Shown here piece by piece: positions 1 to 64,000 of a DNA stretch of 64,000 nt. Below the pieces are notes generated by a model that was given only the letters and a program-made list of their open reading frames with translations, ran no database searches and had not been told where the DNA came from. The translations under genes and the position numbers were made by a program. The stretch is from Nocardioides iriomotensis (lineage in GTDB: Bacteria; Actinomycetota; Actinomycetes; Propionibacteriales; Nocardioidaceae), in assembly GCF_004168035.1 (NCBI RefSeq), contig NZ_SDPU01000020.1:186001-250000 (forward strand), given 5' to 3'. Positions within the stretch are counted from its first letter, which is position 1; every line of letters starts with the position of its first letter.

Positions 1-913
1 GAGTCGCGCGGACGCGCTCGTAGGCCGCCGCGTGCCGCACCAGCGCGTCGCGCATGGCGCGCACCGCGGGCGGCAGGTGGTCGCCGCGGCGGGTGAGCGC
101 GTGTAGCCGCACGACGGTGAGGTCGTGCCGGATCGGCCGGTGCGTGAGCACGCCGCTGTCGACGAGCGGGTGGCCGTCGATCGAGTAGTCCGGCAGCACG
201 GTGACGCCGAGCCCCCGCGCGACCATCAGCTTGCCCATGTCGGCGCCGTCGGTGGAGAACGCGACGGGCGGCAGCTCCCCGCCGAACAGCCGGTGCGCGA
301 ACCGGTGCATCAGGTACCCCGACCGCATCGCGACGAACGGCTCCTTCCGCAGCTGCTCGACCGGCACCTCCTCGAGGGCGGCGAACGGGTGGTCCACGCG
401 GCAGCACACCGCCGGCCGGCCGCGCACGAGCTCGGTCCCCGCCAGCTCCGCCGGTACGTCGTCACCGCCCAGGAGGTTCACCAGGCCGACGTCGAGCCCG
501 CCTTCGTCGATGGCCTGCGTGATCTCCACCTGCTGGGCGCTGACCACCTCGACCGTCGTGTGCGGGAAGGCGGCGTTGACGTCGCGCACAGCCGGCACCA
601 GCACGCGCGAGGTGCCCGCGTTGACGGTGCCGACGCGCACGGCGCGGGTCGAGAGCGTCTGGTCGCCCGCCGCCTCGCGCAGCCGCCCGACGGCCTCGAT
701 CACCTCCACCATCGCCGGCAGCAGGTCGCGGCCCTCGCGGCTGATCCTGGCGCCGGTGCGCCGCCGGTCGAGAAGCGTGATCCCGAGCTCGCGCTCCAGG
801 TTGCGCAGCGACTCGCTCAGGGCGGGCTGGGAGAGGTGGAGGTGGTCGCTGGCCCGGCGCAGCGACCCGTGCTGGGTCACCGCGGCGAGCTGCTCGAGCT
901 GCTCGATGCGCAT
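1..913 (-). CDS. LysR-family transcriptional regulator (partial, C-terminal end cut by window)
   Basis: 304 codons are visible from ATG at 913 with no stop before base 1, so only the last few residues are missing (the family is usually about 300 aa). The N-terminus has the LysR winged helix-turn-helix at about residues 3-60, including SLRRASDHLHLSQPALSESL; the rest is the periplasmic-binding-like inducer domain. It is divergent from the SsuD-like monooxygenase at 1077, the usual arrangement for a LysR protein controlling its neighbour. A perfect 7-bp inverted repeat at 953-969 lies between them and is a candidate operator. The inducer is unknown; sulfur limitation or an organosulfur compound is an inference from the neighbour. 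Confidence 0.9.
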   Translation of the reverse strand, partial: MRIEQLEQLAAVTQHGSLRRASDHLHLSQPALSESLRNLERELGITLLDRRRTGARISREGRDLLPAMVEVIEAVGRLREAAGDQTLSTRAVRVGTVNAGTSRVLVPAVRDVNAAFPHTTVEVVSAQQVEITQAIDEGGLDVGLVNLLGGDDVPAELAGTELVRGRPAVCCRVDHPFAALEEVPVEQLRKEPFVAMRSGYLMHRFAHRLFGGELPPVAFSTDGADMGKLMVARGLGVTVLPDYSIDGHPLVDSGVLTHRPIRHDLTVVRLHALTRRGDHLPPAVRAMRDALVRHAAAYERVRAT

Positions 914-952
914 CGTCGTCCTGTCGTGGGGTGGGGTGACGCCGACCCGGGT

Positions 953-969
953 GACAGGGATTCCCTGTC
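953..969. promoter_or_regulatory. candidate LysR operator, palindrome GACAGGG-ATT-CCCTGTC
   Basis: A perfect 7-bp inverted repeat with a 3-bp centre, 40 bp upstream of the LysR start and 108 bp upstream of the ssuD-like start. Position and symmetry suit an autoregulatory site in a divergent LysR intergenic region. No binding evidence. Confidence 0.45.
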
Positions 970-1076
970 GCGCGGTCGGCTCTTCCGTCGGCGGGTTCGT
1001 GCGTGCTGCCTTGAACGCACCACCAAAGTATTGCAACCTAGTGGACATTGACGAGTAAGCGGTCCGGAAGGAAGTT

Positions 1077-2225
1077 ATGTCCCTGAAGTTCCACTGGTTC
1101 CTGCCCACCAACGGCGGCGACGGCCGTCAGGTCGTGGGCGGCGGGCACGGCGTGCGCGCCGGCGCGTCCGGCCGGCCGGCCTCGGTGCCGTACCTCGGCC
1201 AGATCGCCCGCAGCGCCGAGCAGCTCGGCTTCGAGGCCGCGCTCACCCCGACCGGTGCGTGGTGCGAGGACGCCTGGCTGAGCACCGCGATGCTGTCGCA
1301 GGTCTCCGACCGGCTGAAGTTCCTGGTCGCGTTCCGGCCCGGCCTCACGTCCGCGACGCTGGCCGCCCAGATGGCCGCGACGTTCCAGAACATGTCCGGC
1401 GGCCGGCTCCTGCTCAACGTCGTCACGGGCGGTGAGAGCCACGAGCAGCGCGCGTACGGCGACTTCCTCGACAAGGAGCAGCGCTACGTCCGCTGCGGCG
1501 AGTTCCTCGAGGTGGTCCGCCGGCTGTGGACCGGCGAGGAGGTCACCTTCGAGGGTGAGCACGTCCGCGTCGAGCGCGCCCAGCTCCAGCAGCTGCCCGA
1601 CCCGCAGCCGGAGATCTACTTCGGCGGGTCCTCGCCGATCGCAGGCGAGATCGCCGCGAAGCACGCCGACGTCTACCTCACCTGGGGCGAGCCCCCGGAG
1701 GCCGTCGCCAAGAAGATCGCCTGGATCCGCGAGCTCGCCGCCAAGGAGGGCCGCGAGCTCCGCTTCGGCATCCGGATGCACACCATCGCCCGCGACACCT
1801 CCGAGGCCGCGTGGGCCGAGGCGCGCCGTCTGCTCGACGGCATCGACGACGAGACGATCAAGCGGGTCCAGGACGGCCTGAAGCGCAGCGAGTCCGAGGG
1901 CCAGCGCCGGATGCTCGAGCTCAACCGCGGCAGCCGCGACGACCTCGAGATCTATCCCAACGTGTGGGCCGGCGTCGGGCTCGTCCGTGGCGGCGCCGGT
2001 ACGGCGCTCGTCGGCAGCCACGAGGAGGTCGCCGAGCGGATCGCGGAGTACCACGACCTCGGCATCGACGAGTTCATCCTCTCGGGCTACCCGCACCTCG
2101 AGGAGGCGTACTGGTTCGGCGAGGGTGTCCTGCCGGTGCTGACCGAGCGCGGCCTCTGGCAGCACCCCGCCCCGCCCACCGGCACGGTGTCCGTGCCCTT
2201 CGGAGGCCGCGCCGCCGCGTCCTGA
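1077..2225 (+). CDS. FMNH2-dependent alkanesulfonate monooxygenase-like (LLM class flavin oxidoreductase)
   Basis: 382 aa, start ATG 1077 with a GGAAGGAAG ribosome site just upstream. The whole protein has the bacterial luciferase-like TIM barrel layout and resembles SsuD: N-terminal FHWFLPTNGGDG, a central NVVTGGESHEQRAYGDF segment and a C-terminal SGYPHLEEAYWFGEGVLP. SsuD enzymes use reduced FMN and O2 to release sulfite from alkanesulfonates. The next gene is a small flavin reductase, the partner that supplies FMNH2, which supports a two-component system. No ABC transporter for sulfonates is adjacent, so the exact substrate is uncertain. Confidence 0.85.
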   Translation: MSLKFHWFLPTNGGDGRQVVGGGHGVRAGASGRPASVPYLGQIARSAEQLGFEAALTPTGAWCEDAWLSTAMLSQVSDRLKFLVAFRPGLTSATLAAQMAATFQNMSGGRLLLNVVTGGESHEQRAYGDFLDKEQRYVRCGEFLEVVRRLWTGEEVTFEGEHVRVERAQLQQLPDPQPEIYFGGSSPIAGEIAAKHADVYLTWGEPPEAVAKKIAWIRELAAKEGRELRFGIRMHTIARDTSEAAWAEARRLLDGIDDETIKRVQDGLKRSESEGQRRMLELNRGSRDDLEIYPNVWAGVGLVRGGAGTALVGSHEEVAERIAEYHDLGIDEFILSGYPHLEEAYWFGEGVLPVLTERGLWQHPAPPTGTVSVPFGGRAAAS

Positions 2226-2277
2226 CCGCCCCGCTTCCTCCACGACCGTCCTGACACGCCCCTGACAGGAGTCCCCC

Positions 2278-2790
2278 ATGAGCACGAGCGCGATCACCCC
2301 GCTGACCACCAACCAGGACCTCGACCCGCAGCGCCTGCGCGAGGCGTTCGGCGTCTTCCCGACCGGCGTCGTCGCCGTCGCGGCCCAGGTCGACGGCGAG
2401 CTCGTCGGCCTGGCCGCCAGCTCGTTCACCTCGGTGAGCCTCGACCCGGCCCTGGTGTCGTTCTCGATCGCCAACACGTCGAAGACGTGGCCCGCCCTGC
2501 GCACCTCCGCACGGCTCGGCCTGACCGTCCTCGCCGACCACCACCACGACGTGTGCCGCCAGCTCGCCGGGCCGGTCGAGACCCGCTTCGACGGCCTCGC
2601 CGTCAGCACCTCCGAGGACGGCGCGGTCACCCTCGACGACGGCCTGGTCCGCTACGACTGCTCCATCCACGACGAGGTCGTCGCCGGCGACCACACGATC
2701 GTGCTGCTCCAGCTGCACGCGGTCGAGCACGCCGACACGTCGCTGCCGCTCGTGTTCCACCGTTCGGGCTTCGGCCGGCTGGCCGGCTAG
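2278..2790 (+). CDS. flavin reductase family protein (FMN-binding split barrel)
   Basis: 170 aa, start ATG 2278 with an AGGAG site 8 nt upstream. The sequence matches flavin reductases of two-component monooxygenases: LREAFGVFPTGVVAVAA near the N-terminus, AASSFTSVSLDPALVSFSIA in the flavin-binding barrel and a final PLVFHRSGFGRL. It probably reduces FMN with NAD(P)H and passes FMNH2 to the upstream monooxygenase; the two genes are 52 bp apart and probably cotranscribed. Confidence 0.88.
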   Translation: MSTSAITPLTTNQDLDPQRLREAFGVFPTGVVAVAAQVDGELVGLAASSFTSVSLDPALVSFSIANTSKTWPALRTSARLGLTVLADHHHDVCRQLAGPVETRFDGLAVSTSEDGAVTLDDGLVRYDCSIHDEVVAGDHTIVLLQLHAVEHADTSLPLVFHRSGFGRLAG

Positions 2791-2800
2791 GCCGCCTCGT

Positions 2801-2806
2801 TAGCGT
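2801..2806 (+). promoter_or_regulatory. -10 element TAGCGT of a leaderless promoter
   Basis: The hexamer lies 7 nt before ATG 2814, and no Shine-Dalgarno precedes that ATG. It is the first of many identical arrangements in the window. Confidence 0.55.
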
Positions 2807-2813
2807 GGGGCCC

Positions 2814-3647
2814 ATGCCCGGCACCTACACGCTCAACGACGGCAGCACGATCCCGGCGATCGGGTTCGGCACCTACCCGCTGACCGGGGCCGACGGCGTC
2901 ACCGCCATCGCCTCGGCGATCGAGGTGGGCTACCGGCTCCTCGACACGGCCGTGAACTACGGCAACGAGGAGGAGGTCGGCGAGGCGATCCGCCGAGCCG
3001 GCGTGCCGCGCGACGAGCTGCTCGTCACCAGTAAGATCCCCGGCCGGCACCACGGGTACGACGACGCGGTCGCCTCGACCAAGGACTCGCTGCACCGGCT
3101 CGGGCTCGACCACCTCGACCTGCACCTCATCCACTGGCCCAACCCGCGCGTCGGCAGGTACGTCGAGGCCTGGCAGGCGCTCGTCGACCTGCAGAAGGCG
3201 GGCCTGGTGCGGTCCGTCGGCGTCTCGAATTTCACCGAGGAGCACCTCGCTCGCATCATCGAGGCGACCGGCGTGACGCCCGCGGTGAACCAGGTCGAGC
3301 TGCACCCGTACTTCCCGCAGGTCGAGGCGCGCGCGGTCCACGAGCGGCTCGGCGTGCGCACCGAGGCGTGGAGCCCGATGGGCAAGCGGCAGGCGCCGTT
3401 CGGCGAGCCCGCCGTCGCCGGGGCCGCCGAGCGGCACGGCGTCACGCCCGGCCAGGTGATCCTCCGCTGGCACGTCCAGCTCGGCTCGCTGCCGATCCCC
3501 AAGTCGGCCACCCCCGAGCGGCAGCGGCAGAACCTCGACCTCGACGGCTTCGAGCTCACCGACGACGAGGTCGCCGCGATCACCGCCCTCGGACGCCCCG
3601 ACGGCCGGCTCTTCGGCGGCGACCCGGACACCCACGAGGAGATGTAG
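2814..3647 (+). CDS. aldo/keto reductase
   Basis: 277 aa. The start at ATG 2814 is chosen because the protein then begins with MPGTYTLNDGSTIPAIGFGT, the standard AKR N-terminus, and a TAGCGT -10 box ends 7 nt before it; longer in-frame extensions run through the flavin reductase gene. The catalytic tetrad is visible: Asp and Tyr in LLDTAVNYGNE, Lys in LVTSKIPG, His in LHLIHWPNP. The NADPH-binding end has IPKSATPERQRQN. Length is typical. The substrate is not predictable; AKRs reduce aldehydes and ketones in the cytosol. Confidence 0.92.
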   Translation: MPGTYTLNDGSTIPAIGFGTYPLTGADGVTAIASAIEVGYRLLDTAVNYGNEEEVGEAIRRAGVPRDELLVTSKIPGRHHGYDDAVASTKDSLHRLGLDHLDLHLIHWPNPRVGRYVEAWQALVDLQKAGLVRSVGVSNFTEEHLARIIEATGVTPAVNQVELHPYFPQVEARAVHERLGVRTEAWSPMGKRQAPFGEPAVAGAAERHGVTPGQVILRWHVQLGSLPIPKSATPERQRQNLDLDGFELTDDEVAAITALGRPDGRLFGGDPDTHEEM

Positions 3648-3702
3648 CGCCCGACGGCGCCCCGGAGGCATGGTCCCGGCGCCTCCCGGGCAGGAGTCCC
3701 GC

Positions 3703-4806
3703 ATGACGCTGCGCCAGATCGGGGTCGAGGAGGAGCTGATGCTCGTCGACCCCGACACCCTCGCGCTCGCGGCCGTCGCCCACCACGCGCTGCGGGCCGA
3801 CGAACGCGACGGCGTGGAGAAGGAGCTGTTCCTCCAGCAGATCGAGACGTCGACCGAGCCCGCGCGGACGGCGGACGACCTGGCGCGCATCGTCCGCGCC
3901 GGGCGCCGCGAGGTGGGGGAGGCGGCGGCCGCCGCCGGTGTCCGCGCGGTGGCCCTCGGGCTGCCGGTGCTCGCCGACGACGGTGCCGACGTCACGCCGG
4001 ACGACCGCTACCGGCGCATCCGTGCTGAGTACGGCGAGCTCGCCGACCAGGCCCTCGCCTGCGCCATGCACGTCCACGTGGAGGTCGACGACGCCGAGGA
4101 GGCGGTCGCCGTCACGGACCGGCTGCGCCCGTGGCTGCCGGTCCTCCTGGCGCTGAGCGCCAACTCGCCGTACTGGCGCGGCCGGGACACCGCCCACGCC
4201 TCGTGGCGGTCGCAGATCTGGACCCGCTGGCCGACCGGGGGACCGTCGGACCCGTTCGGCGACCCGGCCGGCTACCGCGCCTCGATCGAGCGGCTGCAGT
4301 CCTGGGGCGCCGCGCTCGACCCCGGCATGCTCTACCTCGACGTGCGGCCGGCCGAGCGGTACCCGACCGTCGAGATCCGCGTCGCCGACGTCTGCCTGGA
4401 GGCCGAGGACGCGGTCCTGCTCGGCCTGCTGTGCCGCGGCCTGGTCGAGACCGCCGCCCGCGCCTGGCACGCCGGCGAGCCGGTGGACCCCTGGCGGGTC
4501 GACGAGCTCAGGGCGATGTCGTGGCGCGCGGCCCGCCACGGTCTCGCCGGCCCGCTGGTGCACCCCGCGACCCGCGAGCTGACCCCGACGCGCCCGGTCG
4601 TCTCGGCGCTGCTCGCGCACGTGCGCCCGGCGCTCGCCGACACGGGTGACGAGGTGCTGGTGGCGGACCTGTTCGAGCAGCTCGTCGCCCGCGGCAACGG
4701 CGCGGTCCGGCAGCGGGCCGTGCACGAGGCGACCGGCGACCTCACGCGGGTCGTCGCCGACCTCGCCGACCACACCGAGGCCGGGTGGCGGCGCGACGCC
4801 GTGTGA
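3703..4806 (+). CDS. carboxylate-amine ligase, YbdK/GCS2 family
   Basis: 367 aa from ATG 3703, preceded by AGGAG with 6-nt spacing; an upstream ATG at 3670 would add eleven proline-rich residues and is less likely. The family signature GVEEELMLVDP is at the N-terminus and MHVHVEVDDAEEA lies in the middle. YbdK proteins have weak glutamate-cysteine ligase activity and belong to the glutamine-synthetase-like ATP-dependent ligases. The length matches the family (about 370 aa). The real substrate is unknown. The gene stands alone, 55 bp after the aldo/keto reductase. Confidence 0.88.
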   Translation: MTLRQIGVEEELMLVDPDTLALAAVAHHALRADERDGVEKELFLQQIETSTEPARTADDLARIVRAGRREVGEAAAAAGVRAVALGLPVLADDGADVTPDDRYRRIRAEYGELADQALACAMHVHVEVDDAEEAVAVTDRLRPWLPVLLALSANSPYWRGRDTAHASWRSQIWTRWPTGGPSDPFGDPAGYRASIERLQSWGAALDPGMLYLDVRPAERYPTVEIRVADVCLEAEDAVLLGLLCRGLVETAARAWHAGEPVDPWRVDELRAMSWRAARHGLAGPLVHPATRELTPTRPVVSALLAHVRPALADTGDEVLVADLFEQLVARGNGAVRQRAVHEATGDLTRVVADLADHTEAGWRRDAV

Positions 4807-4898
4807 CGGGAGTGACGCACGGGACACTCCGACGCGCGCGGGATCGGCCGTGCGGCGGGCCGCGGCCACTACGCTGCTCGCCGAGAGGGGGGTCCGTC

Positions 4899-5660
4899 AT
4901 GACCGTGTCCCAGCGTGCCCGCGCCCTGACCGCCGCATCCTCGGCGACGGTCCTGCTCGGCGTCCTCGTCCCCGGCGGGGCGACGGCCGCCGCGGGCGAC
5001 ACCGAGCCGCCCGTCGGCTCCTTCGTCGTGCTGTCGGCGTCCAGCTCCGACGACCCCGGGCCGCTGACCGTCGAGGTCGTGCAGAACTCGCTCAAGGACG
5101 ACCGCACGCCGACCGCCGACATCGTCCGCGAGGTCAGCTGGGGCACCGGCGTCGGATACGAGCCCTGGCGCAAGGGCACGTCGATCTCGTTCGCCTACAC
5201 CTCGGTCGGCCGCTACGACCTCCGGGTCCGCGTCACCGACCGGGCCGGCAACAGCAGCGTCGAGGACCTCGGCACCGTCGTCGTCTCCGACTCCTTCGCC
5301 CCGAAGCTCACGGTCAACCGCCCGGCCTCCGACCGACGTACCGCCTGGCGGGCGGTGCGCGGCTACGCCCGCGACGTCGGTCTGGCCGGCATGGACTTCG
5401 TCCGGGTCAAGTCGTGGCAGCAGCGCACCCGCGGCTGGTACGCCTACCAGGGCGAGGAGCGTGGCTGGGTCCGCACCGACTCCGAGGCGCGCGCGAAGGC
5501 CGCCGCGGTCGCGGTCCGCGTGCCGACCACCACCAACGGCGCCTGGAAGGTCGCCCTCGAGGGCGTCCGCGCCGGCGGGCTCGTCGTGCGCACGTTCGCG
5601 CGCGACGCCGCGGGCAACCGCTCCAAGGCGGTCGCCGTCCGGCGCACGCTGGTCGACTGA
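4899..5660 (+). CDS. secreted Ig-like (PKD/cadherin-type) protein of unknown function
   Basis: 253 aa from ATG 4899, with a purine-rich GAGAGGGGGG site just upstream and a possible -10 TACGCT at 4870-4875. Residues 1-30 are a signal peptide (RAR, hydrophobic core, ATA-AAAGD cleavage region). The mature part has two Ig-like stretches with the recurring DRAGN and DAAGN motifs seen in bacterial Ig/PKD-like surface domains. No catalytic motif is seen. It faces the LCP gene end to end (18 bp apart), so an extracellular or wall location is plausible but its role is unknown. Confidence 0.72.
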   Translation: MTVSQRARALTAASSATVLLGVLVPGGATAAAGDTEPPVGSFVVLSASSSDDPGPLTVEVVQNSLKDDRTPTADIVREVSWGTGVGYEPWRKGTSISFAYTSVGRYDLRVRVTDRAGNSSVEDLGTVVVSDSFAPKLTVNRPASDRRTAWRAVRGYARDVGLAGMDFVRVKSWQQRTRGWYAYQGEERGWVRTDSEARAKAAAVAVRVPTTTNGAWKVALEGVRAGGLVVRTFARDAAGNRSKAVAVRRTLVD

Positions 5661-5678
5661 GCCGCGGCCGGCGTCGGG

Positions 5679-6938
5679 CTACTGGTTCGCCAGCCCCGAC
5701 GCCCGGCACAGCTGCTTGGACACGTCCGCGGTGCGGTCCTCGCGGATCAGCTCGAAGAGCCGGTCGGCGCGCTCCTGGTCCCAGTGCACCGCGAGGTCGG
5801 CGATCGGCACGCCGCAGGTCAGGCCGGTCTTGCCGTCGACCCTGGTCATCGCCCACGCGAACTTCATCGTGGAGATCATCGACGTGTCCTTGCCGACGCG
5901 CAGCGAGTCGGAGCCGGCGGAGGCCAGCCGCAGGTAGCGGACCGGGTTGATCACCGACCAGGGGGAGGCGGCCTCGTGGCCGACGGCGCTGACCACCTCG
6001 CGCTGGTGCCGCGCGCGGTCGATGTCGCCGAGCGACGAGGTGTGCCGTGATCGGGCGTAGCCGAGTGCGGTGGTGCCGTCGGCCTCCTGGCAGCCCTTCT
6101 CGACGTCGAGGTTGGCCTGCGGGTCCTTCATCGCCTGCTTGGGGCAGATCTCGATGCCGCCGACCGCGTCGACCACGTTGACGAAGCCGCCGAAGCCGAT
6201 CTCGACGTAGTCGTCGATGCGGATGCCGGTGGCGAGCTCGATGGTCTCGACGAGCAGCTTCGGGCCGCCGTACGCGAACGCGGCGTTGATCTTGGTGTCG
6301 CCGTAGCCCGGCACCTCGACGATGCTGTCGCGCGGGATCGACATCAGCAGGTTCGGGCCCTGTCCGGTGTGCAGCAGCATGATCGTGTCGGTGCGGCGCC
6401 CCGAGCCCTTGCCGGTGCCGTACTGCAGCTGCTCCTTGCGGGAGAGCCCCTCCCGGCTGTCGCTGCCGACGAGCAGGTACGTCGTGCCCTCCTGGGCCGC
6501 CGGGCGGTCGCCGCCCGGGTCGGTGCCCACCTTGTCCACCTTCGACCACGCCCACAGGGGAACGGCGACCAGGAAGACCAGCCACAGCAGCAGGGCGATC
6601 TTCAGCCAGCCGAGGCGGAACCGGCGGCGCGGGGCGCGCGGCGGACGGCTCGGCGGCGGGCTCGCGGTGGCCACGCCCCCGCGCGGACCGCCCGGTCCGC
6701 CTCGTCCGGACTGCGTCCGGGGTGCTGCCGGCTGCTCGTAGGGCTGGCCGCGGCGCCCGCCGGGCCGCCCCATCGTGGGCAGCATGCGGGTGGGCTCCGG
6801 GTCCTGGCCGGCCCCCGCGCCGGACCTCGACCCTCCGGAACCCTGGCCGGCGTCGCCGCCGTACAGCCAGTGGTAGTCGCCCTCGTCCCCACCCTGGTTG
6901 CCGGGGGTGCGACGCGAGCCCTGCGGGGGTTCGGACAT
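5679..6938 (-). CDS. LytR-CpsA-Psr (LCP) family cell-wall polymer ligase
   Basis: 419 aa from ATG 6938. That start is preferred to ATG 6944 because a TAGCGT -10 box ends 7 nt upstream, as for other leaderless genes here. A Gly/Pro/Arg-rich cytoplasmic tail of about 105 residues leads to one transmembrane helix near residues 109-131, then the extracellular LCP domain: LLVGSDSREG, GRRTDTIMLL, SIPRDSIVEV, TKINAAFAYGG. LCP enzymes transfer undecaprenyl-linked glycopolymers onto peptidoglycan. A galactofuran operon starts about 2 kb away, so its polymer is a good candidate substrate (inference). The gene is divergent from the thioesterase with a 24-bp gap. Confidence 0.92.
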   Translation of the reverse strand: MSEPPQGSRRTPGNQGGDEGDYHWLYGGDAGQGSGGSRSGAGAGQDPEPTRMLPTMGRPGGRRGQPYEQPAAPRTQSGRGGPGGPRGGVATASPPPSRPPRAPRRRFRLGWLKIALLLWLVFLVAVPLWAWSKVDKVGTDPGGDRPAAQEGTTYLLVGSDSREGLSRKEQLQYGTGKGSGRRTDTIMLLHTGQGPNLLMSIPRDSIVEVPGYGDTKINAAFAYGGPKLLVETIELATGIRIDDYVEIGFGGFVNVVDAVGGIEICPKQAMKDPQANLDVEKGCQEADGTTALGYARSRHTSSLGDIDRARHQREVVSAVGHEAASPWSVINPVRYLRLASAGSDSLRVGKDTSMISTMKFAWAMTRVDGKTGLTCGVPIADLAVHWDQERADRLFELIREDRTADVSKQLCRASGLANQ

Positions 6939-6945
6939 GGCCATG

Positions 6946-6955
6946 ACGCTACCGT
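6946..6955. promoter_or_regulatory. overlapping divergent -10 elements (ACGCTACCGT)
   Basis: On the plus strand TACCGT (6950-6955) ends 7 nt before ATG 6963. On the minus strand TAGCGT (6951 down to 6946) ends 7 nt before ATG 6938. The two hexamers share the TA pair at 6950-6951, so one open complex region would serve both leaderless genes. Confidence 0.6.
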
Positions 6956-6962
6956 GCCCCCC

Positions 6963-7487
6963 ATGACCCCCCGTTCAGACGGGCCGGAGGCATTGTCTCC
7001 GTCACACGCGCGCACCTCGCTGTCGCTGCTGGCCGACGGGAGCCACGTCAACCTCCTCGGCAACGTGCACGGAGGCGTGGTCATGCGGCTGGTCGACTCG
7101 ACCGCCGGCGCGGTCGCGCAGCGGCACAGCGGGGGTCCGGCGGTGACCGCCGCCATGGACGAGATGGCGTTCCTCGAGCCGGTCCACGTCGGTGACATCC
7201 TGCGCACGGTGGCGCAGGTCAACTGGGCCGGCCGGACGTCGATGGAGATCGGCGTGCGGGTCGAGTCGGAGCCCTGGAACGAGGCCGGCCGCGAGCCGCT
7301 GCACGTCGCGTCGGCGTACCTCGTCTTCGTGGCCATCGACGACGACGGCCACCCGCGCGAGATCCCGCGGCTCGCGCCACAGACCCCCGACGAGGTACGG
7401 CGGGCCCGGGAGGCCGAGATCCGGCGGGCGCACCGGCTGGCGCGGCGTGCCGAGATCGAGGCCACCCGGGAGCAGCACGTGCACTGA
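6963..7487 (+). CDS. acyl-CoA thioesterase, hotdog fold
   Basis: 174 aa from ATG 6963, leaderless with TACCGT 7 nt upstream. The hotdog motif of the YciA/ACOT group is clear: NLLGNVHGGVVMRLVDSTAG near residues 29-48, then DEMAFLEPVHVGDIL and an ASAYLVFVAID strand. The C-terminal 35 residues are Arg/Glu rich and helical. Such enzymes hydrolyse acyl-CoA thioesters in the cytosol. Nothing nearby shows the chain-length preference. Confidence 0.88.
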   Translation: MTPRSDGPEALSPSHARTSLSLLADGSHVNLLGNVHGGVVMRLVDSTAGAVAQRHSGGPAVTAAMDEMAFLEPVHVGDILRTVAQVNWAGRTSMEIGVRVESEPWNEAGREPLHVASAYLVFVAIDDDGHPREIPRLAPQTPDEVRRAREAEIRRAHRLARRAEIEATREQHVH

Positions 7488-7589
7488 CCCGTCTGGCGGT
7501 GCCCGGCGTGGCGAGACCGCTGTGACTCGTGTGACTGGTGATACTTGCCCCCTCTGCACCGACCGCGTCACCACCGAAGGGTCACGCCC

Positions 7590-9104
7590 ATGCCACCCGT
7601 CACTTCCCCCGGGTCGGACCAGCTGCTCCGCGACCGCCACGCCCCCCACCACCCCACGACCGCCCGCCCGCACCCGCGCTTCGGCGACCGGGAGGCCGCG
7701 CGCGTGCGCTTCCGCCGCGCCCTCGCCCTCCTGCTGATGACCCTGGTCCTGCCCGGGTCCGCGCAGCTCGTCGCCGGCAACAAGCGGGTCGGCCGGGTCG
7801 CGCTGCGCGTCGTGCTGACGCTGCTTGCGGTCACCGTGTTCGTCGGGCTGGTCGGCTGGAAGTGGCACGGGGTCGTCTACTTCCTCGCCAGCAACACCGT
7901 CGCCCTCGGCTTCCTCCGCCTCCTGCTCGCCGCCCTCGCCGTCGGCTGGGCGGTGCTGTTCCTCGACGCCTGGCGGCTCGGGCAGCCGCTCGAGCTGTTG
8001 CGCAAGCAGCGGCTCGCCATGGTCGGTCTCAACGGCGTGCTCTGCTTCTCCGTCGCCGGTGGCCTGCTGTTCGCCTCGCACGTCGTCGCGGTCCAGCGCG
8101 GCTTCATCGCCACGATGTTCGGCAGCGGCACGGTCAGCGAGGCGACCCACGGCCGCTACAACGTGCTGCTGCTCGGCGGCGACTCCGGCCAGGACCGCTG
8201 GGGGCTGCGGCCGGACAGCATCTCGGTGGCCAGCATCGACCAGGAGACCGGGAAGGCGATCCTCTTCGGGCTGCCGCGGAACATGACGAACTTCCCGTTC
8301 CCCGAGGGCTCGGTCATGGCCGAGCAGTTCCCCGACGGCTACGACTGCGGACCCGAGTGCGAGCTCAACAGCCTCAGCACCTGGGCGCAGGACAACAAGG
8401 CGCTGTTCCCCGGCGAGGACAACCCCGGCGTCGCCGCCACCATCGAGGGCGTCGAGGGCATCACCGGCCTGAAGATCAACTACTACGCGATGGTGAACCT
8501 CGACGGGTTCCGCAGCCTGGTCCAGGCCGTCGGCGGCCTGGAGCTCAACGTCCGTGACCGCATCCCGATCGGCGGCGTGGGCGGCCCGGTCACCGGCTAC
8601 ATCGAACCCGGGGTCCAGCGGCTCAACGGCTTCCAGACCCTGTGGTTCGCGCGGTCGCGCGAGAGCGCCGACGACTACTCGCGGATGGCCCGCCAGAAGT
8701 GCGTGATGAACGCGATGCTCCAGCAGCTCTCGCCGCAGACGGTCATCACGAAGTTCGAGGACATCGCCTCGGCCAGCGAGCAGCTGATCACCACCGACCT
8801 GCCCGCCTCCGAGCTCGGCACGTTCGCGGAGCTCGCGATGAAGACCCGCGGCCAGCCGGTCTCCTCGGTGTCGTTCGTGCCACCGGCCATCAACACCGGC
8901 GCCCCGGACATCGAGAAGATCCACGCGATGGTCCAGCGCGCGATCGACAAGGCCGAGGGCAAGGCCACCACCACGAAGGCGGCGGCCGCCAAGAAGCAGA
9001 AGGGCTTCTCCCGGGCCGGCTCGTCCACCGTCGGCGGCTCGATCGGCAGCTACTCCGAGGGCTACGCCGCCAACAAGTCGAACGACCTGTCCTCGGCGTG
9101 CTGA
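7590..9104 (+). CDS. LCP family protein with four N-terminal membrane segments
   Basis: 504 aa. ATG 7590 is chosen for its AAGGG site; an in-frame ATG at 7545 lacks one. Four hydrophobic segments lie near residues 43-62, 68-90, 97-125 and 143-168, more than the single anchor of most LCP proteins. The extracellular LCP domain follows (about 187-400) with NVLLLGGDSGQDRWGLRPDS, GLPRNMTNFPFPEG and LQAVGGLELNV-type segments. The C-terminal 50 residues are Lys/Ala/Ser rich. It directly precedes the galactofuran operon and is the closest candidate for attaching that polymer to peptidoglycan. A triple-palindrome element starts 4 bp after its stop. Confidence 0.9.
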   Translation: MPPVTSPGSDQLLRDRHAPHHPTTARPHPRFGDREAARVRFRRALALLLMTLVLPGSAQLVAGNKRVGRVALRVVLTLLAVTVFVGLVGWKWHGVVYFLASNTVALGFLRLLLAALAVGWAVLFLDAWRLGQPLELLRKQRLAMVGLNGVLCFSVAGGLLFASHVVAVQRGFIATMFGSGTVSEATHGRYNVLLLGGDSGQDRWGLRPDSISVASIDQETGKAILFGLPRNMTNFPFPEGSVMAEQFPDGYDCGPECELNSLSTWAQDNKALFPGEDNPGVAATIEGVEGITGLKINYYAMVNLDGFRSLVQAVGGLELNVRDRIPIGGVGGPVTGYIEPGVQRLNGFQTLWFARSRESADDYSRMARQKCVMNAMLQQLSPQTVITKFEDIASASEQLITTDLPASELGTFAELAMKTRGQPVSSVSFVPPAINTGAPDIEKIHAMVQRAIDKAEGKATTTKAAAAKKQKGFSRAGSSTVGGSIGSYSEGYAANKSNDLSSAC

Positions 9105-9107
9105 CCC

Positions 9108-9169
9108 CTACCGATATCGGTAGCCCGACCGTGACCCACCGGTCACTCCCGGACTACCGACATCGGTAG
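9108..9169. repeat. triple-palindrome composite element, copy A
   Basis: Three palindromes in a row: CTACCGATATCGGTAG (9108-9123), GTGACC-CACC-GGTCAC (9131-9146) and CTACCGACATCGGTAG (9154-9169, one central mismatch). Their centres are at 9115.5, 9138.5 and 9161.5, exactly 23 bp apart. The same geometry and sequence recur at 62903-62963. The right arm overlaps the TAGGGT -10 box of the next gene. It may be an operator array or a repeated extragenic palindrome; I do not recognise a known factor site. Confidence 0.85.
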
Positions 9170-9172
9170 GGT
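9167..9172 (+). promoter_or_regulatory. -10 element TAGGGT overlapping the palindrome arm
   Basis: It ends 6 nt before the GTG start at 9179. Its first three bases are the last three of the third palindrome of copy A, so a protein bound there would cover the promoter of the galactofuran operon. Confidence 0.55.
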
Positions 9173-9178
9173 CGCCGG

Positions 9179-11005
9179 GTGGACACCCGGGTCGTCGCTG
9201 TCGTCGTGACGTGGAACCGGCGGGACCTCCTCGAGGAGTCGCTGGCCGCGCTCGACGCCCAGTCGCACCCCCCGGCGCGGATCGTGGTGGTCGACAACGC
9301 GAGCACCGACGGTACGACCGACTGGCTCGCCGTCGAGGCCAAGGCACACGAGCGCTGGGACGTCGTGACGCTGCGCAGCAACACCGGCGGCGCCGGTGGT
9401 TTCGCGGTCGGCCTGGAGCAGGCGCTCACGCACGAGCCCGACCTGGTCTGGATGCTCGACGACGACACCATCCCCACCCGCACCGCCGCCGCCGAGCTCG
9501 TCGCCGCGTGGACGTCGTACTCAGCGGTCCGGCGGCCGGCCGTCCTCGCCAGCCGGGTGGTCTGGACCGACGGGCGCGACCACCCGATGAACACGCCGCG
9601 CGCCAAGCCCGGCGCCACCCGCGCCGAGCGCCACGCCGCCGCGGCCATCGGCTGCGTGCCGATCCGCTCGGCGTCGTTCGTCTCGATCATGTGCGACGCG
9701 CAGGTCGTGCGCGACCGCGGGCTGCCGGTCGCCGACTACTTCCTCTGGAACGACGACTTCGAGTACTCCACGCGCCTGATCCGCGGCAACGTCGGCCTCT
9801 CCGTCCCCGCCAGCGTCGTCGAGCACAAGACGAAGGTGTTCGGCTCGACCGACGCCGACCCGGGGGAGCGGTTCTTCTACGAGGTCCGCAACAAGGCCTG
9901 GATGTTCACCCGCAGCCGCTCGCTGTCACTCGCCGAGAAGGCCGTGTACGGCGCCGCCACCCTGCGCCGCTGGGCCCGCACGTTCGCGGCCTCGTCGGAC
10001 CGGGCCGTGCTGCGCCGCGGGCTGCTGCGCGGCCTCCGCACCGGCCTGCTCACCGCGCCGAGGCCCAACGACGCCGTGCTCGCACCGGCGGGCTGGTCCC
10101 GCGAGACCCGCGCCGACGCGCCGCGGGTGCTGCCGCCCGGACAGCCGTTCTCGCTGCTGGTCTCGACCTACTGGAACGACGACCCGGGCTACCTGCGTGA
10201 GGCGTTCCACAGCAGCGTGCAGCAGCAGTTCCGGCGTCCCGGGGAGGTCGTGCTCGTGCAGGACGGCCCGGTGCCGCCCGAGCTGGCCGCCGAGATCGCG
10301 CACCTGGCCGAGACCAGCCCGGTCCCGGTGCGGCACGTGGTGATCGACGCCAACCTCGGCCTCGGACCCGCGCTCGACCGCGGCCTCCAGGCCTGCCGGC
10401 ACGAGATCGTCGCGCGCATGGACGCCGACGACGTCAGCGTGCCCGACCGGTTCGTCAAGCAGCTCCCGGTGATCGAGGCCGGGGCCGACATCGTCGGCTC
10501 GGGACTCACCGAGTTCGGCGAGCACGTCGGCGACGTCGTCGGCCGCCGTACGCCGCCCACCGACCCCGACGAGATCCGCCGCGTGATCAGGTTCCGCGAC
10601 CCGTTCAACCACCCGACGGTGGTCTACCGCAAGTCGGCGGTGCAGGCGGCCGGCGGCTACACCGACATGGCGCTGATGGAGGACTATCTCCTCTTCACGC
10701 GTATGGTCGACGGCGGCGCGCGCCCGGCGAACCTCGCCGAGCCCCTCGTGAACTACCGCGTGGGGGCCGGCGCCTACGCGCGCCGGGGCGGCACCGGGCT
10801 GCTGAGGTCCGAGCTCGCCCTGCAGCGGCGGTTCCGCGACCTGGGCATCACCACGCGTCGGCAGTACGCGCGGAACGTCCTGGTCCGGGGCGGCTACCGC
10901 CTGGTGCCGGAGGCCGTGCGGAAGACGGCGTACCGCGCCCTGATCGCCAACCGTGGTGGGGATCACGCGGAGGGTGAGGCGGCCCACGGGAACAAGGAAC
11001 AGTGA
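9179..11005 (+). CDS. two-domain glycosyltransferase family 2 protein (GlfT1-like plus second GT2)
   Basis: 608 aa, GTG start 9179, leaderless. Residues 1-300 form a GT2 domain like the galactan-initiating transferase GlfT1: VVVTWNRRDLLEESL, VVVDNASTDGT, NTGGAGGFAVGLEQAL and the metal-binding LVWMLDDDTIP. Residues about 325-560 form a second GT2 domain with LLVSTYWNDDPGYL, VLVQDGPVPPEL and RMDADDVSVPDRF (near residue 413). The fusion may perform two successive sugar additions on the lipid carrier. It opens the run glf - glfT2 - wzm - wzt, which supports a role in starting a galactofuranan on decaprenyl or undecaprenyl phosphate; the acceptor is unknown. Confidence 0.85.
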   Translation: MDTRVVAVVVTWNRRDLLEESLAALDAQSHPPARIVVVDNASTDGTTDWLAVEAKAHERWDVVTLRSNTGGAGGFAVGLEQALTHEPDLVWMLDDDTIPTRTAAAELVAAWTSYSAVRRPAVLASRVVWTDGRDHPMNTPRAKPGATRAERHAAAAIGCVPIRSASFVSIMCDAQVVRDRGLPVADYFLWNDDFEYSTRLIRGNVGLSVPASVVEHKTKVFGSTDADPGERFFYEVRNKAWMFTRSRSLSLAEKAVYGAATLRRWARTFAASSDRAVLRRGLLRGLRTGLLTAPRPNDAVLAPAGWSRETRADAPRVLPPGQPFSLLVSTYWNDDPGYLREAFHSSVQQQFRRPGEVVLVQDGPVPPELAAEIAHLAETSPVPVRHVVIDANLGLGPALDRGLQACRHEIVARMDADDVSVPDRFVKQLPVIEAGADIVGSGLTEFGEHVGDVVGRRTPPTDPDEIRRVIRFRDPFNHPTVVYRKSAVQAAGGYTDMALMEDYLLFTRMVDGGARPANLAEPLVNYRVGAGAYARRGGTGLLRSELALQRRFRDLGITTRRQYARNVLVRGGYRLVPEAVRKTAYRALIANRGGDHAEGEAAHGNKEQ

Positions 11006-14279
<3,274 letters not shown>

Positions 14280-14280
<1 letters not shown>

Positions 14281-15188
14281 TGACGACCACCGTCGACCGC
14301 GAACACGCCGAGGTGCCCGAGGACGACCTCGCGGGGATGCGCGCGCCCGCGCCGCAGGGCGGCCTGGTGGACGTCTTCCGCCACCGCTACATCCTCAAGC
14401 TGCTGGTGCGCCGCGAGATCAGCGCGCGCTACCAGGGCTCGGTGCTGGGCCTGCTGTGGTCGTACGTCCAGCCGCTCACGCGGTTCGTCATGTACTACTT
14501 CGTCATCGGCATGGTCATCGGCCTCGACCGTGGCGTGGAGTACTTCGGCATCCACATGTTCGCCGGCATGGTGTTCGTCCACTACTTCACCGAGACGTTC
14601 ACCGCCGGCACGCGGTCGATCATGCGGAACTCGTCGATCGTGAAGAAGATGGCGATGCCGCGGGAGATGTTCCCGGTCGCCTCGATGCTCGTGTCGGCGT
14701 ACCACATCATCCCGCAGCTGGTGATCCTCATCACCGTCTGCATGATCGTCGGCTGGGCGCCCGACATGGCGGGGATGTTCGCCGGGCTGCTCGGGTTCGC
14801 GATCGTCGCCGTGCTCGGCACGTCGCTGGCGCTGCTGTTCAGCGCCGCCAACGTGTTCGCCCGCGACTTCTCCAACATCGTGCAGACGCTGACGAACTTC
14901 GTGCACCTGGCGGTGCCGATGATCTACCCCTACACGCTGGTCGCGTCGCGGTTCGGCGCCGACCACGTCAACCTGTACCTCGCCAACCCGCTCGCCGAGG
15001 CGGTGCTGCTCATCCAGCGCTGCTTCTGGGTGGGCGTCACCAGCGATCCCGAGCAGACCGCCCTCACCCAAATGCCCGACAACCTGTTCACGCGCGGGCT
15101 GATCCAGCTCGCGTGCTGCCTGGTGTTCCTCTTGATCGCCCAGCTGGTCTTCACCCGGCTGGAGCGGAAGTTCCCGGAGCGTCTCTAG
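14280..15188 (+). CDS. wzm: polysaccharide ABC exporter permease (Wzm/RfbD type)
   Basis: 302 aa from ATG 14280, overlapping the previous stop as ATGA. After an N-terminal cytoplasmic part comes the ABC-2 membrane domain with six hydrophobic spans; RREISARYQGSVLGLLWSYV is the typical entrance motif of this family. Paired with the ATPase 3 bp downstream, it should carry lipid-linked galactofuranan across the membrane, like mycobacterial Rv3783. Confidence 0.92.
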
Positions 15189-15191
15189 AGC

Positions 15192-15974
15192 ATGACCAAG
15201 TCCATCGTCGTCGACCACGTGTCGAAGCGCTTCACGATGCGCTACCACCGCACCATCAAGCAGATGTCGATCGCGCGGCTGCGCGGCCAGGAGATCAGCG
15301 ACAGCTTCCTCGCCGTCGACGACGTCTCCTTCACCGTCGACCAGGGCGAGTCCATCGGGCTGATGGGTCTCAACGGGTCCGGCAAGTCGACCCTGCTCAA
15401 GGTCATCAACGGGGTGATGGCGCCCGACGCCGGCCAGGTGCTCACCCGGGGCCGCATCGCGGGCCTGATCGCGACCGGTGCCGGCTTCCACCCGCAGCTC
15501 ACCGGCCGCGACAATGTCTACCTGAACGCGGCGATCCTCGGGATGACCGAGAAGGAGACCAAGGCCCGCTTCGACGACATCGTGGAGTTCGCCGACATCG
15601 GCAGGTTCCTCGACACCCCCGTCGGCCACTACTCCTCCGGCATGTTCGCGCGGCTCGGCTTCGCGGTCGCCGTGCACACCGACTCCGACATCTTCCTCGT
15701 CGACGAGGTGCTGGCCGTCGGTGACAAGCCCTTCAAGAAGAAGTGCATGGAGAAGATGAAGGAGATCAAGGCGAGCGGCCGCACGCTCTTCTACGTCTCC
15801 CACGCCGCCGGCTCGGTCCGGAAGATGTGCGACCGCGTCATCGTGCTCGAGAAGGGCCGCAAGGCCTTCGACGGCCCGGCCGACGAGGGCATCAAGTTCC
15901 TGCACTACGACGACACCGAGGACGACGTCAGCTCCGAGGAGGAGCAGGACGAGGAGCTCGGCTCCGACGTGTAG
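15192..15974 (+). CDS. wzt: polysaccharide ABC exporter ATP-binding protein (Wzt/RfbE type)
   Basis: 260 aa from ATG 15192. Walker A is GLNGSGKST near residue 58, the signature is HYSSGM near 147 and Walker B is DIFLVDEVLAVGD. The N-terminal LAVDDVSFTVDQGESIGLMG is typical of Wzt. It ends in an acidic tail (DDTEDDVSSEEEQDEE) and has no C-terminal carbohydrate-binding domain, as in the mycobacterial exporter. It powers export together with the permease. Confidence 0.93.
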   Translation: MTKSIVVDHVSKRFTMRYHRTIKQMSIARLRGQEISDSFLAVDDVSFTVDQGESIGLMGLNGSGKSTLLKVINGVMAPDAGQVLTRGRIAGLIATGAGFHPQLTGRDNVYLNAAILGMTEKETKARFDDIVEFADIGRFLDTPVGHYSSGMFARLGFAVAVHTDSDIFLVDEVLAVGDKPFKKKCMEKMKEIKASGRTLFYVSHAAGSVRKMCDRVIVLEKGRKAFDGPADEGIKFLHYDDTEDDVSSEEEQDEELGSDV

Positions 15975-16023
15975 CGCGCGTCTGCGCCCTGCTCCTCTCG
16001 CTCGGCTGACGCCGTCTCCGGTC

Positions 16024-16096
16024 CCTCGGCCCGACCTACCATCCGGGCCTCGCTTCGCTCGGCCCTCCCGCCAGACCCGCCACGGTCGGGCCGAGG
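16024..16096. terminator. nested inverted repeat after the galactofuran operon
   Basis: A perfect 13-bp inverted repeat: CCTCGGCCCGACC at 16024-16036 and GGTCGGGCCGAGG at 16084-16096. The 47-nt loop contains a further GGGCC...GGCCC hairpin. It lies 50 bp after the wzt stop and has no T-run, as is common for actinobacterial terminators. Confidence 0.55.
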
Positions 16097-16237
16097 CCCC
16101 TGCGACGCCGGCCGAGTGCGGTCGCTGGGCGCGTCGTCGGGGGAGGGGCGCGAGGCGTCAGGTCCTCCTGCTCGTGGGCGGCGTGTCGTTGCACGAGTGA
16201 CCCCTCGGCATACGGGGCGGTCGAGCCCGCCGGGATT

Positions 16238-16286
16238 GGGTCACGAACGACACGTGACTGGCCGTGCCGCCTGTCGTTCGTGACCC
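16238..16286. repeat. 15-bp perfect inverted repeat in the wzt-amidase gap
   Basis: GGGTCACGAACGACA (16238-16252) and its exact complement TGTCGTTCGTGACCC (16272-16286) flank a 19-nt loop. A related copy, TGTCGTT-GCACGA-GTGACCC, lies at about 16185-16204, i.e. the same arm split by 6 bp. Function unknown: hairpin, terminator or mobile-element remnant. The remainder of 15975-16585 shows no convincing gene; from about 16410 it becomes more AT-rich and probably holds the amidase promoter. Confidence 0.6.
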
Positions 16287-16585
16287 GTTTCTGGCACGCC
16301 GGAAGGTGGGTGGGTGCGGGTGCGTCGAGGCACGACTGACCCCACAGCGCCCCGGCCGCGACGGGGCCGTCGCGCGGCGTGGCGCCGACGAATCACAAAC
16401 GGTGCGCGGCATGGTTCAGGTCGCGGCTCGGCGGGCCGATTTTCCTTGCAGGACAAGGGAAACGACGTTCCCGACATGTCCCGACGAATTACAAGTTTGT
16501 AGTTCAACGGAACCTATTGCGAGGCTCAAGTAACGGGTGTGAAAGTTGAGACTCGTGTGAATCAAGCCCCGCCGGAGAGCCCCTG

Positions 16586-19459
16586 ATGAGTCTGAACCGA
16601 CGCCGCTTCGTGCTGGTGTGCCAGCACGTCCTGGCATGCGCCGTGGTGGGCGCCGTGGCGGCGTCGTCCGCGGGCATCGTCACCCTCGACATCGTGGAGC
16701 CGACCCTGCCGGGGGCCGCGGGGAGCGCCCCGGGGGTCGCCGGTCCCGCTGTCCCGGGTACGTCGGCCGTCCCGGCCCCGGCCGCGCTGGTGGCCTCGGA
16801 GCCGGTGGAGCCGGACGTCCGCGAGGTGAAGCTCACCGAGACGAAGGCCCAGGCCGGCTCGGCCCGCAAGCAGGGGATCGAGGACGGCCTGAACCGCTGG
16901 ACGGCCACGGCGTCGCAGACCGTCGCCGCCCAGCCCACCAGTGATGCCAGCGCCACCAGCGGCGTCGAGCAGGTCACCGGCTTCGGCTCGATCGGCGTGA
17001 CGTGGGACGGTCACGACGAGATCGACCACGACGCGATCGAGATCGAGGTGCGCACCCTCCAGGACGGCGCCTGGTCGCGCTGGCAGGAGATGCACTACGA
17101 CGACAACCACGGCCCCGACCCGGCCAGCCCCGAGACCTTCCGCGCCGGCACCGACGCGGTCGTCGTCGGCGACGTGGACGACGTGCAGGTCCGCGCCACC
17201 ACCGACGGCGTCGACCTGCCCTCCGACATGCGGCTCGCGATCATCGACCCGGGGGAGACCACGGCCGTCGAGCGCGCGAAGCCGGCGATCGACACCGCCC
17301 GCCTCGAGAGCGCGGCGACGCTGAGCAGCGCGTCCACCGGCACCCTGCCGGCCACGCCCACCGACCCGGCCGCGACATCGACGCCCACGCCGGCTCCGAC
17401 CCCGGCGCCCACGCCGGCTCCGACCGACCCGGCGATCGCTCCCACCGCCGCGCTGACCGCTCCGCAGCCGGAGATCTTCTCCCGCGCGCAGTGGGGCGCC
17501 GACGAGCGGATGCGCGACAAGAGCTCGCTGCGCTACGGCAAGATCACCGCCGGCTTCGTGCATCACACCGTCAACGCCAACGACTACTCCGCCGAGCAGG
17601 TGCCCGCGATCATCCGCGGCATCTACGCGTACCACACGCAGTCGCGGGGCTGGAGCGACATCGGCTACAACTTCCTCGTCGACCGGTTCGGACGCATCTG
17701 GGAGGGCCGGTACGGCGGGGTGGACAAGCCCGTCGTGGGCGCGCACACGCTGAACTACAACGAGTCGTCGTTCGCGATGTCGGCGATCGGCAACTTCGAG
17801 ACGGCGCAGCCGACGTCCGCGATGATCGACGCCTACGGCCGGCTCTTCGCCTGGAAGCTCGCGATCTCCGGCGTCAACGCCACCTCGACCCACCAGGTCG
17901 TCAACGGCAAGGCCTTCCAGGCGATCAACGGCCACCGCGACGCCGGCTCGACGGCCTGCCCCGGCAAGTACCTCTACGCCAAGCTGCCCGAGATCCGCAC
18001 CCTCGCGGGGACGTACCAGACCGCGGGGAGCACCCCGCAGCCCCCGCCGCCGGCGGTCAAGCCGACCCCGCTGGACACCGACATCTCCGGCAGCTCCTGG
18101 CCCGACTTCGTGGTCCGTGACGCGGCCTCGCAGCAGGCGTTCGTCGTGCGCACCGGCGGCCAGGTCGGCTTCAAGGGCGGCAACCGCGCGGCGACCGGCT
18201 TCGGCGACGTGGACAAGCTGATCGGCACGCAGGACCTCGACGGCGACGGTCTCGCCGACGTGCTCGCCCGCAACAAGAAGACCGGCTGGACGCGGTTCTA
18301 CAAGGGCGACGGCGCGGGCAAGGTGACCCCGGGCGCGACCAGCAAGCGCTTCAAGGGCATGGTCCAGCTCGTCGGGGTCGGCGACCTCGACGGGGACGGC
18401 AAGAACGACGTCGTCGGCAAGAAGGCGAAGAAGCAGAAGCTGCTGCTGTTCCGCGGCAAGGGCGACGGGTCCTTCAAGAAGACCAAGGTGCTCGCGAACC
18501 CGTGGACCTACCAGCAGGTGATCGCGGCCGGTGACGCCAACGGCGACGGCAACCGCGACCTCTACGCCCGCGACGCCGACGGCCGGCTGTGGCTGCTCCG
18601 CGGCGACGGCAAGGGCACGCTGAAGAAGAACGCACTGAAGATGAACGGCAGCTGGAACGGGTTCGACGTGGTCGCCGGCTTCGGCGACCTCGACAACGAC
18701 GGCAAGCCCGACCTGCTCGCCCGCGACGCCAAGACCAAGCGCACGTTCGTCTACCCGGCCAAGGGCCGCGCCGGCTTCGGCCAGCGCCTCGGCGGCTGGT
18801 CGCGCTTCGCCGACGTGCGCCAGCTGGTGCCGGTCGGCGAGCTCAACGGCCCCGGTGTCGACCTCGCGGGGATCAACGCCAAGGGCTTCCTCGTCCAGTT
18901 CGCCAACCGCCAGGGACGCCCGCTCGAGGGCGTCGTGGCGACCGGCGCGACGTTCGACGACACCAACCTCGTCCTGACGGTCGGTGACTGGAACCGCGAC
19001 GGGAACGCCGACGTGCTCACCCGCAGCACCTCCAACGGCAACCTCTACCTGCGTGCCGGCAACGGCGCCGACGGGTTCGCCGCACCGGTGCTCGCCGGCG
19101 AGGGCTTCGGCTCCGTCTCCGAGCTGCGCGCCGTCGGCGACGTGACCGGCGACGGCAACCCCGACCTCGCGGGCCAGCCGTCCGGCGGCTCGGCCCGGAT
19201 CTACCCCGGCAACGGCAGCAGCGGCTTCGGCTCCAGCTACCCGGCCAAGGGCCCGAAGAACCTCGCGCGGGTCGTCGCCAGCGACAAGTACGACTGGTTG
19301 CTGCCCCTCGGCGACGTCAACGGCGACAAGCGCAAGGACGTCCTCGTCCGGGCGGCGAAGTCCGGCAAGCTCTGGCTGCTGCCCGGTCTCTCCGGCGGCA
19401 CGTTCGACAAGCGCCAGTACGTCGCGTCGGGCTTCAAGGGCTACGACCTGGCCGGCTGA
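16586..19459 (+). CDS. secreted N-acetylmuramoyl-L-alanine amidase (PGRP domain) with FG-GAP repeats
   Basis: 957 aa from ATG 16586, with a CCGGAGAG site upstream. It has a signal peptide (about 1-35), then a region of unknown fold that recalls the segment before PGRP domains in similar actinobacterial amidases, then a Pro/Thr/Ala linker near 268-290. The PGRP/amidase_2 domain (about 295-475) has FSRAQWGADERM, zinc ligands in GFVHHTVNANDYS (near 325) and INGHRDAGSTACPG (near 448). From about 500 to the end run FG-GAP/VCBS-type repeats such as DLDGDGLADVLARN and DANGDGNRDLYARD, likely a calcium-binding beta-propeller. It cleaves the peptide from muramic acid in the wall. Confidence 0.9.
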   Translation: MSLNRRRFVLVCQHVLACAVVGAVAASSAGIVTLDIVEPTLPGAAGSAPGVAGPAVPGTSAVPAPAALVASEPVEPDVREVKLTETKAQAGSARKQGIEDGLNRWTATASQTVAAQPTSDASATSGVEQVTGFGSIGVTWDGHDEIDHDAIEIEVRTLQDGAWSRWQEMHYDDNHGPDPASPETFRAGTDAVVVGDVDDVQVRATTDGVDLPSDMRLAIIDPGETTAVERAKPAIDTARLESAATLSSASTGTLPATPTDPAATSTPTPAPTPAPTPAPTDPAIAPTAALTAPQPEIFSRAQWGADERMRDKSSLRYGKITAGFVHHTVNANDYSAEQVPAIIRGIYAYHTQSRGWSDIGYNFLVDRFGRIWEGRYGGVDKPVVGAHTLNYNESSFAMSAIGNFETAQPTSAMIDAYGRLFAWKLAISGVNATSTHQVVNGKAFQAINGHRDAGSTACPGKYLYAKLPEIRTLAGTYQTAGSTPQPPPPAVKPTPLDTDISGSSWPDFVVRDAASQQAFVVRTGGQVGFKGGNRAATGFGDVDKLIGTQDLDGDGLADVLARNKKTGWTRFYKGDGAGKVTPGATSKRFKGMVQLVGVGDLDGDGKNDVVGKKAKKQKLLLFRGKGDGSFKKTKVLANPWTYQQVIAAGDANGDGNRDLYARDADGRLWLLRGDGKGTLKKNALKMNGSWNGFDVVAGFGDLDNDGKPDLLARDAKTKRTFVYPAKGRAGFGQRLGGWSRFADVRQLVPVGELNGPGVDLAGINAKGFLVQFANRQGRPLEGVVATGATFDDTNLVLTVGDWNRDGNADVLTRSTSNGNLYLRAGNGADGFAAPVLAGEGFGSVSELRAVGDVTGDGNPDLAGQPSGGSARIYPGNGSSGFGSSYPAKGPKNLARVVASDKYDWLLPLGDVNGDKRKDVLVRAAKSGKLWLLPGLSGGTFDKRQYVASGFKGYDLAG

Positions 19460-19475
19460 CCGGCCGACCGGTCAG
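19456..19475. terminator. bidirectional hairpin containing both convergent stop codons
   Basis: CTGACCGG (19456-19463) and CCGGTCAG (19468-19475) form a perfect 8-bp stem with a CCGA loop. The amidase TGA (19457-19459) and the facing gene's stop (19474-19472) lie in symmetrical stem positions. Confidence 0.6.
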
Positions 19476-20221
19476 GCGCGCCGCGTCGCGGTCGCGCGCT
19501 CGGCCTCGGCCCGACGGTCCCAGCCGTCGGCGACCGGGTTGCGCACCCACACCGTGCCGCCGCCCCCGAGCAACGGGCCGAGCAGCGTGTCGAGCCCGGC
19601 GTCGGCGCACGGGTTGACGTCGGTGAGCAGCCGGCCGGGCAACCGATCGGTCGCGAGCAGGTCCTCCTGCGTGCGTGCCGCGCCGCCCGCCTCCTGCCAG
19701 GCGGCATCGCCGGGCTGCGGCGGGTCGTAGGCGGCGAAGGCGTCCGGCTGCCCGAGCACGACGGCGGAGTAGTCGACCACCCCCGGCGGCAGCGCCTCGG
19801 CGAAGGGCGCTCCGAGCGGGCGCAACGACAGCGCCACGACCGGCGCGCGACCGGCGTCCTCGCCGTACGTCGCGACGCCGTCCGGGCCGCAGACAACCAC
19901 GTCCGCGTCGGTACGGCGGTCGTGGTCGGTCGTGACCGTCAACCCCATCGCCCACGCCGCGCCGAGCCACACCGGCCCGAGCCAGTGGGTGGGCAGGTCG
20001 AGCAGCACGAGACCGCCGCGTTCCAGGCCGAGCTCGTCCTGCAGCAGCCCGGCGGTCTTGGCCACCCAGTTGGCGTAGGTGGTCAGAGACAGCTCGATCC
20101 GCTCACCGGTGGCGTCGTCGTAGAACGTGACGACCGGGCGGCCGGGGTCGGCGCGGAGCTGCTCGGCCAGGGCGTCCGGGAAGGTGGAGGCGGGCACCGG
20201 GTCACCGTAACGGGCTGGCAT
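19472..20221 (-). CDS. TIGR03089 family protein (AMP-binding-like, function unknown)
   Basis: 249 aa from the second ATG (20221), which gives MPARYGDPVPASTFPDALAE; an ATG at 20233 adds four residues and overlaps the divergent gene. The sequence resembles the N-terminal part of AMP-forming acyl-CoA ligases (RIELSLTTYANWVAKTAGLL, LLDLPTHWLGPVWLGAAW) but is far too short for a full enzyme and lacks the adenylation core. A homologue sits beside the LCP gene in mycobacteria (Rv3268, from memory). Role unknown. Confidence 0.75.
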   Translation of the reverse strand: MPARYGDPVPASTFPDALAEQLRADPGRPVVTFYDDATGERIELSLTTYANWVAKTAGLLQDELGLERGGLVLLDLPTHWLGPVWLGAAWAMGLTVTTDHDRRTDADVVVCGPDGVATYGEDAGRAPVVALSLRPLGAPFAEALPPGVVDYSAVVLGQPDAFAAYDPPQPGDAAWQEAGGAARTQEDLLATDRLPGRLLTDVNPCADAGLDTLLGPLLGGGGTVWVRNPVADGWDRRAEAERATATRRA

Positions 20222-20231
20222 GATGCCGCCC

Positions 20232-21317
20232 ATGCCTCACCCCACCCCCGACCCGTCCGTCGCACGTCCTCGTGAGGCGGTCATCGTCGCCGGGGGCTTC
20301 GGGACGCGGCTGCTGCCGCTGACCACGCACCGGCCGAAGCACCTGTTGGAGGTCGGCGGGGTGCCGTTCCTCGCGCACCAGATCAGCCGACTCGCGGCGG
20401 CGGGCGTCGAGCACGTCGTGCTGGCGACGTCGTACCGCGCCGACCTGTTCGAGCCCGTGCTCGGCGACGGCAGCGCCTGGGGGATCAGGCTCAGCTACGT
20501 GCAGGAGCAGGAACCGCTCGGCACCGGCGGCGCGATCCGCAACGTCGCCGACGCACTCACCGACGACCCGGACGCGGCGATCGTCGTGCTCAACGGCGAC
20601 GTGCTGTCCGGGCACCGCCTCGACAAGCAGCTCGCCGACTTCGAGACCCCGCGCGACGGCCGGCCGGTCGACGTCTCGCTGCACCTCGTCGAGGTCGAGG
20701 ACGCCCGCCCGTTCGGGTGCGTGCCGACCGACGCGGCCGGACGCGTCACCGGCTTCCACGAGAAGTCCGAGAACCCCGTCACCCGCCAGGTCAACGCCGG
20801 CTGCTACGTCTTCCGCCGCCGCGTCGTCGACACGATCCCCGCCGGCACCGTCGTCTCCGTCGAGCGCGAGACCTTCCCCGACCTGGTCGCCGAGGGCGCG
20901 CTCGTCGTCGGCTACGTCGAGAACGCCTACTGGCGTGACGTCGGCACCCCGGAGGCGCTGGTCGCCGCGTCGCGCGACCTCGTGCTGGGCCTCGCGCCGA
21001 GCCCGGCCGTCGACGCCGAGCCGACGGCCGCGCACATCGACGAGACCGCGAAGGTCGAGGAGGACGCCGTCGTCAACGGCGGCAGCGTCGTCGCCGCGGG
21101 CGCGCAGGTCGGGGCCGGCGCGGTGGTCAACGGCACCGTGCTCATGGCCGACGTGGTCGTCGGACGCGGTGCGGAGCTGCTCGACTGCGTGGTCGGGCCG
21201 GGTGCCCGCATCGGTGCGGGCGTCGCGCTGGAGCGGGTCACGGTCGGCGACGGTGCCACCGTCGAGGTGGCGGTCGAGCCGGGCTCGCGCGTGGACTGCG
21301 AGGTCCAGCCCCTCTAG
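20232..21317 (+). CDS. manB: mannose-1-phosphate guanylyltransferase / NDP-sugar pyrophosphorylase
   Basis: 361 aa. Of three nearby ATGs, 20232 is preferred: a CATGAT hexamer ends 7 nt upstream, fitting the leaderless pattern. The nucleotidyltransferase domain (about 15-255) has the signature VAGGFGTRLLPLTTHRPKHL, LGTGGAIRNVADAL and ALVVGYVENAYWRDVGTPEA. The C-terminal 90 residues are hexapeptide left-handed beta-helix repeats (VVNGGSVVAAGAQVGAGAVV). The predicted product is GDP-mannose. The position matches mycobacterial manB/manC (Rv3264c, from memory), and the phosphomannomutase that would supply its substrate lies at 30907. Confidence 0.88.
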   Translation: MPHPTPDPSVARPREAVIVAGGFGTRLLPLTTHRPKHLLEVGGVPFLAHQISRLAAAGVEHVVLATSYRADLFEPVLGDGSAWGIRLSYVQEQEPLGTGGAIRNVADALTDDPDAAIVVLNGDVLSGHRLDKQLADFETPRDGRPVDVSLHLVEVEDARPFGCVPTDAAGRVTGFHEKSENPVTRQVNAGCYVFRRRVVDTIPAGTVVSVERETFPDLVAEGALVVGYVENAYWRDVGTPEALVAASRDLVLGLAPSPAVDAEPTAAHIDETAKVEEDAVVNGGSVVAAGAQVGAGAVVNGTVLMADVVVGRGAELLDCVVGPGARIGAGVALERVTVGDGATVEVAVEPGSRVDCEVQPL

Positions 21318-21784
21318 CTCCCGAGCATCCCGCCGAGCCACTCGCCACCGCCGAGCACGGCGAGGAACCGCACCCACCGGCCGAAAAGCCCGAGCGAGAC
21401 AAACAGCCAGAGGTTCATCTTCAGCTGACCCGCGAGCACCGACAGGATCGCGAAGGGCGGCACCCCGACCGCCGCCGACACGAGGGTGAGCAGGCCGGTG
21501 AGCACCGGCCGGTCGTGCACGCGGGAACGCCACAGCTCGAGGCGGGCGGCGCTCTTCGGCTGCTCCACCTTGCGCCGGACCCAGCCCCAGTGGAGCGAGT
21601 TCGCGCCGAGGTAGTACCAGATCAGCTTGCCGGCCATCTGGCCGATCGCGGCCACGAGCGCGAGCGCCCACATCTCGTCGACGCCGGCCACGGCGGAGCG
21701 GACCGCGAGCAGGGTCTCGATGTTGACGACCGGGAAGAGCGCGGACAGGAAGCCCACGCCGGCCACGGCCAGCAGGTCACGCAC
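21314..21784 (-). CDS. VTT/DedA-like (YqaA group) membrane protein
   Basis: 156 aa from ATG 21784. Hydrophobic segments lie near residues 2-20, 38-60, 95-122 and 128-150; ALFPVVNIETLLAV and VPPFAILSVLAGQLKMNLWLF are typical of SNARE-associated/VTT proteins, a family that includes lipid scramblases and flippases. Its stop shares the CTAG at 21314-21317 with the convergent manB stop. The gene lies 63 bp behind the DUF3105 gene on the same strand, so it may close that operon. Confidence 0.8.
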   Translation of the reverse strand: MRDLLAVAGVGFLSALFPVVNIETLLAVRSAVAGVDEMWALALVAAIGQMAGKLIWYYLGANSLHWGWVRRKVEQPKSAARLELWRSRVHDRPVLTGLLTLVSAAVGVPPFAILSVLAGQLKMNLWLFVSLGLFGRWVRFLAVLGGGEWLGGMLGS

Positions 21785-21847
21785 GGCCCACCCCTTCCGT
21801 GGATCCGTGAGCCGCGTGGCCCGCGCGGGCGGCTGCCCGCGCGGGGG

Positions 21848-22570
21848 TCACATCGCGTTGGGCTCGGGCGAGTCGGTGTAGGGGTAGTCCTCGACGAACT
21901 TCGCCACGACCTCGCCGCTCGGCTTGCCGCAGTACTGCCAGACACCCTCCTGCTTGGACAGGTCGGACGGGTCGGCGTACCAGTGCGTCAGCGCGACGTG
22001 CGCGCCGTCCGGGAAGGCCTTGCCGTCCTCCTCGGTCCACGGCAGGGCGATGAACTTGTCGGTGAGGTCGTTGCCCTCGAACTTGCTGGCGATCGCCTTG
22101 ACCGCGGCAAGCTGGTCGGCGTTCTTGGCGACGGTCTCGTCGTACCAGAGCAGGTTGTAGCCGTGCTCGAGGTTGTGCACGTAGTAGGGCAGGTCGTCGC
22201 GCTCGGAGGGCGCGTAGAACTTGCGGTCGAAGCCCGCGGGCTGCGGGTAGTGCGGGCCGAACGCCGGCGGCGCGTCCTGGTACGGGATCGGAGTACCGAC
22301 GTCCTTGTGGTCGCTGCTGCCCGACGCATCCTTCTTGACGATGTCCTGGCAGGCGGCCTGGCTCGCGGAGACGCCGAGCGTCTCGAGGTCGCCGGCCTGC
22401 GCCTGGTTCTGCTTGATCAGCGGGTAGGCGCCGAGGCCCACGATGACGAGGGCGACGACAGCGCAGGCGATGAAGATGGTGCGGGTGCGGCGCTTCTCGG
22501 CGCGCTGCTGCTGCTTACGCATCTCCTCGACGACGGCGCGGCGGTCCTTGTCCTTGGTGCTCTTCGCCAT
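21848..22570 (-). CDS. DUF3105 membrane-anchored protein
   Basis: 240 aa from ATG 22570 (MAKSTKDKDRRAVVEEMRKQ). A second in-frame ATG at 22624 overlaps the cofE stop and would add 18 residues; neither has a good ribosome site. A charged N-terminus precedes one membrane helix (about 30-50). The extracellular DUF3105 domain has YQDAPPAFGPHYPQPAGF and the His-rich YYVHNLEHGYNLLWYDE, which could bind metal. Function unknown. It follows the F420 genes on the same strand. Confidence 0.82.
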   Translation of the reverse strand: MAKSTKDKDRRAVVEEMRKQQQRAEKRRTRTIFIACAVVALVIVGLGAYPLIKQNQAQAGDLETLGVSASQAACQDIVKKDASGSSDHKDVGTPIPYQDAPPAFGPHYPQPAGFDRKFYAPSERDDLPYYVHNLEHGYNLLWYDETVAKNADQLAAVKAIASKFEGNDLTDKFIALPWTEEDGKAFPDGAHVALTHWYADPSDLSKQEGVWQYCGKPSGEVVAKFVEDYPYTDSPEPNAM

Positions 22571-22616
22571 GGGGGTCTCTCGGCTCAGTTCTCTCTCGGG
22601 GCTGCTCGGATCGTGG

Positions 22617-23621
22617 TCAGCCATCGGCTGCGGCGGGTGCCGCGGACGGGGCGAAGTCTACAAAGTCGGCCCCAGCGGACCGGACGACCCAGCCGAGGCC
22701 GTACGCCGCGACAGCGAGCCGGGCCTCGAGCCGGCCCAGCGCGCGCGGGTCGTCGTGGGGGAGGGGCACGTGCAGGCCACCCGCGACCGGCGAGACCGTC
22801 GTGCCGGCGATGCCGCCGAGCCGGCCGGCGACGAGGTCGGCGGCGGCCGGGGCACCCACGCCGCGCAACGCCGCCGGGTCCGCGTCGACGGCCGCCTGCA
22901 CCGCGTCGCGGGCGCCCAGGCCGAACATGTCCGTCGCCTCGGGCCGGACGAGCGCGCGGGCCCCCGGGCCGTGCGAGCCGGCGGGCAGGACGCGCGGCGC
23001 GAGCCCGCGCAGGACCGCCGCCGGGCGCCGCGCCAGCTTGCCCTTGACCAGGTCGCCGGCCGCGGCGATCTCGTCGGCGACGGCGGGGGCGGTGACGGCG
23101 AGCGGGTTGCCGTAGTCGTCCGTCTTCCCGGCGTGGTCGTCGAGGACGTCGAGCCCGGCCGCGCCGATCGCGATGTCGGTCTGTCCTTCGCGCCAGGCAC
23201 GGCCGGCCGTGTCGGTGACCACCACAGCGACGTTGACGCCGACGAGGTGCAGCAGCGCCTCGCGCAGCCGGACCGCCGACGCGTCGGGGTCGACCGGCAA
23301 CGACAGCACGCTGCCCACGGCGACGTTGGACGCGTCGACGCCGGCGCCGGCGAGCACGAGACCGTGGGCGGTGCGCACGATGCGCGTGCCGCCGCGGGTG
23401 GCGACGACGCGGTCGGTCTCCGCCATGACCACGGTGTCCCTGTCGTCGTACCGGACGCGGCCCTCGGCCTTGCTCACCACCTTGCTGGTGACCACGAGGA
23501 CGTCGCCGTCGCGCAGCGGCTCGTCGCGCAGGGCGTCGACGAGGAGGACGGCGAGGTCGTCGCCCTCGACCACCTCGCCGATGCCGGTCACCGGCAGCAG
23601 GACGACGGCCCCGCCGCTCAC
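22617..23621 (-). CDS. cofE: coenzyme F420-0:L-glutamate ligase
   Basis: 334 aa from GTG 23621, overlapping the cofD stop as GTGA. The CofE fold is recognised from [73 protein letters not shown] and [15 protein letters not shown]. The enzyme adds gamma-linked glutamates to F420-0 using GTP. Mycobacterial FbiB has an additional nitroreductase domain of about 200 aa; here only about 85 residues follow the ligase and no flavin-binding motif is evident, so the dehydro-F420 reduction step may be done by another protein. Confidence 0.93.
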
Positions 23622-24622
23622 CGGCCCACCAGCTCCAGCGCGGCGGCGGCCATCGCGGCGGTCGCGTCGTGGTCGGTCATCATCAGCGGTACGGCGCGGC
23701 ACGGGATGCCGGCCGCCTCGATGCGGGCGACGTCCCCGGCGTCGCGCTCGTCGACCAGCCAGCCGTCGAGGAGCCCGCCGTCTCGGCGGCTGCCGTAGTG
23801 CTCGGCGACGCCGGCGGCGCTCACCTCGATGCCGAGGCCGGTGAGCAGCTGGGCCGCCATGCCGCGCACGTGGGCGCCGGCGACGATGGGGGAGAGGCCG
23901 ACGACCGGTGCCGGGGTCGCCGCCAGGGCATCGCGGATCTCGCGGACGCCGACGATCGTGCCGATCGACACGACCGGGTTCGACGGCGGCAGCACGACGA
24001 CGTCGGCCGCCGTGATCGCGTCGACCACCCCGGGCGCAGCCGTCGCGGCGTCGAGGCCGACCGGGACCACGGCGCGGGCGGGCACCTGGGCGCCGAGCCG
24101 GATCCAGTACTCCTGGAAGTGGATCGCCCGCTGCCCCGACGGCTCGTCGGCGTCGTCGACCACGATGTGCGTCTCGACCCGGTCGTCGGACATCGGCAGC
24201 AGCTCGACGCCGGGCTGCCAGCGTCGGCAGAGCGCGCGGGTCACGTCGGACAGCGGGTACCCAGCGTCGAGCATCTGGGTGCGCACCAGGTGCGTGGCCA
24301 GGTCGCGGTCACCCAGCCCGAACCAGGTCGGCTCGACGCCGTACGCCGCGAGCTCCTCCTTGGCGTGCCAGGTCTCGTCAGTGCGACCCCAGCCGCGGGC
24401 GGTGTCGATGCCGCCGCCGAGCGTGTACATCACGGTGTCGAGGTCGGGGCAGACCTTGAGCCCGTGCAGCCAGATGTCGTCGGCCGTGTTGGCGACCACG
24501 GTCACCGTGGCGGCCGGGTCACGGGCGGCCAGGTGCTGCAGCAGCCCCTGCATGAACCGGGCTCCGCCGACCCCTCCGGACAGCACGGTGACGCGGGTGC
24601 CGGTCGGCGCGTCGTGCGGCAT
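23618..24622 (-). CDS. cofD: 2-phospho-L-lactate/PEP guanylyl-adduct transferase (F420 biosynthesis)
   Basis: 334 aa from ATG 24622 with a strong AAAGGAGAT ribosome site. Signature [18 protein letters not shown], then [19 protein letters not shown] and [16 protein letters not shown]. CofD/FbiA transfers the phospho-lactyl or enolpyruvyl group from its GDP adduct to the deazaflavin FO, giving F420-0 or dehydro-F420-0. It is coupled to cofE by a GTGA overlap. It is divergent from whiB2, as in mycobacteria (Rv3261/Rv3260c, from memory). Confidence 0.95.
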
Positions 24623-24787
24623 GGATCTCCTTTGGCAGAAGGGGCACAGGAAGCGCCATGGCCCGTTCGGGTCACCGCTGGTCTCCGAACGTGCCTATAG
24701 CAGACCGCGGCTTGACTTCCCTGGTACGACAGACGTGTAATTCCCACAGTGTTGTTTGTTCCCGGGACGCCCGGGTACCACCGGCAC

Positions 24788-24793
24788 TAGCGT
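24788..24793 (+). promoter_or_regulatory. -10 element TAGCGT of the whiB2 promoter
   Basis: It predicts a start near 24800 and a 5' leader of about 130 nt. A palindrome CCCGGG-ACG-CCCGGG lies just upstream at 24761-24775. A second possible promoter, TTGACT (24712-24717) and TGTAAT (24736-24741) with 18-bp spacing, lies further upstream. Confidence 0.45.
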
Positions 24794-24799
24794 GGCGAC

Positions 24800-24928
24800 A
24801 CGAGAGGCACAAGGCATCGGGAGCTGGGCCTTCGGGCCCGGAGTTCACGGGATTTCTCCCGACGTCATTGTCGACGGGTGAGTGGAGCGGGACCCCACCG
24901 GGGTCCACGGGTCGAAAGGGCGAGAATC
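24800..24928 (+). promoter_or_regulatory. structured 5' leader of whiB2
   Basis: Hairpins visible: GGGCC-TTCG-GGCCC at about 24827-24840, nested in a CGGGA...TCCCG outer pair; CGAC...GTCG near 24861-24874; and the perfect GGACCCC-ACC-GGGGTCC at 24890-24906, ending 8 nt before the GAAAGGG ribosome site. This could control translation or read-through; it is not assigned to a known class. Confidence 0.45.
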
Positions 24929-25183
24929 GTGCGAGAACTGTTTCTCCTCGATGGAAGCGCCGAGGAGCTGGGTTGGCAGGAGCGCGCACTGTGCGCGCAG
25001 ACGGACCCCGAGGCGTTCTTCCCCGAGAAGGGTGGATCGACGCGGGAGGCCAAGCGGGTGTGTCTGACCTGTGACGTGCGGGCGGAGTGCTTGGAGTACG
25101 CACTCGGTCACGACGAGCGGTTCGGCATCTGGGGCGGCCTCTCCGAGCGGGAGCGCCGGAAGCTGAAGAAGCGCGCGGTCTGA
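24929..25183 (+). CDS. whiB2: WhiB-family iron-sulfur regulator (WhiB2/WhiB type)
   Basis: 84 aa from GTG 24929, with GAAAGGG 8 nt upstream; this gives the usual size. Four cysteines typical of the 4Fe-4S cluster are in LCAQTDPEAFFPEKGG and VCLTCDVRAECLEYAL, followed by the turn GIWGGLSERERRKLKKRAV. The sequence matches Streptomyces WhiB / mycobacterial WhiB2, an essential regulator of septation and sporulation that works with WhiA. The position beside cofD and upstream of wall glycosylation genes is the conserved one. Confidence 0.95.
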   Translation: MRELFLLDGSAEELGWQERALCAQTDPEAFFPEKGGSTREAKRVCLTCDVRAECLEYALGHDERFGIWGGLSERERRKLKKRAV

Positions 25184-25300
25184 ACCGGACCGCGTCGCCG
25201 GTCCGGATCGGTCCGCCCGGCTGAGGCGCCGCACCCGGCGTCGCAGCCGGTGTGGCCGATCTGACGGGCCGACGATTCTCGGTTGCCCGGGCGCACCCCC

Positions 25301-25306
25301 TAGGGT
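25301..25306 (+). promoter_or_regulatory. -10 element TAGGGT, leaderless
   Basis: It ends 8 nt before the GTG at 25315, supporting that start over longer in-frame extensions. Confidence 0.55.
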
Positions 25307-25314
25307 TGAGCGCC

Positions 25315-28194
25315 GTGACGACCCCGGTTGACCCTGCAACGAGCACGTCGGTGACGGTGCTCGTGGTCAGCCACGACGGGTCGCGCTGGCTCGAGACCGT
25401 GCTCGACGCGGTCGCCGCGCAGACCCACCGCCCTGACGGCGTCCTGGCCGTCGACACCGGCAGCACCGACGGGTGCGTCGACCTCCTCCACCGCCGGCTC
25501 GGCAACGACGGCTTCGTCACCGCGCCGGCCCACGTCTCGTACGGCGCCGCCGTCGCGCGTGGTCTGGAGGCCCTCCCGCAGCCCGGGCCGGGCGAGGACG
25601 CCTGGATCTGGCTGCTGCACGACGACAGCGCCCCGGCCCCCGACGCGCTCGAGCAGCTGCTCGCGAAGGCCGCCGACCAGCCGAGCGTCGACGTGCTCGG
25701 TCCCAAGCTGCGCGAGTGGCCGTCGCTGCGCCGGCTGCTGGAGGTCGGCGTCACGATCAGTGGCACGGGACGGCGCGAGACCGGTCTCGAGCGCGGCGAG
25801 TACGACCAGGGCCAGCACGACCGCCAGCGCGACGTGCTCGCCGTCAACACCGCCGGCATGCTGGTCCGCCGCTCGGTGCTGGAGGAGCTCGGCTTCGACG
25901 AGCGGCTGCCGATGTTCGGCAACGACCTCGACTTCGGCTGGCGCGCCGCGCGGGCCGGCCACCGCACGCTCGTCGTGCCCGATGCCGTCGTCTTCCACGT
26001 CGAGGCCGCACACCGCGGCGTGCGCCGCACCGACCTGACCGGCCGGCACTTCCACCGCAACGAGCGGCAGGCCGCGCTCTACACGCTGCTCGCGAACACC
26101 TCAGGCCGCTGGCTGCCGTTCCTGTGGGTGCGGCTGCTGCTCGGGTCGCTGGTGCGCGCACTCGGCTTCCTGCTGGTCCGCTCGCCGGGGGAGGCCCGCG
26201 ACGAGCTGTCCGCCCTGGTCCGCGTGTACTCGCGGCCGTTCCGGATCCTCTCCGCCCGCCGGCAGCGACGGAGGACCGCGACCGTCGGGCACGCCGACGT
26301 GAAGCACCTGCTCGCCCCGCCCTGGCTGCCCTACCGGCACGGGCTCGACTTCCTCTCCGACCTGGCCGCCGCGCTGACCAGCCAGGCCACCGACATGTCC
26401 GCGGCGCGCCGGGCCCGGGTCCGCTCGGCCGAGGCGAGCGAGACCGGGCCGGTCCCCGCCGAGGCGCAGAACCTCCCGGAGGACACCGGCTTCGTGGCCC
26501 GGCTGCTGCGCAGCCCGTTCGCCGGCGTCCTGCTGGTCACCGTCGTCCTGTCCTTCGTCGCCGGCCGCGACCTCCTCGGCGGCGGCGCCCTCGCCGGGGG
26601 CGCCCTGCTGCCCGCTCCCGACGGCGCGGGGGACTGGTGGCGGCTCTACCTCGAGTCCGGCCACGCCATCGGGACCGGTTCGGCGGCTCCCACGGCGCCG
26701 TACGTCCTGCCTCTCGCGATGCTCGGCTCCCTCTTCCTCGGCCACGCCGGCCTGGTCGTCGACCTGCTGTTCCTGCTGGCGGTGCCGCTGTCCCTCGTCG
26801 GCGCGTACCGCCTGGCGCGCCTCCTCACCGACTCGCCGGCCGCCGCGCTGTGGGCGGCGACGTCGTACGCCCTGCTTCCGGTGCTCACCGGCGCCGTGCA
26901 GGAGGGACGGCTCGGCACGGTGGTCGGCACGATCGTGCTGCCGTGGCTGGTGCACGCCGCCTCGTTCCTCGCCCCGTGGTACTCCGCCGACCGTCGGTGG
27001 CGGGCGTCCTGGCGCACCGCGCTGTGGCTGGCCGTGCTCACCGCCTTCGTCCCGCTGGCCATCGTCATCGCACTGCCGCTGGCGGTGCTGGCGTTCGCCG
27101 GGGCCCGCCGCAGCCGCCCCGAGAGCACCGGCGGCTGGCTCCCGGTGGTCGTGCCCCTGCTCGTCTCCCTCGTGCTGCTGCTGCCCTGGACCGCGCTGAC
27201 GTGGGTGCACCAGGGTCCGCAGTCCTGGCTGTTCGAGGCCGGCCTGCCGTCCCCCCGGATCACCGAGCCGCTCACGCCGCTCACCGCGCTGTTCGCCCGG
27301 CCGGGCGGGTCGGCGCCCTGGTGGCTGGGCGTCGGCGTCGTGGTGGCGGCGGTGTTCTCCCTGGCCCGCCCGGACACCCGCCGCCAGGTCCTGCGGTGCT
27401 GGTGGGTCCTCGTCGTCGCCCTCCTCGTCGTGGTGCCGCTCGCCGCGGTGAGCCACCACCTCGAGCGTTCGGTGCAGCCGCAGCCGCTGTGGCTCGGGTT
27501 TCCGCTCGTCGTCGTGCAGGGTGCCGCCATCTGTGCCGCCACCCTGGCCGCCACGGGGATCACGTCGCGGCTGTCGCGGTCGTCGTTCGGCTGGCGGCAG
27601 CCGGTGGGTGCCGTGGTCGTCGTGGTCGCGCTGCTCGCGCCGGTCGCCGGCTTGGTCTGGTGGGGGATCGCCGGTACCGACGGGCCGCTCACCCGTCGCG
27701 AGGCCAACCCGGTCCCGACGTACATGACCGACACCGCCGCCACCGACCCCGCCCGCGGCGTCCTCGTCGTGCAGGGCCGACGGGGGGAGGGCTTCGCGCA
27801 CCTGCTGCTGCGCGGCCCCGGCCTGCGCACCGGTGACGACACCGTGATCCCTCGTGTGGAGGAGCAGGCGGAGCTGACCGACCTCGTCGAGCGCCTCGTC
27901 TCGGCGCCCGAGCCGGAGGACGTCGACGAGCTGGGCCGGCTCGGGATCGGCTCCATCTACGCTCCCGCTCCCGCCGACATCCGGCTGGCCGGGAACCTCG
28001 ACAGCCTCAGCGGCGTGACGCCCGGCAGCGCCGTACGGCCCGGCTCGCGGGCGTGGCTCGTCGACGCGGGCGACGCGGCCACCGCGCCGGCGACCCCCTC
28101 CTCGTCGTACCGGCCGTGGCTGCTCGCCGTCCAGGGTCTCGCGATCCTGGTCGTCGTCGTCCTGGCGGCCCCGAGCAGGCAGGCGAGCCGATGA
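25315..28194 (+). CDS. large membrane-bound glycosyltransferase family 2 protein
   Basis: 959 aa from GTG 25315, leaderless. Residues 1-300 are a GT2 domain: VLVVSHDGSRWLETVLDAVA, VDTGSTDGCVDLL, WIWLLHDDSAPAPDALEQLL and MFGNDLDFGWRAARAGHRT. After a charged linker, from about residue 395 there are ten or more hydrophobic spans with an extracytoplasmic C-terminal part. Similar giant transferases sit beside whiB2 and manB in other actinobacteria. The layout suggests wall or protein glycosylation at the membrane with a lipid-linked donor, but donor and acceptor are unknown. The stop overlaps the next start as ATGA. Confidence 0.85.
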   Translation: MTTPVDPATSTSVTVLVVSHDGSRWLETVLDAVAAQTHRPDGVLAVDTGSTDGCVDLLHRRLGNDGFVTAPAHVSYGAAVARGLEALPQPGPGEDAWIWLLHDDSAPAPDALEQLLAKAADQPSVDVLGPKLREWPSLRRLLEVGVTISGTGRRETGLERGEYDQGQHDRQRDVLAVNTAGMLVRRSVLEELGFDERLPMFGNDLDFGWRAARAGHRTLVVPDAVVFHVEAAHRGVRRTDLTGRHFHRNERQAALYTLLANTSGRWLPFLWVRLLLGSLVRALGFLLVRSPGEARDELSALVRVYSRPFRILSARRQRRRTATVGHADVKHLLAPPWLPYRHGLDFLSDLAAALTSQATDMSAARRARVRSAEASETGPVPAEAQNLPEDTGFVARLLRSPFAGVLLVTVVLSFVAGRDLLGGGALAGGALLPAPDGAGDWWRLYLESGHAIGTGSAAPTAPYVLPLAMLGSLFLGHAGLVVDLLFLLAVPLSLVGAYRLARLLTDSPAAALWAATSYALLPVLTGAVQEGRLGTVVGTIVLPWLVHAASFLAPWYSADRRWRASWRTALWLAVLTAFVPLAIVIALPLAVLAFAGARRSRPESTGGWLPVVVPLLVSLVLLLPWTALTWVHQGPQSWLFEAGLPSPRITEPLTPLTALFARPGGSAPWWLGVGVVVAAVFSLARPDTRRQVLRCWWVLVVALLVVVPLAAVSHHLERSVQPQPLWLGFPLVVVQGAAICAATLAATGITSRLSRSSFGWRQPVGAVVVVVALLAPVAGLVWWGIAGTDGPLTRREANPVPTYMTDTAATDPARGVLVVQGRRGEGFAHLLLRGPGLRTGDDTVIPRVEEQAELTDLVERLVSAPEPEDVDELGRLGIGSIYAPAPADIRLAGNLDSLSGVTPGSAVRPGSRAWLVDAGDAATAPATPSSSYRPWLLAVQGLAILVVVVLAAPSRQASR

Positions 28195-29663
28195 GCGCCC
28201 CGAGTCCCGGCAAGCGGGCCGGCCGCAGGGTGGCCGAGCGGCCCAAGCGACCTGAGCGGACCCCACGCGACCGCGGGGCACTGGTGCCCGTGGCGCTGCT
28301 GCTCGTCGCCGCGCTGGCCCTCGCGCTCACCCGGGGGAGCGAGCCCGAGGACGTCCTCGGTGGCACCGAAGGCGCTCTCGTCGACCGCGCCCAGCTGGCC
28401 TGCCCGACCTCCGACCTGCCCGACCTCACCGGGGCCGGCGTCAAGGCGACGGCGTCCGCCGGGCTGCTCGCCACCGACGACAAGGGCACCGAGCTCGGCG
28501 ACGGCGGCGAGCTCGGCACCGGGCTGCCCGGCGACGAGCCGAGCCGCCTCGACGTGGGGCGCGGCGAGCTCGTGCCGCTCGACGACGCCGCCGAGGGTCC
28601 CTACCTCGACGCCCGCGGCGAGCTCGCGGCCGGCCTGTTCGGGTTCCGCACCGACCGCCGCAGCGGCGCGAGCGCGGCGTCCGCCGTCGGCGCCTGCGTC
28701 GCACCGCGGGCCTCGTGGTGGTTCACCGGCGTCGGCGCCGACCTCGACCACACCTCCGAGCTGGTCCTGACCAACCTCGACCCGGGCCCCGCCGTCGTCG
28801 ACGTCAACGTCTACGGCCCCGACGGCGAGGTCGACACGGTCGGCACCCGCGGCATCACCGTCGCGCCCGGTGAGACCACCACGGTCCCGCTGGCAGACAT
28901 CGCCCCGCAGAGCCCCGAGCTGATGGTGAACGTCGAGGCCTCGCGCGGCCGGGTGGCCGTCGCCGCGTCCGACCGCTACGCCGTGGGCCCGGCGGCCCCG
29001 GTCGGCTTCGCCTGGGTCGGCGACGCGACCCGGCCCAGCCGCCGAGTGCGGCTGGCCGGCGTGCCCGCGACCGCCACGTCCTCGACCCTGGTCGTGGGCA
29101 ACCCCGGCGACTCGGAGGCGCTGGTCTCCGTGGAGGTGGCCGGGAAGAACGGGTCGTTCACGCCGACCGACCTCGAGGACCTCAGCGTGGCGCCCGGGAC
29201 CGTCGAGACGCTGGACCTCACCGACGTGCTGCCCGCCGAGGAGGCCGTCGCCCTGCGGGTGCACGCCCAGGTGCCGGTCCTCGCGTCGATGCGCGCCGCC
29301 ACCCGCAACGACGTGACGTACGCCGACGTCGCCACGCCGCTCACCGGGTCCGCGGTCGCGCCCGTGCTGACCGGCGCCCGCACGACGATCCAGCTCACCG
29401 CCGGAGCCGAGGCCGGCGCCGTCACCGTCGAGGGTTTCGACGCGAGCGGGAGGTCGACCGGCAGCGACGACGTCTCCGTCGACGCCACGGCGACCGCGAC
29501 CTGGCGGCCGGCGCGGGGGACCGCGTACGTCGTCGTCCGGCCGACCGAGGGCGCCGTCTTCGGGGCCGCGGTGTACGACGAGGGCGCCGGCCTGTCGACC
29601 AGCACGCTGGAGGCCGTCCCGGTCCGCGTGCGGCTGCCCGAGGTCGTTCCCGGCCCACGCTGA
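28191..29663 (+). CDS. DUF5719 family exported protein
   Basis: 490 aa from ATG 28191, coupled to the glycosyltransferase by ATGA. A basic N-terminus precedes one hydrophobic segment near residues 30-47 that serves as signal or anchor. The remainder is Ala/Val/Asp rich and beta-strand-like, with internal repeats of the form LVLTNLDPGPAVVDVNVYG and LVVGNPGDSEALVSVEVAG, typical of DUF5719. No catalytic motif is seen. Its constant partnership with the membrane glycosyltransferase suggests a surface partner or substrate. Confidence 0.82.
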   Translation: MSAPSPGKRAGRRVAERPKRPERTPRDRGALVPVALLLVAALALALTRGSEPEDVLGGTEGALVDRAQLACPTSDLPDLTGAGVKATASAGLLATDDKGTELGDGGELGTGLPGDEPSRLDVGRGELVPLDDAAEGPYLDARGELAAGLFGFRTDRRSGASAASAVGACVAPRASWWFTGVGADLDHTSELVLTNLDPGPAVVDVNVYGPDGEVDTVGTRGITVAPGETTTVPLADIAPQSPELMVNVEASRGRVAVAASDRYAVGPAAPVGFAWVGDATRPSRRVRLAGVPATATSSTLVVGNPGDSEALVSVEVAGKNGSFTPTDLEDLSVAPGTVETLDLTDVLPAEEAVALRVHAQVPVLASMRAATRNDVTYADVATPLTGSAVAPVLTGARTTIQLTAGAEAGAVTVEGFDASGRSTGSDDVSVDATATATWRPARGTAYVVVRPTEGAVFGAAVYDEGAGLSTSTLEAVPVRVRLPEVVPGPR

Positions 29664-29675
29664 CTAGGCTCCTGG

Positions 29676-29703
29676 TTTAAGTCGATCGAATTGCTACACT
29701 TAA
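29676..29703. promoter_or_regulatory. AT-rich inverted repeat TTAAGT...ACTTAA over a -10 box
   Basis: TTAAGT (29677-29682) and ACTTAA (29698-29703) are exact complements around a CGATCG core (29683-29688). The right arm covers TACACT (29695-29700), which ends 6 nt before ATG 29707. The low GC stands out sharply. Looks like an operator for a leaderless gene. Confidence 0.5.
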
Positions 29704-29706
29704 GGC

Positions 29707-29928
29707 ATGACGGCGACACCGATGGGCACGACCAGGCCCGTGCACACGACGACCGCGCGGAACGCGGACACCTCGCGACGCGACCCTGCCCGCCTCCTGC
29801 TCCTCAAGGAGCGCCGCGTCGCCGAGCGCGCCGCTGCCCTCGACGAGCTGCTGCGGCACCGGCCCGACCTCGCCGGCGTGCACGGTCCGGCCGACCTCGC
29901 CGCGGAGTCGGTGCTCTGGAACGCCTGA
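29707..29928 (+). CDS. small basic protein of unknown function
   Basis: 73 aa from ATG 29707. Support comes from the well-formed leaderless promoter with an operator-like repeat, an uninterrupted frame and a helical, leucine/arginine-rich second half (LLLLKERRVAERAAALDELL). There is no hydrophobic segment or known domain. It lies between DUF5719 and the convergent metallopeptidase-like gene. Real expression is likely; function cannot be given. Confidence 0.55.
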   Translation: MTATPMGTTRPVHTTTARNADTSRRDPARLLLLKERRVAERAAALDELLRHRPDLAGVHGPADLAAESVLWNA

Positions 29929-29959
29929 GCCCGGGCCGATCCTGGCTGTCGGCGGGGGC

Positions 29960-30424
29960 TCAGTCGTCGTGCGGCTCGTAGCGCGGGTCGATGTCCTCCG
30001 GCGGCCGGCCGAGCAGCTCGGAGACCTGCTCGACCAGCACGGTCAGCACCATCGCGGACAGGTCGTCGCGCGTCTCCGACCGCAGCTCGATCGGCCGGCG
30101 GAACAACACCAGTCGGGTCGGCGTCGTACCGGCGCCGCGCACCAGCGATGCCAGCGGCACGGTGCCGGACGACCAGTCGTCGGGCATCCACGGCGTCTCC
30201 TCGACGGCGAACTCCACCAGGCCGAGCTCGTCGTGCCAGCGGTCCTCGAGGTCCTGCACGACGCCGAGCACCAGCTCGTCGAACTGCGCGCGCCGGCTCA
30301 GCTGCGCGGGGACGCCGTGCGGGGAGAGCGGGCCCGGGAGCACCTGCGGACCACGGCTGCCACGACCCCTCAGGTCACGGCGGCGGCCGCGGCGCGGGCC
30401 GACGGGAGACAGCGGGGACGACAC
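29960..30424 (-). CDS. metallopeptidase-family protein, active site degenerate
   Basis: 154 aa from GTG 30424; TAGGCT ends 7 nt upstream, and longer frames read through the divergent gene. It matches the minimal zincin-like family by its core (FAVEETPWMPDDW, TTPTRLVLFRRPIELRS) and its place next to DUF3499 (Rv3259 position, from memory). The zinc-binding HExxH expected in the helix after the RRP strand is replaced by VEQVS in VLVEQVSELLG, so it is unlikely to be a zinc protease. The N-terminal 25 residues are very Arg/Gly rich. Confidence 0.75.
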   Translation of the reverse strand: MSSPLSPVGPRRGRRRDLRGRGSRGPQVLPGPLSPHGVPAQLSRRAQFDELVLGVVQDLEDRWHDELGLVEFAVEETPWMPDDWSSGTVPLASLVRGAGTTPTRLVLFRRPIELRSETRDDLSAMVLTVLVEQVSELLGRPPEDIDPRYEPHDD

Positions 30425-30431
30425 CTGAGCG

Positions 30432-30467
30432 AGCCTAGTCGTGACCGGGTCGGGCAGCGGGTACCGT
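30432..30467. promoter_or_regulatory. divergent leaderless -10 boxes (TAGGCT minus, TACCGT plus)
   Basis: Minus TAGGCT (30437 down to 30432) ends 7 nt before GTG 30424. Plus TACCGT (30462-30467) ends 7 nt before GTG 30475. Both set the starts of their genes in a 50-bp gap. Confidence 0.55.
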
Positions 30468-30474
30468 CTGCCCC

Positions 30475-30876
30475 GTGAGTCCCTCCCGCCGATGCTCCAA
30501 GACGGCGTGCGGGCGCCCGGCGACGGCCACGTTGACCTACGTCTACTCCGACCAGACAGCGGTCCTCGGACCCCTGGCGACGTACGCGGAGCCGCACGCC
30601 TACGACCTGTGCGAGACGCACAGCGAGCGGCTGAGCGCGCCCCGCGGCTGGGAGGTCCTGCGGCTCGCACCCGACCCGAACGCCGGCGGTCCGAGCACCG
30701 ACGACCTGCTCGCGCTGGCCGACGCGGTCCGGGAGGCGGCGCGGCCGCTGCCCCCGATGGAGCCGGCCCGCCCGACCGGCCTGCCGGCCTCCCGTGGTGG
30801 CGGGACGCTCACCGCGCCCGAGCGCGAGACGGTGCGCCGCGGCCACCTGCGCTCGGTCCCGACCTACGACGACTGA
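30475..30876 (+). CDS. DUF3499 family protein
   Basis: 133 aa from GTG 30475, leaderless. The N-terminal half holds likely zinc-binding cysteines and histidines: RRCSKTACGRPATATLTYVY and AYDLCETHSERLSAP, a treble-clef-like arrangement conserved in DUF3499. The remainder is proline rich and disordered. Present in most actinobacteria just upstream of pmmA (Rv3258c position, from memory). Function unknown. Confidence 0.82.
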   Translation: MSPSRRCSKTACGRPATATLTYVYSDQTAVLGPLATYAEPHAYDLCETHSERLSAPRGWEVLRLAPDPNAGGPSTDDLLALADAVREAARPLPPMEPARPTGLPASRGGGTLTAPERETVRRGHLRSVPTYDD

Positions 30877-30893
30877 CGTCCCGACCCGCTCGC

Positions 30894-30899
30894 TAGGGT
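30894..30899 (+). promoter_or_regulatory. -10 element TAGGGT, leaderless (pmm)
   Basis: It ends 7 nt before ATG 30907; no Shine-Dalgarno is present. Confidence 0.55.
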
Positions 30900-30906
30900 C
30901 TGCCGC

Positions 30907-32283
30907 ATGAGCGGCACCACCAGCCCCGACAACGTCCACCGCGTCTTCAAGGCCTACGACGTCCGCGGGCTCGTCGGCTCCGAGATCGACGAGGACCTCG
31001 CCCGCGCCGTCGGCGCCGCGTTCGTGGAGGTCGTCGGCCGCGAGGAAGGGATCGTCGTCGGGTACGACATGCGGCCCTCGTCGCCGGGCATGGCCCAGGC
31101 GTTCGCCGAGGGCGCCGCGTCCGCCGGGGCCGACGTCACGCTCATCGGGCTCGCGTCGACCGACCAGCTCTACTTCGCCTCCGGCCACCTCGGCCGGCCC
31201 GGTGCGATGTTCACCGCCAGCCACAACCCGGCGGCCTACAACGGCATCAAGATGTGCCGCGCGCACGCCGTCCCGGTCGGCCTCGACACCGGCCTCGCCA
31301 CGATCCGCGACCTCGTGGCCGATGGCGCCGGCGGCGCCGTCCCGTCGTACGACGGAGCGCCCGGCAGCATCGGCAGCACCGACCTCCTCGACGCGTACGC
31401 CGCCCACCTCGTCGCGCTCGCGCCGGTCTCCGGCCGACGCCTCAAGGTCGCGGTCGACGCGGGCAACGGCATGGCCGGCCACACGGCACCGGCCGTGCTG
31501 GGCCGCCTCGACGTCGAGGTGGTGCCGATGTACTTCGAGCTCGACGGCACGTTCCCCCACCACGAGGCCAACCCGATCGAGCCGGCCAACCTCGCCGACC
31601 TCCAGGCCAAGGTGCGCGAGACCGGCGCCGACATCGGCCTCGCCTTCGACGGCGACGCCGACCGCTGCTTCCTCGTCGACGAGCGGGGCGAGCTGGTCAG
31701 CCCGTCGGTGCTGACCGCGCTGATCGCGGCACGCGAGCTGGCGAAGGAGCCCGGCGCCACCGTGATCCACAACCTGATCACCTCGCGCGCCGTGCCGCAG
31801 ATCGTCACCGAGCGCGGCGGCAGCCCGGTGCGCACCCGGGTCGGCCACTCGTTCATCAAGGCGACGATGGCCGAGACCGACGCCGTCTTCGGCGGCGAGC
31901 ACTCCGGCCACTTCTACTTCCGCGACTTCTGGCGCGCCGACTCCGGCATGCTCGCGGCGCTGCACGCGCTCGCCGCCCTGGCCGAGACCGACCGTCCGCT
32001 GTCGGAGCTGCTCGCGGAGTACACCCGCTTCCACGCCACCGGCGAGATCAACTCGACCGTCGACGACGCGAGCGCGGTGATGGCCGCGATCGAGCAGGAG
32101 TACTCCTCCCGCGACGGTGTGACCGTCGACCACCTCGACGGCCTGACCGTCACCCACGACGACTGGTGGTTCAACGTGCGGCCGTCGAACACCGAGCCGC
32201 TGCTCCGGCTCAACGCCGAGGCGGCCGACGCGGACGGGATGGCGCGCCTGCGCGACGAGGTGCTGGAGCGCATCCGGGCCTGA
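30907..32283 (+). CDS. pmmA: phosphomannomutase/phosphoglucomutase
   Basis: 458 aa from ATG 30907. All four alpha-D-phosphohexomutase signatures are present: the phosphoserine loop TASHNPAAYNGIK (Ser105), the magnesium loop FDGDADRCF near residue 247, the sugar loop GGEHSGHFYF and the phosphate-binding RPSNTEPLLRLN. It interconverts mannose-6-P and mannose-1-P (or the glucose forms), supplying the guanylyltransferase at 20232. The stop overlaps a possible upstream start of the Trm112 gene as TGATG. Confidence 0.95.
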   Translation: MSGTTSPDNVHRVFKAYDVRGLVGSEIDEDLARAVGAAFVEVVGREEGIVVGYDMRPSSPGMAQAFAEGAASAGADVTLIGLASTDQLYFASGHLGRPGAMFTASHNPAAYNGIKMCRAHAVPVGLDTGLATIRDLVADGAGGAVPSYDGAPGSIGSTDLLDAYAAHLVALAPVSGRRLKVAVDAGNGMAGHTAPAVLGRLDVEVVPMYFELDGTFPHHEANPIEPANLADLQAKVRETGADIGLAFDGDADRCFLVDERGELVSPSVLTALIAARELAKEPGATVIHNLITSRAVPQIVTERGGSPVRTRVGHSFIKATMAETDAVFGGEHSGHFYFRDFWRADSGMLAALHALAALAETDRPLSELLAEYTRFHATGEINSTVDDASAVMAAIEQEYSSRDGVTVDHLDGLTVTHDDWWFNVRPSNTEPLLRLNAEAADADGMARLRDEVLERIRA

Positions 32284-32300
32284 TGCACCAGAATGCAGCC

Positions 32301-32489
32301 ATGAACCTCGACCCCGCCCTCCTGGACATCGTGGTCTGCCCCGACTGCCACGGGACGCTCGCCGCCGACGAGGCGGCGTCGGAGCTGGTCTGCACCAAGT
32401 GCGGCCTGGCCTACCCGGTCCGCGACGACATCCCCGTGCTCCTCGTCGACGAGGCCCGCCGCCCCGGCGACCGGGCGACCCAGGCCTAG
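32301..32489 (+). CDS. Trm112 family zinc protein
   Basis: 62 aa from ATG 32301, chosen because CAGAAT ends 6 nt upstream; an in-frame ATG at 32283 overlaps the pmmA stop and would add six residues. LLDIVVCPDCHGTL and LVCTKCGLAYPVRDDIPVLL give the two CxxC pairs of the zinc-ribbon Trm112/YcaR family, proteins that activate methyltransferases or act as small chaperones. It lies between pmmA and the SIS gene; its AGG-containing 3' end supplies the ribosome site of the next gene. Confidence 0.85.
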   Translation: MNLDPALLDIVVCPDCHGTLAADEAASELVCTKCGLAYPVRDDIPVLLVDEARRPGDRATQA

Positions 32490-32497
32490 GGGAACCG

Positions 32498-33535
32498 GTG
32501 GCCGAGGTCTTCGACGACACACGCCTCGACGACGAGGCCGCGCTCGCGTCGGCCGACCCCCACCTGCGTCCCCTCGCCGAGGCCGGCTCGCGCGTGCGGC
32601 GGGAGGCGGAGGCCGCCGCCGACGCACTCGAGGCCGCCGTCGTGGAGGCCGACGGCGAGGCGCGACCGCGCGCCGTCGTCGCGGCCGGACCCGACTCCCG
32701 CCTGCTCCGGGCGGTGCTCGAGCCGTGGTGCCCGGTGCCGTTCGTCGCGTGGCCCGGTCCCGGGCTGCCCGGCTGGGCCGGCGCACTCGACCTCGTCGTC
32801 GTGCTCGCCCCCGACGGCTCCGACACGGGGGCCGCGTCGGCGGTGGCCGAGGCGGTCCGGCGCGGCTGCCGCCTCGTCGTCGCCTGCGACCCGGCCTCGC
32901 TCGTCGGCCAGCACGCCGTCGGCCGCGACACGACCGTGCTGCCCACCTCGGCCGGCGACCAGCTCGCGAGCGCCGTCGTCGTGCTCGACCTGCTCGCCCA
33001 GCTCGACCTCGGCCCGCACGCCAGCGCCGAGGGCGTCGCGAGCGCCCTCGACGACGTCGCGGTCGCCTGCTCCCCTTACCGCGACCTGTCGGTCAACCCG
33101 GCCAAGATGCTCGCGATCGCCCTCGCCGACGGATCGCCCGTGGTCTGGGGCGGGTCGGTGCTCGCCGCCCGTGCCGCCCGGCGGATCGCCGAGTCGCTGC
33201 GCCGCGCCAGCGGCCGCGCGGCCCTCGCCGGCGACGCCGAGCACCTCCTGCCGGTGCTCCGGGCATCCCGGCCGAGGGACCTGTTCGCGGACCCCTTCGC
33301 CGACGACGAGGACAGCGCCGAGGCGCGGCCCGTGCTGCTCCTCCTCGACGACGGCTCCGACGAGCTGCCCGTGCGCGAGCAGCGCGCCCGCCTGGTCACC
33401 ACCGCCCAGGAGCAGGACGTGCGGGTCGAGACGATCGACGCCCACGAGGGCGACGACGTGGCCCGCTACGCGACCCTGCTGTCCACCGGCACCTGGGCCG
33501 CGACGTACGTCAAGATCGGGCTGGGTCGGGCCTGA
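32498..33535 (+). CDS. SIS-domain sugar isomerase-like protein
   Basis: 345 aa from GTG 32498 with AGGGGA overlapping the upstream stop. It resembles the bifunctional phosphoglucose/phosphomannose isomerase group: an N-terminal SIS-like domain (LDLVVVLAPDGSDTGAASAV, LVVACDPASLVGQ) and a second half with YRDLSVNPAKMLAIALADGSP and VVWGGSVLAARAARRIAESL. It corresponds to Rv3256c by position (from memory). No manA gene lies in this block, so it may provide the mannose-6-phosphate isomerase step; catalytic residues cannot be confirmed by eye. Confidence 0.75.
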   Translation: MAEVFDDTRLDDEAALASADPHLRPLAEAGSRVRREAEAAADALEAAVVEADGEARPRAVVAAGPDSRLLRAVLEPWCPVPFVAWPGPGLPGWAGALDLVVVLAPDGSDTGAASAVAEAVRRGCRLVVACDPASLVGQHAVGRDTTVLPTSAGDQLASAVVVLDLLAQLDLGPHASAEGVASALDDVAVACSPYRDLSVNPAKMLAIALADGSPVVWGGSVLAARAARRIAESLRRASGRAALAGDAEHLLPVLRASRPRDLFADPFADDEDSAEARPVLLLLDDGSDELPVREQRARLVTTAQEQDVRVETIDAHEGDDVARYATLLSTGTWAATYVKIGLGRA

Positions 33536-33567
33536 CCTCGCGGGGCGGGCCGGCCCCGAGCCGCCGA

Positions 33568-33573
33568 TAGGCT
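33568..33573 (+). promoter_or_regulatory. -10 element TAGGCT, leaderless (leader peptide)
   Basis: It ends 7 nt before ATG 33581, the start of a short upstream frame rather than the DUF808 gene itself. Confidence 0.5.
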
Positions 33574-33580
33574 GGGCCGC

Positions 33581-33607
33581 ATGTCCCCCGTGAGGTCAGC
33601 CCGGTGA
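33581..33607 (+). CDS. possible 8-residue leader peptide MSPVRSAR
   Basis: ATG 33581 is at the expected leaderless distance from TAGGCT. The frame ends in TGA at 33605-33607, overlapping the GTG start of the next gene as GTGA, with a TGAGGT ribosome site inside it. This is the layout of translational coupling; whether the peptide itself matters is unknown. Confidence 0.4.
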
Positions 33608-34536
33608 GCGGCGGTCTGTTCGCGCTGCTCGACGACGTCGCCGCCCTGGCCAGGATGGCGGCGGCCTCGGTCGACGACATCGGCGCCGCCGCGGGACGTG
33701 CCAGCGTCAAGGCCGCCGGCGTGGTCGTGGACGACACGGCCGTCACCCCGCAGTACGTCCGCGGGGTCACCGCCGACCGGGAGTTCCCGATCGTCAAGCG
33801 CATCGCGATCGGGTCGCTGCGCAACAAGCTGCTGTTCATCCTCCCGGCGGCGCTGCTGCTCAGCCAGTTCCTGCCGTGGGCGCTGACACCGCTGCTGATG
33901 CTCGGCGGCACCTACCTCTGCTACGAGGGCGCCGAGAAGGTCTGGGGCACCCTCCGGGGCCACCACGACCACGACGAACCCGCGGCCCTCGAGGGTCCCG
34001 ACGCCGAGAAGACCGTGGTCTCCGGCGCGATCCGCACCGACTTCATCCTGAGCGCGGAGATCATGGTGATCGCGCTCAACGAGGTCGCCGAGGAGCCGTT
34101 CGTGTCCCGCGCGCTGATCCTGGTCGTCGTGGCCATCGCGATCACGCTCCTCGTGTACGGCGTGGTGGCCGCCATCGTGAAGATGGACGACGCCGGCCTC
34201 GCCCTCGCGCAGCGGCCGTCGGCCGGCGCGCAGAAGGTCGGCCGCGGTCTCGTCCACGCGATGCCCCGGCTGCTCGCCGTGATCTCGGTCGTCGGCACCG
34301 CCGCGATGCTCTGGGTGGGCGGCCACATCCTGCTCGTCGGCGTCGACGACCTCGGCTGGCACGCGCCGTACGACCTCGTCCACCACGCCGAGGAGGCCGT
34401 GCACCACGCCGTCGAGGGCGTGGGCGCCGTTCTGGCGTGGCTGGTCAACACCGGCGCCTCGGCGGTCGTCGGCCTCGCGGTCGGCGCCGTCGTCGTCGCG
34501 GTGATGCACGTCCTGCCCTTCGGCAAGAAGCACTAG
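33604..34536 (+). CDS. DUF808 (YedI-like) inner-membrane protein
   Basis: 310 aa from GTG 33604, with GAGG 8 nt upstream. Typical DUF808 start: [20 protein letters not shown], then [20 protein letters not shown] and [20 protein letters not shown]. Six or so membrane spans follow, and [20 protein letters not shown] is the family's conserved segment. Function unknown in all species. It occupies a place where mycobacteria have manA and other genes, so it is likely an insertion relative to that order. Confidence 0.88.
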
Positions 34537-34548
34537 CGCCGGGCGCCT

Positions 34549-34564
34549 CCCCGTCGTTTCGGGG
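34549..34564 (+). terminator. short hairpin after DUF808
   Basis: CCCCG-TCGTTT-CGGGG, 12 bp past the stop, inside a GC-rich stretch and before the sahH promoter. A weak terminator candidate. Confidence 0.35.
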
Positions 34565-34582
34565 TCCGGGGCCTCCCGCGGG

Positions 34583-34588
34583 TACGCT
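34583..34588 (+). promoter_or_regulatory. -10 element TACGCT of sahH
   Basis: It predicts a start near 34595 and a leader of about 75 nt, one of the few long leaders in the window. Confidence 0.5.
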
Positions 34589-34594
34589 GGCGGT

Positions 34595-34670
34595 GCTGTC
34601 CGCGGGAGATCCCGACGGAGCGCAGACGCGCTGCGGACGCAGTTCCCGACGTTTTTCGAGGACCCAACAC
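34595..34670 (+). promoter_or_regulatory. structured sahH leader, possible three-way junction
   Basis: GTCCGC (34598-34603) can pair with GCGGAC (34633-34638), enclosing GGG-AGAT-CCC (34604-34613) and AGCGC-AGAC-GCGCT (34619-34632). A TCCCGACG repeat at 34610-34617 and 34644-34651 could compete for the same GGGA. GAGGA (34658-34662) is the ribosome site. I could not match it to the known S-adenosylhomocysteine riboswitch consensus. Confidence 0.45.
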
Positions 34671-36110
34671 ATGGACTTCAAGGTTGCCGACCTGAGCCTG
34701 GCCGACTTCGGCCGCGCCGAGATCGAGCTCGCCGAGCACGAGATGCCCGGCCTGATGGCGATGCGCGAGCGCTACGGCGACAGCAAGCCGCTGGCCGGCG
34801 CGCGGATCGCGGGCTCGCTGCACATGACCATCCAGACCGCCGTGCTGATCGAGACGCTGACCGCGCTCGGCGCCGAGGTGCGCTGGGCGTCCTGCAACAT
34901 CTTCTCCACCCAGGACCACGCCGCCGCGGCGGTCGTCGTCGGGCGCCCCGAGACCGGCGGCACCGCCGAGGACCCCCAGGGTGTCCCGGTCTTCGCCTGG
35001 AAGGGCGAGACGCTGGAGGAGTACTGGTGGTGCACCCAGCAGATCCTGCTCTGGCCGGGCGAGGAGCACCCCAACATGATCCTCGACGACGGCGGTGACG
35101 CGACCCTGCTCGTGCACCTCGGTGTCGAGGCCGAGAAGAAGGGCCAGGCGCCCGACGTCGCGTCGGCGACCAGCACCGAGCAGCGCGTGATCTTCGAGGT
35201 GCTCAACGCCTCGCTCGCCGAGGACGGCAACCGCTGGACCGCGGTCGCCAACGAGATCAAGGGTGTCACCGAGGAGACCACGACCGGCGTCCACCGTCTC
35301 TACGAGATGATGCGCGAGGGCTCGCTGCTCTTCCCGGGCATCAACGTCAACGACTCGGTCACCAAGTCGAAGTTCGACAACAAGTACGGCTGCCGCCACT
35401 CCCTGATCGACGGCATCAACCGCGCCACCGACGTCCTGATCGGCGGCAAGGTCGCGGTCGTCTGCGGGTACGGCGACGTCGGCAAGGGCTGCGCCGAGTC
35501 CCTGCGCGGCCAGGGCGCCCGCGTCATCGTCACCGAGATCGACCCGATCTGCGCGCTGCAGGCGGCGATGGACGGCTACCAGGTCTCCACGCTCGAGGAG
35601 TCGCTGCCGGTCGCCGACATCATCATCACGGCCACCGGCAACAAGGACGTCGTCACGGTCGACCAGATGAAGCGGATGAAGCACAACGCGATCGTCGGCA
35701 ACATCGGTCACTTCGACAACGAGATCGACATGGCCGGCCTCGAGGCCCCGGGCGTCGCCGAGCGGAAGAACGTCAAGCCGCAGGTCGACGTCTGGACCTT
35801 CCCCGGCGGCAACAGCATCATCGTGCTCTCCGAGGGCCGGCTGATGAACCTCGGCAACGCGACCGGCCACCCGTCGTTCGTCATGTCGAACTCCTTCACC
35901 AACCAGGTTCTCGCGCAGATCGAGCTGTTCACCAAGACGGGTGAGTACCCCACCGGCGTCTACGTCCTGCCGAAGCACCTCGACGAGGAGGTCGCCCGCC
36001 TGCACCTGGCGTCGCTGGGCGTCAGCCTCACGCAGCTGACCGACGACCAGGCGTCGTACCTCGGCGTGCAGGTCGAGGGCCCCTACAAGTCGGAGCACTA
36101 CCGCTACTGA
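34671..36110 (+). CDS. sahH: adenosylhomocysteinase
   Basis: 479 aa from ATG 34671, with GAGGA upstream. Full-length match: [69 protein letters not shown]-binding [15 protein letters not shown] and the C-terminal KSEHYRY. The enzyme hydrolyses S-adenosylhomocysteine to adenosine and homocysteine, relieving methyltransferase inhibition. It includes the roughly 40-residue insertion near residues 140-185 seen in many bacterial forms. It is upstream of mtrA, as in mycobacteria. Confidence 0.98.
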
Positions 36111-36127
36111 GGCGCTACCTGGCGATT

Positions 36128-36146
36128 CCGGCGCGGGGGGCGCCGG
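36128..36146 (+). terminator. GC hairpin after sahH
   Basis: CCGGCGC-GGGGG-GCGCCGG, a perfect 7-bp stem 17 bp past the stop, with no T-run. It separates sahH from the mtrA promoter (-10 TACGGT at 36155-36160). Confidence 0.5.
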
Positions 36147-36191
36147 CACGCCGGTACGGTTCAGCGGCACACGAGCCGGGGGAGGAGCGAG

Positions 36192-36905
36192 ATGGTGAAC
36201 AGCGAATCAGCAGGGCGCGGCAGGATCCTCGTCGTCGACGACGACGCGGCGCTCGCCGAGATGCTCACCATCGTGCTGCGCAACGAGGGCTTCGACTCGC
36301 GGGTCAGCGCGTCGGGTGAGCGTGCGCTCGCCGACTTCCGCGACTACAAGCCCGACGTGGTGCTCCTCGACCTGATGCTGCCCGGCAAGGACGGCATCGA
36401 CGTGTGCAAGGAGATCCGCGCCGAGTCCGGCGTGCCGATCGTCATGCTCACCGCCAAGAGCGACACCGTCGACGTGGTCGTCGGCCTCGAGTCCGGGGCC
36501 GACGACTACGTCGTCAAGCCGTTCAAGCCCAAGGAGCTCGTCGCGCGGATCCGCGCCCGGGTCCGTCGGTACGACGACCCGAGCCCGGAGGCGCTGACGA
36601 TCGGCGACCTCGCCATCGACGTCGCCGGGCACAACGTCACCCGCGACGGGCAGGCCATCGGACTCACGCCGCTGGAGTTCGACCTGCTCGTCTGCCTCGC
36701 GCGCAAGCCGTGGCAGGTGTTCACCCGCGAGGTGCTGCTCGAGCAGGTGTGGGGCTACCGGCACGCCGCCGACACCCGCCTGGTGAACGTCCACGTACAG
36801 CGTCTGCGCTCCAAGGTGGAGCACGACCCGGAGAACCCCGAGATCGTCGTGACCGTCCGCGGCGTCGGCTACAAGGCCGGGACTCCCGCCACCGAACGCG
36901 CGTAG
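36192..36905 (+). CDS. mtrA: response regulator MtrA
   Basis: 237 aa from ATG 36192 behind GGGGGAGGAG. The receiver domain (about 10-125) has acidic pocket DDD16-18, phosphoacceptor Asp60 in VVLLDLMLPGKDG and switch Lys in DYVVKPFKPKELVARI. The OmpR-type winged helix ends with ADTRLVNVHVQRLRSKVE and VRGVGYKAG. MtrA is the cell-wall and division response regulator of actinobacteria. Its kinase follows 7 bp later. Confidence 0.97.
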   Translation: MVNSESAGRGRILVVDDDAALAEMLTIVLRNEGFDSRVSASGERALADFRDYKPDVVLLDLMLPGKDGIDVCKEIRAESGVPIVMLTAKSDTVDVVVGLESGADDYVVKPFKPKELVARIRARVRRYDDPSPEALTIGDLAIDVAGHNVTRDGQAIGLTPLEFDLLVCLARKPWQVFTREVLLEQVWGYRHAADTRLVNVHVQRLRSKVEHDPENPEIVVTVRGVGYKAGTPATERA

Positions 36906-36912
36906 CCCACCC

Positions 36913-38598
36913 ATGTTCGACAGGACCACCGGGGACGCCGCCGACCGCTCCGGTCGGCGCTTCTCCCCGCGCGACGCCCTGACGTTCTGGCGACGCTCCA
37001 TCCAGGCCCGCGTCGTGGTCAGCACGCTGCTGCTGTCCGCCGTCGTCGTCGCAATCGTCGGCATGGTGCTGCTGCGCCAGGTGGCCGACGGCCTGGTCGA
37101 CACCAAGACCACCTCGTCGGTCGCGGAGGCCACCCGCAGCGCGATCGACGCTCAGCGGCGGCTCTCCGGCGCGAGCGGCACCGACTTCGACGCCACCACC
37201 CAGCTCGACCAGCTCGCGCGCAGCATCGTCCAGCGCGGCATCGTCCAGGGGTACGACGTCGTCCTCACCGGCCCGATCGCCACCACCGAGGTGTCGGCCG
37301 GCCAGAGCATCCGCAACACGACCGGCGTGCAGCTCGACAGCATCCCCGACGGGCTGCGCCGCGAGGTCGAGTCGCCGGACGCCGACGGTGTCTCCTGGAC
37401 CTACACCGAGATCCAGTACGACCCGCTCGCCGACCGGCCCGACGTCGAAGGCGTCGTCACCGGGTCGCAGCTCGTGCTGCCCGCCGACGGCGGCACCTAC
37501 ACGCTGTACTGCCTCTTCCCGATGACCGAGCAGGCCGGCACGCTCTCGCTCGTCCGCCGCGCGCTCTTCACCGGCGGCTCGCTGCTGCTCGTCCTGGTCG
37601 CCGGCCTGACCTGGCTGGTGACGCGCCAGGTCGTCACGCCGGTGCGGCTCGCGCGCCGCGTCGCCGAGCGGCTCGCCTCGGGACGACTCGAGGAGCGCAT
37701 GCACGTCCGCGGGCAGGACGACATCGCCCGCCTGGGCACGTCGTTCAACCAGATGGCCGCGAGCCTGCAGAAGCAGATCCGCCAGCTCGAGGAGCTCTCG
37801 CGCGTCCAGCGCCGGTTCGTCTCCGACGTCTCCCACGAGCTGCGCACCCCGCTGACCACGGTGCGGATGGCCGGTGACGTGCTGCACGACGCGCGGGACC
37901 GGTTCGACCCCGTGACCGCGCGGTCGGCCGAGCTGCTGCAGAAGGAGCTCGACCGGTTCGAGCTGCTGCTCAGCGACCTGCTGGAGATCAGTCGCTTCGA
38001 CGCCGGCGCCGCCGTCCTCGAGCTCGAGGACGTGAACCTCCTCGACGTCGCCCACCGCGTCGTGGACGCGACCCGTCCGCTCGCCGAGGCGCGTGACACC
38101 ACGGTCGTCGTACGCGCGCCGGAGCGGCCGTGCATCGCCGAGGTCGACCCACGCCGGGTCGAGCGGATCGTCCGCAACCTCGTCACCAACGCCATCGACT
38201 ACGCCGACAGCCGCGACGTCGTCGTCCTCCTCGACAGCGACGACGAGTCGTCCGCGCTGGCCGTCCGCGACTACGGCATCGGGCTGAAGCCGGGCGAGTC
38301 CGCGATGGTGTTCAACCGCTTCTGGCGGGCCGACCCGTCCCGTGCGCGGACGAGCGGCGGCACGGGGCTCGGTCTCTCGATCTCGCTCGAGGACGCCCAC
38401 CTGCACGGCGGCTGGCTGCAGGCCTGGGGCGAGCCCGGCCGAGGCTCGCAGTTCCGGCTCACGCTTCCGCGGCGCGCCGGCGACCCGTTGCGCCACAGCC
38501 CGCTGCCGCTCGTGCCCGCCGACGCGGCGTCCCGGACGGTCGAGCGGGTCGGCCGCGACTACGCCCGGGTGGACCGACGACGGGCGAGGCAGCCATGA
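36913..38598 (+). CDS. mtrB: sensor histidine kinase MtrB
   Basis: 561 aa from ATG 36913. Membrane spans near 30-55 and 217-238 flank an extracytoplasmic domain of about 160 residues. A HAMP region follows, then the H-box VSDVSHELRTPLTT with His308 and the ATP-binding boxes (NLVTNAIDYAD, AVRDYGIGL, SGGTGLGLSIS). MtrB phosphorylates MtrA and, in mycobacteria, localises at the septum. The stop overlaps lpqB as ATGA, so lipoprotein and kinase are made together. Confidence 0.97.
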   Translation: MFDRTTGDAADRSGRRFSPRDALTFWRRSIQARVVVSTLLLSAVVVAIVGMVLLRQVADGLVDTKTTSSVAEATRSAIDAQRRLSGASGTDFDATTQLDQLARSIVQRGIVQGYDVVLTGPIATTEVSAGQSIRNTTGVQLDSIPDGLRREVESPDADGVSWTYTEIQYDPLADRPDVEGVVTGSQLVLPADGGTYTLYCLFPMTEQAGTLSLVRRALFTGGSLLLVLVAGLTWLVTRQVVTPVRLARRVAERLASGRLEERMHVRGQDDIARLGTSFNQMAASLQKQIRQLEELSRVQRRFVSDVSHELRTPLTTVRMAGDVLHDARDRFDPVTARSAELLQKELDRFELLLSDLLEISRFDAGAAVLELEDVNLLDVAHRVVDATRPLAEARDTTVVVRAPERPCIAEVDPRRVERIVRNLVTNAIDYADSRDVVVLLDSDDESSALAVRDYGIGLKPGESAMVFNRFWRADPSRARTSGGTGLGLSISLEDAHLHGGWLQAWGEPGRGSQFRLTLPRRAGDPLRHSPLPLVPADAASRTVERVGRDYARVDRRRARQP

Positions 38599-40367
38599 GC
38601 ACCGCCGTCCGGCGGCTCCGCCCGCTCCTCGCCGCGCTCGCCCTGCTGCTGCTCGCCAGCGGCTGCGTCGGGCTGCCCTCGACCGGGGCGGTGCGCACCG
38701 AGCCGTTGCGCGAGCAGCTCTCCGACGACACGCCCGTCGACTTCACACCCGGTGGGCCCAAGCCGGGTGCGGAACCCGTCGAGATCGTGCGCGGCTTCCT
38801 CGACGCCATGCGCGCGACACCGCTCAACACCTCCGTCGCCCGCCAGTACCTCACCTCCGAGAGCAGCGCCTCGTGGCTGCCCGAGGAGGGAACGGTCGTC
38901 TACGACGCGCAGGCGATGATCCTGCGCTCGGGCAACGACGTGCGGCTCTCCCTGACCGACACCGTCCGCCTGGACGGCCGGGGAGCGTGGCTCGGTCAGT
39001 CCGGCGACAAGACCTACGACTTCGACCTCGAGCGCGAGGGCGGCCAGTGGCGGATCGACGCGCCGCCCGACCGGCTCGTCATCCCGACCGCGCACTTCGA
39101 GACCCGCTTCCAGCAGTACTTCCTGTACTTCTTCGACAAGACCTCCGAGGTGCTGATCCCCGAACCGGTCTACGTGCCGACCGGGGCGCAGGCCACGACG
39201 TTCCTCGCGAACGGTCTGCTCGCAGGCCCCGGCCAGGACATGCTGGGCGTCGAGCGCACCTACCTCCCGGCTCGCACCCGCCTCGACGACATCGCCGTCG
39301 TGGTCAACGACGGTGTCGCCGACGTCCCCCTCACCGACGACGTCCTCGACCTCGAGCCAGAGGAGCTCGCCAAGGCGTTCGCCCAGCTGTCGTGGACCCT
39401 GCGGCAGGTCACCGGCGTGCAGCGGATGCGGGTCAGCGTCGACGGCAGCCCGCTGGACCTGCCCGGCCACGGCACCGAGGTCCAGGTGAACGCGTGGAGC
39501 GAGTACGACCCCGCCGTGTCCTGGGCCTCCTCCTCCCTGTTCGGGCTGCGCGACGGCCGCGTGGTGACGCTGATCGGGGGCCAGGAGCGCCGCGTCTCCG
39601 GCGTCTTCGGCTCCGTCGACCTCGGGCTGCAACGGATCGGCGTCGACCTCGCGGGCGAGGAGATCGCGGGGACGACGAACGACGGCCGGGTGCTGGTGGC
39701 GCCGCGGTCCCGGCTGCCCGGCACCTCGCCCGACACCGAGGACGCCACGACCGTGCTCGAGGGCGGCACCGACCTCCTGGCACCCGCCTGGGACCTGCAC
39801 GGCATCCTCTGGCTCGTCGACCGCACCCGGTCCGGCGCCCGGGTGCTGCTCGTGCGGGACGGCGAAACCCGGACGCTCGACGTGCCCGGACTGTCGGGGG
39901 AGCGGGTCCGCTCGTTCATCCTGTCCCGCGACGGCAGCCGGCTCGTCGCCGTCGTGTCGCGCGACGGCACGCAGGAGCTGGTCGTGACCCGCATCGAGCG
40001 CGACGACGTGGGCCGCGTCCGCGGCACCACGCCCGTCGTACCGCTGCGCGTGCCCGAGGTCGACGGGGCTCGCATCCGTGACGTCGCCTGGCGCACGCCC
40101 GGCACCGTCGCCGTGCTGACCACGCCGAGCCGGGGTACCTCGCAGGTCCTGCTGGCGAAGGTCGACGGCTCCTCGACGGCGAGCGAGGCCACCAGCGACG
40201 CCGAGGTGTTCCACGACCGGACCTCCGAGCTCGTGACGTCCCTGGTCAGCGGAGCGCCGTTCCTGCTGGGCACACCCGCGGGTGATCTGTTCGCGCTCGC
40301 CTCCAACGGTCGCTGGACCAGCTCCGGCATCCGGGCGGGCTTGCAGTCGCCGACGTTCGTCGGCTGA
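38595..40367 (+). CDS. lpqB: lipoprotein LpqB, MtrAB accessory protein
   Basis: 590 aa from ATG 38595 (ATGA overlap). The signal peptide ends in the lipobox LLASGC with Cys24. A GerMN (sporulation/germination) domain lies at about 190-310 and a beta-propeller-like C-terminus follows (SFILSRDGSRLVAVVSRDG, VDGARIRDVAWRTPG). LpqB binds the MtrB sensor domain and modulates MtrA phosphorylation in mycobacteria. Confidence 0.95.
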   Translation: MSTAVRRLRPLLAALALLLLASGCVGLPSTGAVRTEPLREQLSDDTPVDFTPGGPKPGAEPVEIVRGFLDAMRATPLNTSVARQYLTSESSASWLPEEGTVVYDAQAMILRSGNDVRLSLTDTVRLDGRGAWLGQSGDKTYDFDLEREGGQWRIDAPPDRLVIPTAHFETRFQQYFLYFFDKTSEVLIPEPVYVPTGAQATTFLANGLLAGPGQDMLGVERTYLPARTRLDDIAVVVNDGVADVPLTDDVLDLEPEELAKAFAQLSWTLRQVTGVQRMRVSVDGSPLDLPGHGTEVQVNAWSEYDPAVSWASSSLFGLRDGRVVTLIGGQERRVSGVFGSVDLGLQRIGVDLAGEEIAGTTNDGRVLVAPRSRLPGTSPDTEDATTVLEGGTDLLAPAWDLHGILWLVDRTRSGARVLLVRDGETRTLDVPGLSGERVRSFILSRDGSRLVAVVSRDGTQELVVTRIERDDVGRVRGTTPVVPLRVPEVDGARIRDVAWRTPGTVAVLTTPSRGTSQVLLAKVDGSSTASEATSDAEVFHDRTSELVTSLVSGAPFLLGTPAGDLFALASNGRWTSSGIRAGLQSPTFVG

Positions 40368-40463
40368 CCCGCTGCCGTCCACAGCCTCCGGGCACGACCG
40401 GTCGTCCACAGAGCCTCCTCCTCCGGCCGGCACCTGTCGACCCGGCGCGGGAGCCTCGGACGC

Positions 40464-41198
40464 ATGTACGACGCCCTGGTCGACCTGCTGCTCGGCAGCC
40501 GCTGCGCCGTCTGCGGGCGCGGCGGGCGGCCGCTGTGCCGGGCCTGCCGCGACGACCTGCCCCGCGAGCCGCACGTCGCCTGGCCCGACCCGACGCCGCA
40601 CGGGCTGGTGCTGCCCGTCGCCGCCGCCCGCTACGAGGCAGCGGTCACGGCGCTCGTGCTCGCTCACAAGGAGCAGCAGGTGCTCGCCCTCGCGACGCCG
40701 CTCGCCGGGCTGCTGGCCGACGCGGTCCGGGAGCTGCTGGTCCTGGCCGACCCGGCCCGCGACCCGCCGTCACCGCCGCACTCGCTCGTCGCCCTCGTCC
40801 CCGTGCCCTCGCGTCCGTCGGTGGTCCGCGCCCGCGGCCACGACCCGCTGCTGCGGGTGAGCCGGCGCGCCGCCGTGGTGCTGCGCCGCGGCGGTCGGCC
40901 GGTCGTCGTGCGCCGGCTGCTGCGCCCCCGGGGCCGGGTGCGCGACCAGGCGGGGCTCAGCGCCGGCGAGCGGGCCGCCAACCTCCGTGGCGCGTTCGCG
41001 TGCCCGCGTCGGGCACGCCCGGGCGACCCGTCGCTCGTCGTCGTCGACGACGTGCTGACCACCGGGGCCACCGCCCGGGAGGCGCAGCGCGCCCTCGAGG
41101 AGGCCGGTCACGACGTGCTCGGGATCGCCACCGTCGCAGCCACCCGCCGACGGCACCCGTCCCGGTCCACGGGGTCCGGTCCGGACCAGGTTCCTTGA
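40464..41198 (+). CDS. comF: ComF family phosphoribosyltransferase-like protein
   Basis: 244 aa from ATG 40464; a GGGAG site lies about 10 nt upstream. The N-terminal zinc-binding cysteines are in LLGSRCAVCGRGGRPLCRACRDDL. The PRTase core has VALVPVPSRPSVVRARGHDPL and the PRPP loop VVVDDVLTTGATAREAQRAL. ComF proteins help DNA transformation or DNA transactions in some bacteria; here the role is unproven. The gap of 96 bp before it contains two GTCCACAG-type repeats but no gene. Confidence 0.9.
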   Translation: MYDALVDLLLGSRCAVCGRGGRPLCRACRDDLPREPHVAWPDPTPHGLVLPVAAARYEAAVTALVLAHKEQQVLALATPLAGLLADAVRELLVLADPARDPPSPPHSLVALVPVPSRPSVVRARGHDPLLRVSRRAAVVLRRGGRPVVVRRLLRPRGRVRDQAGLSAGERAANLRGAFACPRRARPGDPSLVVVDDVLTTGATAREAQRALEEAGHDVLGIATVAATRRRHPSRSTGSGPDQVP

Positions 41199-41233
41199 CC
41201 GCCCCCGACCTACCGCTTTCACCGGACGGTCGG

Positions 41234-41239
41234 TAGCGT
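41234..41239 (+). promoter_or_regulatory. -10 element TAGCGT of the comF-hpf intergenic RNA
   Basis: The predicted start is 41245-41246, directly at the 5' strand of the RNA's closing helix. CTACCG (41210-41215) and CGGTAG (41231-41236) form an inverted repeat whose right arm overlaps this box. Confidence 0.5.
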
Positions 41240-41245
41240 CTGTGC

Positions 41246-41566
41246 ATGGAGTCCGTCCGGGTCCGTGGTTGCGCCGGCGGACCGGTGAGCACTCGCCCAC
41301 CGGAGAGCCACCGGCTAGCCGATGCCAGTCGCAGGCGAAACGGTCCACGTAAGGCGCGTCCGGACGTTCTCGGCAGCCGGTCGTCATCGACCGGTCGCCG
41401 CGAGTCCTCCGGCCGTCGATCACGGTGCGGCTTAGAGGTAAGTCCTGCCCTCCTCCTGACGTCAGACACGTCGGGGTCGGAGGAGAAGGCCAGTAGTGGC
41501 AGCGAGCTGCGAGAGCCTCAGCAGGCGGTTGTGGGGTCGAAGACCAGGTCGGCCGGACGGACTCCT
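41246..41566 (+). ncRNA. candidate raiA-type structured noncoding RNA
   Basis: The 535-bp comF-hpf gap has no credible gene. GGAGTCCGTCCGG (41248-41260) is an exact complement of CCGGACGGACTCC (41553-41565), a 13-bp helix that closes a domain of about 320 nt starting at the predicted transcription start. Inside are CCGGTG/CACCGG (41282-41287 with 41298-41303) and CCGGTCG-TCAT-CGACCGG (41377-41394). The raiA motif is a known large RNA found upstream of hpf/raiA and near comF genes in Firmicutes and Actinobacteria, so the location fits. I could not check the motif's conserved core, and known examples are shorter. Confidence 0.55.
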
Positions 41567-41733
41567 CCTGTCCTCCTCGTCGTTCCCGTGGCGCAGACGC
41601 GTCCCGGGCGCGTTCGCGTACCCGCCTCGGGCACCGGGGCGGCGCGACCGGGGCATCGCGAGCGCGGTGCGGTGACCGGCCGGGGCCGGGGAGGACCCAC
41701 CACGACCATGTCGTCTAGCACCGGAGGTATGAA

Positions 41734-42357
41734 GTGGACATCGTGCTCAAGAGCCGCCACCTGGAGCTCACCGATCGTTTCCGCGATCTGGTGGAGGAGA
41801 AGCTGGCCAGGCTGGAGAAGCACGACCATCGCGTGATCCGCGTCGAGGTCGAGGTCGACAAGGAGCGCAACCCGCGCCAGCAGGACCGGGCGATCCGGCT
41901 CCAGCTGACGGCGTTCTCCAAGGGCCCGGTCGTCCGGGCGGAGGCCTCCGCCGAGGACAAGGTCGCGGCGCTCGACCAGGCCGTGGACAAGATGGCGAGC
42001 CAGATGCGCCGTGCGGCCGACCGCCGCCGCGTGCACCGCGGCCGGCACACCCCCACGTCCGTCGCGCAGGCGCTCAAGGGGATCGAGCCGGAGCCCAACG
42101 GCAGCGTGACCACGTCCACGGGCGAGGAGGAGCGCGAGCGCCACGTCGGGCCGATCACCGTGCTCGGCGACGGGCCGCTCGTGGTCCGCGAGAAGACCCA
42201 TGCGGCCGAGCCGATGACTCTCGACCAGGCCCTCTACGAGATGGAGCTGGTGGGTCACGACTTCTTCCTGTTCGTCGACAAGGAGACCGACCGGCCGTCC
42301 GTCGTGTACCGCCGCCGGGGCTACGACTACGGCGTGATCTGCCTCGACGTCCGCTGA
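41734..42357 (+). CDS. hpf: long-form ribosome hibernation promoting factor
   Basis: 207 aa from GTG 41734 with GGAGG 6 nt upstream. The N-terminal HPF/YfiA domain is VDIVLKSRHLELTDRFRDLV and VDKMASQMRRAADRRRVHRG; a linker follows, then the C-terminal dimerisation domain with EPMTLDQALYEMELVGHDFF and VVYRRRGYDYGVICLDV. Long HPF joins 70S ribosomes into inactive 100S dimers in stationary phase. It may be cotranscribed with the upstream RNA, since no terminator is obvious between them. Confidence 0.95.
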   Translation: MDIVLKSRHLELTDRFRDLVEEKLARLEKHDHRVIRVEVEVDKERNPRQQDRAIRLQLTAFSKGPVVRAEASAEDKVAALDQAVDKMASQMRRAADRRRVHRGRHTPTSVAQALKGIEPEPNGSVTTSTGEEERERHVGPITVLGDGPLVVREKTHAAEPMTLDQALYEMELVGHDFFLFVDKETDRPSVVYRRRGYDYGVICLDVR

Positions 42358-42396
42358 GCGGGACAGCCGACGCCTGGGCGGGTCACCGTCCCTGGC

Positions 42397-42421
42397 TCGG
42401 TCGGGGAGCCCCGCCGACCGA
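42397..42421 (+). terminator. hairpin after hpf
   Basis: TCGGTCGG and CCGACCGA form a perfect 8-bp stem with a 9-nt loop, 39 bp past the stop, with no T-run. Confidence 0.5.
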
Positions 42422-42474
42422 AGGGTCGAGAGGCGTCCTACGCAATAACCACCCACCGGATGGGTCGTGCGTGC

Positions 42475-42480
42475 CATGAT
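42475..42480 (+). promoter_or_regulatory. -10-like CATGAT, leaderless (response regulator)
   Basis: It ends 6 nt before the GTG at 42487 and decides that start over the ATG at 42460, which lies upstream of the hexamer. Confidence 0.5.
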
Positions 42481-42486
42481 GCTCGC

Positions 42487-43176
42487 GTGGCTGGACCAGA
42501 AGTGCGGGCGAAGCAGGGCGGAGAGCCGATCCGCGTGGCCGTCGTCGACGACCAGGAGCTCTTCCGTCGCGGCTTGACCATGCTTCTCGGGGTCGAGGAC
42601 GACATCGAGGTGGTCGGGGAGGCCGGTGACGGTGTCGCCGCCACCGAGCTCGCCGCCTCCGCCGTTCCCGACGTGATCCTGATGGACGTGCGGATGCCCA
42701 AGCGCTCGGGTATCGAGGCGTGCGTCGCGATCAAGGACGTCGCGCCGACTGCGCGCATCATCATGCTCACGGTCTCCGACGAGGAGGCCGACCTGTACGA
42801 CGCCGTCAAGAACGGCGCCTCGGGCTACCTGCTCAAGGACTCCTCGATCGACGAGGTCGCGCAGGCGATCCGCGTGGTGGCCGACGGCCAGTCGTTGATC
42901 AGCCCGTCGATGGCGATCAAGCTGCTCGACGAGTTCAAGCAGATGTCGCGCACCGACCGGCAGCAGGTGCCGAGCCCGCGCCTGACCGACCGTGAGCTCG
43001 AGGTGCTCAAGCTCGTCGCGCAGGGGCTGAACAACCGCGAGATCGCCAAGAGGCTGTTCATCAGCGAGAACACCGTCAAGAACCACGTCCGCAACATCCT
43101 CGAGAAGCTCCAGCTGCACTCGCGCATGGAGGCCGTGATGTACGCGGTCCGCGAGAAGCTCCTGGACATCCCGTAG
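42487..43176 (+). CDS. NarL/LuxR-family response regulator
   Basis: 229 aa from GTG 42487, leaderless. The receiver domain has VAVVDDQELFRRGL, phosphoacceptor Asp67 in VILMDVRMPKRSG and switch Lys in SGYLLKDSSIDEV. The C-terminal LuxR-type helix-turn-helix is LTDRELEVLKLVAQGLNNRE and RLFISENTVKNHVRNIL. No sensor kinase is adjacent, so it is an orphan here. The target genes are unknown. Confidence 0.93.
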   Translation: MAGPEVRAKQGGEPIRVAVVDDQELFRRGLTMLLGVEDDIEVVGEAGDGVAATELAASAVPDVILMDVRMPKRSGIEACVAIKDVAPTARIIMLTVSDEEADLYDAVKNGASGYLLKDSSIDEVAQAIRVVADGQSLISPSMAIKLLDEFKQMSRTDRQQVPSPRLTDRELEVLKLVAQGLNNREIAKRLFISENTVKNHVRNILEKLQLHSRMEAVMYAVREKLLDIP

Positions 43177-43220
43177 GACGCGCGCACCGGACTGTCGGTG
43201 CTGCCGGACATGATGACCCG

Positions 43221-44435
43221 GTGACCTCGGTACCGACGCTCTCCCGCGCACAGGCGCGACGGATCGCGCTCGTCGCGCAGGGCTTCCGCGACCCGCGGCA
43301 CGCCAAGGCCACGATGCGCACCTTCGACCGCACGCTGCGCCGCACCGGCGTGCTGCAGATCGACTCCGTCAACGTGCTCCAGCGGGCGCACTACATGCCG
43401 CTGTTCTCGCGGATGGGGCCCTACGACGTCGACCTGCTGCGCCGGGCGTCGGAGCGGAGCCCCCGCCGGCTCGTGGAGTACTGGGCCCACGTCGCCGCCT
43501 TCATGCCGGTCGACCTCTGGCCGCACATGCGGCACCGAATGCGGTCCTACGAGGAGCGCGGCCACGAGTGGGTCGCGATCCGGCACAACCCCGAGCTGGT
43601 CGACTCCCTGATCGCCGAGGTGACCGAGCGCGGCGCCTCGACACCGCGCGACCTCGACGACGGCCTCCCGCGCAAGAAGGTGCACTGGGGCTGGAACTGG
43701 TCGGACACCAAGAAGGTGCTGGAGTACCTCTTCGCCTCCGGCCGGCTCGCGGTCGCCGGTCGCAACCAGCACTTCGAGCGGCTCTACGACCTCCCGGAGC
43801 GGGTGATCCCGCGCGAGCACCTCGAGACGCCCGAGCCCACCGTGCTGGAGGCCTCGATGGAGCTGCTGCGCCGCGCGGCCGTGTCGCACGGCGTCGGCAC
43901 GGAGTTCGACCTGCGCGACTACTACCGGATGCGCCCCGAGCTCACCACGCCCGCGCTGGAGGCACTGGTCGAGGCAGGGGAGCTCCTCCCGGTCCAGGTC
44001 GAGGGCCGGGCGCACACGTCGTACCTCGACAAGGACGCCGCGCTCCCGCGCCGGGTGCACGCCCGGGCGCTGCTGAGCCCGTTCGACCCGCTCGTGTGGG
44101 AGCGCGCCCGCACCGAGCACCTCTTCGACTTCCACTACCGGATCGAGATCTACACCCCGGCCCACAAGCGGGTGCACGGCTACTACGTCCTCCCGTTCCT
44201 GCTCGGCGAGCGCATCGCCGCCCGCGTCGACCTCAAGGCCGACCGCAAGGAGGGCGTGGTGCGGGTGCACGGGGCGTACGCCGAGCCCGGCGCACCCGAC
44301 GAGACCGCCGACGAGCTCGCGGCCGAGCTGTTCGACCTGGCCGGCTGGCTCGGACTCGACGGCGTCGCGGTCGAGCCGCGCGGCGACCTCGCCGACGCGC
44401 TCACGCTGTCCGTCAAGGCGCTCGACGGGGGCTGA
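43221..44435 (+). CDS. YcaQ-like winged helix DNA glycosylase family (DUF1006)
   Basis: 404 aa from GTG 43221; CATGAT ends 6 nt upstream. The N-terminal LSRAQARRIALVAQGF and LQIDSVNVLQRAHYMPLFSR, central YWAHVAAFMPVDLWP and C-terminal YYVLPFLLGERIAARVDLKA match the family of AlkX/YcaQ, which unhooks DNA interstrand crosslinks. The catalytic QxQ motif of proven enzymes is not confirmed by eye, so DNA repair is a family-level prediction. Confidence 0.85.
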   Translation: MTSVPTLSRAQARRIALVAQGFRDPRHAKATMRTFDRTLRRTGVLQIDSVNVLQRAHYMPLFSRMGPYDVDLLRRASERSPRRLVEYWAHVAAFMPVDLWPHMRHRMRSYEERGHEWVAIRHNPELVDSLIAEVTERGASTPRDLDDGLPRKKVHWGWNWSDTKKVLEYLFASGRLAVAGRNQHFERLYDLPERVIPREHLETPEPTVLEASMELLRRAAVSHGVGTEFDLRDYYRMRPELTTPALEALVEAGELLPVQVEGRAHTSYLDKDAALPRRVHARALLSPFDPLVWERARTEHLFDFHYRIEIYTPAHKRVHGYYVLPFLLGERIAARVDLKADRKEGVVRVHGAYAEPGAPDETADELAAELFDLAGWLGLDGVAVEPRGDLADALTLSVKALDGG

Positions 44436-44438
44436 GCC

Positions 44439-45050
44439 GTGGGTCAGCTGCTCGCGTCGCTTCTCGCCGCCGTGCTGCTCGGGGTGCCCCTCGCGCCACC
44501 GGCGCCGGTTCCTGCGGAGACGTCGGCCGGTGCGGCGCGGGTCGACCGCGCGTTCCCGGTCGCGCCCGGCGTCCGGGCCGACTACGGCGCGAGCCACCAC
44601 GACTACCCGGCCACCGACGTCTTCGCGCGATGCGGCGCCCGCGCCCGCAGCCCGGTCGACGGGGTCGTCCTCGAGGTCAGCCGGGTCGACAGGTGGGACC
44701 CGGCGACCGACCGCGGCTGGCAGCGCGGCGGCCGGTTCGTTTCGATCCGGGGCGACGACGGCGTCCGCTACTACCTGAGCCACTTCGCGGGCGTCCGGCC
44801 CGACGTGCGGCCCGGCGACCGGGTCCGGGCCGGCCGGCACGTCGCCTGGGTGGGCCACACCGGCAGTGCGCGGGGGACCTCCTGCCACGTCCACGTCGGG
44901 CTGAGCCCGGTCTGCCGCGGATCGGGCCAGTGGCGGATCCGGCGCGGCGTGGTCTCGCCGTACCCCTTCCTGCGGAGCTGGCAGCAGGGCGGGAACCGCT
45001 CGCCCGCCGCGGCCGTTGCCCGGTGGAAGACCCGACACGGCTGCCCCTGA
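44439..45050 (+). CDS. secreted M23-family peptidase
   Basis: 203 aa from GTG 44439, 3 bp after the previous stop. It has a signal peptide (about 1-28). LytM/M23 zinc ligands are visible in ASHHDYPATDVFARCG (HxxxD) and SCHVHVGLSP (HxH near residue 150). Family members cut peptidoglycan cross-bridges or act as wall sensors. The C-terminal 40 residues are basic. There is no LysM or other anchor. Confidence 0.85.
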   Translation: MGQLLASLLAAVLLGVPLAPPAPVPAETSAGAARVDRAFPVAPGVRADYGASHHDYPATDVFARCGARARSPVDGVVLEVSRVDRWDPATDRGWQRGGRFVSIRGDDGVRYYLSHFAGVRPDVRPGDRVRAGRHVAWVGHTGSARGTSCHVHVGLSPVCRGSGQWRIRRGVVSPYPFLRSWQQGGNRSPAAAVARWKTRHGCP

Positions 45051-45062
45051 TCACCCGGTGGG

Positions 45063-45068
45063 TACGAT
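45063..45068 (+). promoter_or_regulatory. -10 element TACGAT of secA
   Basis: It predicts a leader of about 100 nt before the GTG at 45178. The leader contains complementary GGCCCG and CGGGCC near 45077 and 45114. Confidence 0.45.
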
Positions 45069-45177
45069 GGCAGGCGGCCCGGGCTGACCCGCGACCGCGG
45101 ACCTCCAGGGTCTCGGGCCCACCCACGACGCACCACGCACAGCACCACCGACGCAGACGAACAGGGAGTCCACGCTC

Positions 45178-48012
<2,835 letters not shown>

Positions 48013-48041
48013 GCCGCAACACCCGCGTCATCGAGTCCCAC

Positions 48042-48047
48042 TAGGGT
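48042..48047 (+). promoter_or_regulatory. -10 element TAGGGT, leaderless (ATP-grasp gene)
   Basis: It ends 7 nt before GTG 48055, followed directly by ATG 48058. Confidence 0.55.
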
Positions 48048-48054
48048 GACGCGG

Positions 48055-49680
48055 GTGATGGAGCTCTTCGAGGACTACCAGCCCGGTCGCCGGGGTGCCT
48101 ACGACGAGATGTTCCAGGACGGCCGGCTGCGCGGGCCGTACCAGGGCCTCGCCCGGTCCTTCGCCGAGGTCACCGGCCCCGAGGTGCGCGCCCGCGCCGA
48201 GGCGCTCGCCGCGTCGTACCTCGAGCAGGGCGTCACCTTCGACATCGGCGGCGAGGAGCGCGCCTTCCCGCTCGACATCATGCCGCGGGTCATCGAGCAG
48301 GACGCCTGGAACACCATCGACCGCGGCGTCCAGCAACGGGTCAGGACGCTCGAGCTGTTCCTCGACGACGTGTACGACGCCGGCCGGGTGTTCGACGACG
48401 AGGTGGTGCCGCGCCGGGTGGTCACGACCTCCTCGCACTTCCACCGGGTCGCGGCCGGGATCGAGAGCCCCAACGGCGTCCGCGTGCACGTCGCCGGGAT
48501 CGACCTGATCCGCGACGACAACGGCGACTTCCGGGTGCTCGAGGACAACGTCCGGGTGCCGTCCGGGGTCTCCTACGTCATGACCAACCGGCGCGCAATC
48601 TCCGCGGCGCTCTCGGAGGCGTTCGCCAGCCACCGGATCCGGCCGGTGCAGTCCTACCCCCGCAAGCTGCTCGCCGCGCTGCGCGCCTCCGCCCCGGCCG
48701 GCGTGGACGACCCGACCGTGGTCGTGCTGACCCCGGGCGTCTTCAACGGCGCCTACTTCGAGCACGCCCTGCTCGCGCGCACGATGGGCATCGAGCTCGT
48801 CGAGGGCCGCGACCTGGTCTGCCGGCGCGGTCGCGTCATGATGCGCACCACCAGCGGGCTCGAGCAGGTGCACGTGATCTACCGGCGCGTGGACGACGAG
48901 TTCCTCGACCCGGTCCACTTCCGGGCCGACTCGATGCTCGGCTGCCCCGGTCTGATGAACGCCGCCCGGGCGGGCAACGTCACGATCGCCAACGCGGTCG
49001 GCAACGGCGTCGCCGACGACAAGCTCGTCTACACCTACCTGCCCGACCTGATCCGCTACTACCTCGACGAGGAGCCGATCCTCGCCAACGTGGACACCTG
49101 GCGCTGCGGCGAGCCCGACCACCGCGAGGAGGTCCTCGACCGGCTCGACGAGCTGGTGCTCAAGCCGGTCGACGGCTCGGGCGGCAAGGGCATCGTCATC
49201 GGTCCCGACGCGAGCCGCGCGGAGCTCGACGAGCTGCGCGCCAAGGTCGTCGCCGACCCGCGGGCCTGGATCGCCCAGCCGGTCGTCCAGCTCTCCACGG
49301 TCCCGACCCTCATCGACGGGAGAATGCGTCCGCGCCACGTCGACCTCAGGCCGTTCGCCGTCAACGACGGCTCCAAGGTCTGGGTGCTGCCCGGGGGGCT
49401 GACCCGGGTCGCGCTGCCGGAGGGCGAGCTGATCGTGAACTCCTCCCGCGGCGGCGGCTCCAAGGACACCTGGGTGATGGCCGGCGGGCGGGTCAGCGCG
49501 CCCAGTGCCGCCGCACCGCCGGTCGCCACCGTCGACCTGCACTCACCGCCGCCCGAGACCGGACCGGCGCTGGAGTCGCGGTTCGCCCAGCAGGAGCAGC
49601 AACAGCAGCAACGGGCGCAGCACCGGTCTCCGCGAGCGGCGGGGGCGGCGGGGGCGGCGGGGGAGGTGCCGACGTGCTGA
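48055..49680 (+). CDS. circularly permuted ATP-grasp type 2 protein
   Basis: 541 aa from GTG 48055 (next codon ATG). Family landmarks are YDEMFQDGRLRGPYQGLA, LDIMPRVIEQDAWNTIDRGV, ATP-grasp core RVLEDNVRVPSGVSYVMTNR and KPVDGSGGKGIVIG, and PRHVDLRPFAV. Bacterial homologues are predicted amide-bond-forming ligases in operons with alpha-E and transglutaminase genes (Rv2411c group, from memory). The C-terminus is low complexity: a glutamine run and AAG repeats from a 9-bp tandem DNA repeat. The substrate is unknown. Confidence 0.9.
   Translation: MMELFEDYQPGRRGAYDEMFQDGRLRGPYQGLARSFAEVTGPEVRARAEALAASYLEQGVTFDIGGEERAFPLDIMPRVIEQDAWNTIDRGVQQRVRTLELFLDDVYDAGRVFDDEVVPRRVVTTSSHFHRVAAGIESPNGVRVHVAGIDLIRDDNGDFRVLEDNVRVPSGVSYVMTNRRAISAALSEAFASHRIRPVQSYPRKLLAALRASAPAGVDDPTVVVLTPGVFNGAYFEHALLARTMGIELVEGRDLVCRRGRVMMRTTSGLEQVHVIYRRVDDEFLDPVHFRADSMLGCPGLMNAARAGNVTIANAVGNGVADDKLVYTYLPDLIRYYLDEEPILANVDTWRCGEPDHREEVLDRLDELVLKPVDGSGGKGIVIGPDASRAELDELRAKVVADPRAWIAQPVVQLSTVPTLIDGRMRPRHVDLRPFAVNDGSKVWVLPGGLTRVALPEGELIVNSSRGGGSKDTWVMAGGRVSAPSAAAPPVATVDLHSPPPETGPALESRFAQQEQQQQQRAQHRSPRAAGAAGAAGEVPTC
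49636..49662 (+). repeat. tandem 9-bp repeat (GCGGCGGGG) x3
   Basis: It is in frame in the ATP-grasp gene (Ala-Ala-Gly three times), and its last unit runs into the GGGAGG ribosome site of the alpha-E gene. Slippage would add or remove three residues and could shift the ribosome-site context. Confidence 0.8.
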
Positions 49681-50612
49681 GCCGGATCGCGGAGTCGATG
49701 TTCTGGATCGGCCGCTACGTCGAGCGCGCCGAGGACACCTCGCGCATCCTCGACGTGCAGATGCAGATGATGGTCGAGGACCCGACCGTCGACATCGACG
49801 CCGGCGTGCTGACGCTCCTCTCGGTCATGGGCGCGCGCATCCCCGACGACGGCAAGCCGCTCTCGCTCACCGGCACCTTCAACCGGATGGCCTTCGACGG
49901 GTCCGAGGTCACCTCGATCGCCTCGGCCATCGGCGGCGCCCGCGAGAGCGCCCGCCGCGCCCGCGAGACGCTGTCGACCGAGATGTGGGAGGTCATCAAC
50001 AGCACCTTCCGCCACATGTCCTCGGGGCGGTTCCGGACGATGCGCCTTCCTGACGCCTTCAAGTGGGTCCGCGAGCGCGCCGCCGTCATCAACGGCACCG
50101 CCGACGCCACGATGAGCCGCGACGAGGGCTGGCAGTTCCTGGTCCTCGGCCGCTCGCTCGAGCGCGCCGACATGACCGCCCGGCTCGTCGCGACCTCCGC
50201 GCTGACCCCTGGCCCCAACTCGGCGTGGCCGGTCACGCTGCGCGCGTGCGGCGCCTACCAGTCGTTCCTGCGCGCCTACCGCGGGCAGGAGACCGATCGC
50301 GAGGCCGCGGAGTACCTCCTCCTCGACCGGCTCTTCCCGCGCTCGGTCGTGCACGCGCTCACCCGCGCGGAGCAGTGTCTGGCGAACCTCGAGGCGAGCG
50401 GCCAGCGCGTCGGCTTCCAGGACGAGGCGCAGAGGTTGCTGGGGCGCACCCGCGCCGAGCTGGAGTACCGGTCCATCGGCGACATCGTCACCGACCTGCC
50501 CGGTGAGATGGAGCGGCTGCAGCGCACCTGCGCGTCGGCCAGCGACGCGGTCACGCAGCGCTACTTCGCCCATGCGGTCGCCATGACGTGGCAGGGAGGT
50601 GCGGCCCGATGA
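49674..50612 (+). CDS. alpha-E domain protein (DUF403)
   Basis: 312 aa from GTG 49674 with GGGAGG 7 nt upstream; the first codons overlap the previous stop by 7 nt. The all-helical alpha-E family is recognised from LSRIAESMFWIGRYVERAED, ILDVQMQMMVEDPTVDID and FLVLGRSLERADMTARLVAT. It always travels with the permuted ATP-grasp and transglutaminase proteins and is predicted to form part of the same peptide-modifying system. Biochemical role unknown. Confidence 0.92.
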   Translation: MLSRIAESMFWIGRYVERAEDTSRILDVQMQMMVEDPTVDIDAGVLTLLSVMGARIPDDGKPLSLTGTFNRMAFDGSEVTSIASAIGGARESARRARETLSTEMWEVINSTFRHMSSGRFRTMRLPDAFKWVRERAAVINGTADATMSRDEGWQFLVLGRSLERADMTARLVATSALTPGPNSAWPVTLRACGAYQSFLRAYRGQETDREAAEYLLLDRLFPRSVVHALTRAEQCLANLEASGQRVGFQDEAQRLLGRTRAELEYRSIGDIVTDLPGEMERLQRTCASASDAVTQRYFAHAVAMTWQGGAAR

Positions 50613-51451
50613 TGCAGTTCCGCGTGGTGCACCGCACCCGGATCGGCTACGAGGGCGAGGCCGCGGCGTCGTACAACGAGGCCCGGATGACCCCCTTCAC
50701 CAGCGCTCACCAGCTCGTGCTGCACACCCGGCTCGAGGTCAGCCCGACGCCGTGGAGCCACACGTATCGCGACTACTGGGGCACCGAGGTCACCGCCTTC
50801 GAGGTGCTCGACACGCACAAGGAGCTCGTCGTCACCGCCACGTCGACCGTCCAGGTGGACCGGCCGGCGCCGCTGCCCGGCGGGCTGACCTGGGACGAGG
50901 TCCGCTCGCCGGAGGTCGCCGACCGGCAGTGCGAGAGCCTCGTGGTCACGCCACGGGTCGCGCCCGACGAGGAGCTCGCCGTCCGGATCGCCGACCTCGT
51001 CGCCACGACACCGGGCCCGACCGACTTCGCGCACGCGCTCTGCCGCCTGGTCCACGACGAGGTCAGCTACGAGTACGGCTCGACCGAGGTGCACGGCCAC
51101 GCCGCCGACGCCTGGGCCGCCCGCAGCGGCGTCTGCCAGGACATGGCGCACATCGTCATCGGCGGGCTCCGGTCCGTCGGTGTCCCGGCCCGCTACGTCT
51201 CCGGCTACCTCCACCCGACCGAGCAGCCGGTGACCGGCGAGACCGTCGTCGGCGAGTCGCACGCCTGGGTCGAGTGGTGGGACGGCAGCTGGATCGGGTT
51301 CGACCCGACCAACAACCTCGACCCGGGCGACCGGCACGTCGTCGTCGCGCGCGGCCGCGACTACGCCGACGTGCCACCGCTCAGCGGCGTCTACTCCGGC
51401 GGGGGTACGTCGGAGCTCGAGGTCGACGTCCGCGTCACCCGGCTGCGCTGA
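50609..51451 (+). CDS. transglutaminase-like protein
   Basis: 280 aa from ATG 50609 (ATGA overlap), with GGGAGG upstream. The N-terminal YNEARMTPFTSAHQLVLHTR beta domain is followed by the catalytic core: Cys in AARSGVCQDMAHIVIGGLRS, His in GESHAWVEWWDGSWIGFDPT and Asp in the same strand, giving a Cys-His-Asp triad. Bacterial members often act as proteases or amidases. It is the third gene of the conserved trio. Confidence 0.92.
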   Translation: MMQFRVVHRTRIGYEGEAAASYNEARMTPFTSAHQLVLHTRLEVSPTPWSHTYRDYWGTEVTAFEVLDTHKELVVTATSTVQVDRPAPLPGGLTWDEVRSPEVADRQCESLVVTPRVAPDEELAVRIADLVATTPGPTDFAHALCRLVHDEVSYEYGSTEVHGHAADAWAARSGVCQDMAHIVIGGLRSVGVPARYVSGYLHPTEQPVTGETVVGESHAWVEWWDGSWIGFDPTNNLDPGDRHVVVARGRDYADVPPLSGVYSGGGTSELEVDVRVTRLR

Positions 51452-51464
51452 GCGGGCCACAGCC

Positions 51465-52034
51465 TCAGCCGAGCTGGAGCACGGTGCAGGTCCACGCGCC
51501 GCGCCGGAGCTCCAGCCGGGCCGCGATGGCGCGCGAGCGCTGCCCGTACCGCACGTGCACGCTCACCTCGGCCGTCGCCGTCGACGGCTGGAAGACGTGC
51601 ACGCTGCGCACCTGGGCCCGGATCGTCCGCCGGCGGACCGGCGCGTTGCGGGTGCGCGCCATGACCTGCACCCGGCGAGCCAGGTCCTGGTAGACGCGCG
51701 CCGACGTCCAGCGCAGCAGCTGCGTCAGCGGCCGGTCGCCCGCCGTCACCTCCACGACGGCCTGCGCGAACCGGTGCGCCCAGACCCGCACCTCCGCCTC
51801 AGCCGGGTCGACGGTGGCGCCGCCACCACCGTCGACGGCGACGAGGGGCGCCGGGGGCAGCGGGAGTGGTCGGTCGCCCGGCGCGGGCAGGCAGTCCAGG
51901 TCGAGGGCGAGCGTGCCCTGCACGGCGTCGAGCGGCTGGGTGCCCTGCTCCGGCACGCGGGGCGGGGAGATCCGGCTCACCGAGGCGAGACCCCGGGTCG
52001 GGACCGGGGGACGAGGGACGGTCGGCTGGTTCAC
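51465..52034 (-). CDS. DUF6459 (Rv3235-like) family protein
   Basis: 189 aa from GTG 52034 with GAAAGGAA upstream, overlapping the LysM stop as GTGA. A Pro/Val-rich N-terminal half precedes the conserved module WAHRFAQAVVEVTAGDRPLT and QLLRWTSARVYQDLARRV, then VHVFQPSTATAEVSVHVRYG and a final strand. I assign the family from this module. Found downstream of secA in many actinobacteria. No enzyme motif; role unknown. Confidence 0.75.
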   Translation of the reverse strand: MNQPTVPRPPVPTRGLASVSRISPPRVPEQGTQPLDAVQGTLALDLDCLPAPGDRPLPLPPAPLVAVDGGGGATVDPAEAEVRVWAHRFAQAVVEVTAGDRPLTQLLRWTSARVYQDLARRVQVMARTRNAPVRRRTIRAQVRSVHVFQPSTATAEVSVHVRYGQRSRAIAARLELRRGAWTCTVLQLG

Positions 52035-52693
52035 GGGTGTTCCTTTCGGTGCGGGAGCGGCGGCAGGGCCAGCTCGGTGCCGGGGAAGATCAGGTCCGGG
52101 TCGTCGACGACCCGTGCGTTGGCGGCGGCGATCGCCCGCCAGGCCGCGTCGACCGCCGCGTCCGACGCGCCGGGGCCGAGCGCCCGCTCGGCGACCGCCC
52201 AGAGGCTGTCGCCGGGGCGCACCTCGACGCTGCCGGTGGGCACCCGCGCCACGAGCCGGGTCGGCGGAGCCACGGGCTGTCGGGGCGCGGCCGTTGCGAC
52301 ACGGTCGGGCAGCGGCAGCCCCGCGAGCGGCTCTGCGGCGGGCTCCGGCACCGTCGTGCCGGCGTGGGCGGGGACGCCGACCGCCACGGTGCCGAGCAGG
52401 CCGAGGGCCACCCCGCGGGCGAGGTGGGGTCGCGGCAGCCGGCGTACCCAGGCCGCCACGCGTGGCGAGGCCAGGGCCTCGATCACGGCCAGTGCCAGGC
52501 TCAGGCCCCACAGCAGGGACGCGGTGACGAGCAGGAGGCCCAGGACGCCGGCGAGCACGTCGTCGAGGGGGCGGAGCGTCGGCGGGCGCGCGTCGGTGAG
52601 CAGCCGCAGGGCCGGGTCCAGCCCGAGCTGCACTCCCGCCGGGACGGCCAGCGCGCCGAGCAGCAGCGCGAGGAGTCCCCGGAGACGCGTCAT
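52031..52693 (-). CDS. membrane protein with C-terminal LysM domain
   Basis: 220 aa from ATG 52693 with AAAGG upstream. Two hydrophobic segments lie near residues 5-25 and 47-72, with a third near 92-110. The LysM domain is at about 153-215: SVEVRPGDSLWAVAERALG and DDPDLIFPGTELALP. It likely binds peptidoglycan from the membrane. Translationally coupled to the DUF6459 gene. Confidence 0.82.
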   Translation of the reverse strand: MTRLRGLLALLLGALAVPAGVQLGLDPALRLLTDARPPTLRPLDDVLAGVLGLLLVTASLLWGLSLALAVIEALASPRVAAWVRRLPRPHLARGVALGLLGTVAVGVPAHAGTTVPEPAAEPLAGLPLPDRVATAAPRQPVAPPTRLVARVPTGSVEVRPGDSLWAVAERALGPGASDAAVDAAWRAIAAANARVVDDPDLIFPGTELALPPLPHRKEHP

Positions 52694-52706
52694 GGCCCAA
52701 CCTTTG

Positions 52707-52726
52707 CGTTTGATGTCGTTTGATGC
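52707..52726. repeat. two-unit 10-bp tandem repeat upstream of the LysM gene
   Basis: CGTTTGATGT followed by CGTTTGATGC, one helical turn apart, 14-33 bp upstream of the LysM start. AT-rich against its surroundings. Tandem half sites at 10-11 bp are typical of OmpR-family regulator sites. Confidence 0.5.
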
Positions 52727-52781
52727 ATTCAGCCGCAGTTGGGTGTGGTTCGTCAACCGTTCGTCCACAGGGAGGCGCGGG

Positions 52782-52787
52782 TACGGT
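52782..52787 (+). promoter_or_regulatory. -10 element TACGGT, leaderless
   Basis: It ends 6 nt before ATG 52794. Confidence 0.5.
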
Positions 52788-52793
52788 CGGCGC

Positions 52794-53324
52794 ATGCACT
52801 GGGAGGAGCGCCTGCTCGCCGTCTTCGACGACCTCGAGCAGCAGGCCGAGGGGCTCGCGCTCGGTACCCGCGACGCCGAGCTGGCCGAGCTCGGCCGTTC
52901 GGAGTACGCCGCGGTCGACCTCGCCTCACGCCTGCACGGCGCGGTCGGCTCCCGGGTGCGTCTCGGCGTGCGCGGTGTCGGCGCGCTCGACGGCCGGCTG
53001 GCCCGGGTCGGCTCCGACTGGATGCTGCTCGAGACGGACCCGCACGAGTGGCTGGTCCGCATCGCCGCGCTCGACCAGGTGCGCGGGCTGGGGGAGCGGG
53101 CCGTGGACCCGCGCCACCGCGCGCCGACCGCTCGGCTCGGGCTGGGGTCCGCGCTGCGCGGGGTCGCCGAGGAGCGCGACCCGGTGCTCGTCCACCTCCT
53201 CGACGGCGGCACCGTGCGCGGCACGCCCCGCCGGGTGGGTGCCGACTTCGTCGAGCTCGCCGACCCCGATGGTGGGGTCGTGGTCGTCGCCCTGGGCGCT
53301 GTGGCCGGCGCACGACGGGGCTGA
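52794..53324 (+). CDS. conserved hypothetical cytosolic protein
   Basis: 176 aa from ATG 52794, leaderless. An N-terminal helix (WEERLLAVFDDLEQQAEGL) is followed by two short beta-rich stretches that look alike: SRVRLGVRGVGALDGRLARVG with WMLLE, and DPVLVHLLDGGTVRGTPRRVG with FVELA. The repeated layout suggests two small SH3- or LSm-like barrels. No known domain is recognised with certainty; function unknown. Confidence 0.7.
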   Translation: MHWEERLLAVFDDLEQQAEGLALGTRDAELAELGRSEYAAVDLASRLHGAVGSRVRLGVRGVGALDGRLARVGSDWMLLETDPHEWLVRIAALDQVRGLGERAVDPRHRAPTARLGLGSALRGVAEERDPVLVHLLDGGTVRGTPRRVGADFVELADPDGGVVVVALGAVAGARRG

Positions 53325-53338
53325 GCCCCCGAGAGCAG

Positions 53339-53593
53339 CTAGTCGACCGGGTCGTGCTGGTGCTCGGGGTCGCGGGCGTCGGCCTCGGCGTACATCCGGG
53401 CGATGAACTTCTCCAGCTCCACCGTCTCGACCCGCCACTGGCCTCGGCCGCCGATCTGGATCGCGCGCAGCTCTCGGTTGCGCACCAGGGCACGCACCTG
53501 TGACACGCTCGTCGCGAGGATCTCGGCGACGTCGGCGAGCGTCAGGAACCGCGGCTCGCGCGCGCCGGGCGGCTCGGTCGGCTGGTCGGGCAC
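53339..53593 (-). CDS. small helix-turn-helix DNA-binding protein (excisionase/MerR-like)
   Basis: 84 aa from GTG 53593; CATCAT ends 7 nt upstream, so this is preferred to ATG 53602. The HTH_17-type domain is FLTLADVAEILATSVSQVRA with the wing RELRAIQIGGRGQWRVE and a final helix VELEKFIARMYAEA. The small size and architecture recall BldC and excisionases, but the sequence is not close enough to call it BldC. A transcription regulator of unknown targets. Confidence 0.82.
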   Translation of the reverse strand: MPDQPTEPPGAREPRFLTLADVAEILATSVSQVRALVRNRELRAIQIGGRGQWRVETVELEKFIARMYAEADARDPEHQHDPVD

Positions 53594-53682
53594 GGAGCAC
53601 ATGATGCCAGCGCGCCGGCGCCGGAACCGTCGACGGGGCGGGGGCCTGTGGATGACGACGGTTCGATGTCGGCGTTTGTGAG

Positions 53683-53688
53683 CAGAAT
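53683..53688 (+). promoter_or_regulatory. -10-like CAGAAT, leaderless
   Basis: It ends 7 nt before ATG 53696; the same hexamer precedes the Trm112 start. Confidence 0.45.
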
Positions 53689-53695
53689 GTGCCGC

Positions 53696-54367
53696 ATGAC
53701 CCTCACCGACAGCCGCGCACTCCCGGCGTCGCCGCGGGCCACCCGGCACCGCGGCAGCGTCTGGCGCGACCCGCGGCTGCTCGTCGGCGTCGTGGTCGTC
53801 GCCGCCTCCGGGCTCGCCGGTGCGCTGCTGCTCACCGGCGAGGAGACCGTGGACGTCTGGGCGGTGCGCGACGACCTCTCGGCCGGCGAGCCGGTGGGGC
53901 TCGACGCCCTCGAGCGGCGCGAGGTCCGGTTCACCGACCAGGCCGACGCCGACTCCTACGTCTCCGCCGACCAGCCCCTCCCCGCCGACATGACGCTGGC
54001 GCGCGACGTCGGGGCCGGCGAGCTGCTGCCGCGGGGAGCGCTCGTGGTGGGGGAGCGTCCCGAGGTGCTCGAGGTGCCGCTCAGCGTGCCCGGCGAGTCG
54101 GTCCCGGCGACGGTGCGGTCGGGCTCCGTGGTCGACGTCTGGGTCGCGCCCGGCCCCGAAGGCGCGCTCGACGACGCGGCCGGCTCGCGGGCCGCGCTCG
54201 TGCTCGAGGGCGTGCGCGTGGTCAGCCTCTCCCGCGGCGGTACGGCGCTCGGTCCCGCCGCGGCCCGGCAGGTCATCGTCGGCGTCGAGCCGTCCCAGGA
54301 GAGCGGGCTTCCCGAGGCGCTGGCCCGGCTGTCCTCCGGCCACGTGGTGCTGGTGCGCCGGCCGTGA
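53696..54367 (+). CDS. SAF-domain membrane protein (CpaB/RcpC-like)
   Basis: 223 aa from ATG 53696. One membrane helix near residues 28-46 is followed by the SAF domain: VWAVRDDLSAGEPVGLDALE, YVSADQPLPADMTLARDVGA and VPLSVPGESVPATVRSGSVV. SAF proteins of this type assemble pilus or flagellar parts (CpaB of Flp/Tad pili). It is coupled by GTGA to a TadZ-like ATPase, but no pilin, TadA or TadB genes are in the window. Confidence 0.83.
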   Translation: MTLTDSRALPASPRATRHRGSVWRDPRLLVGVVVVAASGLAGALLLTGEETVDVWAVRDDLSAGEPVGLDALERREVRFTDQADADSYVSADQPLPADMTLARDVGAGELLPRGALVVGERPEVLEVPLSVPGESVPATVRSGSVVDVWVAPGPEGALDDAAGSRAALVLEGVRVVSLSRGGTALGPAAARQVIVGVEPSQESGLPEALARLSSGHVVLVRRP

Positions 54368-55671
54368 ACGCCGCCACGGGGGACGTGCCGGTGCTCGTGG
54401 CGGCCGGCTCCGCGACGTGGGAGTCGAGCGCGGTCGAGCGGCTGGGGCGCCGCGGTGGCGGCGTGGCCGTGCACAAGCGTTGCGTCGACCTCACCGACCT
54501 GGTGGCCTCCGCCTCCACCGGACTCGCCCGCGCGGCGCTGGTCGACGCGGGTCTGCCCGGCCTCGACGCCGACACGGTGTCCGTGCTCGCCCGCTCGGGC
54601 GTCGGCGTCGTGGCCGTCGACACCGCCGACGGCGGCGCTGCCGTCCGTGACCGGCTGCACCGGCTCGGGGTCCGCGGCATCGTCGGTCCCGACCTCGGCG
54701 GGGTCGACGACGCGCTGCGTGACGCCGCGGCGAGCGCCGGCGCCGGTGCCGGGCCGCCGGGCGGGGGCGGCGCGCCGATCGAGGAGGTGTTCGAGCCCTC
54801 CGGTGTCGCGGCCGGGCGCGGGGCCGCCGCGCGTCTCGTCGTGGTCTGGGGGCCTGCCGGTGCCCCCGGGCGCACCACGCTCGCGGTCGGGCTCGCCGCC
54901 GAGATCGCGCACCGCGACCGGTCGGTGCTGCTGCTGGACGCCGACCCCTACGGCGGTGCCGTGGCGCAGCACCTCGGCGTCCTCGACGGTGCCTCGGGGC
55001 TGCTCGCCGCCGCCCGCGCCGCCAACGCCGGCGAGCTCGACGCGACCCGTCTGGCCGCGCTCGCGCGCTGCGTCGGGTCCGACGGCTCGCCGCTGCGGGT
55101 GCTCACCGGGCTGCCCCGCCCCGACCGCTGGCTCGAGGTCCGGCCGGCGACCTACGACGACGTGCTGGACGCCGCGGCGACACTGGCCGACTGGGTCCTC
55201 GTCGACGTCGGGTTCAGCCTCGAAGGCGACCAGGACGACCCGTTCGCGACCGGACCGCAGCGAAACCTGATGACCACCGCGGCCCTGGCGCGGGCCGACG
55301 AGGTCGTGGTCGTCGGTGCCGCCGACCCGGTCGGGCTGTCCCGGCTCGCCCGCGGCCTGGTCGACCTGCACGACCTGCGGCCCGACGCCGCGGTGCGGGT
55401 CGTGGTCAACCGCACCCGTGCCTCCCTGGGCTGGAGCGAGAGCGAGATCCACGGGATGGTCGAGGGCTTCGTCCGTCCCCGCGACGTGCACTTCGTGCCC
55501 GACGACCGCGCCGGCGCCGACCGGGCGCTGATGGCCGGACGCAGCCTGGTCGAGGCGGGCGACTCGACCCTACGCCGTGCCGTGGCCGCGGTGGCCGACG
55601 GCGTGCTCGGCGAACGACCCGAGGGAGGTGGTCGCAGGCTCAGGCGCCGAACAGCAGGTAGAGCCCGCTGA
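54364..55671 (+). CDS. CpaE/TadZ-like MinD-family ATPase with altered Walker A
   Basis: 435 aa from GTG 54364 (GTGA overlap). An N-terminal receiver-like region (about 1-130) precedes a MinD/ParA domain. The Walker A region reads VVWGPAGAPGRTTLAVGLAA, with Arg where the invariant Lys is expected; VLLLDADPYGGAVAQHLG is the Walker A-prime/B part and ADWVLVDVGFS follows. It could bind nucleotide weakly or serve as a scaffold. Homologous to Rv3213c by context (from memory). Its 3' end overlaps the convergent gene by 32 bp. Confidence 0.82.
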   Translation: MNAATGDVPVLVAAGSATWESSAVERLGRRGGGVAVHKRCVDLTDLVASASTGLARAALVDAGLPGLDADTVSVLARSGVGVVAVDTADGGAAVRDRLHRLGVRGIVGPDLGGVDDALRDAAASAGAGAGPPGGGGAPIEEVFEPSGVAAGRGAAARLVVVWGPAGAPGRTTLAVGLAAEIAHRDRSVLLLDADPYGGAVAQHLGVLDGASGLLAAARAANAGELDATRLAALARCVGSDGSPLRVLTGLPRPDRWLEVRPATYDDVLDAAATLADWVLVDVGFSLEGDQDDPFATGPQRNLMTTAALARADEVVVVGAADPVGLSRLARGLVDLHDLRPDAAVRVVVNRTRASLGWSESEIHGMVEGFVRPRDVHFVPDDRAGADRALMAGRSLVEAGDSTLRRAVAAVADGVLGERPEGGGRRLRRRTAGRAR

Positions 55672-56959
55672 CCGTGTAGAACACCATCACGAACAGCAGG
55701 GGGAGCTGGCCGGTGAGCTGGTGGCGCGGCGGGAGCAGCTTGATCGCGCGGTCGTGCGCGGCGATGACGCCGAGCACGTGGCCGGTCACGACGGCGACGA
55801 CCTTCGAGACCGACAGGAACGTCGGGTGCGACGAGAGCCAGTAGCTCGTCTGCCAGTCGCCGGTGCCGAGGAAGTCGTCGCCGCGTCCCAACGGGTCGCT
55901 GAGCAGCACCAGCGTCTGCTGGCCGACCTCGACGAAGTAGCTCAGGTAGTGCGCCACGATGTAGCCGACGATGATCGGCACGACCGAGTGCGCGAACCGG
56001 TTCGGCAGCGACCGCCGCTCGACGCCGTCGCCGACGCCGGTGGCCATCGTGGCGAGCGCGAACGAACCGGCGACGATGGCGCAGAACACCACGAGAGCCG
56101 TGGTGTTGAGCAGCGTCGAGTCGACCGGTGACGACTGGGAGAACTGCAGCCACGCGCTGGAGTCCTTGAACGAGTCGAACGCCGTGCTGCCGAACAGCAC
56201 CGCCACGACGCCGACCAGCCCGGGTCGGGGGCGGACACCGTCGAGGTTGTTCAGCGGGCTGCGCAGCACCAGCGCGCCGTCCTCCTCGCGCCGGCCGAAG
56301 AAGGAGAGCCGCCCGACCAGCGTGGAGTACACCTCGAACGGGTCGGCCTGGGCGATCCACCGGCTGCCGAAGACCGCGCCGCCGAGGACGCCGACGGCGA
56401 CGTACACCGCGACCCAGAGCCGCAGCGGACCGAGGTAGGTGGAGGACGGGTACACCAGCTCGAACCAGACGAACGCGAACAACCCCAGGGCCGCCGGCCA
56501 GTAGCCGACCCAGCGGGGGAGCTCGACGAGACCCTCCTCGGGGTCGCCTCCGGTCGCCTTGGAGAACAGCAGGTGGATGGTGCGAACCGGGTTCACCGCC
56601 CGGTAGAACGGCCCGAACGCCAGCGACGCCGGGACGATCCCGACCCACAGGAAGACGTAGAAGACGCCGAACGTCGGGTTGACGAGCAGGTCGGGGCCGG
56701 CGACGGCGGCCCAACCGACGTACAGGAAGAACACCAGGCCGAGCAGCCGCAGCGTCCACGCGAAGACCGGCGAGTCGACGACCGTGGCGAGCCAGCGCGG
56801 TGCCGGGCGTCCGCCGTTGCGACCGTCGAAGCGCGGCGTGCGCCAGGCGAGTGCCAGCACGATGAACGAGACCGCGAGGGCGGCGCCCGCGCCCGCGATG
56901 GCGTACTCGGCCGGGATCGGCAGGTCCTTCGCGCCGCCGATGCCGTGGGCGAAGACCAC
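55640..56959 (-). CDS. polytopic membrane protein of unknown function
   Basis: 439 aa from GTG 56959 with GGAGGG upstream. Ten or so hydrophobic spans run through the protein. The N-terminus VFAHGIGGAKDLPIPAEYAI and internal YWPAALGLFAFVWFELVYPS and HYLSYFVEVGQQTLVLLSDP belong to a family of actinobacterial membrane proteins sometimes labelled fenitrothion hydrolase; that name is not supported by any catalytic motif I can see. Several conserved histidines in spans could bind metal or heme. Confidence 0.7.
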   Translation of the reverse strand: MVFAHGIGGAKDLPIPAEYAIAGAGAALAVSFIVLALAWRTPRFDGRNGGRPAPRWLATVVDSPVFAWTLRLLGLVFFLYVGWAAVAGPDLLVNPTFGVFYVFLWVGIVPASLAFGPFYRAVNPVRTIHLLFSKATGGDPEEGLVELPRWVGYWPAALGLFAFVWFELVYPSSTYLGPLRLWVAVYVAVGVLGGAVFGSRWIAQADPFEVYSTLVGRLSFFGRREEDGALVLRSPLNNLDGVRPRPGLVGVVAVLFGSTAFDSFKDSSAWLQFSQSSPVDSTLLNTTALVVFCAIVAGSFALATMATGVGDGVERRSLPNRFAHSVVPIIVGYIVAHYLSYFVEVGQQTLVLLSDPLGRGDDFLGTGDWQTSYWLSSHPTFLSVSKVVAVVTGHVLGVIAAHDRAIKLLPPRHQLTGQLPLLFVMVFYTVSGLYLLFGA

Positions 56960-57070
56960 CTCAGCACCCTCCGTGAGTCGTCAGCAGCACCGTGCCAGAA
57001 TCCCATAACGGACAAGGCGTCCCCGAGCCGGGCGCCCGAGGCGCGACCGGACCGAGGCGGGAGGAGTGCG

Positions 57071-58519
57071 ATGAGCGAGCGACTCCGCTCCGAGGACATG
57101 GCCTTCCTGGTCACCGAGTCGGCGAGCACGCCGATGCACAACGCGACCCTCGAGGTCTTCTCGCAGCCGGAAGGGGACCGGGCCGGCTTCGACTACGACA
57201 CGCTGGTCGGGTTGATCGCCGACCGGATCGCCTTCGTGCCGCGCTACCGCCAGCGGCTGCGGACGGTGCCGGGCCGGCTCGCCAGCCCGGTGTGGGTGGA
57301 CGACGACGACTTCGACCTGACCTTCCACGTGCGCCGTTCGGCGCTGCCGAAGCCGGGCTCGATCGAGCAGCTGCGCGAGCTGACCGCGCGCATCGTCTCG
57401 CGACAGCTCGACCGCAACCGGCCGTTGTGGGAGGTGTACCTGATCGAAGGGCTGGACCAGGGTCGGTTCGCGATCCTGACCAAGTCCCACCAGGTGCTGG
57501 TCGACGGTGTCTCGACCGTGGACCTCGGCCAGGTGATCCTGGACGTCGAGCCCGAGCTGGGCGACACCGTCCACGACGACTGGCGCCCGCTCGACTCCCC
57601 GAGCCCGGCGCGGATGCTGGCCGACGCGATCGGGGACACCCTGCGCCATCCGCGTACGGCGGTCGCGACCGCGCGCGACAACGCCGAGAGCACGCTGCGC
57701 TCGGCGGGGTCGGCCGGGGTGCGTGCCCTGGACGCGCTGGGCGCCCTGTCGAGCCGCCGCGCGTCGCCGGACTCGCCGCTCAGCGCTGCGCTCTCCGAGC
57801 AGCGCCGGTTCGCGACCGTCAAGACCCGGCTCGAGGACTACCGCAAGGTCCGCCGTCGGCACGGCGGCACCGTCAACGACGTGATCCTCGCGACCATCAC
57901 CGGCGCCCTGCGCGCCTGGCTGATGACCCGCGCCGAGTCGGTCCACGGCAGCCGCACGTTCCGCGCCATGGTGCCGATGGGCGTGATCGACAACGACCTC
58001 GAGCCGACCTCGCTCGGCAGCCAGGTCGCCGGGCACCTGCTCAACCTCCCGGTCGGCGAGTCGAGCCCGGTGGTGCGCCTGCACCAGGTGTCCTACGCGC
58101 TCAAGGCGCACAAGGAGACCGGCCGCGCGGTCGCGGCCGACCGGCTCGCGGGCGTCGCCGGGTTCGCCCCGACGACGTTCCACGCCCTCGGCGCTCGGGT
58201 CGCCGCGGCGCAGACGCGCCGGGGCTTCCACCTGGTGATCACCAACGTGCCGGGACCGCAGTTCCCGTTGTACGCCGCCGGTGCGCCGATGCTCGAGAGC
58301 TACCCCGTCCCGCCGCTGCTGCCGGGGCACGCGCTCGCGATCGGGGTGACGTCGTACGACGGCCACGTGTACTTCGGGCTCAACGGCGACCGTGACGCCG
58401 TGCCCGACCTCGACGTTCTCGCGCAGTGCCTGGTCGAGGCGCTCGAGGAGCTCGTCGACTCCGCCAGCGACAGCCGGCCGCGCGCCCCGCGCGGCCGCAA
58501 GAAGGTGACGACGACATGA
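57071..58519 (+). CDS. WS/DGAT-family O-acyltransferase homologue, altered active site
   Basis: 482 aa from ATG 57071 with GGGAGGAG upstream. N-terminal RLRSEDMAFLVTESASTPMH, middle RPLWEVYLIEGLDQGRFAIL and C-terminal VTSYDGHVYFGLNGDRDAVP match wax ester synthase/diacylglycerol acyltransferases. The catalytic HHxxxDG is HQVLVDG here (in TKSHQVLVDGVS): the second His, thought to be the base, is Gln. Activity in triacylglycerol or wax synthesis is therefore doubtful. It is coupled to the next gene by ATGA. Confidence 0.85.
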   Translation: MSERLRSEDMAFLVTESASTPMHNATLEVFSQPEGDRAGFDYDTLVGLIADRIAFVPRYRQRLRTVPGRLASPVWVDDDDFDLTFHVRRSALPKPGSIEQLRELTARIVSRQLDRNRPLWEVYLIEGLDQGRFAILTKSHQVLVDGVSTVDLGQVILDVEPELGDTVHDDWRPLDSPSPARMLADAIGDTLRHPRTAVATARDNAESTLRSAGSAGVRALDALGALSSRRASPDSPLSAALSEQRRFATVKTRLEDYRKVRRRHGGTVNDVILATITGALRAWLMTRAESVHGSRTFRAMVPMGVIDNDLEPTSLGSQVAGHLLNLPVGESSPVVRLHQVSYALKAHKETGRAVAADRLAGVAGFAPTTFHALGARVAAAQTRRGFHLVITNVPGPQFPLYAAGAPMLESYPVPPLLPGHALAIGVTSYDGHVYFGLNGDRDAVPDLDVLAQCLVEALEELVDSASDSRPRAPRGRKKVTTT

Positions 58520-59013
58520 CGACCCGGGTCTACGTGCCCAGCTCGATGACCGGTCTGCGCGACCTCGTGACCGCCGACGGGATCGGACCGGCGCCGTTCG
58601 TGGCGCACGCGGTGACCGATGCCCTGCGGGCGGCCTACGACGACGGAGCCGAGGAGGAGTGGGAGTACGCCGCCGCCGCGGCCGCCTCGCGCGCCTCGCT
58701 CGTGCTGATCCGAGAGGACGACGACCCACGCCGGGTCGTGCTGGCGGTGGACGCCGAGACCGTGCGGCCCGCCGAGGGAGCCGACGACCCGACGCTGGTC
58801 AGCGTCGAGGAGGTCGTGCCGTTCCGGAAGGTCGAGTCCGTGCTGGTCGACCTGCCCGAGGCCGGGGACGACGTCCGCGCGGCCGCGGCGGCGTTGCGGT
58901 CCGAGGACGCCGACGAGCAGGAGGCCGAGGCGCTCGCCGACCGGGCGCTCGACCACGAGCTGGCGTGGTTCGCCACCCAGGAGATCGGCGACCTGCTCGG
59001 GGTGACCGACTAG
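58516..59013 (+). CDS. DUF6912-like hypothetical protein
   Basis: 165 aa from ATG 58516. N-terminal RVYVPSSMTGLRDLV, then FVAHAVTDALRAAYDDGAEE and EWEYAAAAAASRASLVLI, and VVPFRKVESVLVDLPEAGDD, typical of a small actinobacterial family that I recall as DUF6912. Very acidic and soluble. It ends 4 bp from the convergent sulfotransferase. Role unknown. Confidence 0.72.
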   Translation: MTTRVYVPSSMTGLRDLVTADGIGPAPFVAHAVTDALRAAYDDGAEEEWEYAAAAAASRASLVLIREDDDPRRVVLAVDAETVRPAEGADDPTLVSVEEVVPFRKVESVLVDLPEAGDDVRAAAAALRSEDADEQEAEALADRALDHELAWFATQEIGDLLGVTD

Positions 59014-59017
59014 CGGT

Positions 59018-60139
59018 TCAGCCGCGCAGGCGGCGGGCGACCTTGCCGGCCGCGGCCCGCGGGTGCCTGGCGGCACCCACGACGCGTCCCGCCAGCGAAC
59101 CGGTGCCGCCGCCGAGCCGCTGGTTGTCGGCCTTGAGCCGCTCGGCCCGGGCCTCGAGCCGGCGCAGCCGCTTGCGCGCCTGGCGGTGCTTGCGGCGTAC
59201 GGCGTCCCGCTCGTCGCGCCACTGCTTGCCGGTGGTGTTGACCTGGTCGATCCAGTCGTTGGCGACGGTGTGGTACGCCGCGTGGGCGATCGCGTCGTCG
59301 TTCCAGCCGTCCGGCGCGAACTTGAGCCGCTCGAAGTCCCAGCGGTGGCCGTAGGCGGCGAAGTCCTCGGCGTACAGCTCCTCGATCGCCTCCTTGACGC
59401 CGCCTGCCATCACCTCGCGGGTCATCGGCAGCGGGGTCTCGTTGGCCCGCGGCAGGTAGAGCTCCTGGTCCTTGCCGAGCCCGCGCAGGTGCAGGTGCAG
59501 GTCGTCGGTGAACGTGCGGAAGTCGCGCAGGTCGTAGACGCGCGAGTAGGGGATCTCGTCCGGCTTCAGCCAGCGCATCTGGGTGTGGAAGTGGTTGTCG
59601 TTCTTCAGGATCGGGTCGGTCGTCCACGGGTGCAGCTCGACGAACCGGCGGAAGTCCTCGACCACGTCGGAGGCCTTGCTCGGCACCCGGGGGAAGAACG
59701 GCTGGTCGGCGAAGTTGGTGCGGTAGCGGTGGTGGCGCACGAGGAACTTCGACTGCCAGGCCGACCACAGCCGGCTCCACGGGTCGCGCAGCAGGCCGAA
59801 CACGAACCAGCCGTTCTCCGCGGCGATCTCCTCGACCTGCGCGGCGGTGAGCTTGTTGAGACCGGTGGCGTGCTTGAAGCGGCCACGCCCGCGGTGGATC
59901 GTCATCAGCCGGCTCTGCACGCCGCTGGACCCGTTGCGGAACACGTCGAGGTCCTCGCCGGCGAGGTCGGCGACCATCCACTTCAGGCTCGTGCAGGCGA
60001 CCTTCGTCGTCGACATGTAGACGAGCCGGTGCTCGGGCAGCACGAAGGAGTTGCCCGGGGTCTTCAGGAACCGGTCGGTGTGCGGCTCGGTCGGTGTCCC
60101 GGACGGCGACGGTGCAGGCGTCGGCTGGGCGGTGGACAT
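59018..60139 (-). CDS. sulfotransferase family 2-type protein (paralogue 1)
   Basis: 373 aa from ATG 60139; TAGACT ends 7 nt upstream, so it is leaderless. The PAPS 5'-phosphosulfate loop is STTKVACTSLKWMVADLAG near residue 45, and the 3'-phosphate site is LLRDPWSRLWSAWQSKFLV near 125. These resemble carbohydrate sulfotransferases that act on surface glycans. The C-terminal 60 residues are a very basic coiled-coil-like tail (DAVRRKHRQARKRLRRLEAR). The neighbouring gene is a clear paralogue. Confidence 0.85.
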   Translation of the reverse strand: MSTAQPTPAPSPSGTPTEPHTDRFLKTPGNSFVLPEHRLVYMSTTKVACTSLKWMVADLAGEDLDVFRNGSSGVQSRLMTIHRGRGRFKHATGLNKLTAAQVEEIAAENGWFVFGLLRDPWSRLWSAWQSKFLVRHHRYRTNFADQPFFPRVPSKASDVVEDFRRFVELHPWTTDPILKNDNHFHTQMRWLKPDEIPYSRVYDLRDFRTFTDDLHLHLRGLGKDQELYLPRANETPLPMTREVMAGGVKEAIEELYAEDFAAYGHRWDFERLKFAPDGWNDDAIAHAAYHTVANDWIDQVNTTGKQWRDERDAVRRKHRQARKRLRRLEARAERLKADNQRLGGGTGSLAGRVVGAARHPRAAAGKVARRLRG

Positions 60140-60169
60140 GACGGGCAGTCTAGGTCCCGGCCGCCGCGG

Positions 60170-61168
60170 TCACGCCTTGGCCCGGAGCCGGTCGTGCCGG
60201 GCCTGGAGGCGCTTGACGCGCTGCTCCGCCTTGTCGATCCGGCGCTCGGTCGCGCGCAGCCTGCGGGCGACCTCGTCGCGCTGCCGGCGCCACCGCTTGC
60301 CGGACGCCCACACCTGGCCGATCCAGTCGTTGGCCTCGGTCTGGAACGCCGCGTGGTTGACGGCGTCCTGGGTCCAGCCGTCGGGAGCGAACTTGAGCCG
60401 GTCGAAGTCCCACCGCTCGCCGAAGGCGTCGAAGTCCTCGCGGTACAGCTGCTCGACGCGCTCCTTGAGCCCACCCGCCCAGACCTCCCTGGACATCGGG
60501 ACCGGGGTCTCGTTGGCGCGGGGGACGTAGAGCTCCTTGTCCTTGCCGATCGACTGCAGGTGCGCGTGCAGGTCGGCGGTCATCGTGCCGAACTCGCGCA
60601 GGTCGTAGATGCGGGTGAACGGGATCGCCTCGGGCTGCAGCGCGCGCACCTGCGGCCGGAAGTGCAGGTCCTCGGCGAGGCGCGGGTCGGTCGTCCAGGG
60701 GGCGAGCTCGACGAAGGTGCGGAAGTCCTCGACGATGTCGGCGGCCCGCTGCGGCACCCGCGGGAAGAACGGCTCGTCGCGGTAGTTGCGGACGTACCGG
60801 TTGGCGCGGACGAGGAACTTCGACTGCCAGGCCGACCACAGCCGGCTCCACGGGTCGCGCAGCGCGCCGAACACGAACCACCCGTTGTCGGGGCTGATCC
60901 GCGCCACCTCGTCGACCGGCATCGTGTGCACCGACGTCACGTGCTGCAGGAGCGACCGCCCCGGGTGGATGGTCATCAGCCGGCTCTGCATGCCGCTGGC
61001 GACGGTGTCGATGCGGCGGTGGTCCTCGCCCGCGAGGTCCGACACCATCCACTTCAGGGTCGTGCAGGCGACCTTGGCGGCCGACACGTAGACGACCTTC
61101 TGCTCCGGCAGCACCCAGGTGTTGCGCGGGGTGACCTGGAACGTGCGCGGGTGCGGCTGGTGCGGCAT
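60170..61168 (-). CDS. sulfotransferase family 2-type protein (paralogue 2)
   Basis: 332 aa from ATG 61168; TAGGGT ends 7 nt upstream. The same motifs occur as in paralogue 1: SAAKVACTTLKWMVSDLAG and ALRDPWSRLWSAWQSKFLVR, then PFFPRVPQRAADIVEDFRTF and RWDFDRLKFAPDGW. It also ends in a basic, coiled-coil-like tail. The two genes are 30 bp apart with separate promoters. The substrate is unknown; a surface polysaccharide is an inference. Confidence 0.85.
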   Translation of the reverse strand: MPHQPHPRTFQVTPRNTWVLPEQKVVYVSAAKVACTTLKWMVSDLAGEDHRRIDTVASGMQSRLMTIHPGRSLLQHVTSVHTMPVDEVARISPDNGWFVFGALRDPWSRLWSAWQSKFLVRANRYVRNYRDEPFFPRVPQRAADIVEDFRTFVELAPWTTDPRLAEDLHFRPQVRALQPEAIPFTRIYDLREFGTMTADLHAHLQSIGKDKELYVPRANETPVPMSREVWAGGLKERVEQLYREDFDAFGERWDFDRLKFAPDGWTQDAVNHAAFQTEANDWIGQVWASGKRWRRQRDEVARRLRATERRIDKAEQRVKRLQARHDRLRAKA

Positions 61169-61245
61169 GCGGCCCACCCTATGCGGCGCCGTACCCGCGG
61201 CCCCGGGCGGAGTTGGCCGGGGTTGGTCGTGGTACGGCGGTCTGA

Positions 61246-61251
61246 CACCAT
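61246..61251 (+). promoter_or_regulatory. -10-like CACCAT, leaderless (pruA)
   Basis: It ends 7 nt before ATG 61259. The hexamer is weak, but the spacing matches the other leaderless genes. Confidence 0.35.
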
Positions 61252-61258
61252 CGGCGGC

Positions 61259-62893
<1,635 letters not shown>

Positions 62894-62902
62894 CCCCCGA
62901 CA

Positions 62903-62963
62903 TACCGATATCGGTAGTCGCAGGGTGACCCCGGGGTCACTCCTGGACTACCGATATCGGTAG
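62903..62963. repeat. triple-palindrome composite element, copy B
   Basis: TACCGATATCGGTA (62903-62916), GTGACC-CCGG-GGTCAC (62925-62940) and CTACCGATATCGGTAG (62948-62963). Centres are at 62909.5, 62932.5 and 62955.5, exactly 23 bp apart as in copy A. The last 29 bases match copy A at 27 positions. It lies between the convergent pruA and Old Yellow Enzyme genes, where no promoter is expected, so a boundary, terminator or repeat-family role is possible. Confidence 0.85.
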
Positions 62964-62980
62964 TGCTCGGTTGCGGTGCG

Positions 62981-64000
62981 TCAGGCGCTGAGCGCCGGGT
63001 AGTCCGTGTAGCCGCGGTGGTCGCCGCCGTAGAAGGTCGCCGGGTCGGGCTCGTTGAGCTCGGCGTCGAGCTCCCAGCGGCGCGGCAGGTCGGGGTTGGC
63101 CAGGAACTGGCGGCCGACCGCGACGGCGTCGGCGAGGCCGAGGTCGAGCATCTGCTGCGCGCTCTCCTTCGACGTCATGTTGGCGAAGCCGTCGTTGGCG
63201 ACCAGCGTGCCGCCGAAGATCCCGCGCAGCCGCTTGACGAGGTCCTCGCGGGGGTCGTTGTGCACCGACAGGTACGCGATGCCGAGCGGGGCGATCCCCT
63301 CGACGAGCGCGGAGTACGTCGCCTCGAGGTCGTCGGCGTCGTCCTCGACGGCACCGTTCGCGCCGTTGCCGGGGGAGATGCGCAGGCCGACCTTGTCGGG
63401 GCCGATCGCCTCGGCGACCGCGGTGACGACCTCGATCGCGAAGCGGGCGCGGGCGGCGGGGCTGCCGCCGTACCCGTCGGTCCGCACGTTGGTGCTGGGC
63501 GCGAGGAACTGGTGGATCAGGTAGCCGTTGGCGCCGTGCACCTCGACCCCGTCGAGCCCGGCGGCGACGGCGTTGCGCGCGGCCTGGGCGAACTCCTCGA
63601 CCACGCCGGGGATCTCCTCGGTGGCGAGCTCGCGGGGGAGGGCCATCGGCTGCATGCCGTGGGCGGTGAACATCTGGCCGGGCGCCTGCACCGCGCTGGG
63701 CGCGACGGTCTCGAGGCCGCCCTTGTTGTCGGGGTGCGCGACGCGGCCGGCGTGCATGATCTGGGCGACGATGCGTCCGTCGCGGGCGTGCACGGCGTCG
63801 GCGACGCGGCGCCAGCCCTCGACCTGCTCGTCGGTGTGGAGGCCGGGCGTGGTCAGGTAGCCCTGGCCGACGGCGCTGGGCTGGGTGCCCTCGGTGACGA
63901 TGAGGGCCGCGGACGCGCGCTGGGCGTAGTACTCCGCGGTGAGCTCGGTCGGCACCATGCCCTCCGCGGCGCGGGAGCGGGTCATCGGCGCGAGCAGGAT
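62981..64000 (-). CDS. Old Yellow Enzyme-family alkene reductase (partial, 5' end cut)
   Basis: 340 codons are visible; the frame is open to base 64000, reading ILLAPMTRSRAAEGMVPTEL, so only the first 20 or so residues are missing. The flavin TIM barrel has IVTEGTQPSAVGQGYLTTPG, catalytic His and Asn in DGVEVHGANGYLIHQFLAPS, and phosphate-binding LADAVAVGRQFLANPDLPRR. Such enzymes use NAD(P)H and FMN to reduce activated alkenes or nitro-compounds. It converges on pruA across the palindrome element. Confidence 0.92.
   Translation of the reverse strand: MLLAPMTRSRAAEGMVPTELTAEYYAQRASAALIVTEGTQPSAVGQGYLTTPGLHTDEQVEGWRRVADAVHARDGRIVAQIMHAGRVAHPDNKGGLETVAPSAVQAPGQMFTAHGMQPMALPRELATEEIPGVVEEFAQAARNAVAAGLDGVEVHGANGYLIHQFLAPSTNVRTDGYGGSPAARARFAIEVVTAVAEAIGPDKVGLRISPGNGANGAVEDDADDLEATYSALVEGIAPLGIAYLSVHNDPREDLVKRLRGIFGGTLVANDGFANMTSKESAQQMLDLGLADAVAVGRQFLANPDLPRRWELDAELNEPDPATFYGGDHRGYTDYPALSA

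Follow-up and report, generated by a model that had tools for sequence, protein, structure and literature searches.

What is the composite of three palindromes that stands twice in the window, i.e., the whole 64-kb stretch of DNA analyzed here, and what does it do there? A preliminary description of this DNA had pointed out two copies, each with three palindromes at an exact 23-bp spacing, and both were found where it had placed them (Table 1). Each copy has outer palindromes of the form TACCGA(T/C)ATCGGTA and a middle palindrome GTGACC-N4-GGTCAC, and the spacing between the centers is 23 + 23 bp in both (9115.5, 9138.5, and 9161.5 in copy 1; 62909.5, 62932.5, and 62955.5 in copy 2). Four outer sites were found in the window at up to 3 mismatches against a mean of 0.39 in shuffled sequences, where 1 of the 100 shuffles reached four. 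The middle palindrome alone, at up to 2 mismatches, shows no excess over chance in the window (8 found vs. 7.62 expected), and its only exact occurrences there are the two in the copies themselves.

Table 1. Positions in the window of the two composites, their palindromes, and the neighboring genes.
Feature	Position	Strand	Basis
Copy 1, whole composite	9108..9169	.	sequence patterns, gene-context scoring
Copy 1, left outer palindrome TACCGATATCGGTA	9109..9122	.	palindrome search
Copy 1, middle palindrome GTGACC-CACC-GGTCAC	9131..9146	.	palindrome search
Copy 1, right outer palindrome TACCGACATCGGTA, one mismatch	9155..9168	.	palindrome search
Copy 2, whole composite	62902..62963	.	sequence patterns, gene-context scoring
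Copy 2, left outer palindrome TACCGATATCGGTA	62903..62916	.	palindrome search
Copy 2, middle palindrome GTGACC-CCGG-GGTCAC	62925..62940	.	palindrome search
Copy 2, right outer palindrome TACCGATATCGGTA	62949..62962	.	palindrome search
Stop codon of LytR-CpsA-Psr family gene, 3′ end facing copy 1	9102..9104	+	Pfam PF03816
-10-like hexamer TAGGGT before GTG start at 9179	9167..9172	+	by eye
Glycosyltransferase gene (GT2-type matches), first after copy 1	9179..11005	+	profile matches
Aldehyde dehydrogenase family gene, stop 8 bases before copy 2	61259..62893	+	profile matches
NADH:flavin oxidoreductase family gene after copy 2, convergent with the aldehyde dehydrogenase family gene	62981..63985	-	profile matches

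The two copies belong to a much larger set. A genome-wide search for the composite, proposed as a check in the preliminary description, found 27 copies of the 62-base element (outer TACCGATATCGGTA, middle GTGACC-N4-GGTCAC, 23 + 23 bp pitch) in the window's own genome, which is labeled G000 below; G003, G072, and similar labels stand for relatives. Taken singly, with up to 2 mismatches allowed, the outer palindrome has 60 matches in this genome against 1 for the reversed control. Pairs of it at a 46-bp pitch occur at 28 places, namely the 27 composites and one overlap artefact at C13:248858 that was left out of the composite count, against 0 for the reversed-pattern control. This outer pitch was built into the search and is thus not itself a finding of it; the middle palindrome, though absent from the search pattern, stands midway in 27/27 composites, exact in 24 and altered in those at C16:144309, C20:31736, and C24:24618. 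Among the matches listed, only five outer sites are without a partner at 46 bp, three of them inside genes and two being partial copies (C28:224436 and C29:401318). The genome has 26 exact middle palindromes, 24 within composites and two (C13:332952 and C21:208365) without outer palindromes. The consensus of the 27 copies, ..ACCGAtATCGGTaG.cc....GTGACCCa.gGGTCAC.c...GaCtACCGAtaTCGGTa., has two variable linkers; the left linker had been described as variable, and the right one varies as well once all 27 copies are compared. A few copies read CGGTCGTC, and these bases are paired.

The copies sit at the ends of genes. With gene calls from our own simple codon-usage caller, in which the starts are uncertain, 13 copies lie between convergent genes, 14 between codirectional ones, and none between divergent genes or inside a gene. 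All 27 are at called gene 3′ ends, with at least one gene ending into each, and 4/27 overlap the called gene end by 16 to 39 bases. In the fetched regions, the other 192 gene pairs split into 24 convergent, 132 codirectional, and 36 divergent ones; against this background, convergent sites are in excess (p=6.5e-6) and divergent ones are lacking (p=0.0056). The median distance between the palindrome core and the nearest facing stop codon is 2 nt (27 copies, with values from -25 to 32), and in some copies the stop is inside the element. Profile scans covered 20 of the 54 flanking genes and gave Pfam matches for 19 of them at the cut-off used; they are a mix of ordinary genes.

In the window, copy 1 starts three bases past the stop of the LytR-CpsA-Psr family gene, and copy 2 does lie between two convergent genes, as had been described, these being the aldehyde dehydrogenase and flavin oxidoreductase family genes. 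Copy 1 had also been said to overlap a promoter. It does abut the -10-like hexamer TAGGGT and shares with it the bases TAG, which are the last three of the copy and the first three of the hexamer, but it does not contain the hexamer. In the region corresponding to window positions 9167–9181, TAGGGT is found in six of seven genus genomes and TACGGT in G006. Since this -10-like hexamer is kept across the genus so close to a GTG start, only a few bases before the glycosyltransferase gene, it suggests a leaderless promoter and leaderless transcription of that gene.

The RNA of either strand is predicted to fold into one long stem, with energies from -27.1 to -52.3 kcal/mol and a median of -41.6 (both strands). 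Over the 27 copies, 0.88 of the cells for the outer 16 bases are paired across the dyad. A GC-rich stem-loop right after a stop codon is what one expects of a classical intrinsic terminator, but the U-rich tract is missing: fewer than 3 T are present in the 8 bases after the element on 35/40 facing sides, and 3 or 4 on the other 5. The composite is therefore not a textbook intrinsic terminator, and if the copies are terminators, they belong with the U-poor class. The U-poor (“I-shaped”) terminators of GC-rich bacteria are likewise strong stem-loops right after genes and without a U-tract, and highly structured, U-lacking transcript ends are described in an account of Streptomyces clavuligerus (PMC8269248). 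Unlike them, the composite, as a candidate terminator, is a single sequence that recurs at 27 places and keeps the same inner layout.

We consider it probable that the composite is a REP-like family of extragenic palindromes without a RAYT, most likely a bidirectional 3′-end element that serves as a U-poor terminator, as protection of mRNA 3′ ends, or both. A family of extragenic palindromes was one of two possibilities raised in the preliminary description, and it is the one that has gained ground, with 27 copies at called gene 3′ ends, none wholly in a gene, and a largely lineage-specific presence. In the broad sense of REP, both the dispersed palindromic copies and the extragenic 3′-end placement fit. 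As we picture it, dispersed extragenic inverted repeats would have spread in this lineage and settled at gene 3′ ends; when transcribed from either side, a copy would fold into one long hairpin with a GTGACC tip, and this hairpin would act symmetrically, as a U-poor terminator and/or as a block that protects the mRNA 3′ ends. The function of the composite and its mode of spread, including termination and an origin of the copies by duplication and not by repeated independent origin, are what we infer from these observations. The placement by stop codons could, on the other hand, reflect only where insertions do no harm.

The closeness of the stop codons, which in some copies are even inside the element, would equally suit a hairpin that mainly modulates translation termination or mRNA decay and has little effect on transcription, and an account of E. 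coli REPs says that they can stall ribosomes shortly before the stop codon (PMC12306157). We regard this as unlikely, though worth keeping in mind, since the convergent excess points to a two-sided role in separating transcripts.

The distribution of the composite among relatives is narrow. The outer pair, at up to 2 mismatches, is absent from 6/6 other genomes of the same genus (two of which are only 81 and 86 percent complete). Among 341 genomes of the family, 12 have a match: G000, G072 with one true single copy, and ten others with one two-mismatch match each, which by eye are without the middle palindrome and were set aside; the reversed control matches in 2/341. A scan of genome contig records with the exact pattern, which may omit records of the own or near genomes, gave one match, in an Aeromicrobium MAG record at the position of the G072 copy. 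As to conservation in related genomes, which the preliminary description had put forward as a check, the composite version itself is missing from the six same-genus genomes, but G003, which is among these six, has cousins of it.

These cousins, at least 27 of them by a looser pattern, have the same middle palindrome, different arms, and a similar pitch, which is 23 + 23 in 27/33 units and one base shorter in 6 (the counting pattern set a left linker of 10 bases and admitted right linkers of 9 to 11). In a partial sample of 29 G003 loci, 6 are convergent, 20 codirectional, 0 divergent, and 3 undecided at contig ends, and two middle palindromes about 45 bp apart are found in 5/29. The 23-bp pitch also recurs in G072 with different linkers. 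The earlier claim that the geometry is under selection is only partly supported by this recurrence with other linkers, in G072 and in 27/33 G003 units, as recent copying would also produce an exact spacing.

The gene junctions were also compared. Where a relative keeps both flanks, as is so for eight junctions, the element is missing from it, and some of these junctions hold unrelated hairpins. Both genes at the copy 1 junction are kept in five relatives (G001, G002, G003, G004, and G006), with the element in 0/5. The convergent gene pair around copy 2 is present in G001 and G002, where unrelated hairpins, judged by eye, stand between the two genes; this fits the replacement of one 3′-end hairpin by another. 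Ten further junctions were queried, seven with readable relatives; six of these had both flanks in at least one relative, and the element was found in 0/6. The 27 own loci and the 29 of G003 have one complete junction in common, which lies at an acyl carrier protein gene and has a copy in both species (L037 and L085), and they agree at another on a single side (L030 and L084). It is therefore possible that a few copies are old or that there are hot spots, and most of the compared loci are lineage-specific. L037 and L085 each have the arm type of their own species, as if an old copy had changed arms. L143, L146, and L164 (in G001, G006, and G003, respectively) hold a hairpin of another kind, whose arms are of the CTCCCCATGG...CCATGGGGAG type and which has a TGCAGGA-type stretch nearby; it may represent a further family of extragenic palindromes in the genus.

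Covariation was tested across the dyad. The G000 linkers show none (0.58 paired vs. 0.62 re-paired, p=0.96), and neither do the outer palindromes of G003 (p=0.71); in these two cases there is no sign of selection for a single perfect long stem. The linkers of G003 do covary across the dyad (0.719 paired vs. 0.628 re-paired; 0/2000 permutations, 27 units). Paired arm changes like those in G003 may reflect selection on the stem, and template switching during replication would be another possible cause; it is described as able to perfect stems, giving paired arm changes in one event (PMC8794818). This template-switch repair of quasi-palindromes could explain the G003 linkers, but it is a mutation mechanism and not a sequence family, and no such pairing is present in G000. 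Half-arms that reassort freely among the copies were also considered, as the same 7-base linker occurs with several partners. With 300 permutations and three statistics, the G000 copies gave p values of 0.007, 0.047, and 0.067 for the linkers and 0.000, 0.007, and 0.003 with the outer variants, by which the halves are linked; the values for G003 were 0.97, 0.007, and 0.007 for all 27 units and 0.57, 0.13, and 0.38 for the 16 asymmetric ones. The outcome is mixed, and no conclusion was rested on this test.

The other possibility raised in the preliminary description was an array to which one or two dimeric factors would bind cooperatively. In this case, a dimeric factor would bind the outer sites and the same or another factor the middle one, about 2.2 helical turns apart, and nearby genes would be regulated. 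Several features fit: the pitch is fixed at 23 bp and is repeated in G072 and most G003 units, the palindromes are near-invariant with freer linkers between them, and copy 1 adjoins the -10-like box of the gene that follows it. However, one would look for an operator upstream of regulated promoters, and apart from the one promoter-like box that copy 1 abuts, the copies are not placed in this way: 0/27 are between divergent genes, and into each of the 27 at least one gene ends. Neither palindrome was found standing free as an operator, given that 24/26 exact middle palindromes are in composites and that the unpaired outer sites among the matches listed are those in genes or partial copies. Moreover, the neighbors are a mix of ordinary genes (20/54 flanking genes scanned), and the relatives keep the same genes with the sites absent at the junctions examined. 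Because no copy is upstream-only and neither palindrome is found free, we give a regulatory array a low probability.

It is also quite improbable, in our judgment, that the copies are MITEs, i.e., non-autonomous elements with terminal inverted repeats that depended on a DDE transposase now lost or located elsewhere. The terminal inverted repeats are there, as part of the dyad symmetry, and so are the dispersal and the largely lineage-specific presence, but no target-site duplication was detected (direct repeats at the ends have a mean of 2.04 vs. 2.43 for mismatched flanks, p=0.98). No transposase was found among the 20 of 54 flanking genes scanned with Pfam (the whole genome was covered for PF01797 only), and, at the limits used, a phage search with copy 1 and a plasmid search with copy 2 gave no match. 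The least credible identity is a REP or REPIN of the GTAG type, mobilized by a RAYT (TnpA-REP) transposase, which would share the palindromic, dispersed, extragenic copies at gene 3′ ends and the GTAG that ends most outer palindromes; we do not file the composite there because the RAYT profile (Y1_Tnp, PF01797) has no match in any of 10 genomes, G000 and G003 included, with 5/14 control genomes matching, E. coli among them, and because the GTAG is base-paired with CTAC inside the palindrome CTACCG...CGGTAG, whereas the published REP tag, GTAG or CGTC at the foot of the hairpin, is described as not involved in pairing (PMC3733652).

The likeness to the known REPs is nevertheless worth spelling out. 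REPs of the GTAG superfamily with RAYTs (REP/BIME/REPIN) are described as short palindromic repeats in many copies, mostly intergenic and placed next to the 3′ ends of convergent and unidirectional (codirectional) ORFs (PMC3733652), much like the composite, which differs in having no RAYT match, a paired GTAG, three palindromes at a 23-bp pitch, and 27 copies found. The CGTC-tagged REPs are likewise palindromic, dispersed, and not tied to transposase genes, but they have stems of 8-9 bp and an unpaired CGTC, whereas the CGGTCGTC copies of the composite are paired; they are reported from Proteobacteria, Chlorobi, Bacteroidetes, Spirochaetes, and Thermotogae (PMC3733652). In Rfam, at gathering scores, no family in the window matches the element. 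Seven weak matches to microRNAs, with E values between 0.0046 and 0.58 and scores that all fall far short of the gathering cut-offs, were taken as chance, given that the element is a long stem. The sole match in the window at gathering score is a raiA RNA at 41252–41561 on the + strand (RF03072, 128.5 bits). Titles and the opening parts of abstracts in the literature contain no description of the composite that we found, and the string ACCGATATCGGT is listed for two papers, both on other subjects.

Simpler relatives of the middle palindrome extend beyond the composite. The exact tip GTGACCCNNGGGTCAC is present in 37/341 family genomes, with 22 occurrences in each of G000 and G003 and no more than 7 in any other. 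Its reversed control is present in 7/341 (count from the table); two of these genomes have it in large numbers (34 and 13 copies), so that the control is itself a repeat there. In these two, G249 (34 places) and G091 (13), the repeated control sequence CACTGGGNNCCCAGTG is perhaps another species-specific palindrome family. G317, G230, G125, G271, and others have long simple hairpins with the GTGACC tip and without outer palindromes. Twenty of the simple hairpins were scored, with a codon model trained on mixed genomes and with L128 and L129 (tip, no arms) excluded; 7 are convergent and 9 codirectional, one is divergent, and 3 were called within genes. Across the order, with up to 2 mismatches allowed, 9/245 genomes match the composite pattern and 1 genome matches the control, and only G000 has more than 3 matches; those of G216, G245, G319, and G446 are simple long hairpins, and the single matches of the other four genomes were taken as chance. 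We would tentatively suggest, as a possibility more doubtful than not, that the Nocardioidaceae have a RAYT-independent class of hairpins in which the GTGACC-N4-GGTCAC tip is constant across genera and the arms turn over by species, with at least two species of one genus having added outer palindromes at a 23-bp pitch, and that a putative factor recognizes the tip for spread or at transcript ends.

If the composite is indeed a REP-like element of gene 3′ ends, then such elements at stop codons would also arise in lineages where no RAYT is found, and the same gene junctions in related species could hold different hairpins. The spread and replacement of extragenic hairpins would then be directly testable within a small genus, and the 27 natural copies would be a ready set for measuring bidirectional terminators in a GC-rich host.
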